Assembly: GCA_949825025.1 (NCBI GenBank)
Contig: OX463778.1
Location: 6,029,142-6,093,141, forward strand
Source: Siphlonurus alternatus
Taxonomy: Eukaryota > Arthropoda > Insecta > Ephemeroptera > Siphlonuridae
DNA: 64,000 nucleotides
Direction: 5' to 3'
Position 1 is the first letter of the stretch, and the number at the start of each line of letters is the position of its first letter. The notes under the pieces were generated by a model. That model made no database searches. It worked only from the letters and a program-made list of their open reading frames with translations, and was not told where the DNA came from. Shown piece by piece: positions 1 through 64,000 of this stretch. The translations under genes were made by a program, and so were the position numbers.

Positions 1-196
1 CTGGATGAACACTACAACTTTTGTCAATGAACCGGAAGTGCAATGGTTCAAAGCCAGGGGAACCACATAGTGGAAAAGAGTAACGATTTACCCCTGGGTG
101 GGAAACGTGGTTTTTGTTGAAAATGGTCACCCATCCAACTACTAACCATGCTCGGCGTTGCTTGACTTCAGTGACCCGGTCAAGCTCGCCACACCT
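1..196 (-). mobile_element. 5S-rRNA-derived SINE, copy A (cut by window start)
   Basis: Read on the minus strand, the right part (about 125-196) resembles the 3' half of 5S rRNA, including the internal promoter (box A-like CAAGCAACGCCGAG, box C-like GGTTAGTAGTTGGATGGGTGACC region). The left part is the SINE body shared with the copies at 3785, 49436, 56551 and 61835. The window begins inside the body, so the 3' end of this copy is missing. 5S-headed SINEs are a known class (SINE3); assigning this family to it is inference from the head. Confidence 0.8.
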
Positions 197-358
197 TCCA
201 CTTAGGATTTTTTTTACCCTAGGAATCTTTTGACGTTTAGTTGGGTAACTTTTTTTTAAGTCATCAAACCACAATTATTTATTTAATAATAATTATGCAG
301 TATAAATACTTACTAAGTCAACTATATAACCTGAACCTTACATGACTCTAGCTTCTGT

Positions 359-460
359 GTTTCTCCGTCAGGTCAGCTACGGCCATGCATTGCATGCTGT
401 GACTGAGGGAAACGTGGAAACCTCAGTCTGGATGGACGCGACAGCTGACGTTTTTAAAAA
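359..460 (-). mobile_element. SINE core fragment without 5S head
   Basis: This stretch matches the 3' body of the 5S-headed SINE (GACTGAGGGAAACGTGG and AACCTCAGTCTGGATGGACG), but the left part is rearranged and no 5S head follows. It is either a broken copy or a relative that shares only the core. Confidence 0.6.
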
Positions 461-1118
461 AACTGGAACTGCAAAGGTATAAATTTCAATAAAACCAATA
501 ACAGTGCATTTTTTTTTAACTATATACCCCCGAGAAGAGTGAATTTTTAGCTTACAGATAAACGGAATTTATCTTATTATTTATCTGCAGGCTTCCAATA
601 ATGTATAATATTACATAGATGTTAAAAAAATAAGTATTGCATCAATCTACCCTCGACAATTTGTATAAATATTGAATGCAACCTGACGATGGTGACCCTG
701 ATTCGACCTGGCATTGTTTCTACAGGGGGCGTTGTTTCCCTGAGCGAGTTTCCTTGATGTATGTGTTGGCTCAATGTTTACGAGGTCACATCACGATTGA
801 GAAATTTCGCCTCCCGCAAACAATAATCTAATCGACCTGCAGTAAACTGCATTACCATGATTTAACATACTTTGTAATACCTCTTGGGCATTCGATACCA
901 TCATCATTGCAGTTGTTGTTGCAGGTAAATTGCAGGAAAACGCCCTTTTCTTGTTGGCTGTTATGGAAAACATTTCGATTAATTTAAGAGAATGTTAGTA
1001 ATATCATTCAATATAACTCCAAGCTAAGTAAAACGTTTAATTTTAAATTATGAAGTTACAATTGAATCATGAAGATATAGAAAGTTAACTTATTTTTTAC
1101 TGATGCATATTTGTTGGA
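448..1118. other. AT-rich intergenic DNA, nothing recognised
   Basis: No credible coding region, RNA gene or clear repeat was seen. The 60-aa minus-strand ORF at 791-973 looks like chance. Confidence 0.5.
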
Positions 1119-1405
1119 CAATAGAGTATATCGACCTCAAAAATTGTTATTATTGCAAAAATGGATGAAGGGTACAAAATTATGCTGCTCTGAATTTTTA
1201 GAGTCCGGGAAGTATTGCTAAAAAGTTTTGCCGAGGTCGGGTTTGAACCCACACCCCTTTTAGGTTCTATTCTTTTATTAAAAGAGGCGTCACTTTCTCT
1301 ATACTTTTAATAACTTTTAAAAAATAATTCCCGGACTGTAAAAAATCTGATAAAAATAACTTTGCAGCCTCATTTTTGCAATAAAAAAATTGTAGGTCGC
1401 GACTA
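1119..1405. mobile_element. Palindromic CAATGGAGTATCGACC family, copy 1 (diverged)
   Basis: The arms match the better copies at 45075 and 47041: the left end has TATCGACCTCAAAA then TTGCAAAAATGGAT, and the right end is its imperfect reverse complement (TTGCAATAAAAAAATTG then TAGGTCGCGACT). The centre holds GGTCGGGTTTGAACCCACACC, which resembles an antisense tRNA T-arm (B box). Members fold into a near full-length hairpin, so this looks like a non-autonomous foldback/MITE. Confidence 0.7.
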
Positions 1406-2033
1406 TTTAGAAAAAAGATGATATCACAGGTGTTATTTTATAAATAAAATTCTACTTTTTTGTTAGTGAGTGACGCCTATGACGACACGTTTTAATTAAA
1501 TCCAACTAAAAAGTTGTGAATTCAAATAAATCTGACAACTTTATCTTCATTTAATAAAGCATTGACAATTCATATGTGCAGTTGATTTAGTTCGTTAGTT
1601 GTGTAATTTGGATGGATCGTGTCTTCGAAGCTCCTGAGGGAGGTCTAAGTAAAAGTTGGAGATGAGAGATGAGAGATCATCATCTCTGCAGCATCCCACA
1701 GGAGCACGCAATATTTATACCCTCTTTGTCCGAGGTCTCGCGAGTCACATCCCTCAAATCTCCAGGAAAAAACATATTTATTTACCCACCTAATAATACA
1801 CAACAATAGCGTCAATTTTCAGAGTACACACAAGCGAGAGTGCACGCCTCAAAATGTCCAGAAATGACTTAAATTTCGTAATTTTTATTTTACCCGAAAT
1901 TGGAAGTGGAAACCAATAGAAAACGCGTCATTTGCAGAAATTCTCGCTTATTTATAGGCTAGTCGCAGACAGAATCGCGTGCTTTCTCAGCGTATGATAA
2001 AAAAAAATTAAGAAACTATGCGATCAGGTATGC
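1406..2033. other. Intergenic DNA, nothing recognised
   Basis: AT-rich with a small GAGATGAGA direct repeat near 1660. No gene or element assigned. Confidence 0.4.
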
Positions 2034-2278
2034 ACGCACACACATAACAGCTTCGCATGGAATCGTATGGTATATGACATCGTAAGTTTGTCATATTTAG
2101 AACCGGTTCTAATGGCCGTAAGTTGCAGCCACACCTATCCGACAATAATTCGAGGATTATCCGTGGATTATTTACTAATTAACATTAAAATCTAAAAAGT
2201 TTAGTGTGGGTGGCTGCAACTTACGGCCATAAACTTACGATGTCATACCATACGATACCATGCGATGCGAAGTCTGCC
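2034..2278. repeat. Foldback element, about 245 bp
   Basis: The left arm (CGCATGGAATCGTATGGTAT, then ATGACATCGTAAGTTT, then ATGGCCGTAAGTTGCAGCC) is mirrored by the right arm (GGCTGCAACTTACGGCCAT, AAACTTACGATGTCAT, ACCATACGATACCATGCG). The arms flank an AT-rich loop around 2140-2200. This is a MITE-like hairpin with no coding capacity, and no second copy was noticed. Confidence 0.75.
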
Positions 2279-3595
2279 TGTGACCCCCCTTACAATCATT
2301 CATATCTGTATAAAATATGTTTGATTGATTCATGGCATTTGTATTTGTGTATAACTTTTTGTGATCAGTACACTTCAGGAGAGACCAAACGTTACCTCTA
2401 TTTAATTTTCTGGTGCTGAAACTCCGGACAGAGAAAAATTTAAATTTCCCGCTGCAATTTTGGGAGAATTATTTATAAAAAAATCTCCTTAATGTCCATG
2501 TCTTTAAGCTGGTATACGTGATAAGAAGTGATAACATAACATCAGGTGATAACATCAGGTTAAATTTCCCGCTGTCCCAAAGTAGATATTAAATAACGAG
2601 TGAAAACAATGCTTTTTTCTTAAAATTTAATATTTTAATGAAATAATGAAAAATGCTACATAAATAATTATTTAATTGAATTTTATAAAAATTGAACAGC
2701 TGTATGTTTTTAACTAAAAAATATTTGCCTAAAGGCGCTATATAAAATATATACCTTTTATAAATAATTATATATTCACAGCGTGAATTTAATTAATTAT
2801 ATAGCTTCTTAATTGGTTATAGTTCATAATAATAAGTTTATTAAAAGTATCATGCGTTAATGAATTACTTTAACATGATGCATTTTGTGCACTTTTTAAG
2901 TACCAATTTTAATACATAAACTTTATATCACAATATTATATAGCTTTTATATTTTTATTATCTGATACAAAATAAAAAGTTTTAAATTAAAACTGATCAA
3001 GAGTTTTAAAACTTTTTTTTTCAACCTGGGGGGATGTTTACTTAATCTCATAAAACAATATCAAAATTCTGACACTTTTTTTTTCTTCGACGAACTCTAA
3101 TTTTTATTTTTTAATATCACGTCTTCTTATATTATGCGAAACAATTTCGTTGCTCTTTTTTTTTTTAAAGCTCTAGTTAATTCACAACATTCCTAAGCAA
3201 TTTTTTATATTACAAGGAGGGGTAACGCCTACTATCTTTATTGGCGCGTGGATTGCTCGGCAACGCTGATCCCTCCTCGGTGTTATTATTTCGGGATTAG
3301 ATTTCAATTTGGTCCCAGCACGATTAATGACGCGAGAGACGCGCTTCAATTACTCGCGACAGAGAAATGTTAATATTGTTCACCCTTAATAGAGAGAGGG
3401 GGGGGGTGTATTCCATTGTAATCCTTGAAGACAGATGTAAAACTGAATTATTGTATTATTATAAGAAAAAAATGAAAGATTTTATGTTTCGTTTTAATCA
3501 AGATAAAAAAAGTTACGGTGCATAAAAATTGATAATTCTATAAGGTAACCTTATTGCATGCATATATTATAATATATATATAATATACATATATG

Positions 3596-3597
<2 letters not shown>
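2279..3597. other. AT-rich intergenic DNA
   Basis: Mostly low-complexity A/T sequence. A short GC-richer island lies at 3240-3410 (CGCGAGAGACGCGC). No gene recognised. Confidence 0.4.

Positions 3598-3667
<70 letters not shown>
3598..3667. repeat. (TA)n microsatellite
   Basis: About 70 bp of pure TA dinucleotide, with an imperfect TA-rich lead-in from about 3560. Confidence 0.97.
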
Positions 3668-3669
<2 letters not shown>

Positions 3670-3784
3670 TTTAAAGCATTAAAACACTTTAATAAAATTG
3701 ATGAATGTGCCCCTATTTTATATGCTTATTTGCTACATAAAAAACATAAATAAAATTATATTATTATTTTCAGGTATATTACGA

Positions 3785-4103
3785 ATTTAATGTCCGTTTC
3801 GCGGGTTCTTCTGAAATTGGAGCGGCTTGCACGGCCTTGCAATCCATTCTGGCATTTGCCTGTGACTAAGAGAAACGTGGAAACCTCAATCAAGATGGTC
3901 ACTACAGGTTTTTGTCAATGAACCAGAAGTGCAATGGTCCAAAGCCAAGGGAACCACATATTATTGAAAAAGCGCAACGATTTACCCTTGGGTGGGAAAC
4001 GTGGTTTTTGTTGAAAATGATCACCCATCCAACTACTAACCACGCTCGACGTTGCTTGACTTCTGTGATCTAACGAGATCCGGTCAAGCTCACTGCGCTA
4101 CAT
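3785..4103 (-). mobile_element. 5S-derived SINE, copy B
   Basis: On the minus strand this has a 5S-like head (about 4030-4103), a body, and the core shared with the other copies (CAATCCATTCTGGCATTTGCC, then GAAACGTGGAAACCTC). It is moderately diverged from copies C-E. Confidence 0.85.
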
Positions 4104-5235
4104 TGTTGTATCTATTATTATTTTGTTCTTACAAATCTTAGCTTGTAAGATTCAAGATAATCTGAAATTTCGTTCAGCACACTACCACTGTATATAATAT
4201 ACACATATACACTGCTGGACTGCTGGTATATACGGAAGCATCATCATTGAAATACATTCTTTATACCACATAATATAAGACGATATACTCAGAGCTATAT
4301 ACGTGCTGCGCATATATAATAGCAAGCCGTCTCCCCTACTTATATATAGTGCGGTGATTCAAAAACAGTGACACCATATCAACCATATCCCGCCCCATGA
4401 ATATTTGATGGTCAATAAGTCAGTAGCCTCCCCCGGGACACGGCCACGATATATGGAGTGACCTTTGGCCTCAATACCACTAGTATATAATGGTCAGTGT
4501 AAATCGGAGGAACATCTCCTGGGCCCTTAATGCAATTACATGTGGATGTAACAAACAGTGAGAAATAGATAGAGTAAAACACTGGATTAGAAGTGAAACC
4601 CTTGGGACCACACCTGCATATACCTCTCTATTCTAAATTAAAGCCAAACCACCAAACCACAAATACAGTATTATTGGTATTGAACGAGGCACATTTGTTG
4701 CTCGCAACCTTTTCTTTCTGAAAAAATTCACTTTGAATTTATTCCTATATAATTTATTGACAAAATTGTGCAACATTTGCAACAAATCGTCTTGTAAACT
4801 AATGAAGATCAATAATTTTCCATTAGTTATATATACTTAAAATTTTATACAAAGTCTTCTGCTCTTTGTTAGTAATTAAACAAAGTATTGTTGTGTAATA
4901 TCTGTCGCGTGAAAGGAAAAACATGGAACGGTTGTTGGTTTACATATGTTAACTTATGGAAAATTACCGTTAATTATGAAGTTGAAACTGTTACCTAGCG
5001 TCAACAATGTCATTACGTTCTCTGCTCTGGTGGCAATATTAGGTACTACGTCGTTCCATGTTTAACAATGAAAAAGGCTTCATGCGACAGACATTATAAA
5101 CAATGGGTTTGTTACAACCATTGCGAGTAGAAGACTTTGGTTTTATATTTGTATATAGATGTTCTAAAAATGTATTTTTTACGTCAATTTTGAATCTTAA
5201 TTGAAGGTTCTTTTGCTAAGCATGACACTTGCCAA
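4104..5235. other. Intergenic DNA, nothing recognised
   Basis: Mixed-composition sequence with no open frame worth reporting and no repeat family that I recognised. Confidence 0.4.
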
Positions 5236-5367
5236 TGTACAGTCGTCGCCTTGGAAAATTTCCCTTTGCAGCCTTGTTAATTACCATGCCCCGTAAGTAT
5301 AACACAAGTCATGTTGATTAACACGGCTGCAAGTGGGAAATTTTCCAAGGCGAAGAGTGCATGTACA
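5236..5367. mobile_element. Palindromic TGTACA-ended foldback, copy 1
   Basis: Long inverted repeat. TGTACA then GTCGCCTTGGAAAATTTCCC and GCAGCCTTGTTAATTACCATGC on the left are mirrored on the right by GGCTGCAAGTGGG and AAATTTTCCAAGGCGA, then TGTACA. Other copies lie at 13208, 29176 and 34830. Confidence 0.85.
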
Positions 5368-5469
5368 AATAATAAATAAATAATGATGTATAATTGTTGA
5401 TATAACTGATGTATTTTTTCTTTTAAGGATAACTGCACTATATTGTACATAACATTGCATGCTCTATTT

Positions 5470-5625
5470 TCTTTGGGAAATGAACGAAGCAAGTCCCTTG
5501 TCCGCAATAATGAGCTGTCTGCTATTTCAGGTGAGCGCAAGAGAGATATAAATAGGTATAAAAAAAATTCATTTTTCCGCTCATATGAAATAGCGTTATT
5601 GCACATCATGCACGATCGAGGTAGC
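5470..5625. repeat. Fragment related to the CCGGAATAATGAGC foldback
   Basis: CAATAATGAGCTGTCTGC followed by TATTTCAGGTGAGC is shared with the palindromic element at 35314-35493. The remainder is diverged. It sits directly beside the TGTACA foldback, as it does at 34.8-35.5 kb. Confidence 0.5.
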
Positions 5626-5631
5626 TAGACT

Positions 5632-5853
5632 CCTCTCGTCTTTTCTTCTTTTATTTTGCACCATTTTAGAGGAAAAAAAGAGGGGAAAAGAAGAGATTAC
5701 GTCTATTTTCTTCTTCTTGAACATAAAATGTTGAAAATATTTTCTTCATTTCATCCTAACTTTGAGCGAAGAGGAAATAAGATGTGTTTTAGATTTAAAA
5801 AGATTAGATTTAGACGTGTAAAGCATTAGTGGAAGACGTAATTTTCATCTAGG
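5632..5853 (+). mobile_element. CCCKAGTTGAAA MITE-like family, copy 1 (5' end missing)
   Basis: The internal block (TTTTGCACCATTTTAGAGG, TTTCATCCTAACTTTGAGCG, AGATGTGTTTTAGA, TTTAGACGTGTAAAG) is shared with about eleven other copies. The left terminus is lost or diverged and the right end reads CATCTAGGG. Confidence 0.75.
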
Positions 5854-5855
5854 GA

Positions 5856-5945
5856 AAATTGTCGGTGCCTGGGGTCGAACTCACGACCATTATATTACGA
5901 TTGGAACGTCAAGTACCCGATCGCCGTTCGGGTCCCCGACGCAAT
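5856..5945 (-). other. tRNA-like sequence (antisense), uncertain
   Basis: GGGGTCGAACTCACGACC followed about 35 bp later by AAGTACCCGATCGCC and TTCGGGTCCCC resembles the complement of a tRNA T-arm, D-arm and acceptor. I could not draw a complete cloverleaf, so this may be a tRNA-derived SINE head or a tRNA pseudogene. A tRNAscan-SE run would decide. Confidence 0.3.
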
Positions 5946-7600
5946 GAGAAATGCGGCGTCTCGGCTCCACAAATCTCGGACGTAAATCAAGCTGGAGGCT
6001 CAGAGTGGACTAACCGAGTTAGGACGGCGGGGCGAGGTAATTCGGCGCGACAGCCGGCGATTTATCGAGCTTACCTGCCCAGGTATATCGAGGAAATGTA
6101 GTGGTACTGAGAAATGTATAGCTAATTATTGTATCTGCTTTGTCAGAGTAATTATCACAATTTGCAGAAAACTAAAACATAAATTAATCAAATGTCAACC
6201 GAGATCAGGTAAATAACATACCTTCCTGGGATTTTTAAACTTTATTAAAATAGAGCAATTTAAAAAAAAGGAAGTGATACAAATTTATATCTAAATCAAA
6301 ATTATACAGTAGAATTAATTGTAATTATATATCACGATAATAATATTTAAGCTCTATGTCCTATAATGCACGGTGTTTGGTATAATTTATAATTCATAAT
6401 GTTTATTTTTGATCCAAGAGGCGTCTCTCTTCGTGAATGTGAAATGCATGCAAGAAGAAGCCTAAAATTGAAAACGTATACCAATTTTCTTCCCCTTGGT
6501 GGTCCGGCAGCAATGATTCTAGTAGTATATTATTAATGTTATTTCCTCGGTATCACAGCAAATTGTTGGTAAGGTCTAATTGCCGACCTTTAGAGCACTT
6601 AAGTGTGACAACGGCAATTGAGATGAATGGCTTTTACTTCATCCATGTCACGTATGTTTAATTTTCCCTGTCTTTTTTTTTTTATATATGTGCCCTTGAA
6701 AAAAAAAATAAACGGAGATAAAAGGTATAAAATTATGCGTTTCAGAATACTCAATTTAAAAAAATATATATAATAAAATGTTCTTTTTATTAAGCGTTTA
6801 TGCAGTTTTGTGAGTTAACTTAATATGCGTGTGTATCATTTTGGAAAAATAAACGGCCGTGCTTGCGTGATATGCTCTGATCACGCTCTGGTGGGAAAGT
6901 ACTGTCGCGATCACGTCTGGAGGAGTAATCACATAGCCCTGCGGGGTAATTTGATCAAGTGACACCAGACCATTTCATGCAAATCGGAGACTTAATAGCC
7001 AGTTAGGATCATATGTAATCATTTTAAGTGGACAACTGAATAGGTTCAGTAATTATATGTTTGTCGTCCCTTTTTATAAGAACATTTTTTGTAACTTGTA
7101 TATTTCCTTGAACTATAAAATTGTTTGACAAAAAAATATTATCATCATAACGTTTTATTAACTTTGATTTTATAAAATTTACATATTGTTATTTATACAA
7201 AATTGCGCCAGGTTAAAGAAATGTTATAATACGGAATTATTTAAATGTCTTTAAAGGAGAAATAAATTGTTTCTGAAAAAAAGTGTCTAGAATATAATTT
7301 TATTTAATGTTCGATAATTGTGATTGGCTGCATCATTCGAGAAACATGTAATAAAATGTGTTCAATTCTATATAAATAAATAATGATAAGATAGCCCATA
7401 ACCATATAACTTGATTTCTGATGGTTTACTAGCATAATAGAAAATAGAAACGTACATTTTGCAATATACAGTATATATAAGCTGCAACGAACTTATTGAA
7501 ATTATGTATATATAACACCATTAATTAACAAAATTAATATAAAAATTTTATTATAATTTTGTAATAAAGTATTAAATTATTTGTTATATTATATTAAAAG
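5946..7600. other. Intergenic DNA
   Basis: A GC-richer start (to about 6100) passes into AT-rich sequence. Around 6850-6970 there are several GATCACG motifs. No gene or repeat family recognised. Confidence 0.4.
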
Positions 7601-7604
7601 CACT

Positions 7605-9850
7605 AAATCTCTGATTTGAAATGCATGGTCAAGAATCTTTGAGGGGCCCGGAGGGCCCTCCGCGGGGCCCGCAGGGCCCCGCCGCGCCCGCAGGGCGCGT
7701 CCCGGGTGGGGCCCGAAGGGCCCCACCCGTCATTTTCAAAATCCAAAAATTCCCAAAAATTCCCGGGGGGTATTTCCAAAATTCCCGAAATTTCAAAAAT
7801 TTCCGAAAAATGACGTTTTGACCCCAAAAACGGCTTTAGTAAACATGCGCTACCCCTACTTTTTGCCTTCAAAGATGGCGTCCGGCGCACCGTTCGCCCG
7901 CCATAAGCGATAATGTTAATTTTTTTAAAAAACCACCGGTAAGCGGTTTTGAGAGTTAGAGCTTAGGTCTCAATGGGCGAAATGTAGCCCGGGACGTAAA
8001 CTTTTATATGGGAGGTGTTATTTTTGAATTTTTGCCCCAAAAATTTTTTATGGCCGTTTTAGTGATTTTTTCAAAAAAAAATCGCCGTTTTTGCGGTTTT
8101 TGCCGAAAAAGTCATTTAAAGTTGGTAACTGAAACTCTTTTCGGTCGAATCGTTTAGAAGACTGTGTCGGGCATCTTTAAGCTTCATTTGAGCTCCCTCC
8201 TATCTGTTTTGGTTCCGCAGCTGTGGGCCCCGGAAGGTTGGGACCTCGAAAAAAAGGTGTCTTACGGCCCTTACCTTCAATCATTAGATTGAAGAGCTAT
8301 GGCGAAGATTTTCATGGCAAAAGTGTGTCCCGACAAATGACGCAGCTTCGCCAAATACAAACATGGCACCTCCGAAGCATACTTACCGTGCTATGGACAG
8401 ATCTGTACAGTATGGCACCCGAAACCCCTAGGGGTGCATCTTTTATTTTTGGACCCCATAAAAGGTGCCTCCAAGGGGCCCCCGGTTTTTGTATTGGGAC
8501 CCATCAGGATTCAAATTTACCGGACTATCTGACCAATATCAATTTGGGCCCCTGGGGCCCCTTGGGCCCCCTCCAGAGGGGTAGTTTTTAAAAGCTTTTT
8601 TGCAAGCTTCAATCTGGTGAACCCCCCCAACAGTTTCGGCAATTTTTCGGCTAAGAACGAGTTTAAGACTTTTTCTGAAAGCTTTTGGCAAGTCCTAACT
8701 TTTCTTCGGCTCGATTTTTCGATTTTCAAAAAAGTCAAAAAATCGCATGGGAACATAGGGTTTACGCATGCTAAAAATCGACCACTTTCCCCCTCGAATA
8801 ACTTTTGAGCACACCTGAAATCGAAAATTCCGCGCAGTATGAAAGTTGCCCACACTCTTTTTCTTTCAGAAACTTTTTTCAAATCGATGCCAACTATGAG
8901 GATTAGCCCAGGCAAGCGGGAAATGTAAAACAACCTCCTCCCATAAGGATAACATAGGAAATGCATCCTTTTCCCGAATAACTTTTTTTTTACGTTATTG
9001 ACATGGTGTTTTTTTGTCAAATCCTGTTAAAACTAAGCGTCCCACGCCTAAAAATATGCGTTTCAAGAATGTGGGTCTTACGGGGCCCGAAGGGCCCCCC
9101 CTTCAAAGTACGCGTTTTGGATCCAATATGGCGGCCGAGCGCAACGTTCCACAACTTTGTTCTGACACTTTATGGACTCTACACCATGTGCCCTTCAATT
9201 TGATATTTGACTCGACCCCCTGCGACTACCGGAAGTGCGTTTTTTCGAAAACGGAAATTGGGTCTCAAATCCCCATAAGAATAACATGGGGCCATTTGAT
9301 TAGCATTGCGGGCGGATCTGCCGGCCAAAATACCCGTTTTTTACGGGTTGCGCCAAACTCGATGAAGGAATTTTTTTTCGAGCAAACTCTTGACGGGAGG
9401 TTGTAGGGGACCCAAAACAATGCCCAAAAACCAATTTTGGGATTTTTCCGGCACATAGGAGGCCCACGCGGCCCGATCGAAGATACGAATATTTCGATAT
9501 CCAAAATCCCGATTTCGGGAAAGTGTTTGTCCCGAAAAATTGTTTGTCCAATTTTTCTAGACCAGTTTTTCGAGCCGGACAAGATGCAGTCTTCAGATTT
9601 ATGCTGCGACCCATAGTTCTCGAGATTTTTGGACTTTTATGTTTTTGACAAAAATTTCAGAAGGGGTACCCCTTCTCTCACCGCTTATACATGGGGAAGA
9701 TAGGGGGAAAAATCGAAATTGAGTTTTCGATGGTTTCTGACTATATCGACCACGCTGATCACGAATCTGGCCTCGGATTTTACCTATCTCGAAAAACAAG
9801 ATGGCGGCGGGTGAAATACCTATTTTTCTTATATGCACTATGCTGGATTC
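7605..9850. repeat. GC-rich, palindrome-laden unclassified block
   Basis: Base composition changes sharply at both edges. The block opens with five GGGCCC sites in about 90 bp (7645-7730) and is full of runs such as GGGCCCCTGGGGCCCC (8547). Internal degenerate duplication is visible: ATGGCGTCCGGCGC (7874) versus ATGGCGGCCGAGCGC (9128), each preceded by CCTTCAAAG; CCATAAGGATAACATAGG (8941) versus CCATAAGAATAACATGGG (9272); CGAATAACTTTT (8795 and 8976). Open frames up to 167 aa occur on both strands, but none resembles a known protein and GC content alone keeps frames open here. It is an unknown interspersed element or degenerate tandem array. Confidence 0.6.
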
Positions 9851-9989
9851 CATGCATGATTTCAATGTACAGGTGTTATTTAAGGGTAAATCAAATATTA
9901 AATTGACTTTCTATACGTAAAAACATCCCTGGAGTTTGAAAATAACCATTATTTAACGCTCAGATCAATATTTTATTTGATATTCAATT

Positions 9990-10170
9990 TTAAGCGAGGC
10001 GAGGAACGAGCCGAGCTGCGTATGAGTTGGCAATGTTATTCATTGCCCGCACGCATCTATCCAAGAATTTTAAGCGAGGCGAGGAACGAGCCGAGCTGTT
10101 TTTCGAAAGGCCAACACTATCTTATTCCATTGTATGGTTAGGTGAGGTCTCCGAAGGAGCCGAGCTGCGT
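9990..10170. repeat. Dispersed duplication of AAGCGAGGCGAGGAACGAGC
   Basis: TTTTAAGCGAGGCGAGGAACGAGCCGAGCTG occurs twice, at 9990 and 10069 (79 bp apart). A shorter related motif, GGAGCCGAGCTGCGTATGA, lies at 10156 and resembles the segment after the first copy. The structure suggests an old tandem duplication at the edge of the GC-rich block. Confidence 0.65.
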
Positions 10171-10299
10171 ATGAATGGCGGACCCGTGACGAACGCATGT
10201 TTTTTATTCTTACGCGTTGCGAGCCATATCAATCTCCCCTCTACAGTCCAGTATCATGTAAAATTATGCCAGAAACTCGAATTTAGTACTGTCGGGAAC

Positions 10300-10640
10300 C
10301 GGAAATGATCGAGGAAGGCGGGAAAATCAAAAAATAAAGCGGGCGGCAATATTTAAATCTGCTGGCGATCATTATTGGGTGGGAAACACGTTTCATGCAT
10401 ATTATATCGCGCGTGCACCGCGGTTTGAACGGTTTCCCGCCAACATTCGAGAGGCCCCGTAATGTGCATGACGTCACAGCTTGTGGATCGTCGTTGCCAT
10501 GGCAACGGGTAAACAAGCATTGTTGGGAACGGCGAGAGGACGTGATTACAAAATTTCTGAGAATGTCGTTGACGTTCTCAACAGTCATTCGTTCTCTGAC
10601 CGCCGACTAGCGAGGTTGACTCAGATACCAAGACTTGCAA
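10300..10640 (+). promoter_or_regulatory. Candidate promoter / first exon with X-box and CRE
   Basis: A CpG-richer island in AT-rich DNA. It contains an E2F-like TTTCCCGCC (10433-10441), a perfect CRE TGACGTCA (10469-10476) and a perfect palindromic X-box GTTGCCATGGCAAC (10493-10506, the RFX-type half-site pair). Downstream, CTTGCAAGGTAAAA near 10635 could be a splice donor. A short plus-strand open frame crosses it, but I recognise no protein. Known: X-boxes bind RFX factors, often at cilia genes. Inference: this may be a host promoter; no gene body was identified. Confidence 0.35.
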
Positions 10641-10712
10641 GGTAAAATGTGAATGGCCACTGAATTTATTTTAAATCACTGGCCGCTACCAGGTTCCTTC
10701 TGATAAGCCCCC

Positions 10713-10790
10713 TTCCGCTTTTCGGTTTCCCGGTTTCATCCGATTAAAAAGTCCTACCGAATTCCGCTTTCCCGGTTTCATCCGATTAAG
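10713..10790. repeat. Short tandem duplication
   Basis: TTCCGCTTT, then CCCGGTTTCATCCGATTAA, occurs twice with a spacing of about 45-48 bp. Confidence 0.7.
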
Positions 10791-13207
10791 GAGCCCCACC
10801 TTCTACGATTCGCTTTGCTGTTGCTGACGACTTTGTAATAAATGGTGACAAAAGAAAGTGGACCTACTCGACTCAGAGGTGCTGTATCTTCGCTTTATTT
10901 ATTATTTTTCATTACTATTTTTATTTATTTTTTATTTCTGTATATTTTTGATGCAAATATTTTTCACAACATGATTATTATCAAATCCAAGCCCCCTATT
11001 AAAACCCCTGCAATTTCTTCGAACCCGTTGAAACTTTTTTTGAAAAATTAAGACTGGCATTGCAAATGATCACTGCACACTGATTTGGGGCCTTTTCGTA
11101 AAGGCCCCCCAGCCCTAGTTATATACATTATATAAGTAAAAACAACATAATATAAAGTGTGTGCTTATTTAAATACAGGCTTCAAGTCAGCTGATTTTGC
11201 GGTGTAACCACCGTCCTAATATCCAAAGTATCGAAACCTATAAAAAAAAAAAAAACGAAAATTATTTTTTTGACATCAAAGAACTTTTTTAGAGAAAAAT
11301 AAAACTCTTGATTAATTATACTTAAGCCCTGCATGCTCGGAGTACTTTGAGCAAGTTTATGAACAAAAATCGTGACGTCATTTGCACTGCATTTCCTACT
11401 CCACCCTCTGAGCTGGTGTATTACCCGGTGTACTCCGAGCAAGGTTTACGAATAATATTTAGCTTTTATTAGTTAGAGGGAAAAAAAAATCTAACATGGT
11501 GGCTTATGGAGAAAATTCCCCAGCCGGGAAACACTTGAAGCCTCTTGAATTTAAGCAAGTGGTTATCATATTATACTGAGCAGATATCGGGGCATGAGTA
11601 ACATAGCCAAACATCGCCTATAGTAAAGAAATTATTATATAATATTCTAATATATTCTATAACTTGGTTTTCATCGGACACGTTCGGGTATCCTTTGGCT
11701 AGACTCGGTCAGAGAAATTCTTCGTTACAAACAACACACCAATGACTGAAGACGTTACAAACACGACGAAAACCATGTTAAATGTGAACCTGAGTATATA
11801 TACGGAAAAATAAGAAAATACCGCCCTTTGAAGTGAAAACGATGTAAATTTTCAAATCAACAAAATGTACCTGAGAGATGTACCTTTATGTCAGGTAGTG
11901 ATACATGGTCCGACCTGGCAGGCACGAGCGCCAGGTCAACCCCTGCCAGGTAATTTACAAATCGGGCGTTCACCCAAACTTTACATAATTTACCGTGCGC
12001 CATGTCATTGTTACCGTGGGGCTTTTGATTTTATAATAAAATGTCGTTATCAAGGCCGTAATAAAATTCTAATATCAAAGCCTTAAGGACATCAGTATAG
12101 GGGGATCATCATGCAACATTTGGGCAGGGCAAAGTAAAAAGGGACGTCACCTCTCAAAGATTAATTCCATCTTCTAAAAAAAATACATCATTCTCTATTC
12201 TAAAGACACGCAAACGATAAAAAAAAGTGACCACAAAAAAAAAGTTATAATATTTTATTTGTTCTTTTGTCTTTGAAACATTGCTATGGAGTAGCAACAA
12301 CTGGGCGGGGGGCCCTCCAACAGAGGGGGGCCCGGGCACGAGCCATCAGTAACTTATATAACATAGAAGCCGCCGCCACTGCCACTACTACTGCATGCAC
12401 GGCACTTGGGAGTGTTTTCAAGTGTTGTGTGAGCACGGTCCGAGTCTACCACATTTATTCCCACGCTAACAACATATTATACTGACCAACACTTAATATG
12501 CAAGACTATAACAATATTGACAAAACTATACAAACTAGCCGAGAAAACTTAATATTGTAATAAACCATTGTTTATAATTAATTATAACGTACTACCTTAT
12601 TAAATACAAAGTATGATGGTAGGGTTGTATTAAAGTTTACATTTATGTATACGCAGCAACGTTATTGTTAGTTAGCCCGTGCCTTAATGTTGTTTGCATG
12701 TTTAATTATAATTCAAGCTAACTGGAATATTATTTTACCTTTTATACCTGCTGCATGGACCTAATTAAAATAATAATTATGTAAAATCTTAAACTGACCA
12801 AGCATCAGAAAGTTAGAACACTGATTTTTAAGTGTAATATTAATAATATTATGTTCTTAGAAGAATAAATTGAAGTAAAATTAAAATATTAGACTTAAAA
12901 ACAAAGATTTTTATGTTTAAAATTAAAAATCAAAATTTTTAAGTCTTCATTCTGTTATTGTTACAGTTAACAATTCTCAATACTTAAAAAATCGAGACTT
13001 AAATGTGACCTTATCGCTTTGTGAATGCCCCCTATACATTATTTATATTAGGGAATTTAATACAAATCATCATTAATAATTATGTTTAAAATCAAGCATA
13101 TAAAATACCCTTTTAGTGCAGTGGGGTGATATAGCACTTGTTAATAAATAATGCACTTATAAGATGTGCATGCTTTACAGAATGTCATTCTCAATTCACT
13201 GATAATA
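10791..13207. other. Intergenic DNA
   Basis: No gene recognised. Noted: a CRE TGACGTCA at 11373; a small inverted motif CCTGGCAGG/CTGCCAGG near 11917-11950; GC-rich GGGGGGCCCTCC and GGGGGGCCCGGG at 12306-12336. The small ORFs here look like chance. Confidence 0.4.
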
Positions 13208-13409
13208 TGTACACTCGTCGCCTTGGAAAATTTCCTTTTTCCAGCCTTGTTAATTATCATATGTTATTCTTATGTGGCATGGTGATTAACAAAATGGCAG
13301 AAGGAAATTTCCTTTTTCCAGCCTTGTTAATTATCATATGTTATTCTTATGTGGCATGGTGATTAACAAAATGGCAAAAGGAAATTTTCCGAGGCAATAT
13401 AACTGTACA
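13208..13409. mobile_element. Palindromic TGTACA-ended foldback, copy 2, with internal 77-bp duplication
   Basis: TGTACACTCGTCGCCTTGG at the left is matched by CCGAGGCAATATAACTGTACA at the right. Between them a 77-bp segment starting TTTCCTTTTTCCAGCC is present twice in tandem (about 13231-13307 and 13308-13384), nearly identical. Confidence 0.85.
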
Positions 13410-13591
13410 ATAAACTTTCAATTATGCCGTATCAAAAATCGTCAAGATTTACTCAATATCATCATAATCTTCGATTGCATTTCATCTTACATTTCAATAA
13501 TTTTCATTCTACCATAAACTTGCAAATTTGGAACAGCTGATTAAAAACAAATGAAAATCAGAAAACAATTGCCTAAAATAATATAATAATA

Positions 13592-13738
13592 GTTGCGATT
13601 CACAAAGCAGTTAGCCATGCAGGTTTCTAACCATCACGTTTAACTATACCTGTTTTACGTGTTAAAACACCTAGTTCAATAAACGTGGTTAAGCTAAACG
13701 TGGTTAAAAACCTGGCTAACTGTTTTGTGAATCGCACC
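13592..13738. mobile_element. Foldback element, about 147 bp
   Basis: The left end TGCGATTCACAAAGCAGTTA, then GCCATGCAGG, is mirrored by the right end CCTGGCTAACTG, then TTTTGTGAATCGCA. The inner arms ACCATCACGTTTAAC and GTTAAGCTAAACGTGGT also pair. MITE-like, and only one copy was seen. Confidence 0.75.
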
Positions 13739-14335
13739 CAACATCATACATATAATTATAATAATATTTATATTAATAAGCAATTAACCCATATAGCACA
13801 TTTTCAACAAATATAATTTTAAAAGACAGAAATTAATATACTTTTACTGTAAATATGGTTATATTCGAGTGCTTTAATTTAAAATATTATATATTATAGT
13901 ACATAATATAAGTAGTATTGTGAAACAATATGCTACATAAATGTAATATACATTTACACAAATATACTAGAAAAAATAATTCCATAAATTATAATATAAC
14001 TTCAATAAAATTATTATAATATAAAACCAACTTCGTCATACCTACTATAATAAAATAGGTATAATATTATTATTTAAAAAGTTATTCAATAAGAATTAAA
14101 CATGATATACTACTGATCGTCCTTATAATATAAGAGTGCATGTGTTTGTGTAGTATGTCATGCGAGCAGGAAATCAAAGTGTCACGCACAGCCCTCCATA
14201 AAGCCACCATGATTATGCGTGTCTGGGGGGGGGGGACAGGTGGGGCCCGGGGTCCTCTGCTCGCGTGACGCTATCAAGAGACACGAAGCTCAAGACGCGT
14301 GAGCATGCCCAGCGAATTATGCAGATACAAAAGAA

Positions 14336-14339
<4 letters not shown>
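13739..14339. other. AT-rich intergenic DNA
   Basis: Low-complexity A/T sequence to about 14150, then GGGGGGGGGG near 14225. Nothing else recognised. Confidence 0.4.

Positions 14340-14431
<92 letters not shown>
14340..14431. repeat. (CT)n microsatellite
   Basis: About 92 bp of CT dinucleotide with one CCCT interruption. Overlapping Ser-Leu and Arg-Glu ORFs are artefacts of it. Confidence 0.97.
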
Positions 14432-14434
<3 letters not shown>

Positions 14435-15214
14435 TTTCCTCACATCGCCTGAAGCCTATATCTTATATATTCTACAGACCTATTGTTCTTATCCATTGTT
14501 TTTTTGTTTAAATAAAAAAAAAAGCCCATCACAACGTCTTGAGTATATAAAATTTTAAATTTGAATGTTTTTTTAATAAGGATGTAAATATACTTGTTTA
14601 TTTTTTTCACAGCCTAACGCTTTCTTATCAAATATATGTATTAAAAACAATAACTTGTACAGATGGCACTTGTAATATTATTATTTAATAAAACATCTGT
14701 TTTGCATGCTAAATAATATTTTAATAACTCAATTCATTTATTTAAAATTAAATCATCATAAAAATTATAATTTTTCACGAGTATTCATTTCATTGTTCCC
14801 ACTTTTATACAACGTCCTGTACATTTTATTACTCTGTCTTTATTAGTAGTGAGTTTGTGTCGAGAATATTTTATATTACAAAAATAATTTGATGAGTTTC
14901 TCTTGATATGGATTTAACGTAACTCGATCAAGAAAAAATAATGATTTTATAAGTAGTCTGCTTTATAAATTTATTTTAATATTATAGTTTTCTCTATATA
15001 ATATAATAATATACATGTTTGCATGAATAGGTTTAATATTCATTGACCAGGGCCAATGTTATCATCTTAAATTAAGGCATGGTAATGATTTTATGTAAGA
15101 CTGCTTTTTAATTTTATAATATAATTTTCACTTACAATACTATGTTTTATATTCGTTAACTACGGATAATGTAATTCTTATAAGGCGTCGTCAATGAATC
15201 CGTATTAAAAAATC
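14432..15214. other. AT-rich intergenic DNA
   Basis: No gene, RNA or repeat family recognised. Confidence 0.4.
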
Positions 15215-15479
15215 TCGGGTTGAAATAAATTTCATCTTTTATTCTCTTTTATACTCTCCTCTCGTCTTTTCTTCTCTTATTTTGTTATTTTGCATCATTT
15301 TAGAGAAAAAAAGACGAGATTACATATTTTTTCCTCTTCTTGAGGATAAAATGTTAAGAAATATTGACTTCATTTCATCCTCACTTTGAGCAAGGAGAAA
15401 TTAAGATGTGTTTTAAAGGTATAAAATGATTAGATTTAGACGTGTAAAGGATGAGTTGAAAACGTAATTTTTCAACTAT
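15215..15479 (+). mobile_element. CCCKAGTTGAAA MITE-like family, copy 2
   Basis: Near full length. It starts GGGTTGAAATAAATTTCATC and ends GTAATTTTTCAACTATA. The internal hairpin (CTCGTCTTTTCTTC opposite GAGAAAAAAAGACGAG) and the TCACTTTGAGCAAGGAG block are shared with the other copies. Confidence 0.85.
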
Positions 15480-15675
15480 ATAGAGGGCTTCCCTTCTTTG
15501 TCAGTCGATTCGTGGTAAAATTAAACATTTTAAAATGGTTAGACTGGGTGCTCTTTTCTTATATCTCCCAAAATTGTAAATAATTATTTCTGTCTATTGG
15601 AGTTGCAGTGCCAGCAAATGAGGTAGGAGTTCGTGCTGTTCAGAGGTGTACATTCTGGTGATATGAAATTGTCCA

Positions 15676-15692
15676 TGACCTCAAGGTGACCT
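15676..15692. promoter_or_regulatory. DR5-type nuclear-receptor-like site
   Basis: TGACCT, five bases (CAAGG), TGACCT. The overlap reads TCAAGGTGA, an FTZ-F1/ERR-like extended half-site. Motif match only; function not shown. Confidence 0.3.
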
Positions 15693-16337
15693 CGCCGTGT
15701 CATTGAGGTACACTTTGGGACACCATAAACGTCACCCTTGTGGGAATTATATATAATACAGCAACAAAATACAAATAAATGGAAGGCAATACTGCACTAA
15801 AAAATAAAGAATATTAATATTGATAACAAAAATAATATATATATATATATATAGTTATTTATACATAAAATTTTAATTAGTTATAATAAGTTGATTTTTA
15901 AAATTTTTGCCATTTCAGACAATTTTCAAGCTATTCGGTAAAATTCATATATATCTTTGAAACTTAATAAGAACAATTATTTTTTCGAAAGAAGCCGAAT
16001 TGTTTTTTTCAACCATACTTCGATTTTTTTTTTAACAGTGTTATTTAGTTATTCACAATTATACAAAACAATTTCTGTACATGCAGTAATGCTATAGTCT
16101 ACGAAACACTGTATACTCGTATAATAATTGAGTTTAGTTCAGAGCGGTCGATTCACGCACTCTCTCAGGGCATTATAAGGAATAATTCTCTATTATTATG
16201 TGTTACGCAGTTTTGAAATGTATTTAAAATTATTTTCACAATGTCTGAAATTATGTAAAAAATAAATTAATAGAAGAACCTTTATTCTTTCTTTATTAAA
16301 TTTACATTATGGTACATTATGGTACATTATTGACTAT
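15693..16337. other. AT-rich intergenic DNA
   Basis: Contains a (TA)n run at about 15835-15852 and an 11-bp tandem motif (GGTACATTATG) at 16303-16331. No gene recognised. Confidence 0.4.
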
Positions 16338-16480
<143 letters not shown>

Positions 16481-16494
16481 ATTTTTTTGTTGTT

Positions 16495-16853
16495 AAAAGC
16501 GGGCGTCCTGTTAGAGGACTGGAAGGGGTTGTTAGTCTTATTCCACCTATAAAGCTCGTTTAGAGTTGTATAAGAAGGGTTCCCTTTTTAGATCTGTGTC
16601 TGAGTGGAATAAGTTGCCTTGTAATGTAAAACTATGTGACGTTAAACAATTCCCTTCTCTTCTTAAAAATTATTATATTGTTAAAAATAGTTAGTAATAT
16701 AAGTTTGACTCTGGCTTATATTGCTTTAGCATGTTATGTATGTTTGCAGGTTAGCAGCCACTTACTGTGATATGGTGCCTTAGTGCCTTGCTTGCTACCT
16801 TCACCCATTATTTTTGTTCATAATGTGTGTATCTTGGGTGAAATAAATAAAAT
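16495..16853 (+). pseudogene. 5'-truncated LINE 3' end (ORF2 C-terminus + 3' UTR)
   Basis: From about 16549 to 16692 one frame reads KARLELYKKGSLFRSVSEWN, then KLPCNVKL and so on, to a stop at 16692. This is the FRSVSEWNKLP-type C-terminus typical of the last part of non-LTR retrotransposon ORF2. Just upstream the frame is broken (SLIPPIK lies in another frame), which indicates decay. A 3' UTR of about 150 bp follows and ends in an A-rich AAATAAATAAAAT tail, as expected for a target-primed insertion. It is a different family from the intact element downstream, whose ORF2 C-terminus is unlike this one. Confidence 0.65.
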
Positions 16854-17439
16854 ATTTCATATTTTTTATCTTATTTGAATGATATTTTATATAATAAGAA
16901 AATGGAATAGTATTTGCATTCATTAATATTAATTTCAACCAATATTTTATGTCACGTTTAACTTTAATGTGCATTCTTCTCTTTTTGAGCAATGTAACAA
17001 TTTTGAAAAACTACAATCCTGCATTTTTATTATATATTTTTTTAGGCATTTTATTTACTGCATGATTCAGAGCATCTGACAAGAAATTATAATATATTAA
17101 TACAAGTTTCAACAATTCCGAAACCATTACATCAAAACATATAGTACATATAAATAATATAATTATAATAAATAATGAATTAATCAAATCTTCCCCCTTA
17201 ATTTAAATAAATGCAAGAAAAATCCGACAAAATAATTATTATTTGCTTGTTTTTATGTAAAATTAGAATAACAGTCCTAGATCACCAATAACGCAAAGAG
17301 TTTGTTTATCCAATTTAAAGAAGCACCTTTCATATATATAGCATTCAAAATATTCAAATTATTATTTTCATTTTTCCAATAGCAAAAAGGTGTCATAATA
17401 ACATATGTAATAACATTATTTGTTTTTAATTGTTTATAA
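16854..17439. other. AT-rich intergenic DNA
   Basis: No gene recognised. The exact 5' boundary of the following retrotransposon is not visible. Confidence 0.4.
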
Positions 17440-17659
17440 AAACAAGGTAGGTGGCAGCACCTGAGAGCTTAACTACAATATTTTCACTGCTCCGTAATTT
17501 TTAAAGATTAACCTTTTTATCTATCATTTAATTAAAAAGAAAGTCTGTTCATCGGAAAGTTGAAGTTTTTTTCTATTAAGTGATACATTACTACTAAGTG
17601 TCCTGTGCATTGAACTTTAAATATAAAGGTGTGATAAATATTCTCTTGAGAACAACATC

Positions 17660-19996
17660 ATGACGGACCTACGCTCCATGCGTGCTACACCTCAGTTCTG
17701 CTCTCCGCTCGTACCACACTGGCCGCCACCTGCTAGAACTACACCGGAGGTTTTTAACTCACAATTTATTAATTATGATAAAAATAATTCTGATATACAT
17801 ATGTCCAATGAAAGCCTATCAAATGATCTGACTGTACATCCAATGTACAAATTAATTCAACATAATATTAAGGACTTATTTACTGACTTTAGAGAAGAAA
17901 TTAAATGCACTATTAAATTAATGTTAAATGAAAGAAATGGAATTTCTTCTGCAAATAACTTTAATAATGAGGGAAATTCAAATCATCAATGTCATATACA
18001 AACAGCTGATTATGACAGGTCACCAGTTCAATTCTCGCGACCTTGGAGGACGGCTGGTTACACAAAACAACGCCCACCTCAGCCGACGTCGTTCACTAGA
18101 GTGCCACAGCAGCAGCAGCAATCACGCCAGCAGCAGCAGCAACAATCTGAGCAATCACGCCAGCAGCAGACACGCCGGCAGCACGTTGTAAGTCAGTATC
18201 AACCTCGTCGCCCGCTCCAACACCAACTGAGCGCTCAGCGACCGCACCCTACCCAGCTGCCGCGCCAAAGCCAGGGTGCCCAATTGCGCCCCCCAAGACC
18301 TCCTTATAATCCGTGGGGTGCGACAGTACCAACATCAAACTCATTTTCAGTACTACAACATATTAATAATGAGTCTTTTCCGACTTTACATCAGAAAAAT
18401 ACCAATAACCATAATATAAAAAGAAAACACCAAAATTTCCGTTTCATTGAAAAGAAAGGAAATTTGTTTGACGCACCACCAGGCACATCCTACGCCCACT
18501 GCGTTGATAAAACATTTAAACAAGGACGTGGAGTTGCAACTCAATTTAAAAAAAAACATGGACAAACCCCTTTTTTAAAGAGTCAACTCAAAAATACTGG
18601 TGAAGTAGCTGTTTTATCTTCAGATGACAGTTTTATTTTCTACTTAGTTACTAAATCTGTCCATAACAGCTATCCTGACCACTCAAATATACTACTTGCA
18701 TTAAAAAATTTAAGAAATATCTGTGAGATTTTAAGTATAAAAAAACTCGCAATTCCTCGTTTAGCATGTGGCAGAGACGGTTTCAACTGGTCTACTATAA
18801 AACAAGACATTATTTCAGTGTTCAAAGATCTTGACATTGAAATTGTTGCTTATTATGGATGGAAGACATTAGCAAAGAAAGTTGCAAGTAATGATGATGA
18901 AACAGCTGTTAAAGAACTCTTTGAGGAATCAGCCCAATCTACTCTAGCAAACGTCATTACCGCTAGGGCCCCTCCTTCTAATAACCTGGCGGTCCTTGTA
19001 AGTTCCGGGCAATGCCAGACCTCTACCTTGCGAGAGAGTACCCGCCCCTCAATTGTCACGCCTGACATAGTGAGGGTGGAGGGACTGCCAGTGCCAGCCA
19101 CGAAGGAGCAGATGTCTAATACCCGGGGCGAGAAGTCAGGCCTCGCTCAGGTGAACGACGGTACCACCCCGGGCGAGGAGTCAGGCCTCGCTTCGGTGAA
19201 CGACGGTACCACCCCGGGCGAGGAGTCAGGCCTTGCTTCGGTGAACGACGGTACCACCCCGGGCGAGGAGTCAGGCCTCGTTTCGGTGAACGACGGTACC
19301 ACCCCGGGCGAGGAGTCAGGCCTCGCTTCGGTGAACGACGGTACCACCCCGGGCGAGGAGTCAGGCCTTGCTCCGGTGAACGACGGTACCACCCCGGGCG
19401 AGGAGTCAGGCCTCGCTTCGGTGAACGACGGTACCACCCCGGGCGAGGAGTCAGGCCTCGTTTCGGTGAACGACGGTACCACCCCGGGCGAGGAGTCAGG
19501 CCTCGCTCCGGCGAACGACGGTATTGCCCCGAGTGAGGAGTCAAGTCTTGTTTTGGTAAACAATAGTTTGCCTGAATCAGGACCACCCTTACCAGATCCT
19601 GTATGTTCTCTTGAATTGAATCAAGATATTATAGATCTGAACTCATTACATCCAAGACTCAAAGCTTTTTTACTAACGATTTTAGATAATAAATTCCAAT
19701 TTACAAATGATCTATTAAAAAATGATGAAACCGCTGCTAAGAAAAGTGCAATTAATTCAGAAAAATCAATTAATGAAATTTCATCTGTTGTCTCACCATC
19801 CATTATTAGTAAAAATGATACTATTAATGATAATGTTTTGAGTTCAAATGTTGATAATTTTAATCTGGCATCTCAATTGAAATCCCCCATTAAAAATTCT
19901 CAGGAAGATACACAATCTTCCCCTGTGAGATCACGGCTCCGTGCCAGTACACTAAACAGTATCTCCACCAAATTGCCCAACAAAAAAAAAACTTAA
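17660..19996 (+). CDS. LINE ORF1 protein with TARG1/OARD1-like macro domain
   Basis: 778 aa. Layout: N-terminal region with a possible helical stretch (about 55-95); a Gln/Arg/Pro-rich segment (about 150-220) with QQQQQQ runs; a macro domain at about 262-403; a linker; about ten 15-residue repeats GEESGLASVNDGTTP (490-639); a Ser/Asn-rich tail ending NKKKT. The macro domain matches the TARG1/OARD1 pattern: GNLFDAPP (cf. GDLF), AHCV, GRGVATQFKKKHG, GEVAVL, YLVTK, PRLACGRDGFNW. K332 (in VTK) and D373 (in GRDG) align with the TARG1 catalytic Lys84/Asp125 and keep the same 41-residue spacing. TARG1 removes mono-ADP-ribose from Glu/Asp; activity here is inferred. No CCHC knuckle, RRM or esterase motif was seen, so the RNA-binding part is unclear. 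The first ATG in the open frame was chosen. ORF1 ends in a TAATG overlap just before ORF2. Confidence 0.85.
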   Translation: MTDLRSMRATPQFCSPLVPHWPPPARTTPEVFNSQFINYDKNNSDIHMSNESLSNDLTVHPMYKLIQHNIKDLFTDFREEIKCTIKLMLNERNGISSANNFNNEGNSNHQCHIQTADYDRSPVQFSRPWRTAGYTKQRPPQPTSFTRVPQQQQQSRQQQQQQSEQSRQQQTRRQHVVSQYQPRRPLQHQLSAQRPHPTQLPRQSQGAQLRPPRPPYNPWGATVPTSNSFSVLQHINNESFPTLHQKNTNNHNIKRKHQNFRFIEKKGNLFDAPPGTSYAHCVDKTFKQGRGVATQFKKKHGQTPFLKSQLKNTGEVAVLSSDDSFIFYLVTKSVHNSYPDHSNILLALKNLRNICEILSIKKLAIPRLACGRDGFNWSTIKQDIISVFKDLDIEIVAYYGWKTLAKKVASNDDETAVKELFEESAQSTLANVITARAPPSNNLAVLVSSGQCQTSTLRESTRPSIVTPDIVRVEGLPVPATKEQMSNTRGEKSGLAQVNDGTTPGEESGLASVNDGTTPGEESGLASVNDGTTPGEESGLVSVNDGTTPGEESGLASVNDGTTPGEESGLAPVNDGTTPGEESGLASVNDGTTPGEESGLVSVNDGTTPGEESGLAPANDGIAPSEESSLVLVNNSLPESGPPLPDPVCSLELNQDIIDLNSLHPRLKAFLLTILDNKFQFTNDLLKNDETAAKKSAINSEKSINEISSVVSPSIISKNDTINDNVLSSNVDNFNLASQLKSPIKNSQEDTQSSPVRSRLRASTLNSISTKLPNKKKT
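19127..19576 (+). repeat. 45-bp minisatellite inside ORF1 (about 10 units)
   Basis: Nine units of exactly 45 bp (19127-19531) plus one degenerate unit (19532-19576), all in frame. Differences fall mainly at Ala/Val and Ser/Pro/Gln positions (GLAS, GLVS, GLAP). The tract is far more GC- and CpG-rich than the rest of the element. Long antisense open frames here merely mirror the repeat. Confidence 0.97.
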
Positions 19997-22900
19997 TGTT
20001 CAGGTTCACTCAGCCCCATGTAATATTAAAATTCTTCAGCTTAACTTACCAGGCCTAAAAAATAAATTACCAAAATTTGAGTATTTTCTTGAAATGGTTG
20101 ATTGTGATATAATTATATTATGTGAACATGGGCTGAATGAATCTGAAATTATAACAATAAATTTTAAAAATTTTATGATAGTTTCATATTACTGTAGAGA
20201 TATTCAAAAATGTGGGGGAGTAGTAATTCTATCTCGTAAAGGTTCAAATATAAATGATATTAAAATAAAATCCATTGAATCAGTTTTTGAATGCTGCATA
20301 GCGAAATTAGTAATTAACAATACAACAAACATTTATTTTGCTTCTATATATCGCCCACCTAATATATCTAGAGTGATGAAAAAAATTCAGAATTTTGACA
20401 ACACAGAAAATAATATAAAACCATTCTTAAAAGAATTTGAAATGTTATGCAAAAAATTAATTAAATACTGTAAAAATAATGATGATTTTTTTATTATTGC
20501 GGGTGACGTAAATCTTAATTTATTTATTGATGATGCAAATGTAATTTTATATAAAGATATACTGGACTCATACAAGTTGGAAATTGTTAATAGTTCCGCT
20601 ACTAGAGAAACAATGAAAACGGCTACTTTAATTGATCATATTATTAAAAGTACATCTGCTATTAATACTAATTATAAAACTGAAAAAACAACTCTGTCGG
20701 ACCATAACTATACTATAGTCACAATAACATTAAATAACTCGAAGAACATTGATAAAATACAAGAAAAACAATTTTATTATAAACGAATATTTGACAAATG
20801 CAATTTAGATAATTTTCTGCTCCTATTAATTCGTGAAGAATGGAATGATTTATTAAATCCTGATCTCAATTCAAATGAGAGATGGTCAAAATTTCTTGAA
20901 ATTTTTATTTATCATTTCAACGAGGCTTTTCCTGTTGTTAAAAGAAAAATTTCAAGTAACAAAAATAAACCTTCCTGGATACTCAATAACCCCCATCTTT
21001 ACGAACAAGGGATTTCTTTAAAACGCTTACACTATGATGTAAAATTTACTGACCCAAATTTAGAGTCTACTTATAAAAAAGAAATGAAATCTTATAAACA
21101 AAATATGGCCACCGCTAAATTTAAAGAGAATGACCATGAAATAAAAGGAGCTAATAATAAAATTAAAGCTACGTGGAATATAATTAATAAAGAATGCAAA
21201 ACAAAGAAAACAAATGTTAATAATAAGAATAATTATGAATTATGTATAAATAGTGTAACGATTACAGACCCCAAACTAATTTGCAATTTATTTAATAATT
21301 TTTTTGTCAAGACAATTGAAAATATAATAACAGAAAAATTTCCTTTTAATTATTCTAATACTTTAATTATTGTCGATTCTGATAAAAGTAAAACGAAATT
21401 AAATTTTAGTTCGATAGACCCGATTTATATTTTAAATCGAATGAAATCCCTTCCTAATAAGTATGCAGCTGGCCCAGACGAAATACCATATACTGTTGTA
21501 AAATATTGTGCTTCTGTTTTGTCTGTCCCTTTATCTAATTTAATTAACCATTCAATATCAGATGGTATATTTCCTGATTGTTTAAAGGATTCTAAGATTT
21601 ATGCAACTCATAAAAAAGGCCCAACTTTCATTATTGATAATTACAGACCAATATCAAATACATCTGTTTTTGGCAAATTATTTGAGAATACATTAGACGA
21701 TCAAATTACGGATTATCAAACAGAAAATCATTTAATTGCTCCCTGTCAACATGGATTCTTGAAAGACCGTTCTACTGATACAGCACTATTTGATCTTTTA
21801 AGCCACGTTTATATGGCAATAGATAATAAACTATTTTGCGTTGCAATATTTTTTGATTTATCTAAAGCGTTTGATAGTCTAAATAAAGATGTATTATTGA
21901 ATAAATTTGATAACATGGGAATAGGAGTTTCGAGTCGTAATCTATTAGATTCATATCTAACTAACAGACAACAATATGTTGAATTAAATTCAAATTCTAA
22001 CGGCCAAAATATTACATATAAATCAGACAAATTACCGATTACACTTGGAATTCCTCAAGGAGGAAAAATGTCAGCCACATTGTTTAATACAGGAACAAAT
22101 GACTTATCAGATCATGTCAAGAATGCGGTATTAGTAAAGTATGCTGATGATATTACAGCTATAATCACAGCAGAAGCCGAAGATGAATTAATTCGTAAGA
22201 TTAAACTTACTATTGAAGAGGTACATACATGGTGTACAAATAATAAGCTAATATTAAATTCAACTAAAACCGAATACATCCAATTTCATTCCCCTAGACA
22301 AATCCCTTTGAATAGTTATTTGTTGCAATTAGCCGGGAAAACAATTAAAAGAGCAGAGTCTGTTAAGTTTCTTGGTCTACACATTAATGAAAGTTTGGAT
22401 TGGTCTTTACATGTAAATGCGATTTGTAAGAAGATAAATTCGGCCAATTTTATGTTATATACAATCAGGAATCATGTATCTCATGAAACCTTGCTAACCA
22501 TATATTATGCGTATGTTTATCCACATTTGGCATATGGCATAATAAATTGGGGATGTAAATCGGAACTATTGAATCGATGTTTTGTTTTGCAAAAGAGAGC
22601 ACTTAGAACGATTTTAAGAATACCAAAAGGACAGTCGTGTGTTTCACATTTTAAGGCTAATAAAATGTTAACTGTCCCTTGCATTTATATTTTAAATTGT
22701 GCCTCATTCAAAAAAAATCATCCAAATTTTTATGTTCAGAATGATGGCTATCATGACTATAATACTAGGAATAAATCGAATGTAGTTACTGAAAGACATA
22801 ACACACAATTTTTCAAAAACTGTGCAATGTATCAAACAGCAAAATTTTATGAATTTTTACCAGCATGTTTGAAAGAAATAAAAACCAGTAAACTTTTTCG

Positions 22901-22997
22901 CACAAAATTAAAGAATGTATTGATCAATAAAGAGTTTTACTCTATTAAAGCTTTTGAGAGTAATAAAATGTCTGAAAAAGTATTATCAGGATTATAA
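19956..22997 (+). CDS. LINE ORF2: APE endonuclease + reverse transcriptase
   Basis: 967 aa from the first ATG (20094), but the open frame reaches back to 19956. The endonuclease's first strand (KILQLN, catalytic-type Asn codon at 20043, 17 residues before that ATG) lies upstream of it. Endonuclease motifs: ILCEHG (Glu), YRPPN, AGDVNLN (D138, N140), LSDH (D203, H204; numbered from the 20094 ATG). RT motifs: [43 protein letters not shown] (D588), [19 protein letters not shown] (Y683, D685, D686), NSTKTEY, FLGLHI. No RNase H domain or C-terminal zinc knuckle is visible. It would nick target DNA and prime reverse transcription there. The start is unresolved because the frame differs from ORF1 by +1 and the nearest stop-start ATG is in the third frame. 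Confidence 0.9.
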
Positions 22998-23440
22998 AAT
23001 AAACAAAATTATAAATTTACATATACATTGTATTGACTGATATATATATATGTATGTATATGTATATATACATATATGTATGTGTGTGTATATGTGTATG
23101 TGTATGTATATATATATATATATGTATATATGTGTGTGTGTGTGTGTATGTATATATGTATATATATATATGTATGTATATATATATATGTATATGTATA
23201 TATATATATGTTCCACATAAACTAAAATTTATCAGTATTAATGGTGACTTTGGCTTGTATTTTGTTTTTATTATTATTGTCAGTGATTGTGTTTGATAGT
23301 GTTAAATAACTTATGTAAATGTGTTTAAGTTTGATGTTTTTATGTTGTATTTTGTCCAATTTTGACTTGAACATATGTTTGTCTTGTACAACCAAAAAGA
23401 AGTTCCAAAATAAAAATAAATAAATAAATAAATAAATAAG
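22998..23440 (+). other. LINE 3' UTR and tail
   Basis: Follows the ORF2 stop. It holds a TA/TG-rich microsatellite (23039-23210), about 200 bp of unique sequence, and an AAAT-repeat tail (23408-23439) marking the 3' end. Confidence 0.7.
23039..23210. repeat. (TA)n/(TG)n compound microsatellite
   Basis: Mixed TATATG, TGTGTG and TATA units within the LINE 3' UTR. The Tyr-Ile ORFs over it on both strands are artefacts. Confidence 0.95.
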
Positions 23441-23619
23441 ACAAGTCACACAAAAATGATAATGTCCACACTGAATCAGTATCCAATTATTATTTTACAA
23501 TTAATGATCATTATTTTAATTCACAATTAATATTAATTAAAGTCACTTTATTACTTTGTATATATATTTATTTGTATACTGTATGCATAATTGTCCTCCC
23601 ATATTTGCCTCTATTGGTA

Positions 23620-23790
23620 AACCGGGGATCGGTTCTGCGAACGTTCGCGGATCCGGATCTTCAATAGATCCTCGAAAAACGTTCGAAAATCTTGATCTCG
23701 GATCAAGGATCCGCAAAAAAACGTTCGAAGATCTGGAACTCGGATCGAGGATCTGCGAAAAACGTTCGCAGAAACTGGTCCCTGCAATAA
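23620..23790. repeat. ACGTTCG-containing repeat with inverted ends
   Basis: ACGTTCG occurs at 23641, 23679, 23721 and 23762 (38-42 bp spacing), interleaved with GGATC-rich segments such as CTCGGATC, AAGGATCC and CGAGGATC. The outer ends (GGATCGGTTCTGCGAACGTT and AACGTTCGCAGAAACTGGTCC) are near inverted complements. A related fragment (AAAAACGTTCGTGAAACCG) appears near 43933. Confidence 0.75.
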
Positions 23791-26213
23791 ACAAATCAAA
23801 TGACGTCCATTTATGCTGTGATATAAAATGGCGGCGACACCTGCCTCGACTGCCGCGCAGTGTCGCGCAGTGTCACCAGCACATCGATTTTTTGTCGTCC
23901 CCGCGCTCGGTTGGCTCTGAGCGGCGCAGAAGGGTGGAGCTAGCCTGACCCCCCAGTGGAACAAAGCTCTCATCACAACCATTGTATAATTTAATAACAA
24001 GAGGAACTCCACACCAGTGGTATAATTAACCAAGATATTCTTCCATAAGATACGATCTTCGCGCTTGTCGACTTCATTTGACGGACATGTTATAATAAAA
24101 AATAAATATATCTCAGGTCATAATGTCACGTGGTCATTTCAACCAATCAAAATACTCAAACTTAAGATGTGTGTTTGTCTAATAGAACGCCCACAATATA
24201 ACTTATGCATAAAATAACAAAAGGGTATAATAATAAAAAAAACAATGGCGTCTTATAATATGTGTTAACATAAGATATTTAATTTATTCATGGCCTCTAT
24301 AGATTGTAGATATCTTTTTATGGCTGGACTTCCTCGTATATCGTCCCCATCGTGTCACGGCTCGGGGCTATGTGCGTGTGCTCTCTCTCTCTCTCTCTCT
24401 CTCTCTTACATGAGAGGGTCCGCCTAAACGCGACGTACAGTGACTCAAATAAAGTATATAACGCTCGAATCAAACTGACTCAAGGGAAAATTTAATAATA
24501 CTCTTAAAAAAAATAATTTCCCAATTAATTTCAAACATATAACAAAATAATAATAATTTAATTTCAATTGTTTACTTTACAGCACAATGATTTAGGCTTA
24601 TAAATTACGGTGTTACATATGCGATATATACTTAGGAATATTTATGGCAGATTATTATTAATATGAATTTTTGTTAAAATTTTTAAGGAGTTGTTATATT
24701 TTTAGGTTTCAATTGAAATGTGAATGAATTAGAAATGCGCGCGTGTTGAGCCACAGATATAAAACGTATTATCACTCTTAAAGCTTCATATTAAGATTCA
24801 GTTAAAGATGTACCAGAATGATTTTTCATAATAATTGCAGTAAAATCGTTATGTTTTTATAAGACAATTTCAGGTGCAATGTTTTCTCAACTTCATAATG
24901 CAATATTGTTGAATATATTCATAAGAAAACATGCAATGGTGCGTGAATTTGTGTCTTTAGTTATTTTCTGCTTGTACATTAATTTATGATGTTATTTTGT
25001 GAATATTTGTTCTTCGTGGAAGCTGCAACTGCAGATGTACGAAGCATGCAGAGAGAGAAAGACACATGGCAGAATCTTCATACAGAAGGAGATAATTAAA
25101 AGTAATTTATTAGTTGATATAAATCAATATTTCTTATTGTTTCACATAATTGGACGACGCTCGATACTGGTAAGGTATATCCCCTTAGCGTGCATTTTCA
25201 TTGTTCGGATGATGCGTGTCTTGCTCTCATATCGGAGAGGACCCATTACTCTGTACAAAGAGACAAAGAACGATCAATAGTCGCCATGTGACGTCACATG
25301 ATGGTGCCACATCAGGGACATTACACTGACTGCTAGCGCCGCGCTGCGGTGGCCCTAACAAACTTCACCCCCGCTGCATCCTTTGGAGTATGCAACTTTA
25401 TCAACCGGCATGTTGTGCGTGTAGTATAACATTCAGGGGCTCTTCAATTTTTCTTAATATTGGAGCGTGCAAACTCTGCAAACTGCCTCATAAACAATTG
25501 ATATAAGAAAATATACTTTTTATAATTCCATGATCCTTCAATATTTAGATGCAAATAATGAGGGATGCCAAATAACATTATATCAAATTTATGAATTTAA
25601 AAAAAAAAAAAAAAAAAAAAAAATCACCATCAAAAACATGCCAACAAAAAACATTAATTAAATCTTCATTTGTAGTAATCGTCCATTTTATTATGATATT
25701 CATTGCATTCATGCAATAAATACAGTTCAATATACTTTTTAAAATGCACAATATCACTTTCACTTTTTAAATGATAAAGGAGATTATTATACAATTTTTG
25801 GAAACAGTAATACGATCCATTTTTATAAGCCGATATTCTATGTATGACTGTGGGGAATATAAATATTTATATCTATAAGTATATATTATGAAACTTATGA
25901 AGGTGATATATGTACTGTACAATCTCTGCATGCTTTGCATGTGTCTTTTCATGCCAACATTTTTCCACTGTGAAGTCACAGCGTGTTTCATTCTTCTATA
26001 CTTTTTAATAAACAAAATAAGATTATTAATATTAACATAAGATATTATTATTATTTATTAATATTATATATTAATTTTTTAATATGCTTTTACGTAAAAG
26101 CTTATTAAAGCTAATTTTAAAAGCTCAAAAGATTAATTCTCCGTCTAGCATTAACTAAGTAGAGAAGTTCGTCTGCTGTGTGATATTTTCACTGCATGCT
26201 AGTTTCACCTTGC
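23791..26213. other. Intergenic DNA
   Basis: Contains a short (CT)n at 24381-24405, a CRE palindrome at 25289-25296, an A25 run at 25599-25623 and a few CG-rich patches. No gene recognised. Confidence 0.4.
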
Positions 26214-27668
<1,455 letters not shown>

Positions 27669-27983
27669 CAATGGAGTATCGACCTCAAAATTTTGTGTTG
27701 CAAAAATGGATATATAGAGGGTGCAAAGTTATGCTACTCTGATGTTTTTCAGATTTTTTAACAGTCCAAGAACTATTTTCAAAACAATTATTGAAAGTAC
27801 AGAGAAAGTGATGCCTTTAGGCCTGTCTTAATATAAGGATAGTGCCTAACAGGGACGTGGGTTCAAACCCAACCTCCGCAAAATTTCCCGGGCTCTAAAT
27901 AATCTATAAAAATCAGGGTAGCATAACTTTGCACTCTCTATCCATTTCTGCAATAAAAAATTTTTGAGGTCTATACTCCATTA
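27669..27983. mobile_element. Palindromic CAATGGAGTATCGACC family, copy 2
   Basis: Arms CAATGGAGTATCGACCTCAA and (at the right end) TTGAGGTCTATACTCCATT, with inner arms GTGCAAAGTTATGCTACTCTG and CAGGGTAGCATAACTTTGCAC. The centre carries GTGGGTTCAAACCCAACC, a B-box/T-arm-like motif on the plus strand (antisense to the one in copy 1), not the CRE palindrome seen in other copies. Confidence 0.85.
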
Positions 27984-28896
27984 CAGTGTACAGTACAGTG
28001 CACTTACGGTATTTTATATTAAATAATAGTGCATTTTTATGCATTTTAAAATTATTATTGTAAATTATGTTCATCTTTTTAGATAAGAATAAAAATTCTA
28101 GAATAAATTTATTTCAAGTGTTATTTGCATGCAGCTTTCGTGTTATATGAATGTTATAAAATCTCTTTACATTTTTCTTGTTATATAATTACATATAATA
28201 TATTATTAATTATTTATAGTTATACTGGATACAATGAAGTTTACGTTTTGTTATGAATGCAATAATGACGTCATCAGGTAAATTAGTAGATAAACTGCGC
28301 CAAAACGATGATTTTTAAAGGTTGTTTTACAAGCTATGAAAGTGTCAAAAAATATATAAAAATTAAATTCTTTTGTTCCCTTCGTCATAAAAACATGAAA
28401 TTACTTGTTTTCCTTTGGCAACAAAAAGGTAAAAAGTGAATCCTGTGTCAAGACACTGACAGGTGCGCTCCTGAGGGCATATTGTTGTTCAACAATGCAG
28501 GGGGTCCGCGCTAATGATGCGTGGGACATCAATCTTTGATCCAACCAATCTTCGAGATGTCACGAACAAGAAAAATGAAAAACGAATATCAGCCTGCGGT
28601 GGCGCCTACGACACGACGAGAATTCCTTTCTTTTTGATGCGTATTTGTAATTTAGGGTCTCCCGCAGAGTGTCTCCTCAAAATTCAAAAGCCGCTCTCCG
28701 GGGAGTCCCCAGTGAGATCCGCCGCCGTACCTGCCGAGACACGAGTCGTCTCTCAGGGAGGGGGTCTACCTTTCGATGTGTGCTTCTGCAGTTGAAATAT
28801 ATGTCGTGGTGGAAATGACGCAAGTAAACAAATGTCAAGTGCATCGTGTCGCTATGGTCGAGAATATATTCTGATTTTCGTGGATTTGCGACCATA
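27984..28896. other. Intergenic DNA
   Basis: A CRE palindrome at 28266-28273. A moderately GC-rich patch at 28500-28790 has a 93-aa open frame with no recognisable similarity. Confidence 0.4.
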
Positions 28897-29150
28897 AACG
28901 AGTTGAAATAAATTTCATCTTTTATTCGCTATTATGCTCTTCTCTCGTCTAATTTCCTCCTATTTTGCACCATTTTAGAGAAAAACAGAAGAGATTACAT
29001 CTTCTTTCCTCTTCTTGAGCATAAAATGTTAAAAATATTGTCTCCATTTCGTCCTCACTTTGAGCGAAGAGGAAATAAGATGTCTTAGAGGTAAATAGAT
29101 TTAGTTTAAACGTGTATAAGATGAGTTAAAAACGTAAATTTTCAACTATT
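28897..29150 (+). mobile_element. CCCKAGTTGAAA MITE-like family, copy 3
   Basis: Full length: CGAGTTGAAATAAATTTCAT through TTTTCAACTAT, with the shared internal blocks. Confidence 0.85.
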
Positions 29151-29175
29151 TTACTTTTTGAAAAACTTTTTAATA

Positions 29176-29305
29176 TAACAGTTGTCGCCTCTGAAAATTT
29201 CCCTCTGTAGTCTTGTTAATCAATCACCATGCTCCGTAAGAATAACTCAGGGCATGGTGATTAACAAGGCTGCAAGTGGGAAATTTTTAAATGCGACAAG
29301 TGTAC
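29176..29305. mobile_element. Palindromic TGTACA-ended foldback, copy 3
   Basis: GTTGTCGCCTCTGAAAATTTCC on the left pairs with GGGAAATTTTTAAATGCGACAAGTGTAC on the right. The inner arms TTGTTAATCAATCACCATGC and GCATGGTGATTAACAAG are well kept. Confidence 0.8.
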
Positions 29306-30212
29306 CTTCCCATGCACTTTAATACACAAATGTATCTGCATTTCTGTGATTTTTCATTATTATTCCATGTAATGCTGCAAGAAACTAACTTGTGTCTTTT
29401 CCACTGACATGAGGAGATCTAATTAATACAATGAAAGAATTTCTTACTAACATTTTTTTTTAAACATTAAAGTGTATTAAAAAAATCATATAATTATATT
29501 ATATTAAAGACTTTAAAAAAATAAAAACAGTTTTAAAAAGTATATAATCTGAAATAATTTTTAATTTACCGTATATTATTATTTTTTTATATACCACTCT
29601 TAAAATTATTTTTAATCTTTTGCTACACACTCTAAACAATTTTAATGGAAAAAATTATCACTTGTAATCTTTTATGGCTGTTATCAAGTATTAAAAAAAG
29701 GTTTTCTTCATAGGTTGTGTATGATGAGTTGGAGAAGAGTCTGTATGTTTTTATAATAGCGGCGGCTCTGCGTGCTCCGAGTCGTGACAGCTAGCGGTTG
29801 ACCTCTAGGACGCAAGGTGCTCTCCGACCGTCCAGCGCTACCCTGCAATTACATGACAAGGGGTGGGGGAGGACCAGATCTTAGAGCACCTGCGCTGTAG
29901 ATCACGCCAATTTAGTGCAGGTGTGATATTGGTTCACGTAGTCGTTGTTGTTCAAGATGCTCGTTACGTCTAATTTATTATAAATTAAATTTATATATAG
30001 AAATTGTAATAATTATTAAAATAAAATAATTCAAATTAAAATTTTTGTTTTGATCATAGGCTGTATAACAGTATGGATCACGTCAAATTGATATAAGAGA
30101 ATAAAAACAAAATATGCAATATTGAAACATATTAAAACATTAATAAAAAATGTTTATTTTTATTTAATTCCTTATTAATGTAATTGAAGTATATACCATT
30201 TCAAAGAGGAAT
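29306..30212. other. Intergenic DNA with one GC-richer patch
   Basis: The 29755-29960 segment is GC-rich with opposed E-box-type motifs (GAGCACCTGC and GCAGGTGTGA). It could be a regulatory element; no gene was seen. Confidence 0.35.
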
Positions 30213-30481
30213 CCCAAGCTGAAATAAATTTCATCTTTTATTGACTTCTTATGTCTTTCCTCATCTATTTTTCTCCTATTTTGCAAAAATTTCGGAAGAA
30301 AAAGACGAAATTACGTCATTGTTCTTGTTATTGGTAAAATGTTAGAAAATTTTTATCGATTTTATCCTCTCTTTGAGTAAGGAAGAATTAAGATATGTTT
30401 TTAGACATAAAAAACGTATATAATTACATTAGATTTATAGACGTTTAAAGGATGAGTTAAAGACGTAACTTTTTCAACTAG
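30213..30481 (+). mobile_element. CCCKAGTTGAAA MITE-like family, copy 4
   Basis: Begins AGCTGAAATAAATTTCATC and ends ACTTTTTCAACTAG. The internal blocks are diverged but recognisable. Confidence 0.8.
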
Positions 30482-30642
30482 GCATCACAATAATTATTAA
30501 TTAAAATATTTAGAGAAAGAAAAACATGTAAGTAATATTGATGCATGAAAAATAATATATATAACAATGATGTGGAAATAATATTATGCATTACATAACT
30601 TATATATTAGTGAATTTATCTTTAAACTTTTCCTTTTTTTAT

Positions 30643-30666
30643 GGGGGGGGGGAGTGGGGGAGGGGG
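30643..30666 (+). other. G-tract (possible G-quadruplex)
   Basis: A run of about ten G, then AGT, then GGGGGAGGGGG. It fits a G-quadruplex pattern by inspection only. Confidence 0.4.
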
Positions 30667-30902
30667 CTAACCTTTATTTTTAAAATAAATATATTATTAA
30701 ATGTTATTATTGTTGCAAGATTTGCATCAAAATGTCACGTAATAATATAAATATTTGAATAAAAATAAACACCACTTGCCTCAGTTCTATTTCATTATTA
30801 TAGCTCCGTTAGCGATGAACACAATATGCGCATAATTATTTTATTATACTATTAGCAATAAACAAAATTATAACTATCTAACATGTAATACTCATTAAGA
30901 GG

Positions 30903-31015
30903 ATCGAAGACGTTATCTCGTCTTTTTTCCTCGAAAATGGTACAAACTATTAGGAGGAAAATAATATGAAGAAATTAAGAGTGCAATAGATTATATATTA
31001 AGTTCAACTCGGATA
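30903..31015 (-). mobile_element. CCCKAGTTGAAA MITE-like family, fragment (inverted)
   Basis: GAAGACGTTATCTCGTCTTT, then TTTCCTC and AAAATGGTACAAA, is the reverse complement of the family's internal block. The end TTAAGTTCAACTCGG matches a degraded terminus. Confidence 0.7.
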
Positions 31016-32226
31016 GCGTTTTTAACGTTTTGTTTAGATTTATTTTGTGGGTACTTTCCATCAAATGGGCAGCAAAGTCCCAGCAACTCACATAACTTGT
31101 GACATTGACTTCCAAACCGCGACTAAGACCATACTATTGCAACGTTGATCTCTAATTGGGCTCGCGCGGGGATTACACATGTAAGCCGGTGGGTTTCAGC
31201 CACAAAGCTGCTTGTTGTTTAGTTGTTAAGACCACCCCGTGTCTATACCTGACAAAATCTCAAAAGCGGCGGCTTCTTTTGGACTCAAATTACAAAAAAT
31301 TGCCTCATTTTTGCTGTCCTTGTGCAGAAAAACATCCGTCGTTGAATGTCCTTTTATGAAGATTCACATCATCGTGAAAATATCGAATTATGGATCAAAA
31401 ATTGTTTTTCTCAATTCTGTATAATATTTTTACGGTCAAACGAACTTACATCGAACTACATGTGACACACAATAGCTTCTAAACTCAATATGACAGAGAG
31501 GTAATATTTCTGATGCAAAACAAACACCATGTAATTTGTTGTATGTACTAAGGGTTAAATTCATTCACTGGAATAATTTGATAAAGAGAAACTAGCCCCG
31601 AGCGAAGTGTGTGTGGGCTCTACATGGGTTGTGTACTTGCATCGATCTGGTCACAGACAGATTCAACAGTAATGTCTTCCAGCCCTCTTTCATTTACATA
31701 TTTATATTATAGTATTCATTAGACTGATTGCTGTGTACCGGCGATTGTTAGCATTAATGTTACATAATATTTTAAATATATTATATACTATATAAAATTA
31801 CATAATAATATTATATAAGTATTATTTTATATACATTGCACTTTCTGTAAGCTATATAATGGTGGAACATAAAACATGCGCATTGATTCTATATAATATA
31901 TCCTGGCTAAAAAAAAAATAAAAAAATATATATTATATCCTAATAATAAAATTATAATAATGATATATTAAATACTTGTGACTATTATACTATAATTATT
32001 AAGTATACATTATAATTAAAATTTAGACCACAGGTTCAGCATAGACATACAGAAATTATTTTAATTACCATAACACATAACACAAACGAAAGAGTAGCCG
32101 GAAGTGCAATATTTTCGGGCTTCTTATTTCAGAACCGAAACTTTGCAGATAATAACTTCAATTCATTTTTATCATTTGAATGCTCAAAACCAGGTTAGAA
32201 TTTCTGTACCTCTATCAGGAGCTATA
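31016..32226. other. Intergenic DNA, nothing recognised
   Basis: Mixed to AT-rich. Two overlapping small ORFs near 31156-31424 show no recognisable similarity. Confidence 0.4.
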
Positions 32227-32414
32227 CCTCAAGTTGAAATAAATTTCATCTTTTATTCTCTCTATTAAGCTCTCTCCTCGTCTAATTTTCTCCTATTTGC
32301 ACCATTTCATTTCATCCTCACTTTGAGCGAAGAGAAAAAAAGATGAGTTTTAGAGGTAAAAAGATAAGGTTTAGAATTGTAAAGGATGAGTTGAAGACGT
32401 AATTTTTCAACTAA
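32227..32414 (+). mobile_element. CCCKAGTTGAAA MITE-like family, copy 5 (internally deleted)
   Basis: Both ends are present (CAAGTTGAAATAAATTTCAT and AATTTTTCAACTAAG). About 70 bp is missing between TTTTCTCCTATTTGCACC and TTTCATCCTCACTTTGAGCG. Confidence 0.85.
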
Positions 32415-32969
32415 GAATCTTTCATTAATTTGCTTCTTCTCTTATTTGTAATAAAAAATTATATACATGCAATAATTATTCATATTGTAGAGCCTTGAAA
32501 TAATTTGGTTGTGGTCGAACTGCCATCGAATACTCCACAACATCAAACCATGGAATTTCCATATGGCCACGACAATGTGTTATATAGTTATATGCAAATA
32601 AAGAATCATTGTCCAGGAAAACCTATATTAGGAAAACAGGACATAAAACAGCGACACTCCTCCTGGTGTTTTAATACACTTATATTTACGTAAAACAACG
32701 CTCCCAGAGATTAGGATACTTGGAACTAGGTGTTAAACTTGGTGACGTAATTAAGGAGTGCTACCAGACCTGAGAAGATCATTTGTTTCTATTCTTAGAG
32801 GCTCTTCACCATTTCATATCTGAGATATTAACTTGTCCGCTGAAATCAAACAGCGGTGACTTCAAACTATCCTCAAAATATTATCACACCGTCAAAATTT
32901 GCAGGAGGATTGCAAAAATGTCCATACGAGTGATATTGAACTTGCTGAAATTGTAATCAGTTTGGTCAA

Positions 32970-34130
<1,161 letters not shown>

Positions 34131-34231
34131 GGAGAGAGAGAGGGGGAGAGAGAGAGAAACAGTAAGAGAAAGAGAGAGTGAGAGAGAGAGGAGGGAGAGA
34201 GAGATAGAGCGAAAGGGAGAGATAGAGAGAA

Positions 34232-34319
<88 letters not shown>
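34131..34319. repeat. (GA)n microsatellite
   Basis: Imperfect GA/GAAA units at first, then a pure (GA)n of about 100 bp (34217-34316). Ser-Leu and Arg-Glu ORFs over it are artefacts. Confidence 0.97.
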
Positions 34320-34321
<2 letters not shown>

Positions 34322-34829
34322 CAAGTCACTCGCAGTAAATTATCGAGAATCACAGGGCCGAGTTGGTCCAAGATAAAAAGTTGGTCGGTTGGTCGGCCAT
34401 AAGTCGCTATACGCCGGTGTGTCGAGTGTTATGGATGGCCCGATAAATCAAGCGGCTTCAATGTAACTCATACACACTTTGGAGCTAGCAAAGACAAGAA
34501 ATATTATCAGATGACCCTCGGGCAGTTTAAATATTGAGATCCAATATAATGCAATAATAATGGACAAAAAAAAAACTCATTTAGGGACGGTGGCTCCCTC
34601 GACGGGGGTCTTGGGAAACAAAAAGTCCCGGACCATTAATCATCATCCCCAACAATCGAGCTCATTGTTAGTGTGACGTCACGCAGTGCTACCTTTGTAA
34701 TTATTTCAATGTCGCGGCGGCGTTTAATGAGAACGTCTGAATTATCTATAATTTGTAAATTATTACTGCCTCTTATCTTCCAATCCAACCAAATTATATA
34801 AAGAAATAATTTTATTTAATTTTAAGATT
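34320..34829. other. Intergenic DNA
   Basis: No gene recognised. A CRE palindrome lies at 34674-34681. Confidence 0.4.
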
Positions 34830-34948
34830 TTACACTTGTTGCCTTGGAAAATTTCCTACTTGCAGCCTTGTTAAATCACCATGCCTTGTGTTATTATTAC
34901 AGGGCATGGAGCTATAGATGGGAACATTTCAGTGGCGAAAAATGTACA
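34830..34948. mobile_element. Palindromic TGTACA-ended foldback, copy 4
   Basis: TTACACTTGTTGCCTTGGAA and the GCAGCCTTGTTAAATCACCATGC arm mirror GGGCATGG, then AGTGGCGAAAAATGTACA. The right arm is partly eroded. Confidence 0.75.
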
Positions 34949-34950
34949 TA

Positions 34951-35290
34951 CACACTAAATTTTTAGATACTGAATTGGTTTCAGTACTTTATGTCAGTAC
35001 AAAATTGTTCCAATTTCGTCTTACATCCAGCACTTTTGACCTATAAAACACTTAATCCAAGTACAAATTTGGTACTGAAAAAAGAGAGTCAATATTTTGT
35101 ACTTTTTTTTACTCTCTTTTTTCAGTACCAAATTTGTACTTGGAATAAGTGTTTTATAGGTAAAAAGTGCTGGATATAAGACGAAACTGGAAAATTTTGT
35201 ACTGACTGGAGCAATTTTGTACTGACTGGAGCAATTTTGTACTGACAAAAAGTTACTGAAAACCAATTCAGCATCTAAAAATTTAGTGTG
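34951..35290. mobile_element. 340-bp foldback element (ACTAAATTTTTAGAT ends)
   Basis: Near-perfect inverted repeat. ACTAAATTTTTAGATACTGA, TTTCAGTAC, CTTACATCCAGCACTTTTGAC, AAGTACAAATTTGGTACTG on the left pair with CAGTACCAAATTTGTACTT, AAAAAGTGCTGGATATAAG, AACCAATTCAGCATC, TAAAAATTTAGTGTG on the right. A 20-bp unit (GACTGGAGCAATTTTGTACT) is tandemly duplicated in the right arm. A decayed copy lies at 60054. Confidence 0.9.
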
Positions 35291-35313
35291 TATATACGAT
35301 ATATCATCGTCCT

Positions 35314-35493
35314 TCATCCGGAATAATGAGCTATCTGCCACGATAAGCTGTTTGCTATTTCAGGTGAGCTCAATTATGAGCTGTAAATTTAACATAAAGC
35401 TCATTGTTGCACTTACCTGAAATAGTAGATAGGTTATTATTGCAACGAGATCGTTGGTTAGGCAGATATAGCTCATTATTCCGGATGAGGGAC
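35314..35493. mobile_element. 180-bp foldback element (TCATCCGGAATAATGAGC ends)
   Basis: TCATCCGGAATAATGAGCTA on the left, GCTCATTATTCCGGATGA on the right, with inner arms TATTTCAGGTGAG and TTACCTGAAATAGTA. A related fragment lies at 5470-5625. Confidence 0.85.
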
Positions 35494-36182
35494 TATATAT
35501 TATATATAGGTTGATGGCATAATCATTTAGGATATCATTATATGATTTTTTAGAGAAAAAAAAATATGATAGAAAGAGACAAAGTTTACTGCGAAATTCA
35601 ACCTACAAACTACAAATCTTAACTATTTGGACGATTCAATAGAAAACAAAGTTGCAACATTTTTTTGTTAATTGTATGATATACAGTATTAATAACAAAT
35701 TATCACACTTCACATAATATACTGTATAATTATAATAAACTATATTACATGAAATGCAGGATGACACATGCTAATTCTTTCAGTTGTCACTTTATGTGTA
35801 TCAATATTCCTTGTTACATCATCCGCCCTCTTAATTATTACTCTTTCCACTTTGCAAATGTAGACTAAGAGGCACAGCAATATATGTGAAGTTTGTCGAT
35901 ACTTCTTGTTTTGTCTCCTTCACATAGTGTACGCTAATTAAAACAGTTATTAATTTAAATTAATATACGAGTAAAACAATGCATTCAAAATAATTAAGCA
36001 GATTTGTAAATGTTATCAATATTATAATTAAATATCAAATGTTTATGATAGCGTCTTCTTAAAATTACTCATTAATTATTTTAAATTTTTTATCACTTTA
36101 ATATAATATGGGACGTTTATTAAATAAAGATTGGGCATTGTATATTGTATGTAAATAAGTCTATTTTCGTTTTATGCTGCTA
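35494..36182. other. AT-rich intergenic DNA
   Basis: Nothing recognised. Confidence 0.4.
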
Positions 36183-36460
36183 CCCGAATTGAAATAAATT
36201 ACATCTTTTATTCGTTATCAAGCTCTCTCCTCGTCTAATTTCCTCCTATTTTGCACCATTTAAGAGGAAAAAAGCGAGTTTGCTTCTTCTTTTCTCTTAC
36301 TGAGTGTAAAATATTAGAAATATTGTCTTCATTTCATCCTCACTTTGAGCAAAGAAGAAATAAATAAGATGTGTTTTTGAGTAAAAAGACGTTTTATTAT
36401 AAGATTAGGTATATAGACGTATTAAGGATGAGTTGAAGATGTTGTAATTTTTCTACTATA
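36183..36460 (+). mobile_element. CCCKAGTTGAAA MITE-like family, copy 6
   Basis: CCCGAATTGAAATAAATTAC through GTAATTTTTCTACTATAGG, with complete internal blocks. Confidence 0.85.
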
Positions 36461-36678
36461 GGCTATTCTGATGTGTCGATCAATCGAGCACAATTATTTT
36501 ATCCTTGTGAATAATATATTGAGAATTATTTTTTCAATTATCCGCACTTTTAAGTTATAATACAAAGCCGGTATAGAATACAAAATTATTCACATATTAT
36601 AATTTATACAATTACACTCACCTGCCTGGTATTAATCATCTTGTGGGAGAGCTTATAATAAATTTATATTTGTTATTT

Positions 36679-36990
36679 CCCTAGTTGAAAATTTTTCTCT
36701 TCAACTCATCCTTTACACGTCCAAACCTAATATTTTTAACTTCTAAAACACATCTTATTTCCTCCTCACTCAAAGTGAGGATGAAATGAAGGCAATATTT
36801 TTAACATTTTATGCTTAAGAAGAGGGAAAAAGACGTAATCTCGTAATTTTTTTCTCTAAAATGATGCAAATAGCAGAAAATTAGACTAGGAGGGAGATTA
36901 ATAGTAAATAAATTATTAAATTTTATTTTATTTAATTAATTTTAAAAAAATTAATTAAAAAAATAAAGATGAAATTTATTTCAACTCAGG
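36679..36990 (-). mobile_element. CCCKAGTTGAAA MITE-like family, copy 7 (inverted)
   Basis: Starts CCCTAGTTGAAAATTTTT and ends AAATTTATTTCAACTCAGG. It is the reverse complement of the copies above, about 220 bp from copy 6, so the pair could itself form a large hairpin. It contains an A/T-rich expansion near 36900-36960. Confidence 0.85.
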
Positions 36991-37595
36991 CGATTTGTGG
37001 GAGGACTTATATAAATTTATATTTGTTATATAATCTTTGGAGAGGACAACACCGCCGCCAGCTTTACGACGAGATGACCATTAGCATGTTGTTGAGGGCC
37101 TCTCTTCGTCATTAGAGCCGCCATAAAGGACATGGAGAACAGGTATATAAGAAAGGGTTGGTTTATTGCGGCGGTGACCTGTGATCGAATGTTTATACAA
37201 TGCTTTTTTTGTAAGAGACAATTCTTTTTTTTTTATGTTTTAATTTAAAGTGGTGATTTTATATTTATTTATTTTGTAGCCATTGTAAAAGTATAAAATT
37301 TATTTTACAATTCGTTACAAAAAAAAAAAAAAGAGGAGGGACCTTAGGAACGATGCATTTCACATTCCAATATAGCCCACAATAATGTGTTTACTTTTTT
37401 ATAATATAAATATAGAGGATGATTTTATGTATATATTATATTGTATGCTTTAATATATTACATAATAATATTTATAATATAGATAATTGAAAACAATTAA
37501 TCGTTAATGGCGTTGAAAAAAATATGGTGAAATAGATTTGCAAATTCATTTTGAAAAGGTAGATTATTTTTATTATTCCTAAACTTGCTTACCTA
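36991..37595. other. Intergenic DNA
   Basis: A GC-richer patch lies at 37040-37190 (CACCGCCGCCAGC, TTGCGGCGGTGACC) in otherwise AT-rich sequence. No gene recognised. Confidence 0.35.
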
Positions 37596-37892
37596 ATTAA
37601 GGGTCAAGTAACACGCCCAATGTTAAAAAAATCCCACACATGAAAATTATGAAAAAATAAATAAATAAAATTTTCTCCTCTATATATAATACATCCCCTA
37701 TCAGCATCCCTTATCAGTGGCTTAAATATAAGGCATAAAAATTCGAGCCAGGTTTTGAGTTATGAATTTGTGTACCTAATATTACAGCTAATACTTATAG
37801 GGGATGTATATAGAGGAGAACATTTTAAATATTTGTCATAATTTTCATGTGTGGGATTTTTTTAACATTGGGCTTGTAACCTTCCCCATAAA
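37596..37892. mobile_element. TTAAGGGT foldback family, copy 1 (diverged)
   Basis: TTAAGGGTCAAGTAACACGCCC, CAATGTTAAAAAAATCCCAC on the left pair with GTGGGATTTTTTTAACATTG, GGCTTGTAACC on the right. Inner arms: TCTCCTCTATA and TATAGAGGAGA. The better copy is at 50147. Confidence 0.8.
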
Positions 37893-38014
37893 AAAATATT
37901 AGGGGCTTCTCCATATGAAAACATGACCCTGGTACTTTCATATTAACGTAACTTTTAAACACGCTATATATTCGTTTTGCCGATATAAAAATAAAAACAA
38001 ATAAAATGTAAATA

Positions 38015-38214
38015 CGGATTCAGATGGCGATGCGACGCGATTTTGACGTAAAAGCTGTGAAATCCTATGCGGCGGCGAATTCGCCGGTAATCGCGTTAAT
38101 TACGATGCTCTATTTCTTTTGATCGCTTAATATGACCGCCAATGGATGTTACAGCAAGTGCGCATTATTCGCGTCGCGTCGCATGGTAAAAATCGCCATC
38201 ATGTGAATCCACCT
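38015..38214. mobile_element. GATGCGACGCG foldback family, copy 1
   Basis: GGATTCAGATGGCGATGCG, ACGCGATTTTGACG on the left; CGCGTCGCATGG, AAAATCGCCATCATGTGAAT on the right. The internal sequence is GC-rich (TATGCGGCGGCGAATTCGCC). A second copy lies at 44524. Confidence 0.85.
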
Positions 38215-41200
38215 TAAGTTCTAAGTTTAAAAATATATATTTGACAATTAATAATGAGTGAGTAAATTTGAATTAATCAAACTTACCCCCTTATTCAACC
38301 CCTATAGGTCGACACGAAAAGGTCTCTGTTAATAGCCAACAATGACATAAAACAATTAGCAACACTTTAGTCTTGAAAATCAACGTTTCAAGAGGGGATT
38401 TAAATCAACGAGTGGGCGTGTCCTCGAGTGACAAACGACCGCCACAGAAGGGTTAAGGTGGACTCCCCCAGCTGTCCATAGCATGTCCCTGCATGCACCA
38501 AAACATTGAAACACGTCAGGCTGGTTGATGGCTTGCCATAACTCAGGATCGTTCAACCGTGAAATATTACATTAGATTTTTACATTAAATACTATGTATT
38601 TATAATAATTCAATTATACTATTGTCACGAGTATAAATCATATTTAATAATTTTATATTAATAGAATATGTTTTCATGTATACATAACTGTATTTAATGT
38701 ATTTTATAAAAGTTATTAATATAAATTATGTAATGTGTTTATTTAAGTACTTATAACGTTTTAGGATCATGTTAAAGCTTATCATATTCAACAGTAAATA
38801 CACAGTTTGCATTGAGCTTTTTTTTTCCAGTAAAGCACGGTATCATAAAATGTAAAAAAGTGTTTGCTGGATCTTATATTTAACACAATAACTAATTTAT
38901 GTTAAAATAAACTGTAGAATTTGTTATTTTTCATATAGGCACCATTCAGCTCCACTTTTTTTTTTTTAATCTAAATCTAAATATGATATTTTGTGACAAA
39001 AACCACATGATATTTTTGAAAAAGTCTGAATTCTACTGACTTTAAAATACAACAAAATAATTATAGTTGTTTTTAAAAATGTATAAATTTTGTTAAAAAA
39101 AATATAATATTAAAATTTTAAGCTGTAATTTCAGTAGCACAATTCAATTCATTTATTCAATCACTGACTGCACAAGTACAACATGGATTACATCATTTTA
39201 CAAAATATAACAAACAAACACTGAAGCACTTTACAACAACCCATATAATAGTAAAAGTTACTAACAAGGCATATATGATTAATATTTATTATTTTATTAT
39301 TTGTATATTTTATACATAAATATTTAGAAAATCACACTAGACAATATATCCTCAGCCCACTTATTGCTGAAAAATATCTTTACAAAATAAATTTCTTTGT
39401 TAAAAAATTTTTTTATTATTATTTTTCCTGAAATACATTTATATTTATTTTTATATTAAATATACTTTTTTGATATTTTTATTAAGCAAACAATCATAGC
39501 CTTGCAATCATAAATTATAAACAAAAATTTTACATATTTTAATCAAATAAAAATGACCCAGCAGTGATAATGATGTATTCGTTTTAAGTACATATAATAT
39601 ATAAGTCAGGTACAGTACATAAAAATTCACTATATCTTCTCAGCATTTTTTGTACTTTGTGTTTTCCTGGCATGAGAGGCAGGAGACATACCAAATAGTC
39701 CAGAAGAACCTAATATAATACGTGCATTTGGCATTATACAATATGATGTTTTAATGTACTAATTTTTTAAACCATTTCTTCAAGACGTCAAATGCGTCAC
39801 TCTTAAACAATAATTTCTTCTTTCCAGTACCCAGAAAGTAAAAAAAAAAGTGCTTTTTTCATTATTTCAGGGAAGTAAAAGAACTTTAAATTTTTTTTAT
39901 TTTTTTTTGTCAAATTCCTAATATATTTAATTTAAGGCGTTTTAATTAAAATTTTAAGGTTTTGCATTGTTAAGTGCAAACGATTTATTGTCAAATTTAA
40001 AAGTTGATCTATTACAACATTATTTGATCGTATCATTTTTATCCAAGTTAAAGTTTTGATATACAGTAAAGAGCTATATTGCATGTCGAACATATTTGAT
40101 ACTTCTTCAATCAATAACTCTTAACATAGAAGTCATGTTTATTCAATAAATTTGCCCCCAGAATAAATGTTAGTCTTACCTCCCCCCTCCAGCTACTGTA
40201 TAAAATATCGGCATTAACTCGACGGTCCGAGGGTATATTTACATGTATCAAAATTCACCACTCTTGAATACATTTTCTATACTAATTTAAATATAAACAT
40301 TACAAAACTTTGTATAATAATATTGTTGTATTTTTTTCTGTTGCATGCAAGGTGATTTGTCATAGATAAAATTATTATAATATAATGTAATTTATTACAT
40401 TGAAAAATAGCATATTATAAAAGAAGCTACCACAAATCTTAAAATATTTTTTACTGTAATTATTTTATTCTAAATTTACTTGTTTTATTAAATATTTATT
40501 ATTTTTTTAATATTTTGTATGAATTTAAAAATTTATACAATTTAATTTTTATAAAAATAATGATATTTACATGTAACAAAATCAATAAATGATAATTATG
40601 CTAATGAAGATAATTTCTGATCATCTGATCATTTTTATTATTTATTATTCATGTTTATTTTTTGTAATGAATAGAATTATATGATGTTTAAATGAGTCCT
40701 ATACCTTTTATTGTTTATATTACGATGTAAAATTTCTGCATGTAGGAAAAGTATGTATTGTGTCGCAGATCTAATGTTCATTGTAATCGATTTTTAATGA
40801 TGGCATATAGTTTTACAGTATAATCATAATGTATTATGTTTGTGCTGCAATCGCACTTGCTTGATTTATGGGTATGCAATGAGGAGGGACTCTTTATGAG
40901 TTGCCTGACTTTACAATAGCTGCCTTGTGATATTATTAAGTGAATTGATAAATTAAATATGTTTCAAGTGAGTGTTGAAAAGTGGCTAACAGATGCTGGT
41001 ACTATATACGAATAATTTCAATGTTAAATGGTTGTTAATTAGCTTGCTTACTTAGCTTTATAATACTGACTTTTGTCCTTTTTAAATTTTATGCCATGTA
41101 CTGTATACATAAAGCCTGTATTACTCAATACAATTTTGCATAGAATTTTTTCATACAAGAAAATTTCTTCTCCATAAAAACAAATGGAGTTGAAGATTTG

Positions 41201-41981
41201 TTGTGAGGAAAAATGTTATGCAATAATTGGAAAAATCGTATCGGAAGAAGATAGATTTTGACTGCTTTGTCAATGAACTCTAACTACTAGTATGATATAC
41301 TCGCCTAAGTCAATTTTATTTGATCGATATTTTAGAGAACAAAACGCGATATTTACCAAGTTTGACATTCAGATTTTGTTACATTCATTTTGGACATCAA
41401 ATCACATTGTCTCAAGCCATAAAATGTATCAACAACAATAAACTAATGTTAATAAGTTAATTACGAACTAAACTTGTGTTTTCAAAATAAGTGAAAGTTT
41501 CCCAATACTTCTGTTATCATAATGTGCTAAATTAACGTGCTAAACACAATAAATTTTAGGTACAATTTTTGACAGACTTCAGTTTGTGCAGGAGCTAGGA
41601 GGCGCGGCAAAGACTCGGCGCGAAGTGTTAATACTTTCCGCTATATGAATAAATTACGAGGCTCGCTCGGTCAACCAAATGTGTCAGAAAACCCAAGTTG
41701 ATCCTTCTAAACAAAGGTTATCGAGCCTGCTGACGTGGAGGTGAGAGAAGCCTTCTAAGAATTACTAACCACGGGATAAAAGCATCTGCATTAATGTGCC
41801 ATCCATGGTAGATATTGAAAAAAAAAACTAAAATTCCGTCTTCTATGTTTTGATGATATTTTGTCTTGTTGCTCCCACGATTTTGAAATCGATTTCTTTA
41901 CGTTCAGTTATACATCTCAGGAAAAATTTAACATGGATATTTTTATTGACACTGCAGGTAGCACGTTGTTCAGTGGCCACG
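38215..41981. other. Long AT-rich gene-poor stretch
   Basis: About 3.7 kb with no recognisable gene. The 39130-39260 segment (TTCAATTCATTTATTCAATC, then TACAACATGGATTACATC) might be an inverted LINE 3' end, but no coding remnant was found to support that. A GC-richer patch lies at 41585-41780. Confidence 0.4.
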
Positions 41982-42279
41982 TATATAGAGGAGATTGCGC
42001 TGACGTCATGCGAGGAGGGCCAGAATGCACGGACTAGCATATAAACAAAGCGTATACAATAACTTTTTACTTGACTTAACAAAATAAATCAAGTTTAAAA
42101 TATCACCGCCAAAAAACTGTTAAAAGTATGATTTTTTTCGTCATTTTGCCTATGCTCACTGTATAATCTGGCCCCCGAAAACTTTCTCTTTTCCCTCCCT
42201 CCTGCGCCCCCTTCGCAATGTGTTATTATAGGGAAACCCCTCTCCCGCCTCACGTAAACATAAACAGAAATCAGCTCTA
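41982..42279 (-). mobile_element. TATAGAG-ended family, copy 1 (inverted)
   Basis: TATATAGAGGAGATTGCGC, TGACGTCATGCGAGGAGGGCC through AACCCCTCTCCCGCCTCACG, then TCAGCTCTATG. It is the reverse complement of the copy that starts 250 bp downstream. Confidence 0.85.
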
Positions 42280-42338
42280 TGAGTCTAATAATCTAATATT
42301 TATATAGAAAACTTGAAAATCCAGGACAACCTGAAGGG

Positions 42339-42530
42339 AATTTTTTATTGCAGAAATGAATAGAGGGCATCAAATTATATTAAACACTGATTTTTTTTTC
42401 AATATTTTTTTAGAGGTCAGGAAATATTGCTAAAAAATTGTACAAAAGTTGACGTCATAGAGTATTTCCTAAATTTGAAGAGGGTTCAAAAACATCTGAA
42501 TAAAAATTAACAATATACGTAACTTGAGGT
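42339..42530. repeat. Partial CAATGGAGTATCGACC-family sequence between inverted copies
   Basis: TTTTTTATTGCAGAAATGAATAGAGGGCATCAAATTAT and TTTAGAGGTCAGGAAATATTGC match one arm of the palindromic family. The other arm is missing. It contains a CRE palindrome at 42450. Confidence 0.6.
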
Positions 42531-42878
42531 AGCTGATTTCTGTTTATGTTTACGTGAGGCGGGAGAGGGGTTTCCCTATACTAATACATTGCGAAGGAGG
42601 CGCAGGAGGGAGGGAAAAGAGAAAGTTTTGGCAGGCCAGATTATACAGTGAGCATAGGCAAAATGACGAAAAAAAAATTATAAAAAATACTTTTAACGGT
42701 TTTTTGGCGGTGAGATTTTTTTTATGAGTTCTATCGTGTACTGTTAAAGTATTATTGAAGTATTTAAACTTGATTTATTTTATTAAGTTAAGTAAAAAAT
42801 TATTGTACACTTTGTTTATATGCTAGTCCGTTCATTCTGGCCCTCCTCGCGTGACGTCAGCGCAATCCCCTCTATATA
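42531..42878 (+). mobile_element. TATAGAG-ended family, copy 2
   Basis: AGCTGATTTCTGTTTATG, GTTTACGTGAGGCGGGAGAG through CTAGTCCGTTCATTCTGG, GTGACGTCAGCGCAATCCCC, TCTATATA. No ORF. The ends are short imperfect inverted repeats (TATAGAG..GATT). The third copy is at 50502. Confidence 0.85.
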
Positions 42879-43821
42879 CAATTATGTAATATACCCAAAT
42901 ATGTAATAAAAAATGTCTATTTCTGTTAAACAAGAGAGTCGGTTCTCTCTCTATAAAGTCGCGCTATGATAGCGACGTCGTGGACAGCACGACCTGTTGA
43001 TGAATGACGAGAGGGGAGATACCGGTGACAGATGACTTCGGGTGCACCCCCCCGCCCTCGGTCGATACGTCATAACTAACCCCTAGTAGCAGCTGATGCA
43101 TTCTTGGGGCATCCCAGGGGACGAGGAATTATTCATACAATCACAGAGCGGCGCGCAATCTTGGATACCACCTAAATTATTCATCCAGAGAGTAAATGAA
43201 AATTGATAGTTACGTTGTATATCAGAATTAATATAGAAATAATGTAAGAAAAATAATAACACACGAGAAAAAGAGGATATGTTTTTTATATATATTGCAT
43301 GCTGCTAATGAAATAATGATTTTATTTTTCACTTAATTGGTATACATATTTTATAAACAGAATTTTAAAGCAATGCCTGCCAGACATTATCGTAATGTTT
43401 AATAATAATGCATTTAAGATTTCCATAATCCATATAATTATGTTTTTTTAAGGGTATACAAGATCCTTAAGTAATTAAACATTATAATTAATAAATTTCA
43501 CATAACAGTATTTTTATTAAGAAGAAAAAACAAACAAATTCCATGACATATATAAAATCGAGATTTGACATTTCCGATTTTAAGTTGTCTTATCATTGAC
43601 CTAGCTCTCTCAGTGCGTGATAATTAATGACGTTTTCTCTGTCTAAAATTGTTATTAATAAATGCCCTCATGTCATTAATTCTCCTCTTCATTTTCAGTT
43701 GATAATCCTCAACTATACATCTCGGAACACCCGGAACGTCCACTTTGACGACACTGATACATGCGCCAGTTCATTTAAACATTCAACTACATGCTACATT
43801 AGGGGCTTAGTCTAGAAGATC
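42879..43821. other. Intergenic DNA
   Basis: A GC-richer patch lies at 42950-43160 (GCACCCCCCCGCCCTCGG). No gene recognised. Confidence 0.4.
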
Positions 43822-44178
43822 CCAATGGAGAACTAAACTAAAAAAAAAAAAAAAAAAGAATGAATGTGCAAAGTTATATATGCAACTGTTTTTTTTTTTT
43901 TTTTTTTCTTCAGATTTTTTCAGGTATCCGTGAAAAACGTTCGTGAAACCGCGGTTCCTGGATTTTTTTAATATCTCTGGTGGAACTAATTTAAAAAATA
44001 AATTTATAGTTCAATTTTAACGAACACCCCTTTTTTGCAAGAGTGCTGCCTCGTGACGTCATAAATTAAACTTTCAATAATTAAAAAAAAATAGTTCACG
44101 GACTCTAAAAAATCAGAGTGGCATAACTTTGCACCCTCTATATATCTGCAATAAAAATTTAAGGTCGATACTCCATTG
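43822..44178. mobile_element. Palindromic CAATGGAGTATCGACC family, copy 3 (rearranged)
   Basis: The left arm is eroded by A and T runs (43838-43857, 43892-43908). The right arm is intact (CAGAGTGGCATAACTTTGCA, AAGGTCGATACTCCATTG). The centre has CGTGACGTCATAAATT. Confidence 0.7.
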
Positions 44179-44523
44179 ACTGCGTGACCCAGAGAGCGAT
44201 CGTAACGTTCTTGGTGTCCAGAGGTGTAGCAGAGCTAGGACAGTAGCCGGGTGTGATAAGGAAGAGTAATGGCCCGAGATGTCCGGCCAAGATAGCGGCA
44301 TGTCAATCTGTCACCGGGCAGATAGCCCCCATGAATCATACACGCCCGTGTTATCAGCGGTATGACAAGAGCCTGCAGTAGCCATGTTGACCGGAGGGGA
44401 GCTCTACCGGAGAGAGCGTAAAGATGGAACCAAGACTTTAGAATTGGAACTATAGAGTGTCCGTAGAACGGAATGTAATGGACTACGATGTTATTGCATA
44501 TTTGAAAATAGGACGTCGAGTAA

Positions 44524-44740
44524 AGGCAGATGGCGACAACGGCGATGCGACGCGATTTTGACGCAAAAGCTGTGAAATCTTATGCGGCGAGCGAATTCAC
44601 CAGGTTGCGGCGAGCGAATTATAGCGTTAATTATCTATGCTCTTTTCTTAATAGCCATGTCCGCCGATGGATGCTACAGCAAATGCGCATTATTCGTTTC
44701 GCGTCGCATGATAAAAATCGCCATGTGAATCTGTCTTTAG
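44524..44740. mobile_element. GATGCGACGCG foldback family, copy 2
   Basis: GGCGATGCGACGCGATTTTG, ACGCAAAAGCTGTGAAATC match copy 1 at 38015. The right end is GCGTCGCATGATAAAAATCG. An extra GCGGCGAGCGAATT duplication lies inside. Confidence 0.85.
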
Positions 44741-45074
44741 GCATGTCGCACACAGACCTGTATTTCTACGATCGTATATTATACGTTTCTCGTTTTATAA
44801 TAGAATTTGTTCTAAATATCTTATCATATGAAAACATTACGATTCGAAGCTGTGTACAACACCTGATCGCATAGATTTTTACTTTTTAAATCATCATGCG
44901 ATCCTGTGCGAGATAGCCCTTATGTTTTATATATATATATAGAAAAAATTTTATGAATGACTTTATCTCGTTTTAATCTCGATATTGAGGCCTTTCAAAA
45001 ATGTGACAAAAATCGAGGCCGTAAATGTGCAACTTTTTTATTCAGGTTGTCAAATTGCATAATGATGTAGTAAA

Positions 45075-45395
45075 GTATGGAGTATCAACCTCAATTTTTT
45101 TTATTGCAGAAATATAATTATAGAGAGTGCAAAGTTATGCTACCCTGATTTTTTTTAGAGCCCGGGAACTATTTTTAAAAAATAATTGAAAGTTCTTTTT
45201 GTGACGTCACGAGGTGCCACTACTTAAGAAAGAGATCGGACTTGCCGCCGCGTGACATCACAAAAAGGAATTTCAATATTTTTTAAAAAATAGTTCTCGG
45301 GCTCTATATAAAAAATCTGAAAAAAGTCAGGGTAGCATAACTTTGCACCCTCTATCTATTTCTGCAATAAAAAAATGAGGTCGATACTCCATTGT
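45075..45395. mobile_element. Palindromic CAATGGAGTATCGACC family, copy 4
   Basis: Near-complete hairpin. GGAGTATCAACCTCAATTTT, GTGCAAAGTTATGCTACCCTG, TTTAGAGCCCGGGAACT on the left are mirrored on the right. Central TGTGACGTCACGAGG (45202) and GCCGCCGCGTGACATCACAA. Confidence 0.9.
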
Positions 45396-45924
45396 TTCAT
45401 ACACCTCGCGACAGGCCGGACGTTGCCCCTGCCTGATTATTGAGTAGCAGCTCCAAGAGACGGAAGGGGGATGGGGTACATCCTCGCGAGTCTTTTAATT
45501 TCCTCCATATAGAGATTTATGATCGACAATGCATGCATTACGGAGCATGAAGACGGCTAGAAACAACATGCTCCGGCGTTCAACTGTGACATCAAACTTC
45601 GAAACAGCGACAATCATTTCCTGTCGATATAGGTTTGATGTGATGGTACCATCGTTCATAAACACATCGCGCGGTTTTCAATTTCAGCAATTAAGTCACA
45701 ACAACTGCAGCTCACATTTAATATCCTGACGATGCCGTTATATAAAGAATCCTTCATTGCTGTGTATTTAAATGACATTAATCTGCCTTGATGTTATATC
45801 ATCGGGGGGATTTGGATTGATGGTTAATTGAAATTTTCTCCTGATTTTAACTTCGTGGATCTCATTCAGAGTTCTTTGGAAGGGTTTTATGGGTCCCTTC
45901 CAAACCCGCGCGATCACGATCTAA

Positions 45925-46000
45925 AGCAGTCCATCCCAGCATTTGCCTGGTTGTGACTGAAGAAACCATGGAAACCTCAGTCAAGATGCTCGGCAATTCA
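45925..46000 (-). mobile_element. SINE core domain without 5S head
   Basis: GTCCATCCCAGCATTTGCC, GTGACTGAAGAAACCATGG, AACCTCAGTCAAGATG match the core of the 5S-headed SINE. The flanks (to about 46120) are unrelated to it, so this may be another SINE family sharing the core. Confidence 0.6.
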
Positions 46001-46690
46001 TGGAATAAGCCATCAATCACCTCCCGGATGCACGAATGGGTGTTCTTTAACAACCACCACCTGTGAAAAGTTTGTCGGTGCCTGAGTAATTTTACTTTAT
46101 GGCAAGTGACGTGTACATTATTGGTCGTTTTGGTCACAACAATAGAACGAACAGCTAATGCAAAACATCATTGTTGCTAGATTTTTAGTTGTCAACTACG
46201 ATCAACATACGTTGTTGATATGAACGTGTGCTAGACAAAACTCCCAGTTATCCCCACAGGACTCTTGTTATTATTATTTTCCCATAAAGGTGGTGTATAA
46301 ATTATTTCAGTAGCAATATCGTTGTGATCAATACTCATTATATTTCAGTGGCTGGCGGCGGACGGAACGATGTTATCGCGGTTATCTTCTTTTTTATCTT
46401 TTCAATTTGAATAAAACATCTGAAAGTAAAAATAAATTCAAGAATTATGCAAAATGAAAAAAATATATATGTAAATATTTATTACCTATTGAATGTATTA
46501 TTTAAAAATAAATAAAGTGGACAGAACTAATTTAAAAACATAAAAACGTATAATTGATTTCTGGGAAGCATAAATACACCGATGTAGTTTTAATACGACG
46601 CTGAGAGAGAGAAAAAAAAGTCATAATTTTGGCGGCCACTATAACTATTAGCTGTAGGTCGCTTAACTGACCGACGCCCGGTAATATAAA
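46001..46690. other. Intergenic DNA, nothing recognised
   Basis: No gene. The 91-aa minus-strand open frame at 45862-46137 covers the SINE core and is not protein-like. Confidence 0.4.
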
Positions 46691-46944
46691 CAAGTTGAAA
46701 TAAGTTTCATCTTTTATACGCTATTAAGTTCTACTCGTCTAATTCCCTCTTATTTTGCACCATTTTGAAGGAAAAAGACGAGATTACGTCTTCTTTCCTC
46801 TTCTTGAGCATAAAATTTAAGAAACATTATTGTATTCATTTCATCCTCACTGTGAGCAAGGAGGAAATAAGATGTGTTTAAGAGGTAAAAAGATTAGGTT
46901 TGGACATGTAAAGGATGAGTTGAAGACGTAATTTTTCAACTAGT
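46691..46944 (+). mobile_element. CCCKAGTTGAAA MITE-like family, copy 8
   Basis: CAAGTTGAAATAAGTTTCAT through GTAATTTTTCAACTAG, with all internal blocks present. It lies only about 100 bp before a CAATGGAG palindrome. Confidence 0.88.
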
Positions 46945-47040
46945 ATAATGCGACAACACTCCACAATGTCCATATGTGGTGAAGCAAAATTTCGACCTAG
47001 TCGAATGATTTTTACCAAAAGGTCCTCCAGTTCTGATTGT

Positions 47041-47357
47041 CAATGGAGTATCGACCTCAATTTTTTTTTATTGCAGAAATGGATAGAGGGTGCAAAGTTA
47101 TGTTACCCTGATTTTTTTCAGATTTTTAGAGCCCGGGAACTAAAACAAATTTGAAAGTTCTTTTTGTGACGTCACGAGGCGCCGCTCCTTAAGAAAAAGA
47201 TAGGTCTTGCCGCCGCGTGAAGTCACAAAAAAGACTTTCAATAATTTTTTAAAAAAAGTTCCCGGGCTCTAAAAAGTCTGAAAAAAATCAGGGTAGCATA
47301 ATTTTGCACCCTCTATCCATTTCTGCAATAAAAAAAATTGAGATCGATACTCCATTG
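47041..47357. mobile_element. Palindromic CAATGGAGTATCGACC family, copy 5 (best copy)
   Basis: CAATGGAGTATCGACCTCAA at the left end and GAGATCGATACTCCATTG at the right. Arms of about 130 bp each pair almost fully, around a centre with TGTGACGTCACGAGGCGCCG (47166) and GCCGCCGCGTGAAGTCACA. Confidence 0.92.
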
Positions 47358-47374
47358 TTTTCAGATTTTTGAAC

Positions 47375-47545
47375 CCTCTAAAATAACACCCTTAAAATTG
47401 TGCTGAATTAAGACGCTGTGACGTCATAGTTATACAATGTCTTTCCCTAAGCTTTTGCGTGTTAAATATTTGCATGACTATGACGTCACAGCGTTTTGTA
47501 GTACGGTTTAAAGAGTTTTAAGTGTTGTGTTACGGACAGTACGTA
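47375..47545. repeat. Foldback with paired CRE palindromes
   Basis: ACGCTGTGACGTCATAGT (47413) and ACTATGACGTCACAGCG (47477) are inverted copies around a loop of about 45 bp. A similar but different pair sits at 51811-51852. Confidence 0.75.
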
Positions 47546-49435
47546 ATACGACTTGAGATCATCTCTCAAGAATTTAAATAGCGAAATTTCATGTGCACAG
47601 ACTCTGCATTAAAATCTTCAATCCGCGCGCAAGCTTTTAATTACTGTCTCGTGAACTCAAAATAAAAATAATGTAAATCAATGCTTCCAAATTAGATCAT
47701 TGTTTTGTAATGATAAAAATATTTGTAAATTTAAATATTGTACTGTTCAGATGTATCAAAAATTTTGTTAAAAAAAAAAAAGAAAAGAAAATTGCGTCTT
47801 ATAAAACAGACATTCCTTTTTCATTTTTGGATACCGGATATTTTCTATAGTTGGGTTGGTATACTCTATCCTATATAATAGTTATTAATGTTATAGATAA
47901 AAATCTTTATTTTATGATCTATGGATTATATTTTATTGACCAATATACAAGGTCAAACTTTCTTGAAAATAGTATAAACATAACTATGCTTTTCCGATGT
48001 AGAATTTAAGCTATAAAATATAGCAATGATTATGTATATTGCTAACTAATAGTGTATTTAATCGTTGAAAAGCTCTGTATTAAATACAAACCACGGTCAC
48101 ATTTACATCGTGTAAGTTCGGGAATCCTCGACTCATGTTCCACCAATAAGGAAGCTCGTTTATAGAAACTGTCCACTAAATACATAAACGTTGAAAATCA
48201 CATTAAAAGGAGCGTTCGAAAGGAGCTGGCAAGTGGAGAACAAATTAAAGTCCCATCTCCAGCTGACTATTTCAAGAACTCGATCGTGCTGGACCCCGCC
48301 GCAGTGTCGTCTGACCCCACGCTGCGCCGCCACCGGTCGGTTATTAAACTACAGACCTCCCGCCGTCACCGAAATTCATTAGCGTCCCCAGGCCACACAA
48401 CTAGAATGACCGGGGGAGCTCCATTAGTGTGCTAATTTTATACCTCCGAGTTAATTGAATCAGCTGATTGGAGCATTGTTGTTAATGAGCCATAGGTCAC
48501 GTGACCTTAATTTCAAGTTTGGTAAAACGACAACTTTATCTGAGATGTTAGAGCACTCATTACCTTAAGTTAGAGTTGTCAGAGCCTATTTCTTATCAAA
48601 ATATTGCATTATATCAATTTACAATATTTATATAGATCTATATTACAGAAGAAAACTAAATAATTTGTTATTGCACGGTGACTATATAAAGATGTGATTA
48701 TATACAAACATAAGATCTATAACAGGTTCTCTGACAAACTTATAATGAATCTATGTAATAAAAAGTATAAGGATTGATGTATAGGCTTTCTCAGTGCACG
48801 CATGCAGCAGCAAAGCTATATAATATATATTATACATGCAGCTTTGGAAATTATATATATTATATATAATTATGTAGATATTTTAACATATTGATTAAAA
48901 TAATTTATATTTTTAGAACATTATTTTTAAAACTGAAAAGTATTAAGATGTTTGAGTTAATTTTTTTTTCTTATTCTATGAAACAAAGTTAATATTGTAT
49001 AACAATCAATATACAATAAATCATTATGAAATTTGTACTAACATTCCTATAAAAATAAAAATTTTGAATCAGATTTCATGCTATAAAAAAATCATAAAAA
49101 CATAACACCATAAAAGAATGTTAATAAGTTTAAGAAAAAAAAGTCAACTGGAATATAATTAACAAGTACTAAATTATAAAGCCGCACTGATCTTTAAAAC
49201 ATAAAAAAGAAAATTTAATGAGCTTGAGACGACTATTAAAAATTTTGTCAGATAATTTATGCCGGCTGGGGGGACACCATGATGGACGCTCTGTTTTATT
49301 GGCGGCAATGACGGTGGGACACCCGCGGAGCACCGTCCAAGAGATTGCGTGCTGCTGCTGCAGTGTTGCACAACCGTGGAACCTCATTTGTAATGAACGC
49401 AGTACAAAAATGGTATTTACTTTTTTTTATTGTAT
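47546..49435. other. Intergenic DNA with a possible conserved regulatory patch
   Basis: Mostly AT-rich. The 48270-48510 segment is GC-richer and ends in TCAGCTGATTGGAGCATTGT and the perfect 12-bp palindrome GGTCACGTGACC (48495-48506, E-box CACGTG). No gene recognised. Confidence 0.35.
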
Positions 49436-49817
49436 GGGTACTTCTATATACTTACAAATTACATACTACTTTGAAATCCCGAACCTTCCGAAATCCTAAC
49501 TTGAGCGTTTCGCGGACTCATCGGGAACGGGGGAGGCCACGGCTTTGCAACCCATCCTGGCACTTACCTGTGACTGAAGGAAATGTGGAAACCTCAGCCA
49601 GGATATACGCTACATGCTTTTGTCAATGAGCCAGAAGTCAGAAGTGCAATGGTCCAAAGCCAGGGGAACCACATAGTGGAAAAGCTCAATGATTTACGCC
49701 TGGGTGAGAAACATGATTTTTGTTGAAAATGGTCACCCATCCAACTACTAACCACGCTCGGCGTTGCTTGATTTTGTTGATCTGACGAGACTCGGTCAAG
49801 CGCACTGCGCCACACCT
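49436..49817 (-). mobile_element. 5S-derived SINE, copy C
   Basis: Complete. The 5S-like head with internal promoter lies at the right (about 49728-49817) on the minus strand, the core at about 49550-49605, and the 3' tail toward 49436 (minus-strand GGAAGGTTCGGGATTTCAAA). Confidence 0.88.
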
Positions 49818-49887
49818 CAACTTTATAATTAATATAACGAAATATATTGTTATGAGTTATATACGATGCTTCAACTTTATAGTGGAC

Positions 49888-50098
49888 AAATTAAACATGA
49901 AATTTTTTATTGCAGAAATGGAACCCAAGCCTTTTTAGGTCCTCTCTTTTTTATTAAAGAAAAGACGTGCCTTGACGCTTCTCTTTGCATACTTTAATTA
50001 ATGTTTTTAAAATTAGTTCCGGGGATCTAAGAAATGTGAAAAAATCCGAGTAGCATAATTTTGCACCCAATGCAATAAAAAAAAATCATGTATAGGTT
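49888..50098. mobile_element. Palindromic CAATGGAGTATCGACC family, copy 6 (deleted)
   Basis: TTTTTTATTGCAGAAATGGA and GAGTAGCATAATTTTGCACC, TGCAATAAAAAAAA remain. The terminal arms are lost and the centre is AAGAAAAGACGTGCC-like. Confidence 0.65.
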
Positions 50099-50146
50099 GT
50101 GCAGTGTTTATAGAACTTAAAATATTTTTATTTATATCCAAGAACT

Positions 50147-50500
50147 TAAGGGTAAGGTAACGCCACCAATGTTAAAAAAAATCCCTTTCACAAAAATTCT
50201 GAAAAAAATTTAAAATGTTCTCCTCTATACCCCCTATCAGTACCTAAAATATCAGGTATACAAATACGATCTAGTTTTTGAGTTATAAATTTTTAAAGTT
50301 GACTACTTTAACATGGAGAAATGAAACTCCCATGTTAAATTGGTCAACTTTAAAAATTCATAACTCAAAAACTAGATCGTATTTGTATACCTGATATTTT
50401 AGCTACTGATAGGGGGTGTAGAGGAGAACATTTTAAATTTTTTTCAGAATTTTTGTGAGAGGGATTTTTTTTAACATTGGTGGCGTTACCTTACCCTTAA
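50147..50500. mobile_element. TTAAGGGTAAGG foldback family, copy 2 (near-perfect palindrome)
   Basis: TTAAGGGTAAGGTAACGCCA through TGGCGTTACCTTACCCTTAA. The arms of about 160 bp include TATCAGGTATACAAATACGA, CTAGTTTTTGAGTTAT and their complements. TTAA at both ends could be the target duplication. Confidence 0.92.
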
Positions 50501-50501
50501 T

Positions 50502-50859
50502 ATATAGAGCTGATTTCTGTTGATGTTTACGTGAGGCGGGAGAGGGGTTTCCCTATACTAACACATTGCGAAGGGGGCTCAGGAGGGAGGGAAAAGAGAA
50601 TGTTTTGGCAGGCCAGATTATACAGTGAGCATAGGCAAAATGACGAAAAAAAAATATAAAAAATACTTTTAACGGTTTTTTGGCAGTGAGATTTTTTTTT
50701 ATGAGTTCTATCCTGTACTGTTAAAGTATTATTGAAGTATTTAAACTTGATTTATTTTGTTAAATGGAGTAAAAAATTATTGCACACTTTGTTTATATGC
50801 TAGTCCGTGCATTCTGGCCCTCCTCGCATGCATGACGTCAGCGCAATCCCCTCTATACT
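50502..50859 (+). mobile_element. TATAGAG-ended family, copy 3
   Basis: TATATAGAGCTGATTTCTG through GACGTCAGCGCAATCCCC, TCTATAC. Very similar to copies 1 and 2. It begins immediately after the preceding palindrome. Confidence 0.9.
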
Positions 50860-51373
50860 GTCTAAATTCTGCTTACAATTTTATTGTAAGTATATAATTA
50901 TATATATAATCATAATCATAATCAAGCATATACTTACATAACTTTACAAATAAAATTATTTAAAAATGCAATTTAAAATTCAATGAAATTAGAAAACAAA
51001 TTAAAGAAATATAAAATTATGTTTAATCATTGTATATTTAATATTCGCATTTTTGTATAAAAAAATGTTTGAAATTTACAACCATCATAAAAAAAAACTT
51101 GTATTTTATTTATTTATTTTTTTAACTAACACTGGCATTAAGAAGGGGGTGGTATCTGATATTAAACCTCCATATTTTGTGAACCTGACACAGTACGCCG
51201 TAAGAAGGGGGTGGCTCACAAAAAGTTGTCTGAGACGCCCGACAAGTGCGAGAATTAACACCATCTATCACAGCAGGTAAGACACCTTGGCAAGTTTAGC
51301 GAGGGGTTCATGAAAAGCTGCTGACGTTTGTGCAGATTAAAGTATGTGACAGTCTGATGATCTGATGACGTCA
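50860..51373. other. Intergenic DNA
   Basis: No gene recognised. AAGAAGGGGGTGG occurs twice (51140 and 51202). Confidence 0.4.
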
Positions 51374-51644
51374 TTAACCCTAGCATTACAAAGGAGGGAG
51401 GGGGTATCCGAGACAACCAGTAAATATTTGCGGGAAAAAAAAATGTAAAATACTGCTCCAAAAATTCTGAAAAAAATTGCAAGCCTTATAATATAGTTAT
51501 ATAGCCACCCAGCAAAAACTTTTGTAAGAAAAAAAAAACTTTTTTTAAACATGTGATTTCAATAGCGGGTCCTTTCCCCCCCCCCCTTCCTTCCGCCTTG
51601 GTAAAGTGTGTGACAAAAAAGTATCTTGGTAATTCTAGGGTTAA
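51374..51644. mobile_element. piggyBac-like MITE with TTAA target duplication
   Basis: TTAA (51374-51377), then CCCTAGCATTAC at the left; GTAATTCTAGGG, then TTAA (51641-51644) at the right. Known: piggyBac superfamily elements duplicate TTAA and commonly have CCC-type ends. The 263-bp interior is non-coding with a long C run (51577-51588). Confidence 0.7.
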
Positions 51645-53181
51645 TTTGTCGTGACAAAAGTATCGAGACCGCAATTTTTATTTAATTACACAAATAAGCC
51701 ATCAGTGTGATTTTATTACAAATGATGATTGAGACCCTCCAAGCTATATTAATAAATAGTTGTTTAAATATTATCATTTCAATATCTTCAAAATCAAGGT
51801 AAAATACGTTATGACGTCATAGTCTTATGTCCGTGCATGACTATGACGTCATAGTGTATAACATTACAAATTTATTTAACAATATTATATAAAAATTTAG
51901 AACCCCCATTTATAAGTGACCGGATTTTTAAGCTTTCAAAATCTTGTTTTAAGCTCTTAATTAAGCTCCTATTTTTTTTTCCAAATTAAGAAAACTTCAA
52001 TTTACTAAATTAATTATATGAGTCATATGTGTATATATGAAACAAAAAATATTGAAAATTCGTGAGAGTAAATCAAAGAATTGTATCATCAAAATGCTAT
52101 CTTCGATTCAGGCTTTCATTTTTTTTATTAAAGTTACTTTCAATATATATGTAACGCCCCCACTTTTTTTTTAAAACCAAGTGCTAATACTTTATCATTT
52201 TATAGCAGCGATCATGGCGTCTTTTCGTGCAGGTGCGCCATTGGTCACGGCGGTGTTGGGCGTGGCTGATCAGCTGATCATTTGGTCACGACTTGAACCT
52301 CGTCAGGTCACCTGTATTAATGTTATCACAACAAAAACTAGACTTACTGAGAATAAACGTTCAGGTAGCTTGTGTATGATTACTGTGTTTTAAACTCAGG
52401 TGTCCGTGCATGATATAATATAAAATAAAAACAGGTTGAACTAAATATGTATGGACACGAAACATCATCATCTAATAATAATTTGACTAAAAAAATAATT
52501 ATAAATAATAAATACTGGAATGCACATGGGAAAGATGTTTCACGGTAATTGGTGGCTTGCGTGTCTCTACAAAGACACTCGGAGGTGAGATCGTGACGTG
52601 TCCTCCACTGTTTGCTTCAGGCAATGTCGCGGGGGGCCGCGGGCCCGGCCGTGGGAACGGCCCACGGTCCCTACACCTACCGTTCAAGTCAAAACTGCGT
52701 GTCCGGGTCGTAAACGAATCGTTTGAGGAATATTCACACGACACGAATTTTTTGGCGATAATTTATTGACGTTAGGTGCTCAACATAATACCAATGTCAT
52801 GTGTACGTAGTGGTTGACAATTAGAGGACACAATAATTTTTATAAGGGTAGAAAATTTTTCTATGTATAATTCTGATCGAAAAAGTTAATATTATTATTT
52901 GCATTATTAACCGATTGAGGAGGAAAATAATATTTATAGTATATAATCATAATCCATGGCATAGATTTTCTTATCTCCTATGCAGTTGTCACTTTTTACA
53001 TTAAGGAATTCCTGGAAACTCAAGTCAGGATGGTCGGTGATGTTTATATTCATTTAATATACTTATGGTGAATTATTACAAACTGTTAACAAATATAATG
53101 GAGAACTAATAGTACGAGTATAATACCATATAGTAAGGAGGAATTATATTATATATAATAATTTTTTCAGGTGAACTATCA
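51645..53181. other. Intergenic DNA
   Basis: An inverted CRE pair at 51811-51852 (TATGACGTCATAGT and ACTATGACGTCATA). A GC-rich patch at 52200-52320 (GGCTGATCAGCTGATCA) and another at 52590-52720. A weak SINE-core-like GGAAACTCAAGTCAGGATGG near 53014. No gene recognised. Confidence 0.35.
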
Positions 53182-53453
53182 CCCGAGTTGAAATAAATGA
53201 CATATTTAATTCGATATTAAGCTCTCTCCTCGTCTAATTCTCTCCTATTTTGCACCATTTTAGAGAGAAAAAGACGAGATTACGTCTTTCTTTCCTCTAT
53301 AATGAGAATACAATGTTAGAAATGTTGTCTTCATTTCATCCTCACTTTGAGTGAAGAGGGAATAAGATGTGTTTTAGAGGTAAAAAGATTAGAGTAAGAC
53401 GTGCACGTCTTACATGTAAAGGATGAGTTGAAGATGTAAATTTTTAGCTAGGG
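53182..53453 (+). mobile_element. CCCKAGTTGAAA MITE-like family, copy 9
   Basis: CCCGAGTTGAAATAAATGAC through TGTAAATTTTTAGCTAGGG, with complete internal blocks. One of the copies that defines the CCC/GGG termini. Confidence 0.88.
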
Positions 53454-53883
53454 AGAAATCAACTTAGTCTTAACTCTAAACGAAATAGTGTAGCGATTTC
53501 TGACGGCGATGTTAGGCCCGGCGGTAACATGCAGGCATTTTTACAGCCGGACCAAACTCACGGAGATCCCATGGACCGTGGAAATAAACTGAAATCACAG
53601 AAAACATGAGACCTTTATTAATATACTGCCCTGTTATAGTACATTTTTAATTTGTTTTTTTATGTGAAATTTTTTAATCAACAAATTAAAATAATTACAA
53701 CATATTTAATTAATATAAACATTAAATTTAAAAGCTATCAAAATAAAAAAAAAATCAATATTTGATTGATATTTGAATAAAAACGTGTCACTATAATACA
53801 CTATAATTATATTCAATAAATTTTTTTGTCGATGAAGATGCTGGGTCATGTTGCTACTTGCTCGTATTGATCCGAATCTGTGG

Positions 53884-53921
53884 GGGTCACCCAGGGGTCA
53901 GTGATGGGTCCCAAAAGGTCA
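53884..53921. promoter_or_regulatory. Cluster of nuclear-receptor-type half-sites
   Basis: GGGTCA, 5 bp, GGGTCA, 5 bp, GGGTCC, 4 bp, AGGTCA, all in the same orientation. Direct repeats with 4-5 bp spacing are the format recognised by RXR heterodimers in animals. No target gene is seen. Confidence 0.35.
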
Positions 53922-55126
53922 CTCCAGCAGCTAGCAGCCAATCAACACTTGGTTGATCACGGTGAGTCGGTGAATACCTTTGTTCATGCTCGTGACGTCA
54001 CTACCCTGGGAGCTAGTACCTGTCAGATGACCCAGCAAATCTAACTTACCTATTGATTTCAATAAAGTTCTCTTTGTATACACACATGATTAGAATGAAG
54101 TGCTTTATGTCCATCTTTATTCTTCTTCTTTCTTTTCAATTGAATTGTCATTGAATTTTTATATATATTGTGGACAGAATAGTTATATAAAAATGATGGT
54201 AGATGTAATTTGGATGTCTTTTTAAACTTTATATTATAGGACGGATGCTGCAGTAGATAGAAAATAAAATAAATAATAATAAAAAAATGATCACAATTAA
54301 GGAACATGACTCTCCGTGACTCGTTATGTCTCTACTGTACGACCAAACTTGTTGGTATTACACGGTCAAAAAATATTGTGCACCTGCCTTCATTTCAGCT
54401 GCTGATTTCTCAGCATAATTAATCTCCATCTGTACTTGCTTGCTGGGATAATTTTGTATGATATTAAAAAAAAGAAGCTGTATTTATTTTTGCACTTGGG
54501 TGTACGTTCGAATTATTTTGTTTAAAAGCAAATTTTGAGTAACAAATTGTGTACTTGTAGCCTAAAGAATAATTACAGAATCTCCGCGAGTGCTTTGTTG
54601 ACACCGACCGTACTAGATGAGGTTTCCATAGTTCCCTTACAGATAATGGCAAATTGGATATATGCTGAAAAGACAGACAAACAGGCAAACAAACAAAAAA
54701 CAAACAAACAAATTTTTACAGTGTATCACTGTGGAGGCGGCATCACATCATCGGGCCGTGTGTGATGCGCCGTCACAAGCCGCCGCCGCTCATCACTAAA
54801 ATTACACCTCACGCCAAAGTTTGTTCTTGTTGCTGCAAAAAGACGCAGCAGAAAAGGTAAAAACTGACACAATAATGACCTCACCGCCTTCTTTTAATAC
54901 TCGGTGTCCGCCCCCAACAATTAAATCGGTCGAAACTTCAAGGAATGGTATAAACTGGCTACAAACTCATTTCACATGAGGGTAAGCTCTCGGAATCACA
55001 CGAATGGGTTTCCTGGAAGTTTTCAGCACGATAATTTCATGCAGGAAAAAATTATTCCATAAATTAAACATACAAAATGTCACCATGCAAGCTTTTTTTT
55101 ACTGCATAACAAATTATGAATATATA
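53922..55126. other. Intergenic DNA, nothing else recognised
   Basis: A CRE palindrome at 53993-54000. Small ORFs have no similarity that I recognise. Confidence 0.4.
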
Positions 55127-55389
55127 CCCGAGTTGAAATAACTTTTATCTTTTCTTCGCTATAATTAAGCTCTCCTCTCGACTTTTGTCCTCTTATTTTG
55201 CACCATTTTAGAGGAAAAAATGGGGGAAAAAACGAGATTTTGTCTTCTTCTTGAGCATAAAATTTTAGAAATATTTTGTCTTCACTTCATTCTCACTTTG
55301 AGCGAAGAGGAAAAAAGATGTGTTTTAAGGTAGAAAGATTAGGTTTAGACGTGTAAAGATGAGTTGAAGACGTAATTTTTCAACTAGGG
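55127..55389 (+). mobile_element. CCCKAGTTGAAA MITE-like family, copy 10
   Basis: CCCGAGTTGAAATAACTTTT through GTAATTTTTCAACTAGGG. Both CCC/GGG termini are intact. Confidence 0.9.
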
Positions 55390-55714
55390 TCAACTTGCAA
55401 GCACAATTTTCCTGGCATAAAAAATTATATTTTAAATGTTGACTAATTATACTCTTGATTCATTATCTTTGGATATACTTAATTATGTAGGAACTGTCTA
55501 AATATGTTGAGAATAAAAATTTTGACGTTCAAACGTCAAAACATTGACACTCATTTAAATATTTCCTAAAAATGCTAAATTTATTACAATATGATGATTT
55601 TGCAATTTCGTGATTATGCAAATGAGTGTGTCAGATTTCAACAAAATTTTATTTATGCAAGCGTGGTTGCAAAATTAGTCACACACAAACATAGATATAG
55701 AAGAAAATATTTGG

Positions 55715-55934
55715 TAGTTGAAAAATAACGTCTTCAACTCATCCTTTACACGTGTACCTCAGAAACACATTTTATTTCCTCCTCGATCAAAGTAATGATG
55801 AAATGGCGACAATATTTCCAACATTTTGTGCTCAATGCCCATCTTTTTCCTTCTATTTTCCTTCTAAAATGGTGCAAAATAGGAGGGAATTAGACGAGGA
55901 GAGCGAGAATAAAATATGAAATTTCAATCTCCCT
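55715..55934 (-). mobile_element. CCCKAGTTGAAA MITE-like family, copy 11 (inverted)
   Basis: TAGTTGAAAAATAACGTCTT, CAACTCATCCTTTACACGTG through AAAATGGTGCAAAATAGGAG, ending TATGAAATTTCAATCTCCC. The internal part is degraded. It faces copy 10 in inverted orientation about 325 bp away. Confidence 0.8.
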
Positions 55935-56550
55935 GGAATAATATTGATAGACAAAAGTTTGATTTGCATTTCTCTGACGTCGCATGTCGCCCCTGTAGTT
56001 CCGATTGACCGCACTTTGAGAGAGAGGGCTAAGCCGATGACCGTATGCAAACTTTGCTTGATGCAAAGCCCGCCTGGCGCCGCCCACATGTCAGTCCGTT
56101 GAAATCGAAATGTCAGGATTGTGCCGGCGGCTTTCAAAGACACGTAATATATTTTGTTTTCTCGCTTCTTGGCAAAAGATCAAGCAAACTTTCTATATCT
56201 TCAAATCCACAAGACTTTTTGAAAGGAAAAAATATAATACATCATATTGCAGTGAATGCGTCGAATTGTAAATAAATGTATGAGGGAGTTGTCCATTATG
56301 TGTGAGAGACGGGAGATGCAGTTTTGAAATGTTTCCTGCATATTTTGTGTGAGGGATCGTTCTGGGAGATTTTATTTTGTTGCGTCAACCGCACGTCTCT
56401 TCTGACAACAAATCTGATGTTCTGTTTTGGTTTACATTTTGGCAGCGTTCACATATTAAAACGAGAATTTTTATTTTTAACACAACATTTTTACTAACTT
56501 TTTATACTCGCGTATATTTGTTTTGTATGTACTGTGATTGTATGTGGGAG
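55935..56550. other. Intergenic DNA, nothing recognised
   Basis: No gene or repeat assigned. Confidence 0.4.
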
Positions 56551-56920
56551 TTGTGGCGCAGTGCATTTGACCGGGTCTCGTCAGATCACCGAAGTCAAGC
56601 AACGCCGAGTGTGGTTAGTAGTTAGATGGGTGTCCATTTTAAACAAAAATCACGTTTCAGGGGTAAATCGTTGCGCTTTTCCACTATGTGATTCCCCTGG
56701 CTTTGGACCATTGCACTTCCGGTTCATTGACAAAAAAAGCTGTAGTGTCCATCCTGGCTGAGGTTTCCACGTTTTCCTCAGTCGCAGGTAAATGCCGGGA
56801 TGGATTGCAAGGTCGTGGCCGCCCCCGTTCCAGAAGAGCCCGCGTTATAGTTAGCTTAAGTTAGGATTTCGGAAGGTTCATGGTTTCAAAGTAGTAAGTA
56901 ATTAGTATAATTAGTAATTA
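56551..56920 (+). mobile_element. 5S-derived SINE, copy D (sense orientation)
   Basis: The 5S-like head is at 56551-56640: GTCTCGTCAGATCACCGAAG, TCAAGCAACGCCGAG (box A-like), GGTTAGTAGTTAGATGGGTG (IE/box C-like). The body follows, then the core (CATCCTGGCTGAGGTTTCC, then CGCAGGTAAATGCCGGGATG), and a tail GTAGTAAGTAATTAG. Transcription by RNA polymerase III from the 5S-type internal promoter is inferred. Confidence 0.9.
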
Positions 56921-57587
56921 TAAGTACTGAATTAAGATGGGGTTCAATAAAAAAAATGTTTTGTAGCATTTTTTCACTTACAGTTAGTTCCAATGATATT
57001 TGTAAAAAAGTTTTTCTATTTGTACCATATTTTTGTGTTTTCAACCTTTAAAATGATTAATAAAATATAAAAATTATATAATATATATCATATATAAAAT
57101 ATAATATAATTATATTTTTAATAGGGTGTATAATATGCAGTCTTAACTACGTGCATTTTTTGCAAGACTGTAATTCTGTTATTATAATCTTTCATGAGTG
57201 AGTACATTAATTAAAAAATACAATTAAAAAAAATGGTACAAATTCAGAGAAGTAAAATTACAGTGCTATTAGTATCACGTGAGTCATAATGACGCAACGT
57301 TCCAACAATTATTAACTATTTACATTATTTTACTTAGAAAAACTTCTCGAAATAAAACAAAGCAAAAAAGACGGCTGTACCTTATACTTTGAGCGTCTGG
57401 AATTAGCATGTAATTTCGTTCCCACGCCGCCGCTACAGGCGAGGGCCACGCCCCCTTCTGCCGCGGGCAAGCTCCAGAGGAACAAGCAATAAAATCCGCG
57501 GCCTTCGCTTGCTAAGGAGCCGACGTTCGAACCCCGATACCTAGGTCAGGAAAAATAACTGGCGGGCAGAACGGTGTGCGCTGGACA
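56921..57587. other. Intergenic DNA
   Basis: AT-rich, then a GC-rich patch at 57415-57510 (CCACGCCGCCGCTAC). ACGTTCGAACCCCG at 57531 resembles a T-arm, but no tRNA can be drawn. Confidence 0.4.
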
Positions 57588-57750
57588 TTATGGACATTAG
57601 TCTCGGACATTCAGAAAGGACATTTTTCTGTATAGACATTTGGGTGAGGACATTAGTTTGCAGTGGCCGGACATTTGGGCAAGGACATTAGTCTGATTGA
57701 CAGGACATTCGGAAAGGACATTTGGATGAGGACATTAGTCTGTGTGAAGA
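57588..57750. repeat. Irregular GGACATT minisatellite
   Basis: GGACATT occurs about ten times, with GGACATTAGTCT at four places (one as GGACATTAGTTT) and GGACATTTGG variants between. Spacing is irregular. Confidence 0.8.
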
Positions 57751-60053
57751 GGTGCTACACCGTATTATGCATTTGGAAATAATATACGGTCCCAGGAGAA
57801 ATATTGTGAAGGGACATAATTTTATTGACTAATTTAATTATTTATATTAAATATTACGTCATCTTTTTTTAATTTGGAAATTTTTAGAAAATGATTGAAA
57901 TCCTTTCGTCAATCGAATATTTTTTAATGCGACACCAACAGCGAAGTTAATATTGAGACAGTCTTCGTAAAATTTTCAAAATGTTTGAAATTATCAGATG
58001 TTATTTATTATAATTTTTTAATACAAAAACCAGCTCTCTGTACTTTCTGATAAGAGCTATATTCCACATCACAACACCTTGAATATAATATATAATCATC
58101 AGTAAGTCAAAGAGGCAATTTTGATGTTGCATGTTTTTTTGTTTTTTTTTAATCTGCATGAATATCTGAAATCTTTATAAGAATCTTGATAAAATGAAAA
58201 ACTGTGACGGAATCCTCTTCAATTAATCAGCATTTCAATTATTTGACAATCAGAGATGCGACCATTCTTACTCAGGTTTCCACCGGGAACCACAACTCAA
58301 CAATTGCACTACAGAACGGGTGATTGCTGATTGAGCAGAGTAAACTGGCAAACTCAGTGACAATATAATCCGAGGTCAAGCAGCGACCTGTGACCTCCCG
58401 TGACCTCTGAGAGGAAAGTCGTAAGGATGTCGATAATTACAGGTTGTGGAGATTGCAGAAGATATTATGCAAATATACTTGACGTTGTTTGTATGCAAAG
58501 TTTATGTGCCAATGTGTGCATAACTTGTCGATGTTTTATATATATAATAGAGAGAAATGTAATGAAAAATATACCGGTATTGTTACTATTATGTACTTCA
58601 AATAAGACTTAGAATATTTTAGTAATAATTATTTTATGTGCATGCCATATATTATATTATTATATACACGGGCTAGCAAATTGTTATAAAACTTTTTACA
58701 TATAAATTTAGTTATAATTTATAACATTAATATATATATATATATAATGTATATATATCATAAATATATATTATAATAAAAACAAGATTCATGGCTGCAC
58801 ACATTTTTGGTACAGATTATAAAATTATTTGTGTAAACTAAAAACGTATATAATACGCATAATAGAAAAAATGCTGGATATTTCCTGTTTTATCTGCATC
58901 TCAAATTATGCAAAAAACTATGCAAAATATTTGTAAATAATATAAATTTTTATATTGAAAATTGATTCCCAAAAATAACATGCATGCCTCCTTTAAAGTT
59001 TGACAAAATTAAATTATTCACACCTTTTTAAAGTTTACATTTCTAGTTATACATTTATAACCTCTTTGGCAAAATATTTATTTAGTATTAGAACAATATA
59101 TAAATAAATCAAATTAATGAGCTGCTTCTCCCCCTTCTCCCATATTTAAGAAACTTGCAAGTAAGGCTGTATTTTCAGAAGACGCGACTGTCGACTGCTA
59201 ACATTAGTGCCGCACCATCGCAAGTAGTGGGAGCAATGTTTGCATCGCTGGGAATTAATTACGGCGCGGTGATACGCTTAACATTGACGGCGGGGGATGT
59301 TTACCCAAGTCGGGGTTCGCCTGAGGATGCTTCAAGAAGGGTTCATCGCCACAATGAAGCGACTAATTGAAGGGGAACATCTAGCATATCTTCACCTGGC
59401 GAAATATTAAAATAAAGAACTTATGATATTTTTTCTATAACCAGCCTGCACGCAATGTGAAGTTTGCGTGGGGCCAGAGTATGTTTAGTTGTTAATGCCC
59501 TCTAGGATGTTATAATGGGAGCTCGACCAGTGCTAACAGATGCTATCTTCAGTGGCCTGAAGCTGCTTTACCAATATAAGATGTATATTTTTTATTGTAT
59601 AAAGAACCTTACCGAAATTCCTTTTGTAAAAGAGCTTTCTGATCGAGAATAATCTAAAGTTAAAATATAAGATAAGTCAGGGTTATAAACGAACACATGT
59701 CGTCCTCCTAGCTTCGGGCCATCAACTTGATGGCGTGTCCATAAGGCTCGCTGTCTTTCTCAAGAATTATGTAAAATATGTACAAGGCAACGCCTGACAG
59801 TATATTGTATTTTGTTGACCACACGATTTTAATTTATAATTTTATTACTGTAACAAAAAAACGTATTTTAAAATATCTTATAATGGAGTTTTGTTATATA
59901 TACTGTTTAATATTCTGTGCCATAAGAGCAAGAACATCACCAGTTGGATTGGCAAAGAACACTAATTCGATTGGAACATTGTGGTCACCAATTTGGACTT
60001 TTTTGCAGTGCTGTTACCAAATTGCTAGTTATCAATAAAACTTCTTAATAATT
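57751..60053. other. Intergenic DNA
   Basis: A TGACCT-4 bp-TGACCT direct repeat at 58391-58406. A GC-richer patch at 59180-59370 with a 71-aa open frame of no recognised similarity. (TA)n-rich DNA at 58730-58770. No gene recognised. Confidence 0.4.
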
Positions 60054-60255
60054 CACACTAAATTATTAGATGCTGATTTCGATTTTAGTACAATTATTTT
60101 CATCTTTTTAGGTTTGAGTACATTAAATGGGCTAATTAAACCTTATTTTAAGTACATTTTTCGCACTTTTAAATACAAATTTAGTACTGAATAAACAAAG
60201 TCAGTAAAAGTAAAAATATTATCCTTAAAGCAAGTATCTAAAAGTTTAGAGTGAA
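60054..60255. mobile_element. ACTAAATTTTTAGAT foldback family, copy 2 (decayed)
   Basis: CACACTAAATTATTAGATGC and AAATACAAATTTAGTACTGA, GTATCTAAAAGTTTAGAGTG match the 340-bp element at 34951. The central part is shortened. Confidence 0.7.
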
Positions 60256-60429
60256 ATATGTAAATGAAAATTCATAGAAATCAGAGAAGCAAACTATTTC
60301 TAAAAAATATTTATATACAACATTATATCATAAAATTAATCCCGCAGTAAAAAATTGTAACTTTTTTTCCTCCATAATTTTTTCCTACCTTCCATTTTGA
60401 ATGCTAAATTTGTATTAATTACAGTGCGT

Positions 60430-60680
60430 GTTTGTCTGTATGCAAATGACCGAACGGACGTCACGGTAAGGTGATCGTATCATCAGAGGTCACTGTATAA
60501 CATTAGAGAAGGGGGGCGGGGTCACGCCAACCTCCGCCCATGTTGACGAATCGCGTGGACGTGTTACTTAATAGCGTGTCCCCGTGACACAAGATGGCGG
60601 CCCTGCGTGATTCCTTTCAGCCGGGCCAATTTCCGCCGAACGTGCTGTAACGGCCGGAGCTGTCGCCGGAGCCCCTCTCG
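60430..60680 (+). promoter_or_regulatory. Candidate regulatory/promoter region
   Basis: A GC-rich island with the octamer ATGCAAAT (60440), GGGGGGCGGGGTC (60511, Sp/KLF-like), AAGATGGCGGC (60592, YY1-like) and several CpGs. It resembles an invertebrate promoter, but no linked exon was identified and the minisatellite starts directly after it. Confidence 0.3.
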
Positions 60681-60689
60681 AGTTTAGAT

Positions 60690-61020
60690 CCTGCATACAT
60701 CACTTGGGACAGCCAGACAAGCTAGTATAGCCGTCAGAAGTCAGTGTCCCAGTTTAGAACCTGCATATACATCACTTGGGACAGCTAGCATTTGGGACAA
60801 CTAGCATTTGGGACAGCTAGCATTTGGGATAGCTAGCATTTGGGATAGCTATAGCATAGCCGTCAGAAGTCGGTGTCCGAGCTTAGATCTGCATACCATT
60901 TGGGACAGATAGCATTTGGGACAGATAGCATTTGGGACACATAGCATTTGGGACAGATAGTATTTGGGACAGATAGCATTTGGGACAGCTAGCATTTGGG
61001 ACAGCAAGCATAGCTGTCAG
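60690..61020 (+). repeat. 16-bp minisatellite with higher-order structure
   Basis: AGCATTTGGGACAGCT-type 16-bp units occur in two blocks (60770-60850 and 60893-61005). Each block is framed by a shared spacer containing CATAGCCGTCAGAAGTC, GTGTCC and TTAGA..CTGCATA (at 60728, 60855 and 61010). Thus a unit of about 125 bp is itself repeated, with variable numbers of 16-bp subunits. Confidence 0.9.
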
Positions 61021-61834
61021 AAGTCAGTATGTGGGTGGAGGGAATGGCTGCTGTGGCTGCTGCTGGGAATCGAACTGGCCCCATTTCTAAAGACTAAACA
61101 ACAATTTTTGATATCAATTTAGCATTTGCTCTATCATGAATTTGTTTATATGGTTTTTAATTTGACAGATAAAATTTCGAAGTTGAATCATTGCAGTAAA
61201 CTTATTTCGCTTATAAGAATTAAAATACAAATTAGATCAATTGCGTTTTGGACATAAGCATGACATAAATATATAACCAACAATTTTTTAACGTGTTTTG
61301 CTTTTTTACATGATCATATACAGAGTTTATGTAAAGGTGGTAATTAAAGATGGGAGGAAAAATATCGAAAGGGTACAAATTTAAAATGTTAGAAGATGGA
61401 AGGTATACCAAGCTCAGAGATTTTAGGAAGCTATAGGTTAGTCCAATCATCAAAACAGGAAAACTTAAAATTTGAATGTGGACAGTCCACACCAAAGTAT
61501 TTTCAAGTGACTCAAATTTTTTTCAAGTACCGAAGAACCAGGGCAGCCTAGAGGACTAGGACAAAGTGGAAATACCCCCTCCCCTCTACCACATACTCCT
61601 GATAACATTATAGACTCTACACTACACTCTTACTGTGTCCAATTCTTTATACCATTCCAAATTTTCAAAAATTATCAATCTGCAATGTCTTGGATTGAGA
61701 GAACCAGAAACTTTTGGTCGAGGGTGTACAACACATGACTTTGTGACCAAGTCTGACAACATGGAGGGCTCTATGTGACAACGTAATGACTGCGTGGCGA
61801 CCTTCAAAAGTTTCTTTTTTATCAGACCACAATT
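61021..61834. other. Intergenic DNA, nothing recognised
   Basis: No gene. The small minus-strand ORFs at 61232 and 61622 have no recognised similarity. Confidence 0.4.
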
Positions 61835-62200
61835 GGGTACTTCTACTTACTAGTTACTACTTTGAAACCCCGAACATTCCGAAACTCTAACTTGAGCGTT
61901 TCGCAGGCTCATCAGAAACGGGGACGGCCACGACCTTGCAATCCATCCCGGCATTTGCCTGCGACTGAGGGAAACGTAGAAACCTCAGCCAGGATGGACG
62001 CCACAGCATTGTCAATGAACGGGAAGTGCAATGGTCCAAAGCCAGAGGGGAACCACACAGTGGAAAATCGCAACGATTTATCCCTGGGTGGAAAACATGT
62101 TTTTTTCGTATTATAAATGGTCAGCGATCAAAATATTAAACACGCTCGGCGTTGCTTGACTTCGGTGATCTGAAGGGACTCGGTTAAGCGCACTGCCAAA
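61835..62200 (-). mobile_element. 5S-derived SINE, copy E
   Basis: Complete on the minus strand. The 5S-like head is at about 62115-62200, the core at about 61937-62000 (CAATCCATCCCGGCATTTGCC), and the tail toward 61835. Similar to copies C and D. Confidence 0.88.
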
Positions 62201-63600
62201 GGCAATTTTTTAAAGACCAAGATTTAGCTACAAGAAAGGTACACTCTTCTGACGCGGATGGTAGTCACTCGAGACGGTGTTCCAAGTGCACGCCACGACT
62301 GTGTGCCCGGCTATCGATTGTTGGAGCTGCTTCGAGCTGCTGTTTACCTTTACACTCATTTCCGTGACATAAATTGAAATAAAAAACTAGCTGCATGTTC
62401 CAGAATTATTATTATACCTCTATCATAAAAAAAAATATAAATGTTCGTATCAAAATTCAAGTATTTACAAGTCAAATCAGTTTAAAATAAAAACTAAACT
62501 TTTTTTATACCTCATGATGGTTTAAAATTATTGGTATACATCATTTTCTTGTTTCGAGAGTCATGTCATGATACGAGACTAAAGTTGACAAAACTTTTCT
62601 CATTGTTTGTAGAGCATCTAATAAAAGTTGTAACTTAATTATGGAGGGTTGCAATTGTTTGTTTGATATTTTACGACAAAGGGTCAAAGGTCACATATAA
62701 TGTGTAATATGTAGGCGTTCGAGTGGTAAGTAGCTGGAGAAAATTACCAATGGTGCATGACGAAAAGAAGAATCAAACTGTGCTGCAGTAAAATTTTAAA
62801 AGAACGAACTGTCCGTGTCAAGGGACAGCCTGAATAATTAAAGATATCTCTGAAGAGCACTTATTAGTCTTAGTCTTAATATATATATAATGTCCATTCT
62901 AAATTAGTAAATTTTAGACTGAATATGATGAAAAAATAACAGGGGGAACGTTCGAGCTGTCCCGGAGTGTATATAGTAGTTCATATATAAACTCAAACTC
63001 GAGGACTCATGTACAACTTGAATGAATTTTCCCAGCTCCATATATTACGCAGGCGTCACATATTATATACTCTCGCTCGGAAACGAAGTGTTTCATAAAA
63101 GCCATGCAATAATGTTTAAAAAGAAAGACACGTTTCGTGTTTCAAAAATGAATTGAAAAAACTTGTTGTGTTTCTGAAACAAGAAAAGTGTTTACAAAAT
63201 TCAAAAATTTATTCATCTTCCAAAGACATGTCAACAATCTAAATATTATAAGTTCAAAACGCAAGTGTAAGGGGGCACTTTTTGGAACACAAAATTGGCA
63301 TTTGATTGTAATTACAACTGGCAATCTCTCCAGCCTGTACAAGGTAATTTAATATTTAATAAATTTATATATAATATCGTCGTAACTCTGAAAATTTAAT
63401 ATTGGCTGTCCGTTCCTTTCTGGATAGGTAAGATAGTGTCCTAATATTACCAAAGATTTTGGTCCAAATGTTAGTTTGTCGTGTTTTGTAACTCTGCCAA
63501 TGTTGCATGCTTTTATATTCAACGGTGGAAACATACAATTTTGTTCCAGTAAGATTAACATTTCGTAGACCTATTCCTTATGAAATGTCGGTACGAAATA
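62201..63600. other. Intergenic DNA
   Basis: No gene recognised. Two adjacent minus-strand open frames (63349-63561 and 63142-63342) have an ordinary amino-acid mix but no motif that I know. Confidence 0.35.
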
Positions 63601-63601
63601 T

Positions 63602-63928
63602 GTGCTATATATTATCATGATGCAGTGTGACTTACATAAGTATTACAGACACGATGTGAGTGATATCTTTTTTCTTAAGAAGTTAATCGATGGAAAAATA
63701 GACTGCCCTGAAATTCAGGCTGAACTCACAATCAGTCTAAATGTACCTGCAGCGAGACAAAACAGATCATCTCCCCCTTTCTACATAACATACCCAAGAG
63801 TTAATATTGATAAATATGCTTTTATTTCCAGAGTTCAATCATTTTGCAGTGAACTGTACAGAAAATACGAACTTGACATTCTCCATCAATCTTTGCATCA
63901 AGAAAATACAAGGCAAATGCATGTTTAA
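63602..63928 (+). pseudogene. 5'-truncated LINE ORF2 C-terminus
   Basis: The last about 95 codons read HDVSDIFFLKKLIDGKIDCP, then NVPAARQNRSS, FYITYPRVN, FISRVQSFCSELYRKYELDI. This resembles the C-terminal region of Jockey/I/CR1-type reverse transcriptase proteins, which commonly run D(I/L)xFLxKLxxGxIDCP, then a VP..R block and an NxPxxR block. There is no RT core upstream, so it is a truncated remnant, not a gene. It differs from the intact element at 17.4-23.4 kb and from the fragment at 16.5 kb. Confidence 0.6.
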
Positions 63929-64000
63929 TTATTTAATATAAATATAATTCAATATATGTTACCAAGATTTTATATAATAATTTTTGTACGTGTGCATTTT

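Follow-up and report, generated by a model that had tools for sequence, protein, structure and literature searches.

Several described systems combine features that recur at the locus analyzed here. A survey of 448 elements of the Jockey superfamily, two-ORF LINEs with an APE-type endonuclease, distinguishes ORF1 types I–V, carrying RRM, CCHC, PHD, or esterase domains, and describes exchange of ORF1 between lineages, a known, reticulate mode of ORF1 evolution (PMC4120745). Within the CR1/L2 group, the Type IV ORF1 of ZfL2-1 consists of an N-terminal helical part, a poorly conserved basic linker, and a single enzyme domain, an esterase, with no RRM; its N-terminal part is described as dimerizing, a motif rich in arginine is the presumed RNA-binding site, and the esterase has enzymatic activity (PMC3905857). 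Capture and retention of a foreign enzyme domain has likewise been described for insect Jockey/TRAS LINEs, which carry an SF1 helicase of viral origin in ORF1/ORF2 (PMC5563155). Among cellular enzymes, the ALC1-like hydrolase TARG1 (OARD1, C6orf130) is described as cleaving ADP-ribose from Asp/Glu, O-acyl esters, and nucleic-acid phosphate ends (PMC7050489, which writes Glu125 for TARG1 where the sequence of the PDB structure has Asp), and as removing ADP-ribose from DNA thymidine, a reaction that depends on Lys84 (PMC8501950).

The LINE studied here lies in a 64,000-nucleotide stretch of the Siphlonurus alternatus genome (contig OX463778.1; hereafter, the window). Its ORF1 resembles that of ZfL2-1 in layout, with a TARG1-type macro domain and a long tail with an acidic repeat, and with no esterase found. 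The captured enzyme differs from the Jockey/TRAS helicase. With TARG1, the domain shares its fold, the best sequence match, and the catalytic Lys/Asp pair, but it is part of a LINE ORF1 rather than a small host protein, and its hydrolase activity is putative. The macro domain of the DarG antitoxin, which belongs to the same class, is the second-best match. The literature searched (titles and abstract openings among the matches listed) yielded no macro domain in a LINE, and the main text of the 448-element survey contains no word starting with “macro” or “ADP-ribose” (PMC4120745). A macro-domain ORF1 would be a new ORF1 type.

The element and its two reading frames

The features of the element, with the evidence for each in brackets, are as follows.

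17453..23439, + strand: full-length LINE copy, 5′ end at 17452/17453 (limits common to four copies)
17660..19996, + strand: ORF1, 778 aa (open reading frame)
17840..17935, + strand: ORF1 residues 61–92, predicted long helix, possible coiled coil (AlphaFold2 model)
18011..18424, + strand: ORF1 residues 118–255, Gln/Pro/Arg-rich basic linker (net charge +16)
18437..18868, + strand: TARG1-type macro domain, ORF1 residues 260–403 (Pfam, PDB sequence match, family profile, fold)
18653..18655, + strand: codon of K332, equivalent to TARG1 Lys84 (alignments)
18776..18778, + strand: codon of D373, equivalent to TARG1 residue 125 (alignments)
19121..19561, + strand: in-frame 45-nt minisatellite inside ORF1, with acidic NDGTTPGEESGLASV-type units (repeat analysis)
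19956..22997, + strand: ORF2 frame, 1013 codons, with APE-type endonuclease motifs and reverse transcriptase (RVT_1 match; motifs in near-identical L009–L011)
19982..19991, + strand: run of ten A just before the ORF1 stop, at the ORF1/ORF2 junction (junction comparison)
21609..22385, + strand: reverse transcriptase (RT) domain, ORF2 residues 552–810 (Pfam RVT_1, E 1.8e-30)
22998..23439, + strand: 3′ UTR with AT-rich microsatellite, plus tail (four-copy comparison)

The limits were set by comparing the window with L009, L010, and L011, drawn from matches with an identical macro domain; the four copies have both ends in common and are 99.5–99.8% identical across approximately 6 kb. The 5′ end opens with GGCAGCACC and the 3′ end is an (AAAT)n-type tail. 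Copies are dispersed through the genome and the tail is common to all four, as expected of a LINE. A check for target-site duplications gave short AT-rich matches only, none of them convincing at the LINE ends. The AT-rich microsatellite of the 3′ UTR (window 23040–23215) varies among near-identical copies. Just upstream of the element, at approximately 16500–16870, a possible 3′ end of another LINE can be made out by eye. Rfam returned no matches at gathering scores in the 64-kb window.

ORF1 is open throughout its 778 aa, as stated in the initial annotation, which had also placed it next to an RT-bearing ORF2, and the ORF2 frame indeed overlaps it and matches RVT_1. Among macro-type LINEs, ORF1s are approximately 600–790 codons long. 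The N-terminal helix is taken from a full-length AlphaFold2 model in which confidence is very low (mean pLDDT 33), and this model was dropped as evidence because its quality was too poor. The basic linker is a possible RNA-binding part. Residues 481–640 have a net charge of −27, and 45-nt-shifted matches show an acidic minisatellite-type repeat in L016, L017, L022, and L023 as well. Searched at full length with Pfam (E ≤ 1), the window ORF1 (P0001) contains no SGNH esterase, the mark of Type IV, and no RRM, CCHC, or PHD domain, the marks of Types I–III; neither was an SGNH esterase found at E ≤ 0.01 in 13 ORF1 parts that start just ahead of the macro domain and extend to the ORF1 end, nor a CCHC pattern in any of 22 ORF1s.

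In ORF2, the RT signature YADD/FADD is present in all 17 open frames examined among the copies described below. The endonuclease gave no Pfam match at E ≤ 1, and its motifs were traced with sequence patterns, of which E, GD.N, and SDH occur in 17/17 open frames, LN in 16/17, and Y..P in 15/17. The ORF2 frame of the window is +1 to ORF1 and has no Met before the endonuclease motif, so that the two are not simply a pair of ATG-started ORFs. The overlap is +1 in 14 of the 17 open-ORF2 copies and −1 in the other 3 (9/12 and 3/12, respectively, when near-identical copies are counted once). A Met before the endonuclease motif is missing in 16/17, the exception being L024, in which the motif pattern did not match and codon 45 is a Met. 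The last 40 nt before the ORF1 stop contain an A-run of at least 5 in 15/17 (absent in L018 and L019). Together, the out-of-frame overlap, the missing Met, and the A-run suggest that ORF2 is made by programmed frameshifting or by unusual, non-AUG initiation.

The macro domain and its catalytic pair

The initial annotation had recognized a TARG1/OARD1-type macro domain in ORF1 and had named the lack of a significant domain or fold match as grounds for abandoning the assignment. Sequence, profile, and fold all match TARG1. The domain matches human TARG1 among PDB sequences with an E-value of 1.3e-26, and a 16-row family profile searched against PDB retrieves TARG1 at 4.5e-50, DarG at 1.1e-15, and macroH2A and PARP14 at approximately 0.1, which makes TARG1 the closest of these macro classes. 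These sequence and profile matches rule out chance resemblance, and the ORF1 macro domain is homologous to TARG1, with 32–45% identity between LINE macro domains and human TARG1 (17 LINE rows). Structure prediction, proposed in the initial annotation, also ranked TARG1 first, followed by DarG (Foldseek and VIA-align), on the basis of a moderate model (mean pLDDT 66) in which the loop with the catalytic Asp falls below 50. The suggested comparison with Pfam Macro held only in part: ORF1 matched with an E-value of 3.4e-4, but its 21.0 bits lie just below the curated cut-off of 22.

When scanned with NCBIfam, both ORF1 (E 1e-9) and an outside relative, P0002 (E 3.3e-11; see below), had DarG as their best family. 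Membership in that family was rejected at 38.1 and 43.0 bits, respectively, against a curated cut-off of 250, and no DarT match was found among the three proteins scanned with NCBIfam (ORF1, P0002, and ORF2). Extra positive charge was considered as a sign of DNA binding and set aside, because the net charge of LINE macro domains (+3 to +11) does not differ clearly from that of human TARG1 (+6); the charge of a candidate host exon (see below) is −3.

K332 and D373 align with the TARG1 Lys/Asp pair and are 41 residues apart, exactly as in TARG1, which bears out the catalytic spacing noted at the outset. The pair is kept in 20/20 LINE ORF1s (15 distinct) and in 22/22 rows of a wider alignment comprising 18 LINE and 4 other rows, with five near-identical copies excluded. 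Across 16 macro domains, no more than 17 columns are invariant, the catalytic Lys and Asp among them.

Distribution, constraint, and exchange of the macro-type ORF1

A whole-genome search with the macro domain (163 residues) produced 315 candidates, 150 of which were scored as matches; the counts given here are lower bounds. At least 46 of the 150, the window copy included, are 100% identical over all 163 residues, and at least 66 reach 99% identity over the whole stretch, with the remainder stepping down to 37%; an internal stop interrupts the domain in 4 of the 150. Matches are not equivalent to copies, since at least one copy is apparently split over two matches and one match is a candidate host exon. 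Twenty stretches (L009–L028), chosen non-randomly over the identity range of the domain matches, and three added ones (L029–L031) were read. All 20 contain an open ORF1 with the macro domain, followed in 17 by a single open ORF2 frame of more than 900 codons (interrupted in L012, L026, and L027), and L030 and L031 contain an ORF1 followed by an interrupted ORF2. Thus, in 22/22 LINE loci, endonuclease/RT frames follow ORF1, as one open frame in 17/22. The macro domain is present across diverse subfamilies as well as in many near-identical recent copies.

The remaining locus, L029, contains no LINE ORF; its domain is 50% identical to human TARG1 and 41% identical to that of the window, and it looks like a candidate host TARG1 exon (L029:1926–2426). 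A possible splice acceptor lies upstream of the domain, and a search for the first exon of this candidate gene at L029 did not find one.

Selective constraint was estimated as pairwise dN/dS (NG86) for nine hand-picked pairs; several of the dS values exceed 1. The macro domain gave 0.046–0.236 in 8 pairs, one pair being saturated, and was at or below 0.12 in 7 of the 8, compared with 0.29–0.93 for the linker and 0.21–0.56 for the N-terminus (9 pairs each), 0.16–0.53 for residues 651–700 (8 pairs), and 0.077–0.311 for ORF2 (7 pairs in which ORF2 is intact). The macro stretch frequently has a higher dS than the linker, and this adds to the contrast, but dN is also lower in the macro domain; L013 and L015, the closest pair, give a macro value (0.236) that does not fall below the N-terminal one (0.211). 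Purifying selection acts on the macro domain, which is far more constrained than the linker and varies less than the remainder of ORF1. On the whole, it is constrained about as tightly as ORF2, with the linker and repeat region drifting.

The histories of the two ORFs differ in several subfamilies. ORF1 of L020 is 57% identical to that of L018 and 34% to that of L009, whereas the corresponding values for ORF2 are 49% and 70%; similarly, L027 has an ORF1 like that of L028 (51% identity over 442 residues) and an RT like that of L030 (55%), the latter representing a very distant RT group. By this comparison (L012, L018, L020, L024, L025, L027, L028, and L030), whole ORF1s are exchanged between subfamilies.

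Outside this genome, a wider protein search, with 7996 candidates scored at E ≤ 1e-5, retained only P0002, P0003, and P0004. P0002, a 710-aa sequence from Logan data known as a protein only, is 54.6% identical to the window ORF1 over 685 aligned residues, rising to 62% in residues 1–90 and 74.7% in the macro domain. Judged from this alignment, it is a second ORF1 of the same kind, end to end, from another data set, and the LINE evidence comprises one genome and one outside protein. P0003, an 830-aa protein of Leptinotarsa decemlineata in which a TARG1-like domain follows a long, charged N-terminal region, is probably a host gene. Searches of IMG/VR with the macro domain, the ORF1 alignment (A1), and ORF2, as well as a scan of prokaryote genomes, confirmed no relatives, and none of 21 candidates passed in a protein search with the macro domain alone. 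In trees of the macro domain, LINE rows fall on one side, weakly (76/78 in one tree and 60/67 in another, in which P0004, an unplaced protein, was counted among the cellular rows). This topology allows a single capture of the domain by LINEs.

Possible roles of the domain

We consider it fairly probable that a LINE lineage took a TARG1-class macro domain into its ORF1 protein, where selection has kept it, and that the protein brings an active hydrolase to the RNP and the nicked target, removing ADP-ribose added by PARPs. The ORF1 protein would self-associate through its N-terminal helix, bind element RNA through the basic Gln/Arg-rich linker, and thereby carry a mono-ADP-ribosyl hydrolase within the RNP to the nicked target. 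PARP-type enzymes sensing the nick, single-stranded cDNA, or foreign RNA would add ADP-ribose, and the domain would remove it, either from acidic residues in proteins of the element or the host or from DNA or RNA, such that silencing, repair, or blocked DNA synthesis would fail to stop integration. Because TARG1-type enzymes act on several substrates, the true substrate cannot be read from sequence. Retrotransposition and integration of human L1 are reportedly facilitated by PARP2, in which case removal of ADP-ribose would be costly at some step.

The substrate could instead be nucleic acid, a tentative alternative in which a DarG/TARG1-like eraser acts on cDNA, nicked target ends, single-stranded DNA, or LINE RNA ends and clears adducts that stop DNA synthesis. 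Nicks and single-stranded DNA are exposed during LINE copying, and for both ORF1 and P0002 NCBIfam ranks DarG first, while among folds DarG comes next after TARG1, but the DarG scores (38 and 43 bits) are far below the cut-off of 250 and the charge range, overlapping human TARG1, does not clearly point to additional DNA binding. TARG1 has been described as substituting for DarG on thymidine-linked ADP-ribose in a Lys84-dependent manner (PMC8501950) and as clearing ADP-ribose that PARP1 adds to single-stranded telomeric DNA (PMC11102865). That a family of eukaryotic retrotransposons has a DarG/TARG1-like nucleic-acid eraser of its own as a counter-measure to PARP-type marking of integration intermediates seems to us somewhat unlikely; if true, it would be a eukaryotic parallel to bacterial toxin–antitoxin systems and phage counter-defence.

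Away from the target site, the domain might act in the cytoplasm or nucleus on host proteins of silencing or antiviral defence, clearing them of ADP-ribose in the manner of viral macro domains. We regard this explanation as unlikely; the KAP1 and interferon systems are those of vertebrates. Its support comes from mammalian L1, which is silenced when SIRT6 mono-ADP-ribosylates KAP1 (PMC4695847), and from viral macro domains, described as countering PARPs. More doubtful still is a pure reader, a domain that would bind ADP-ribose without hydrolyzing it and guide the RNP to breaks or chromatin marked by PARPs: the ALC1-like class includes readers as well as erasers (PMC7050489), and the invariance of Lys and Asp could reflect tight ADP-ribose binding alone, but the pair is unchanged even at 37–44% identity to the window domain, where most other columns have changed. 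Finally, the idea that a host TARG1 gene happened to insert into a single LINE copy, which the initial annotation would have read from other copies lacking the domain and in favor of which there is the candidate host exon at L029, or an assembly artefact, can be dismissed given the 150 scored matches, spread over many contigs and subfamilies, the 22 LINE loci read, the common element ends, and P0002 from another data set.

The function of LINE ORF1 proteins has long been debated, and reports have ADP-ribosylation both helping and hindering L1. A large, recently active natural LINE family, whose many near-identical copies encode a conserved domain of the ADP-ribose hydrolase type within ORF1, offers a direct genetic test. 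Its takeover by the element at hand would be, as far as the literature searched extends, the first known case of a cellular ADP-ribose eraser adopted by a LINE, and suggests that a mobile element may have turned a tool of DNA-damage and defence signaling to its own use.
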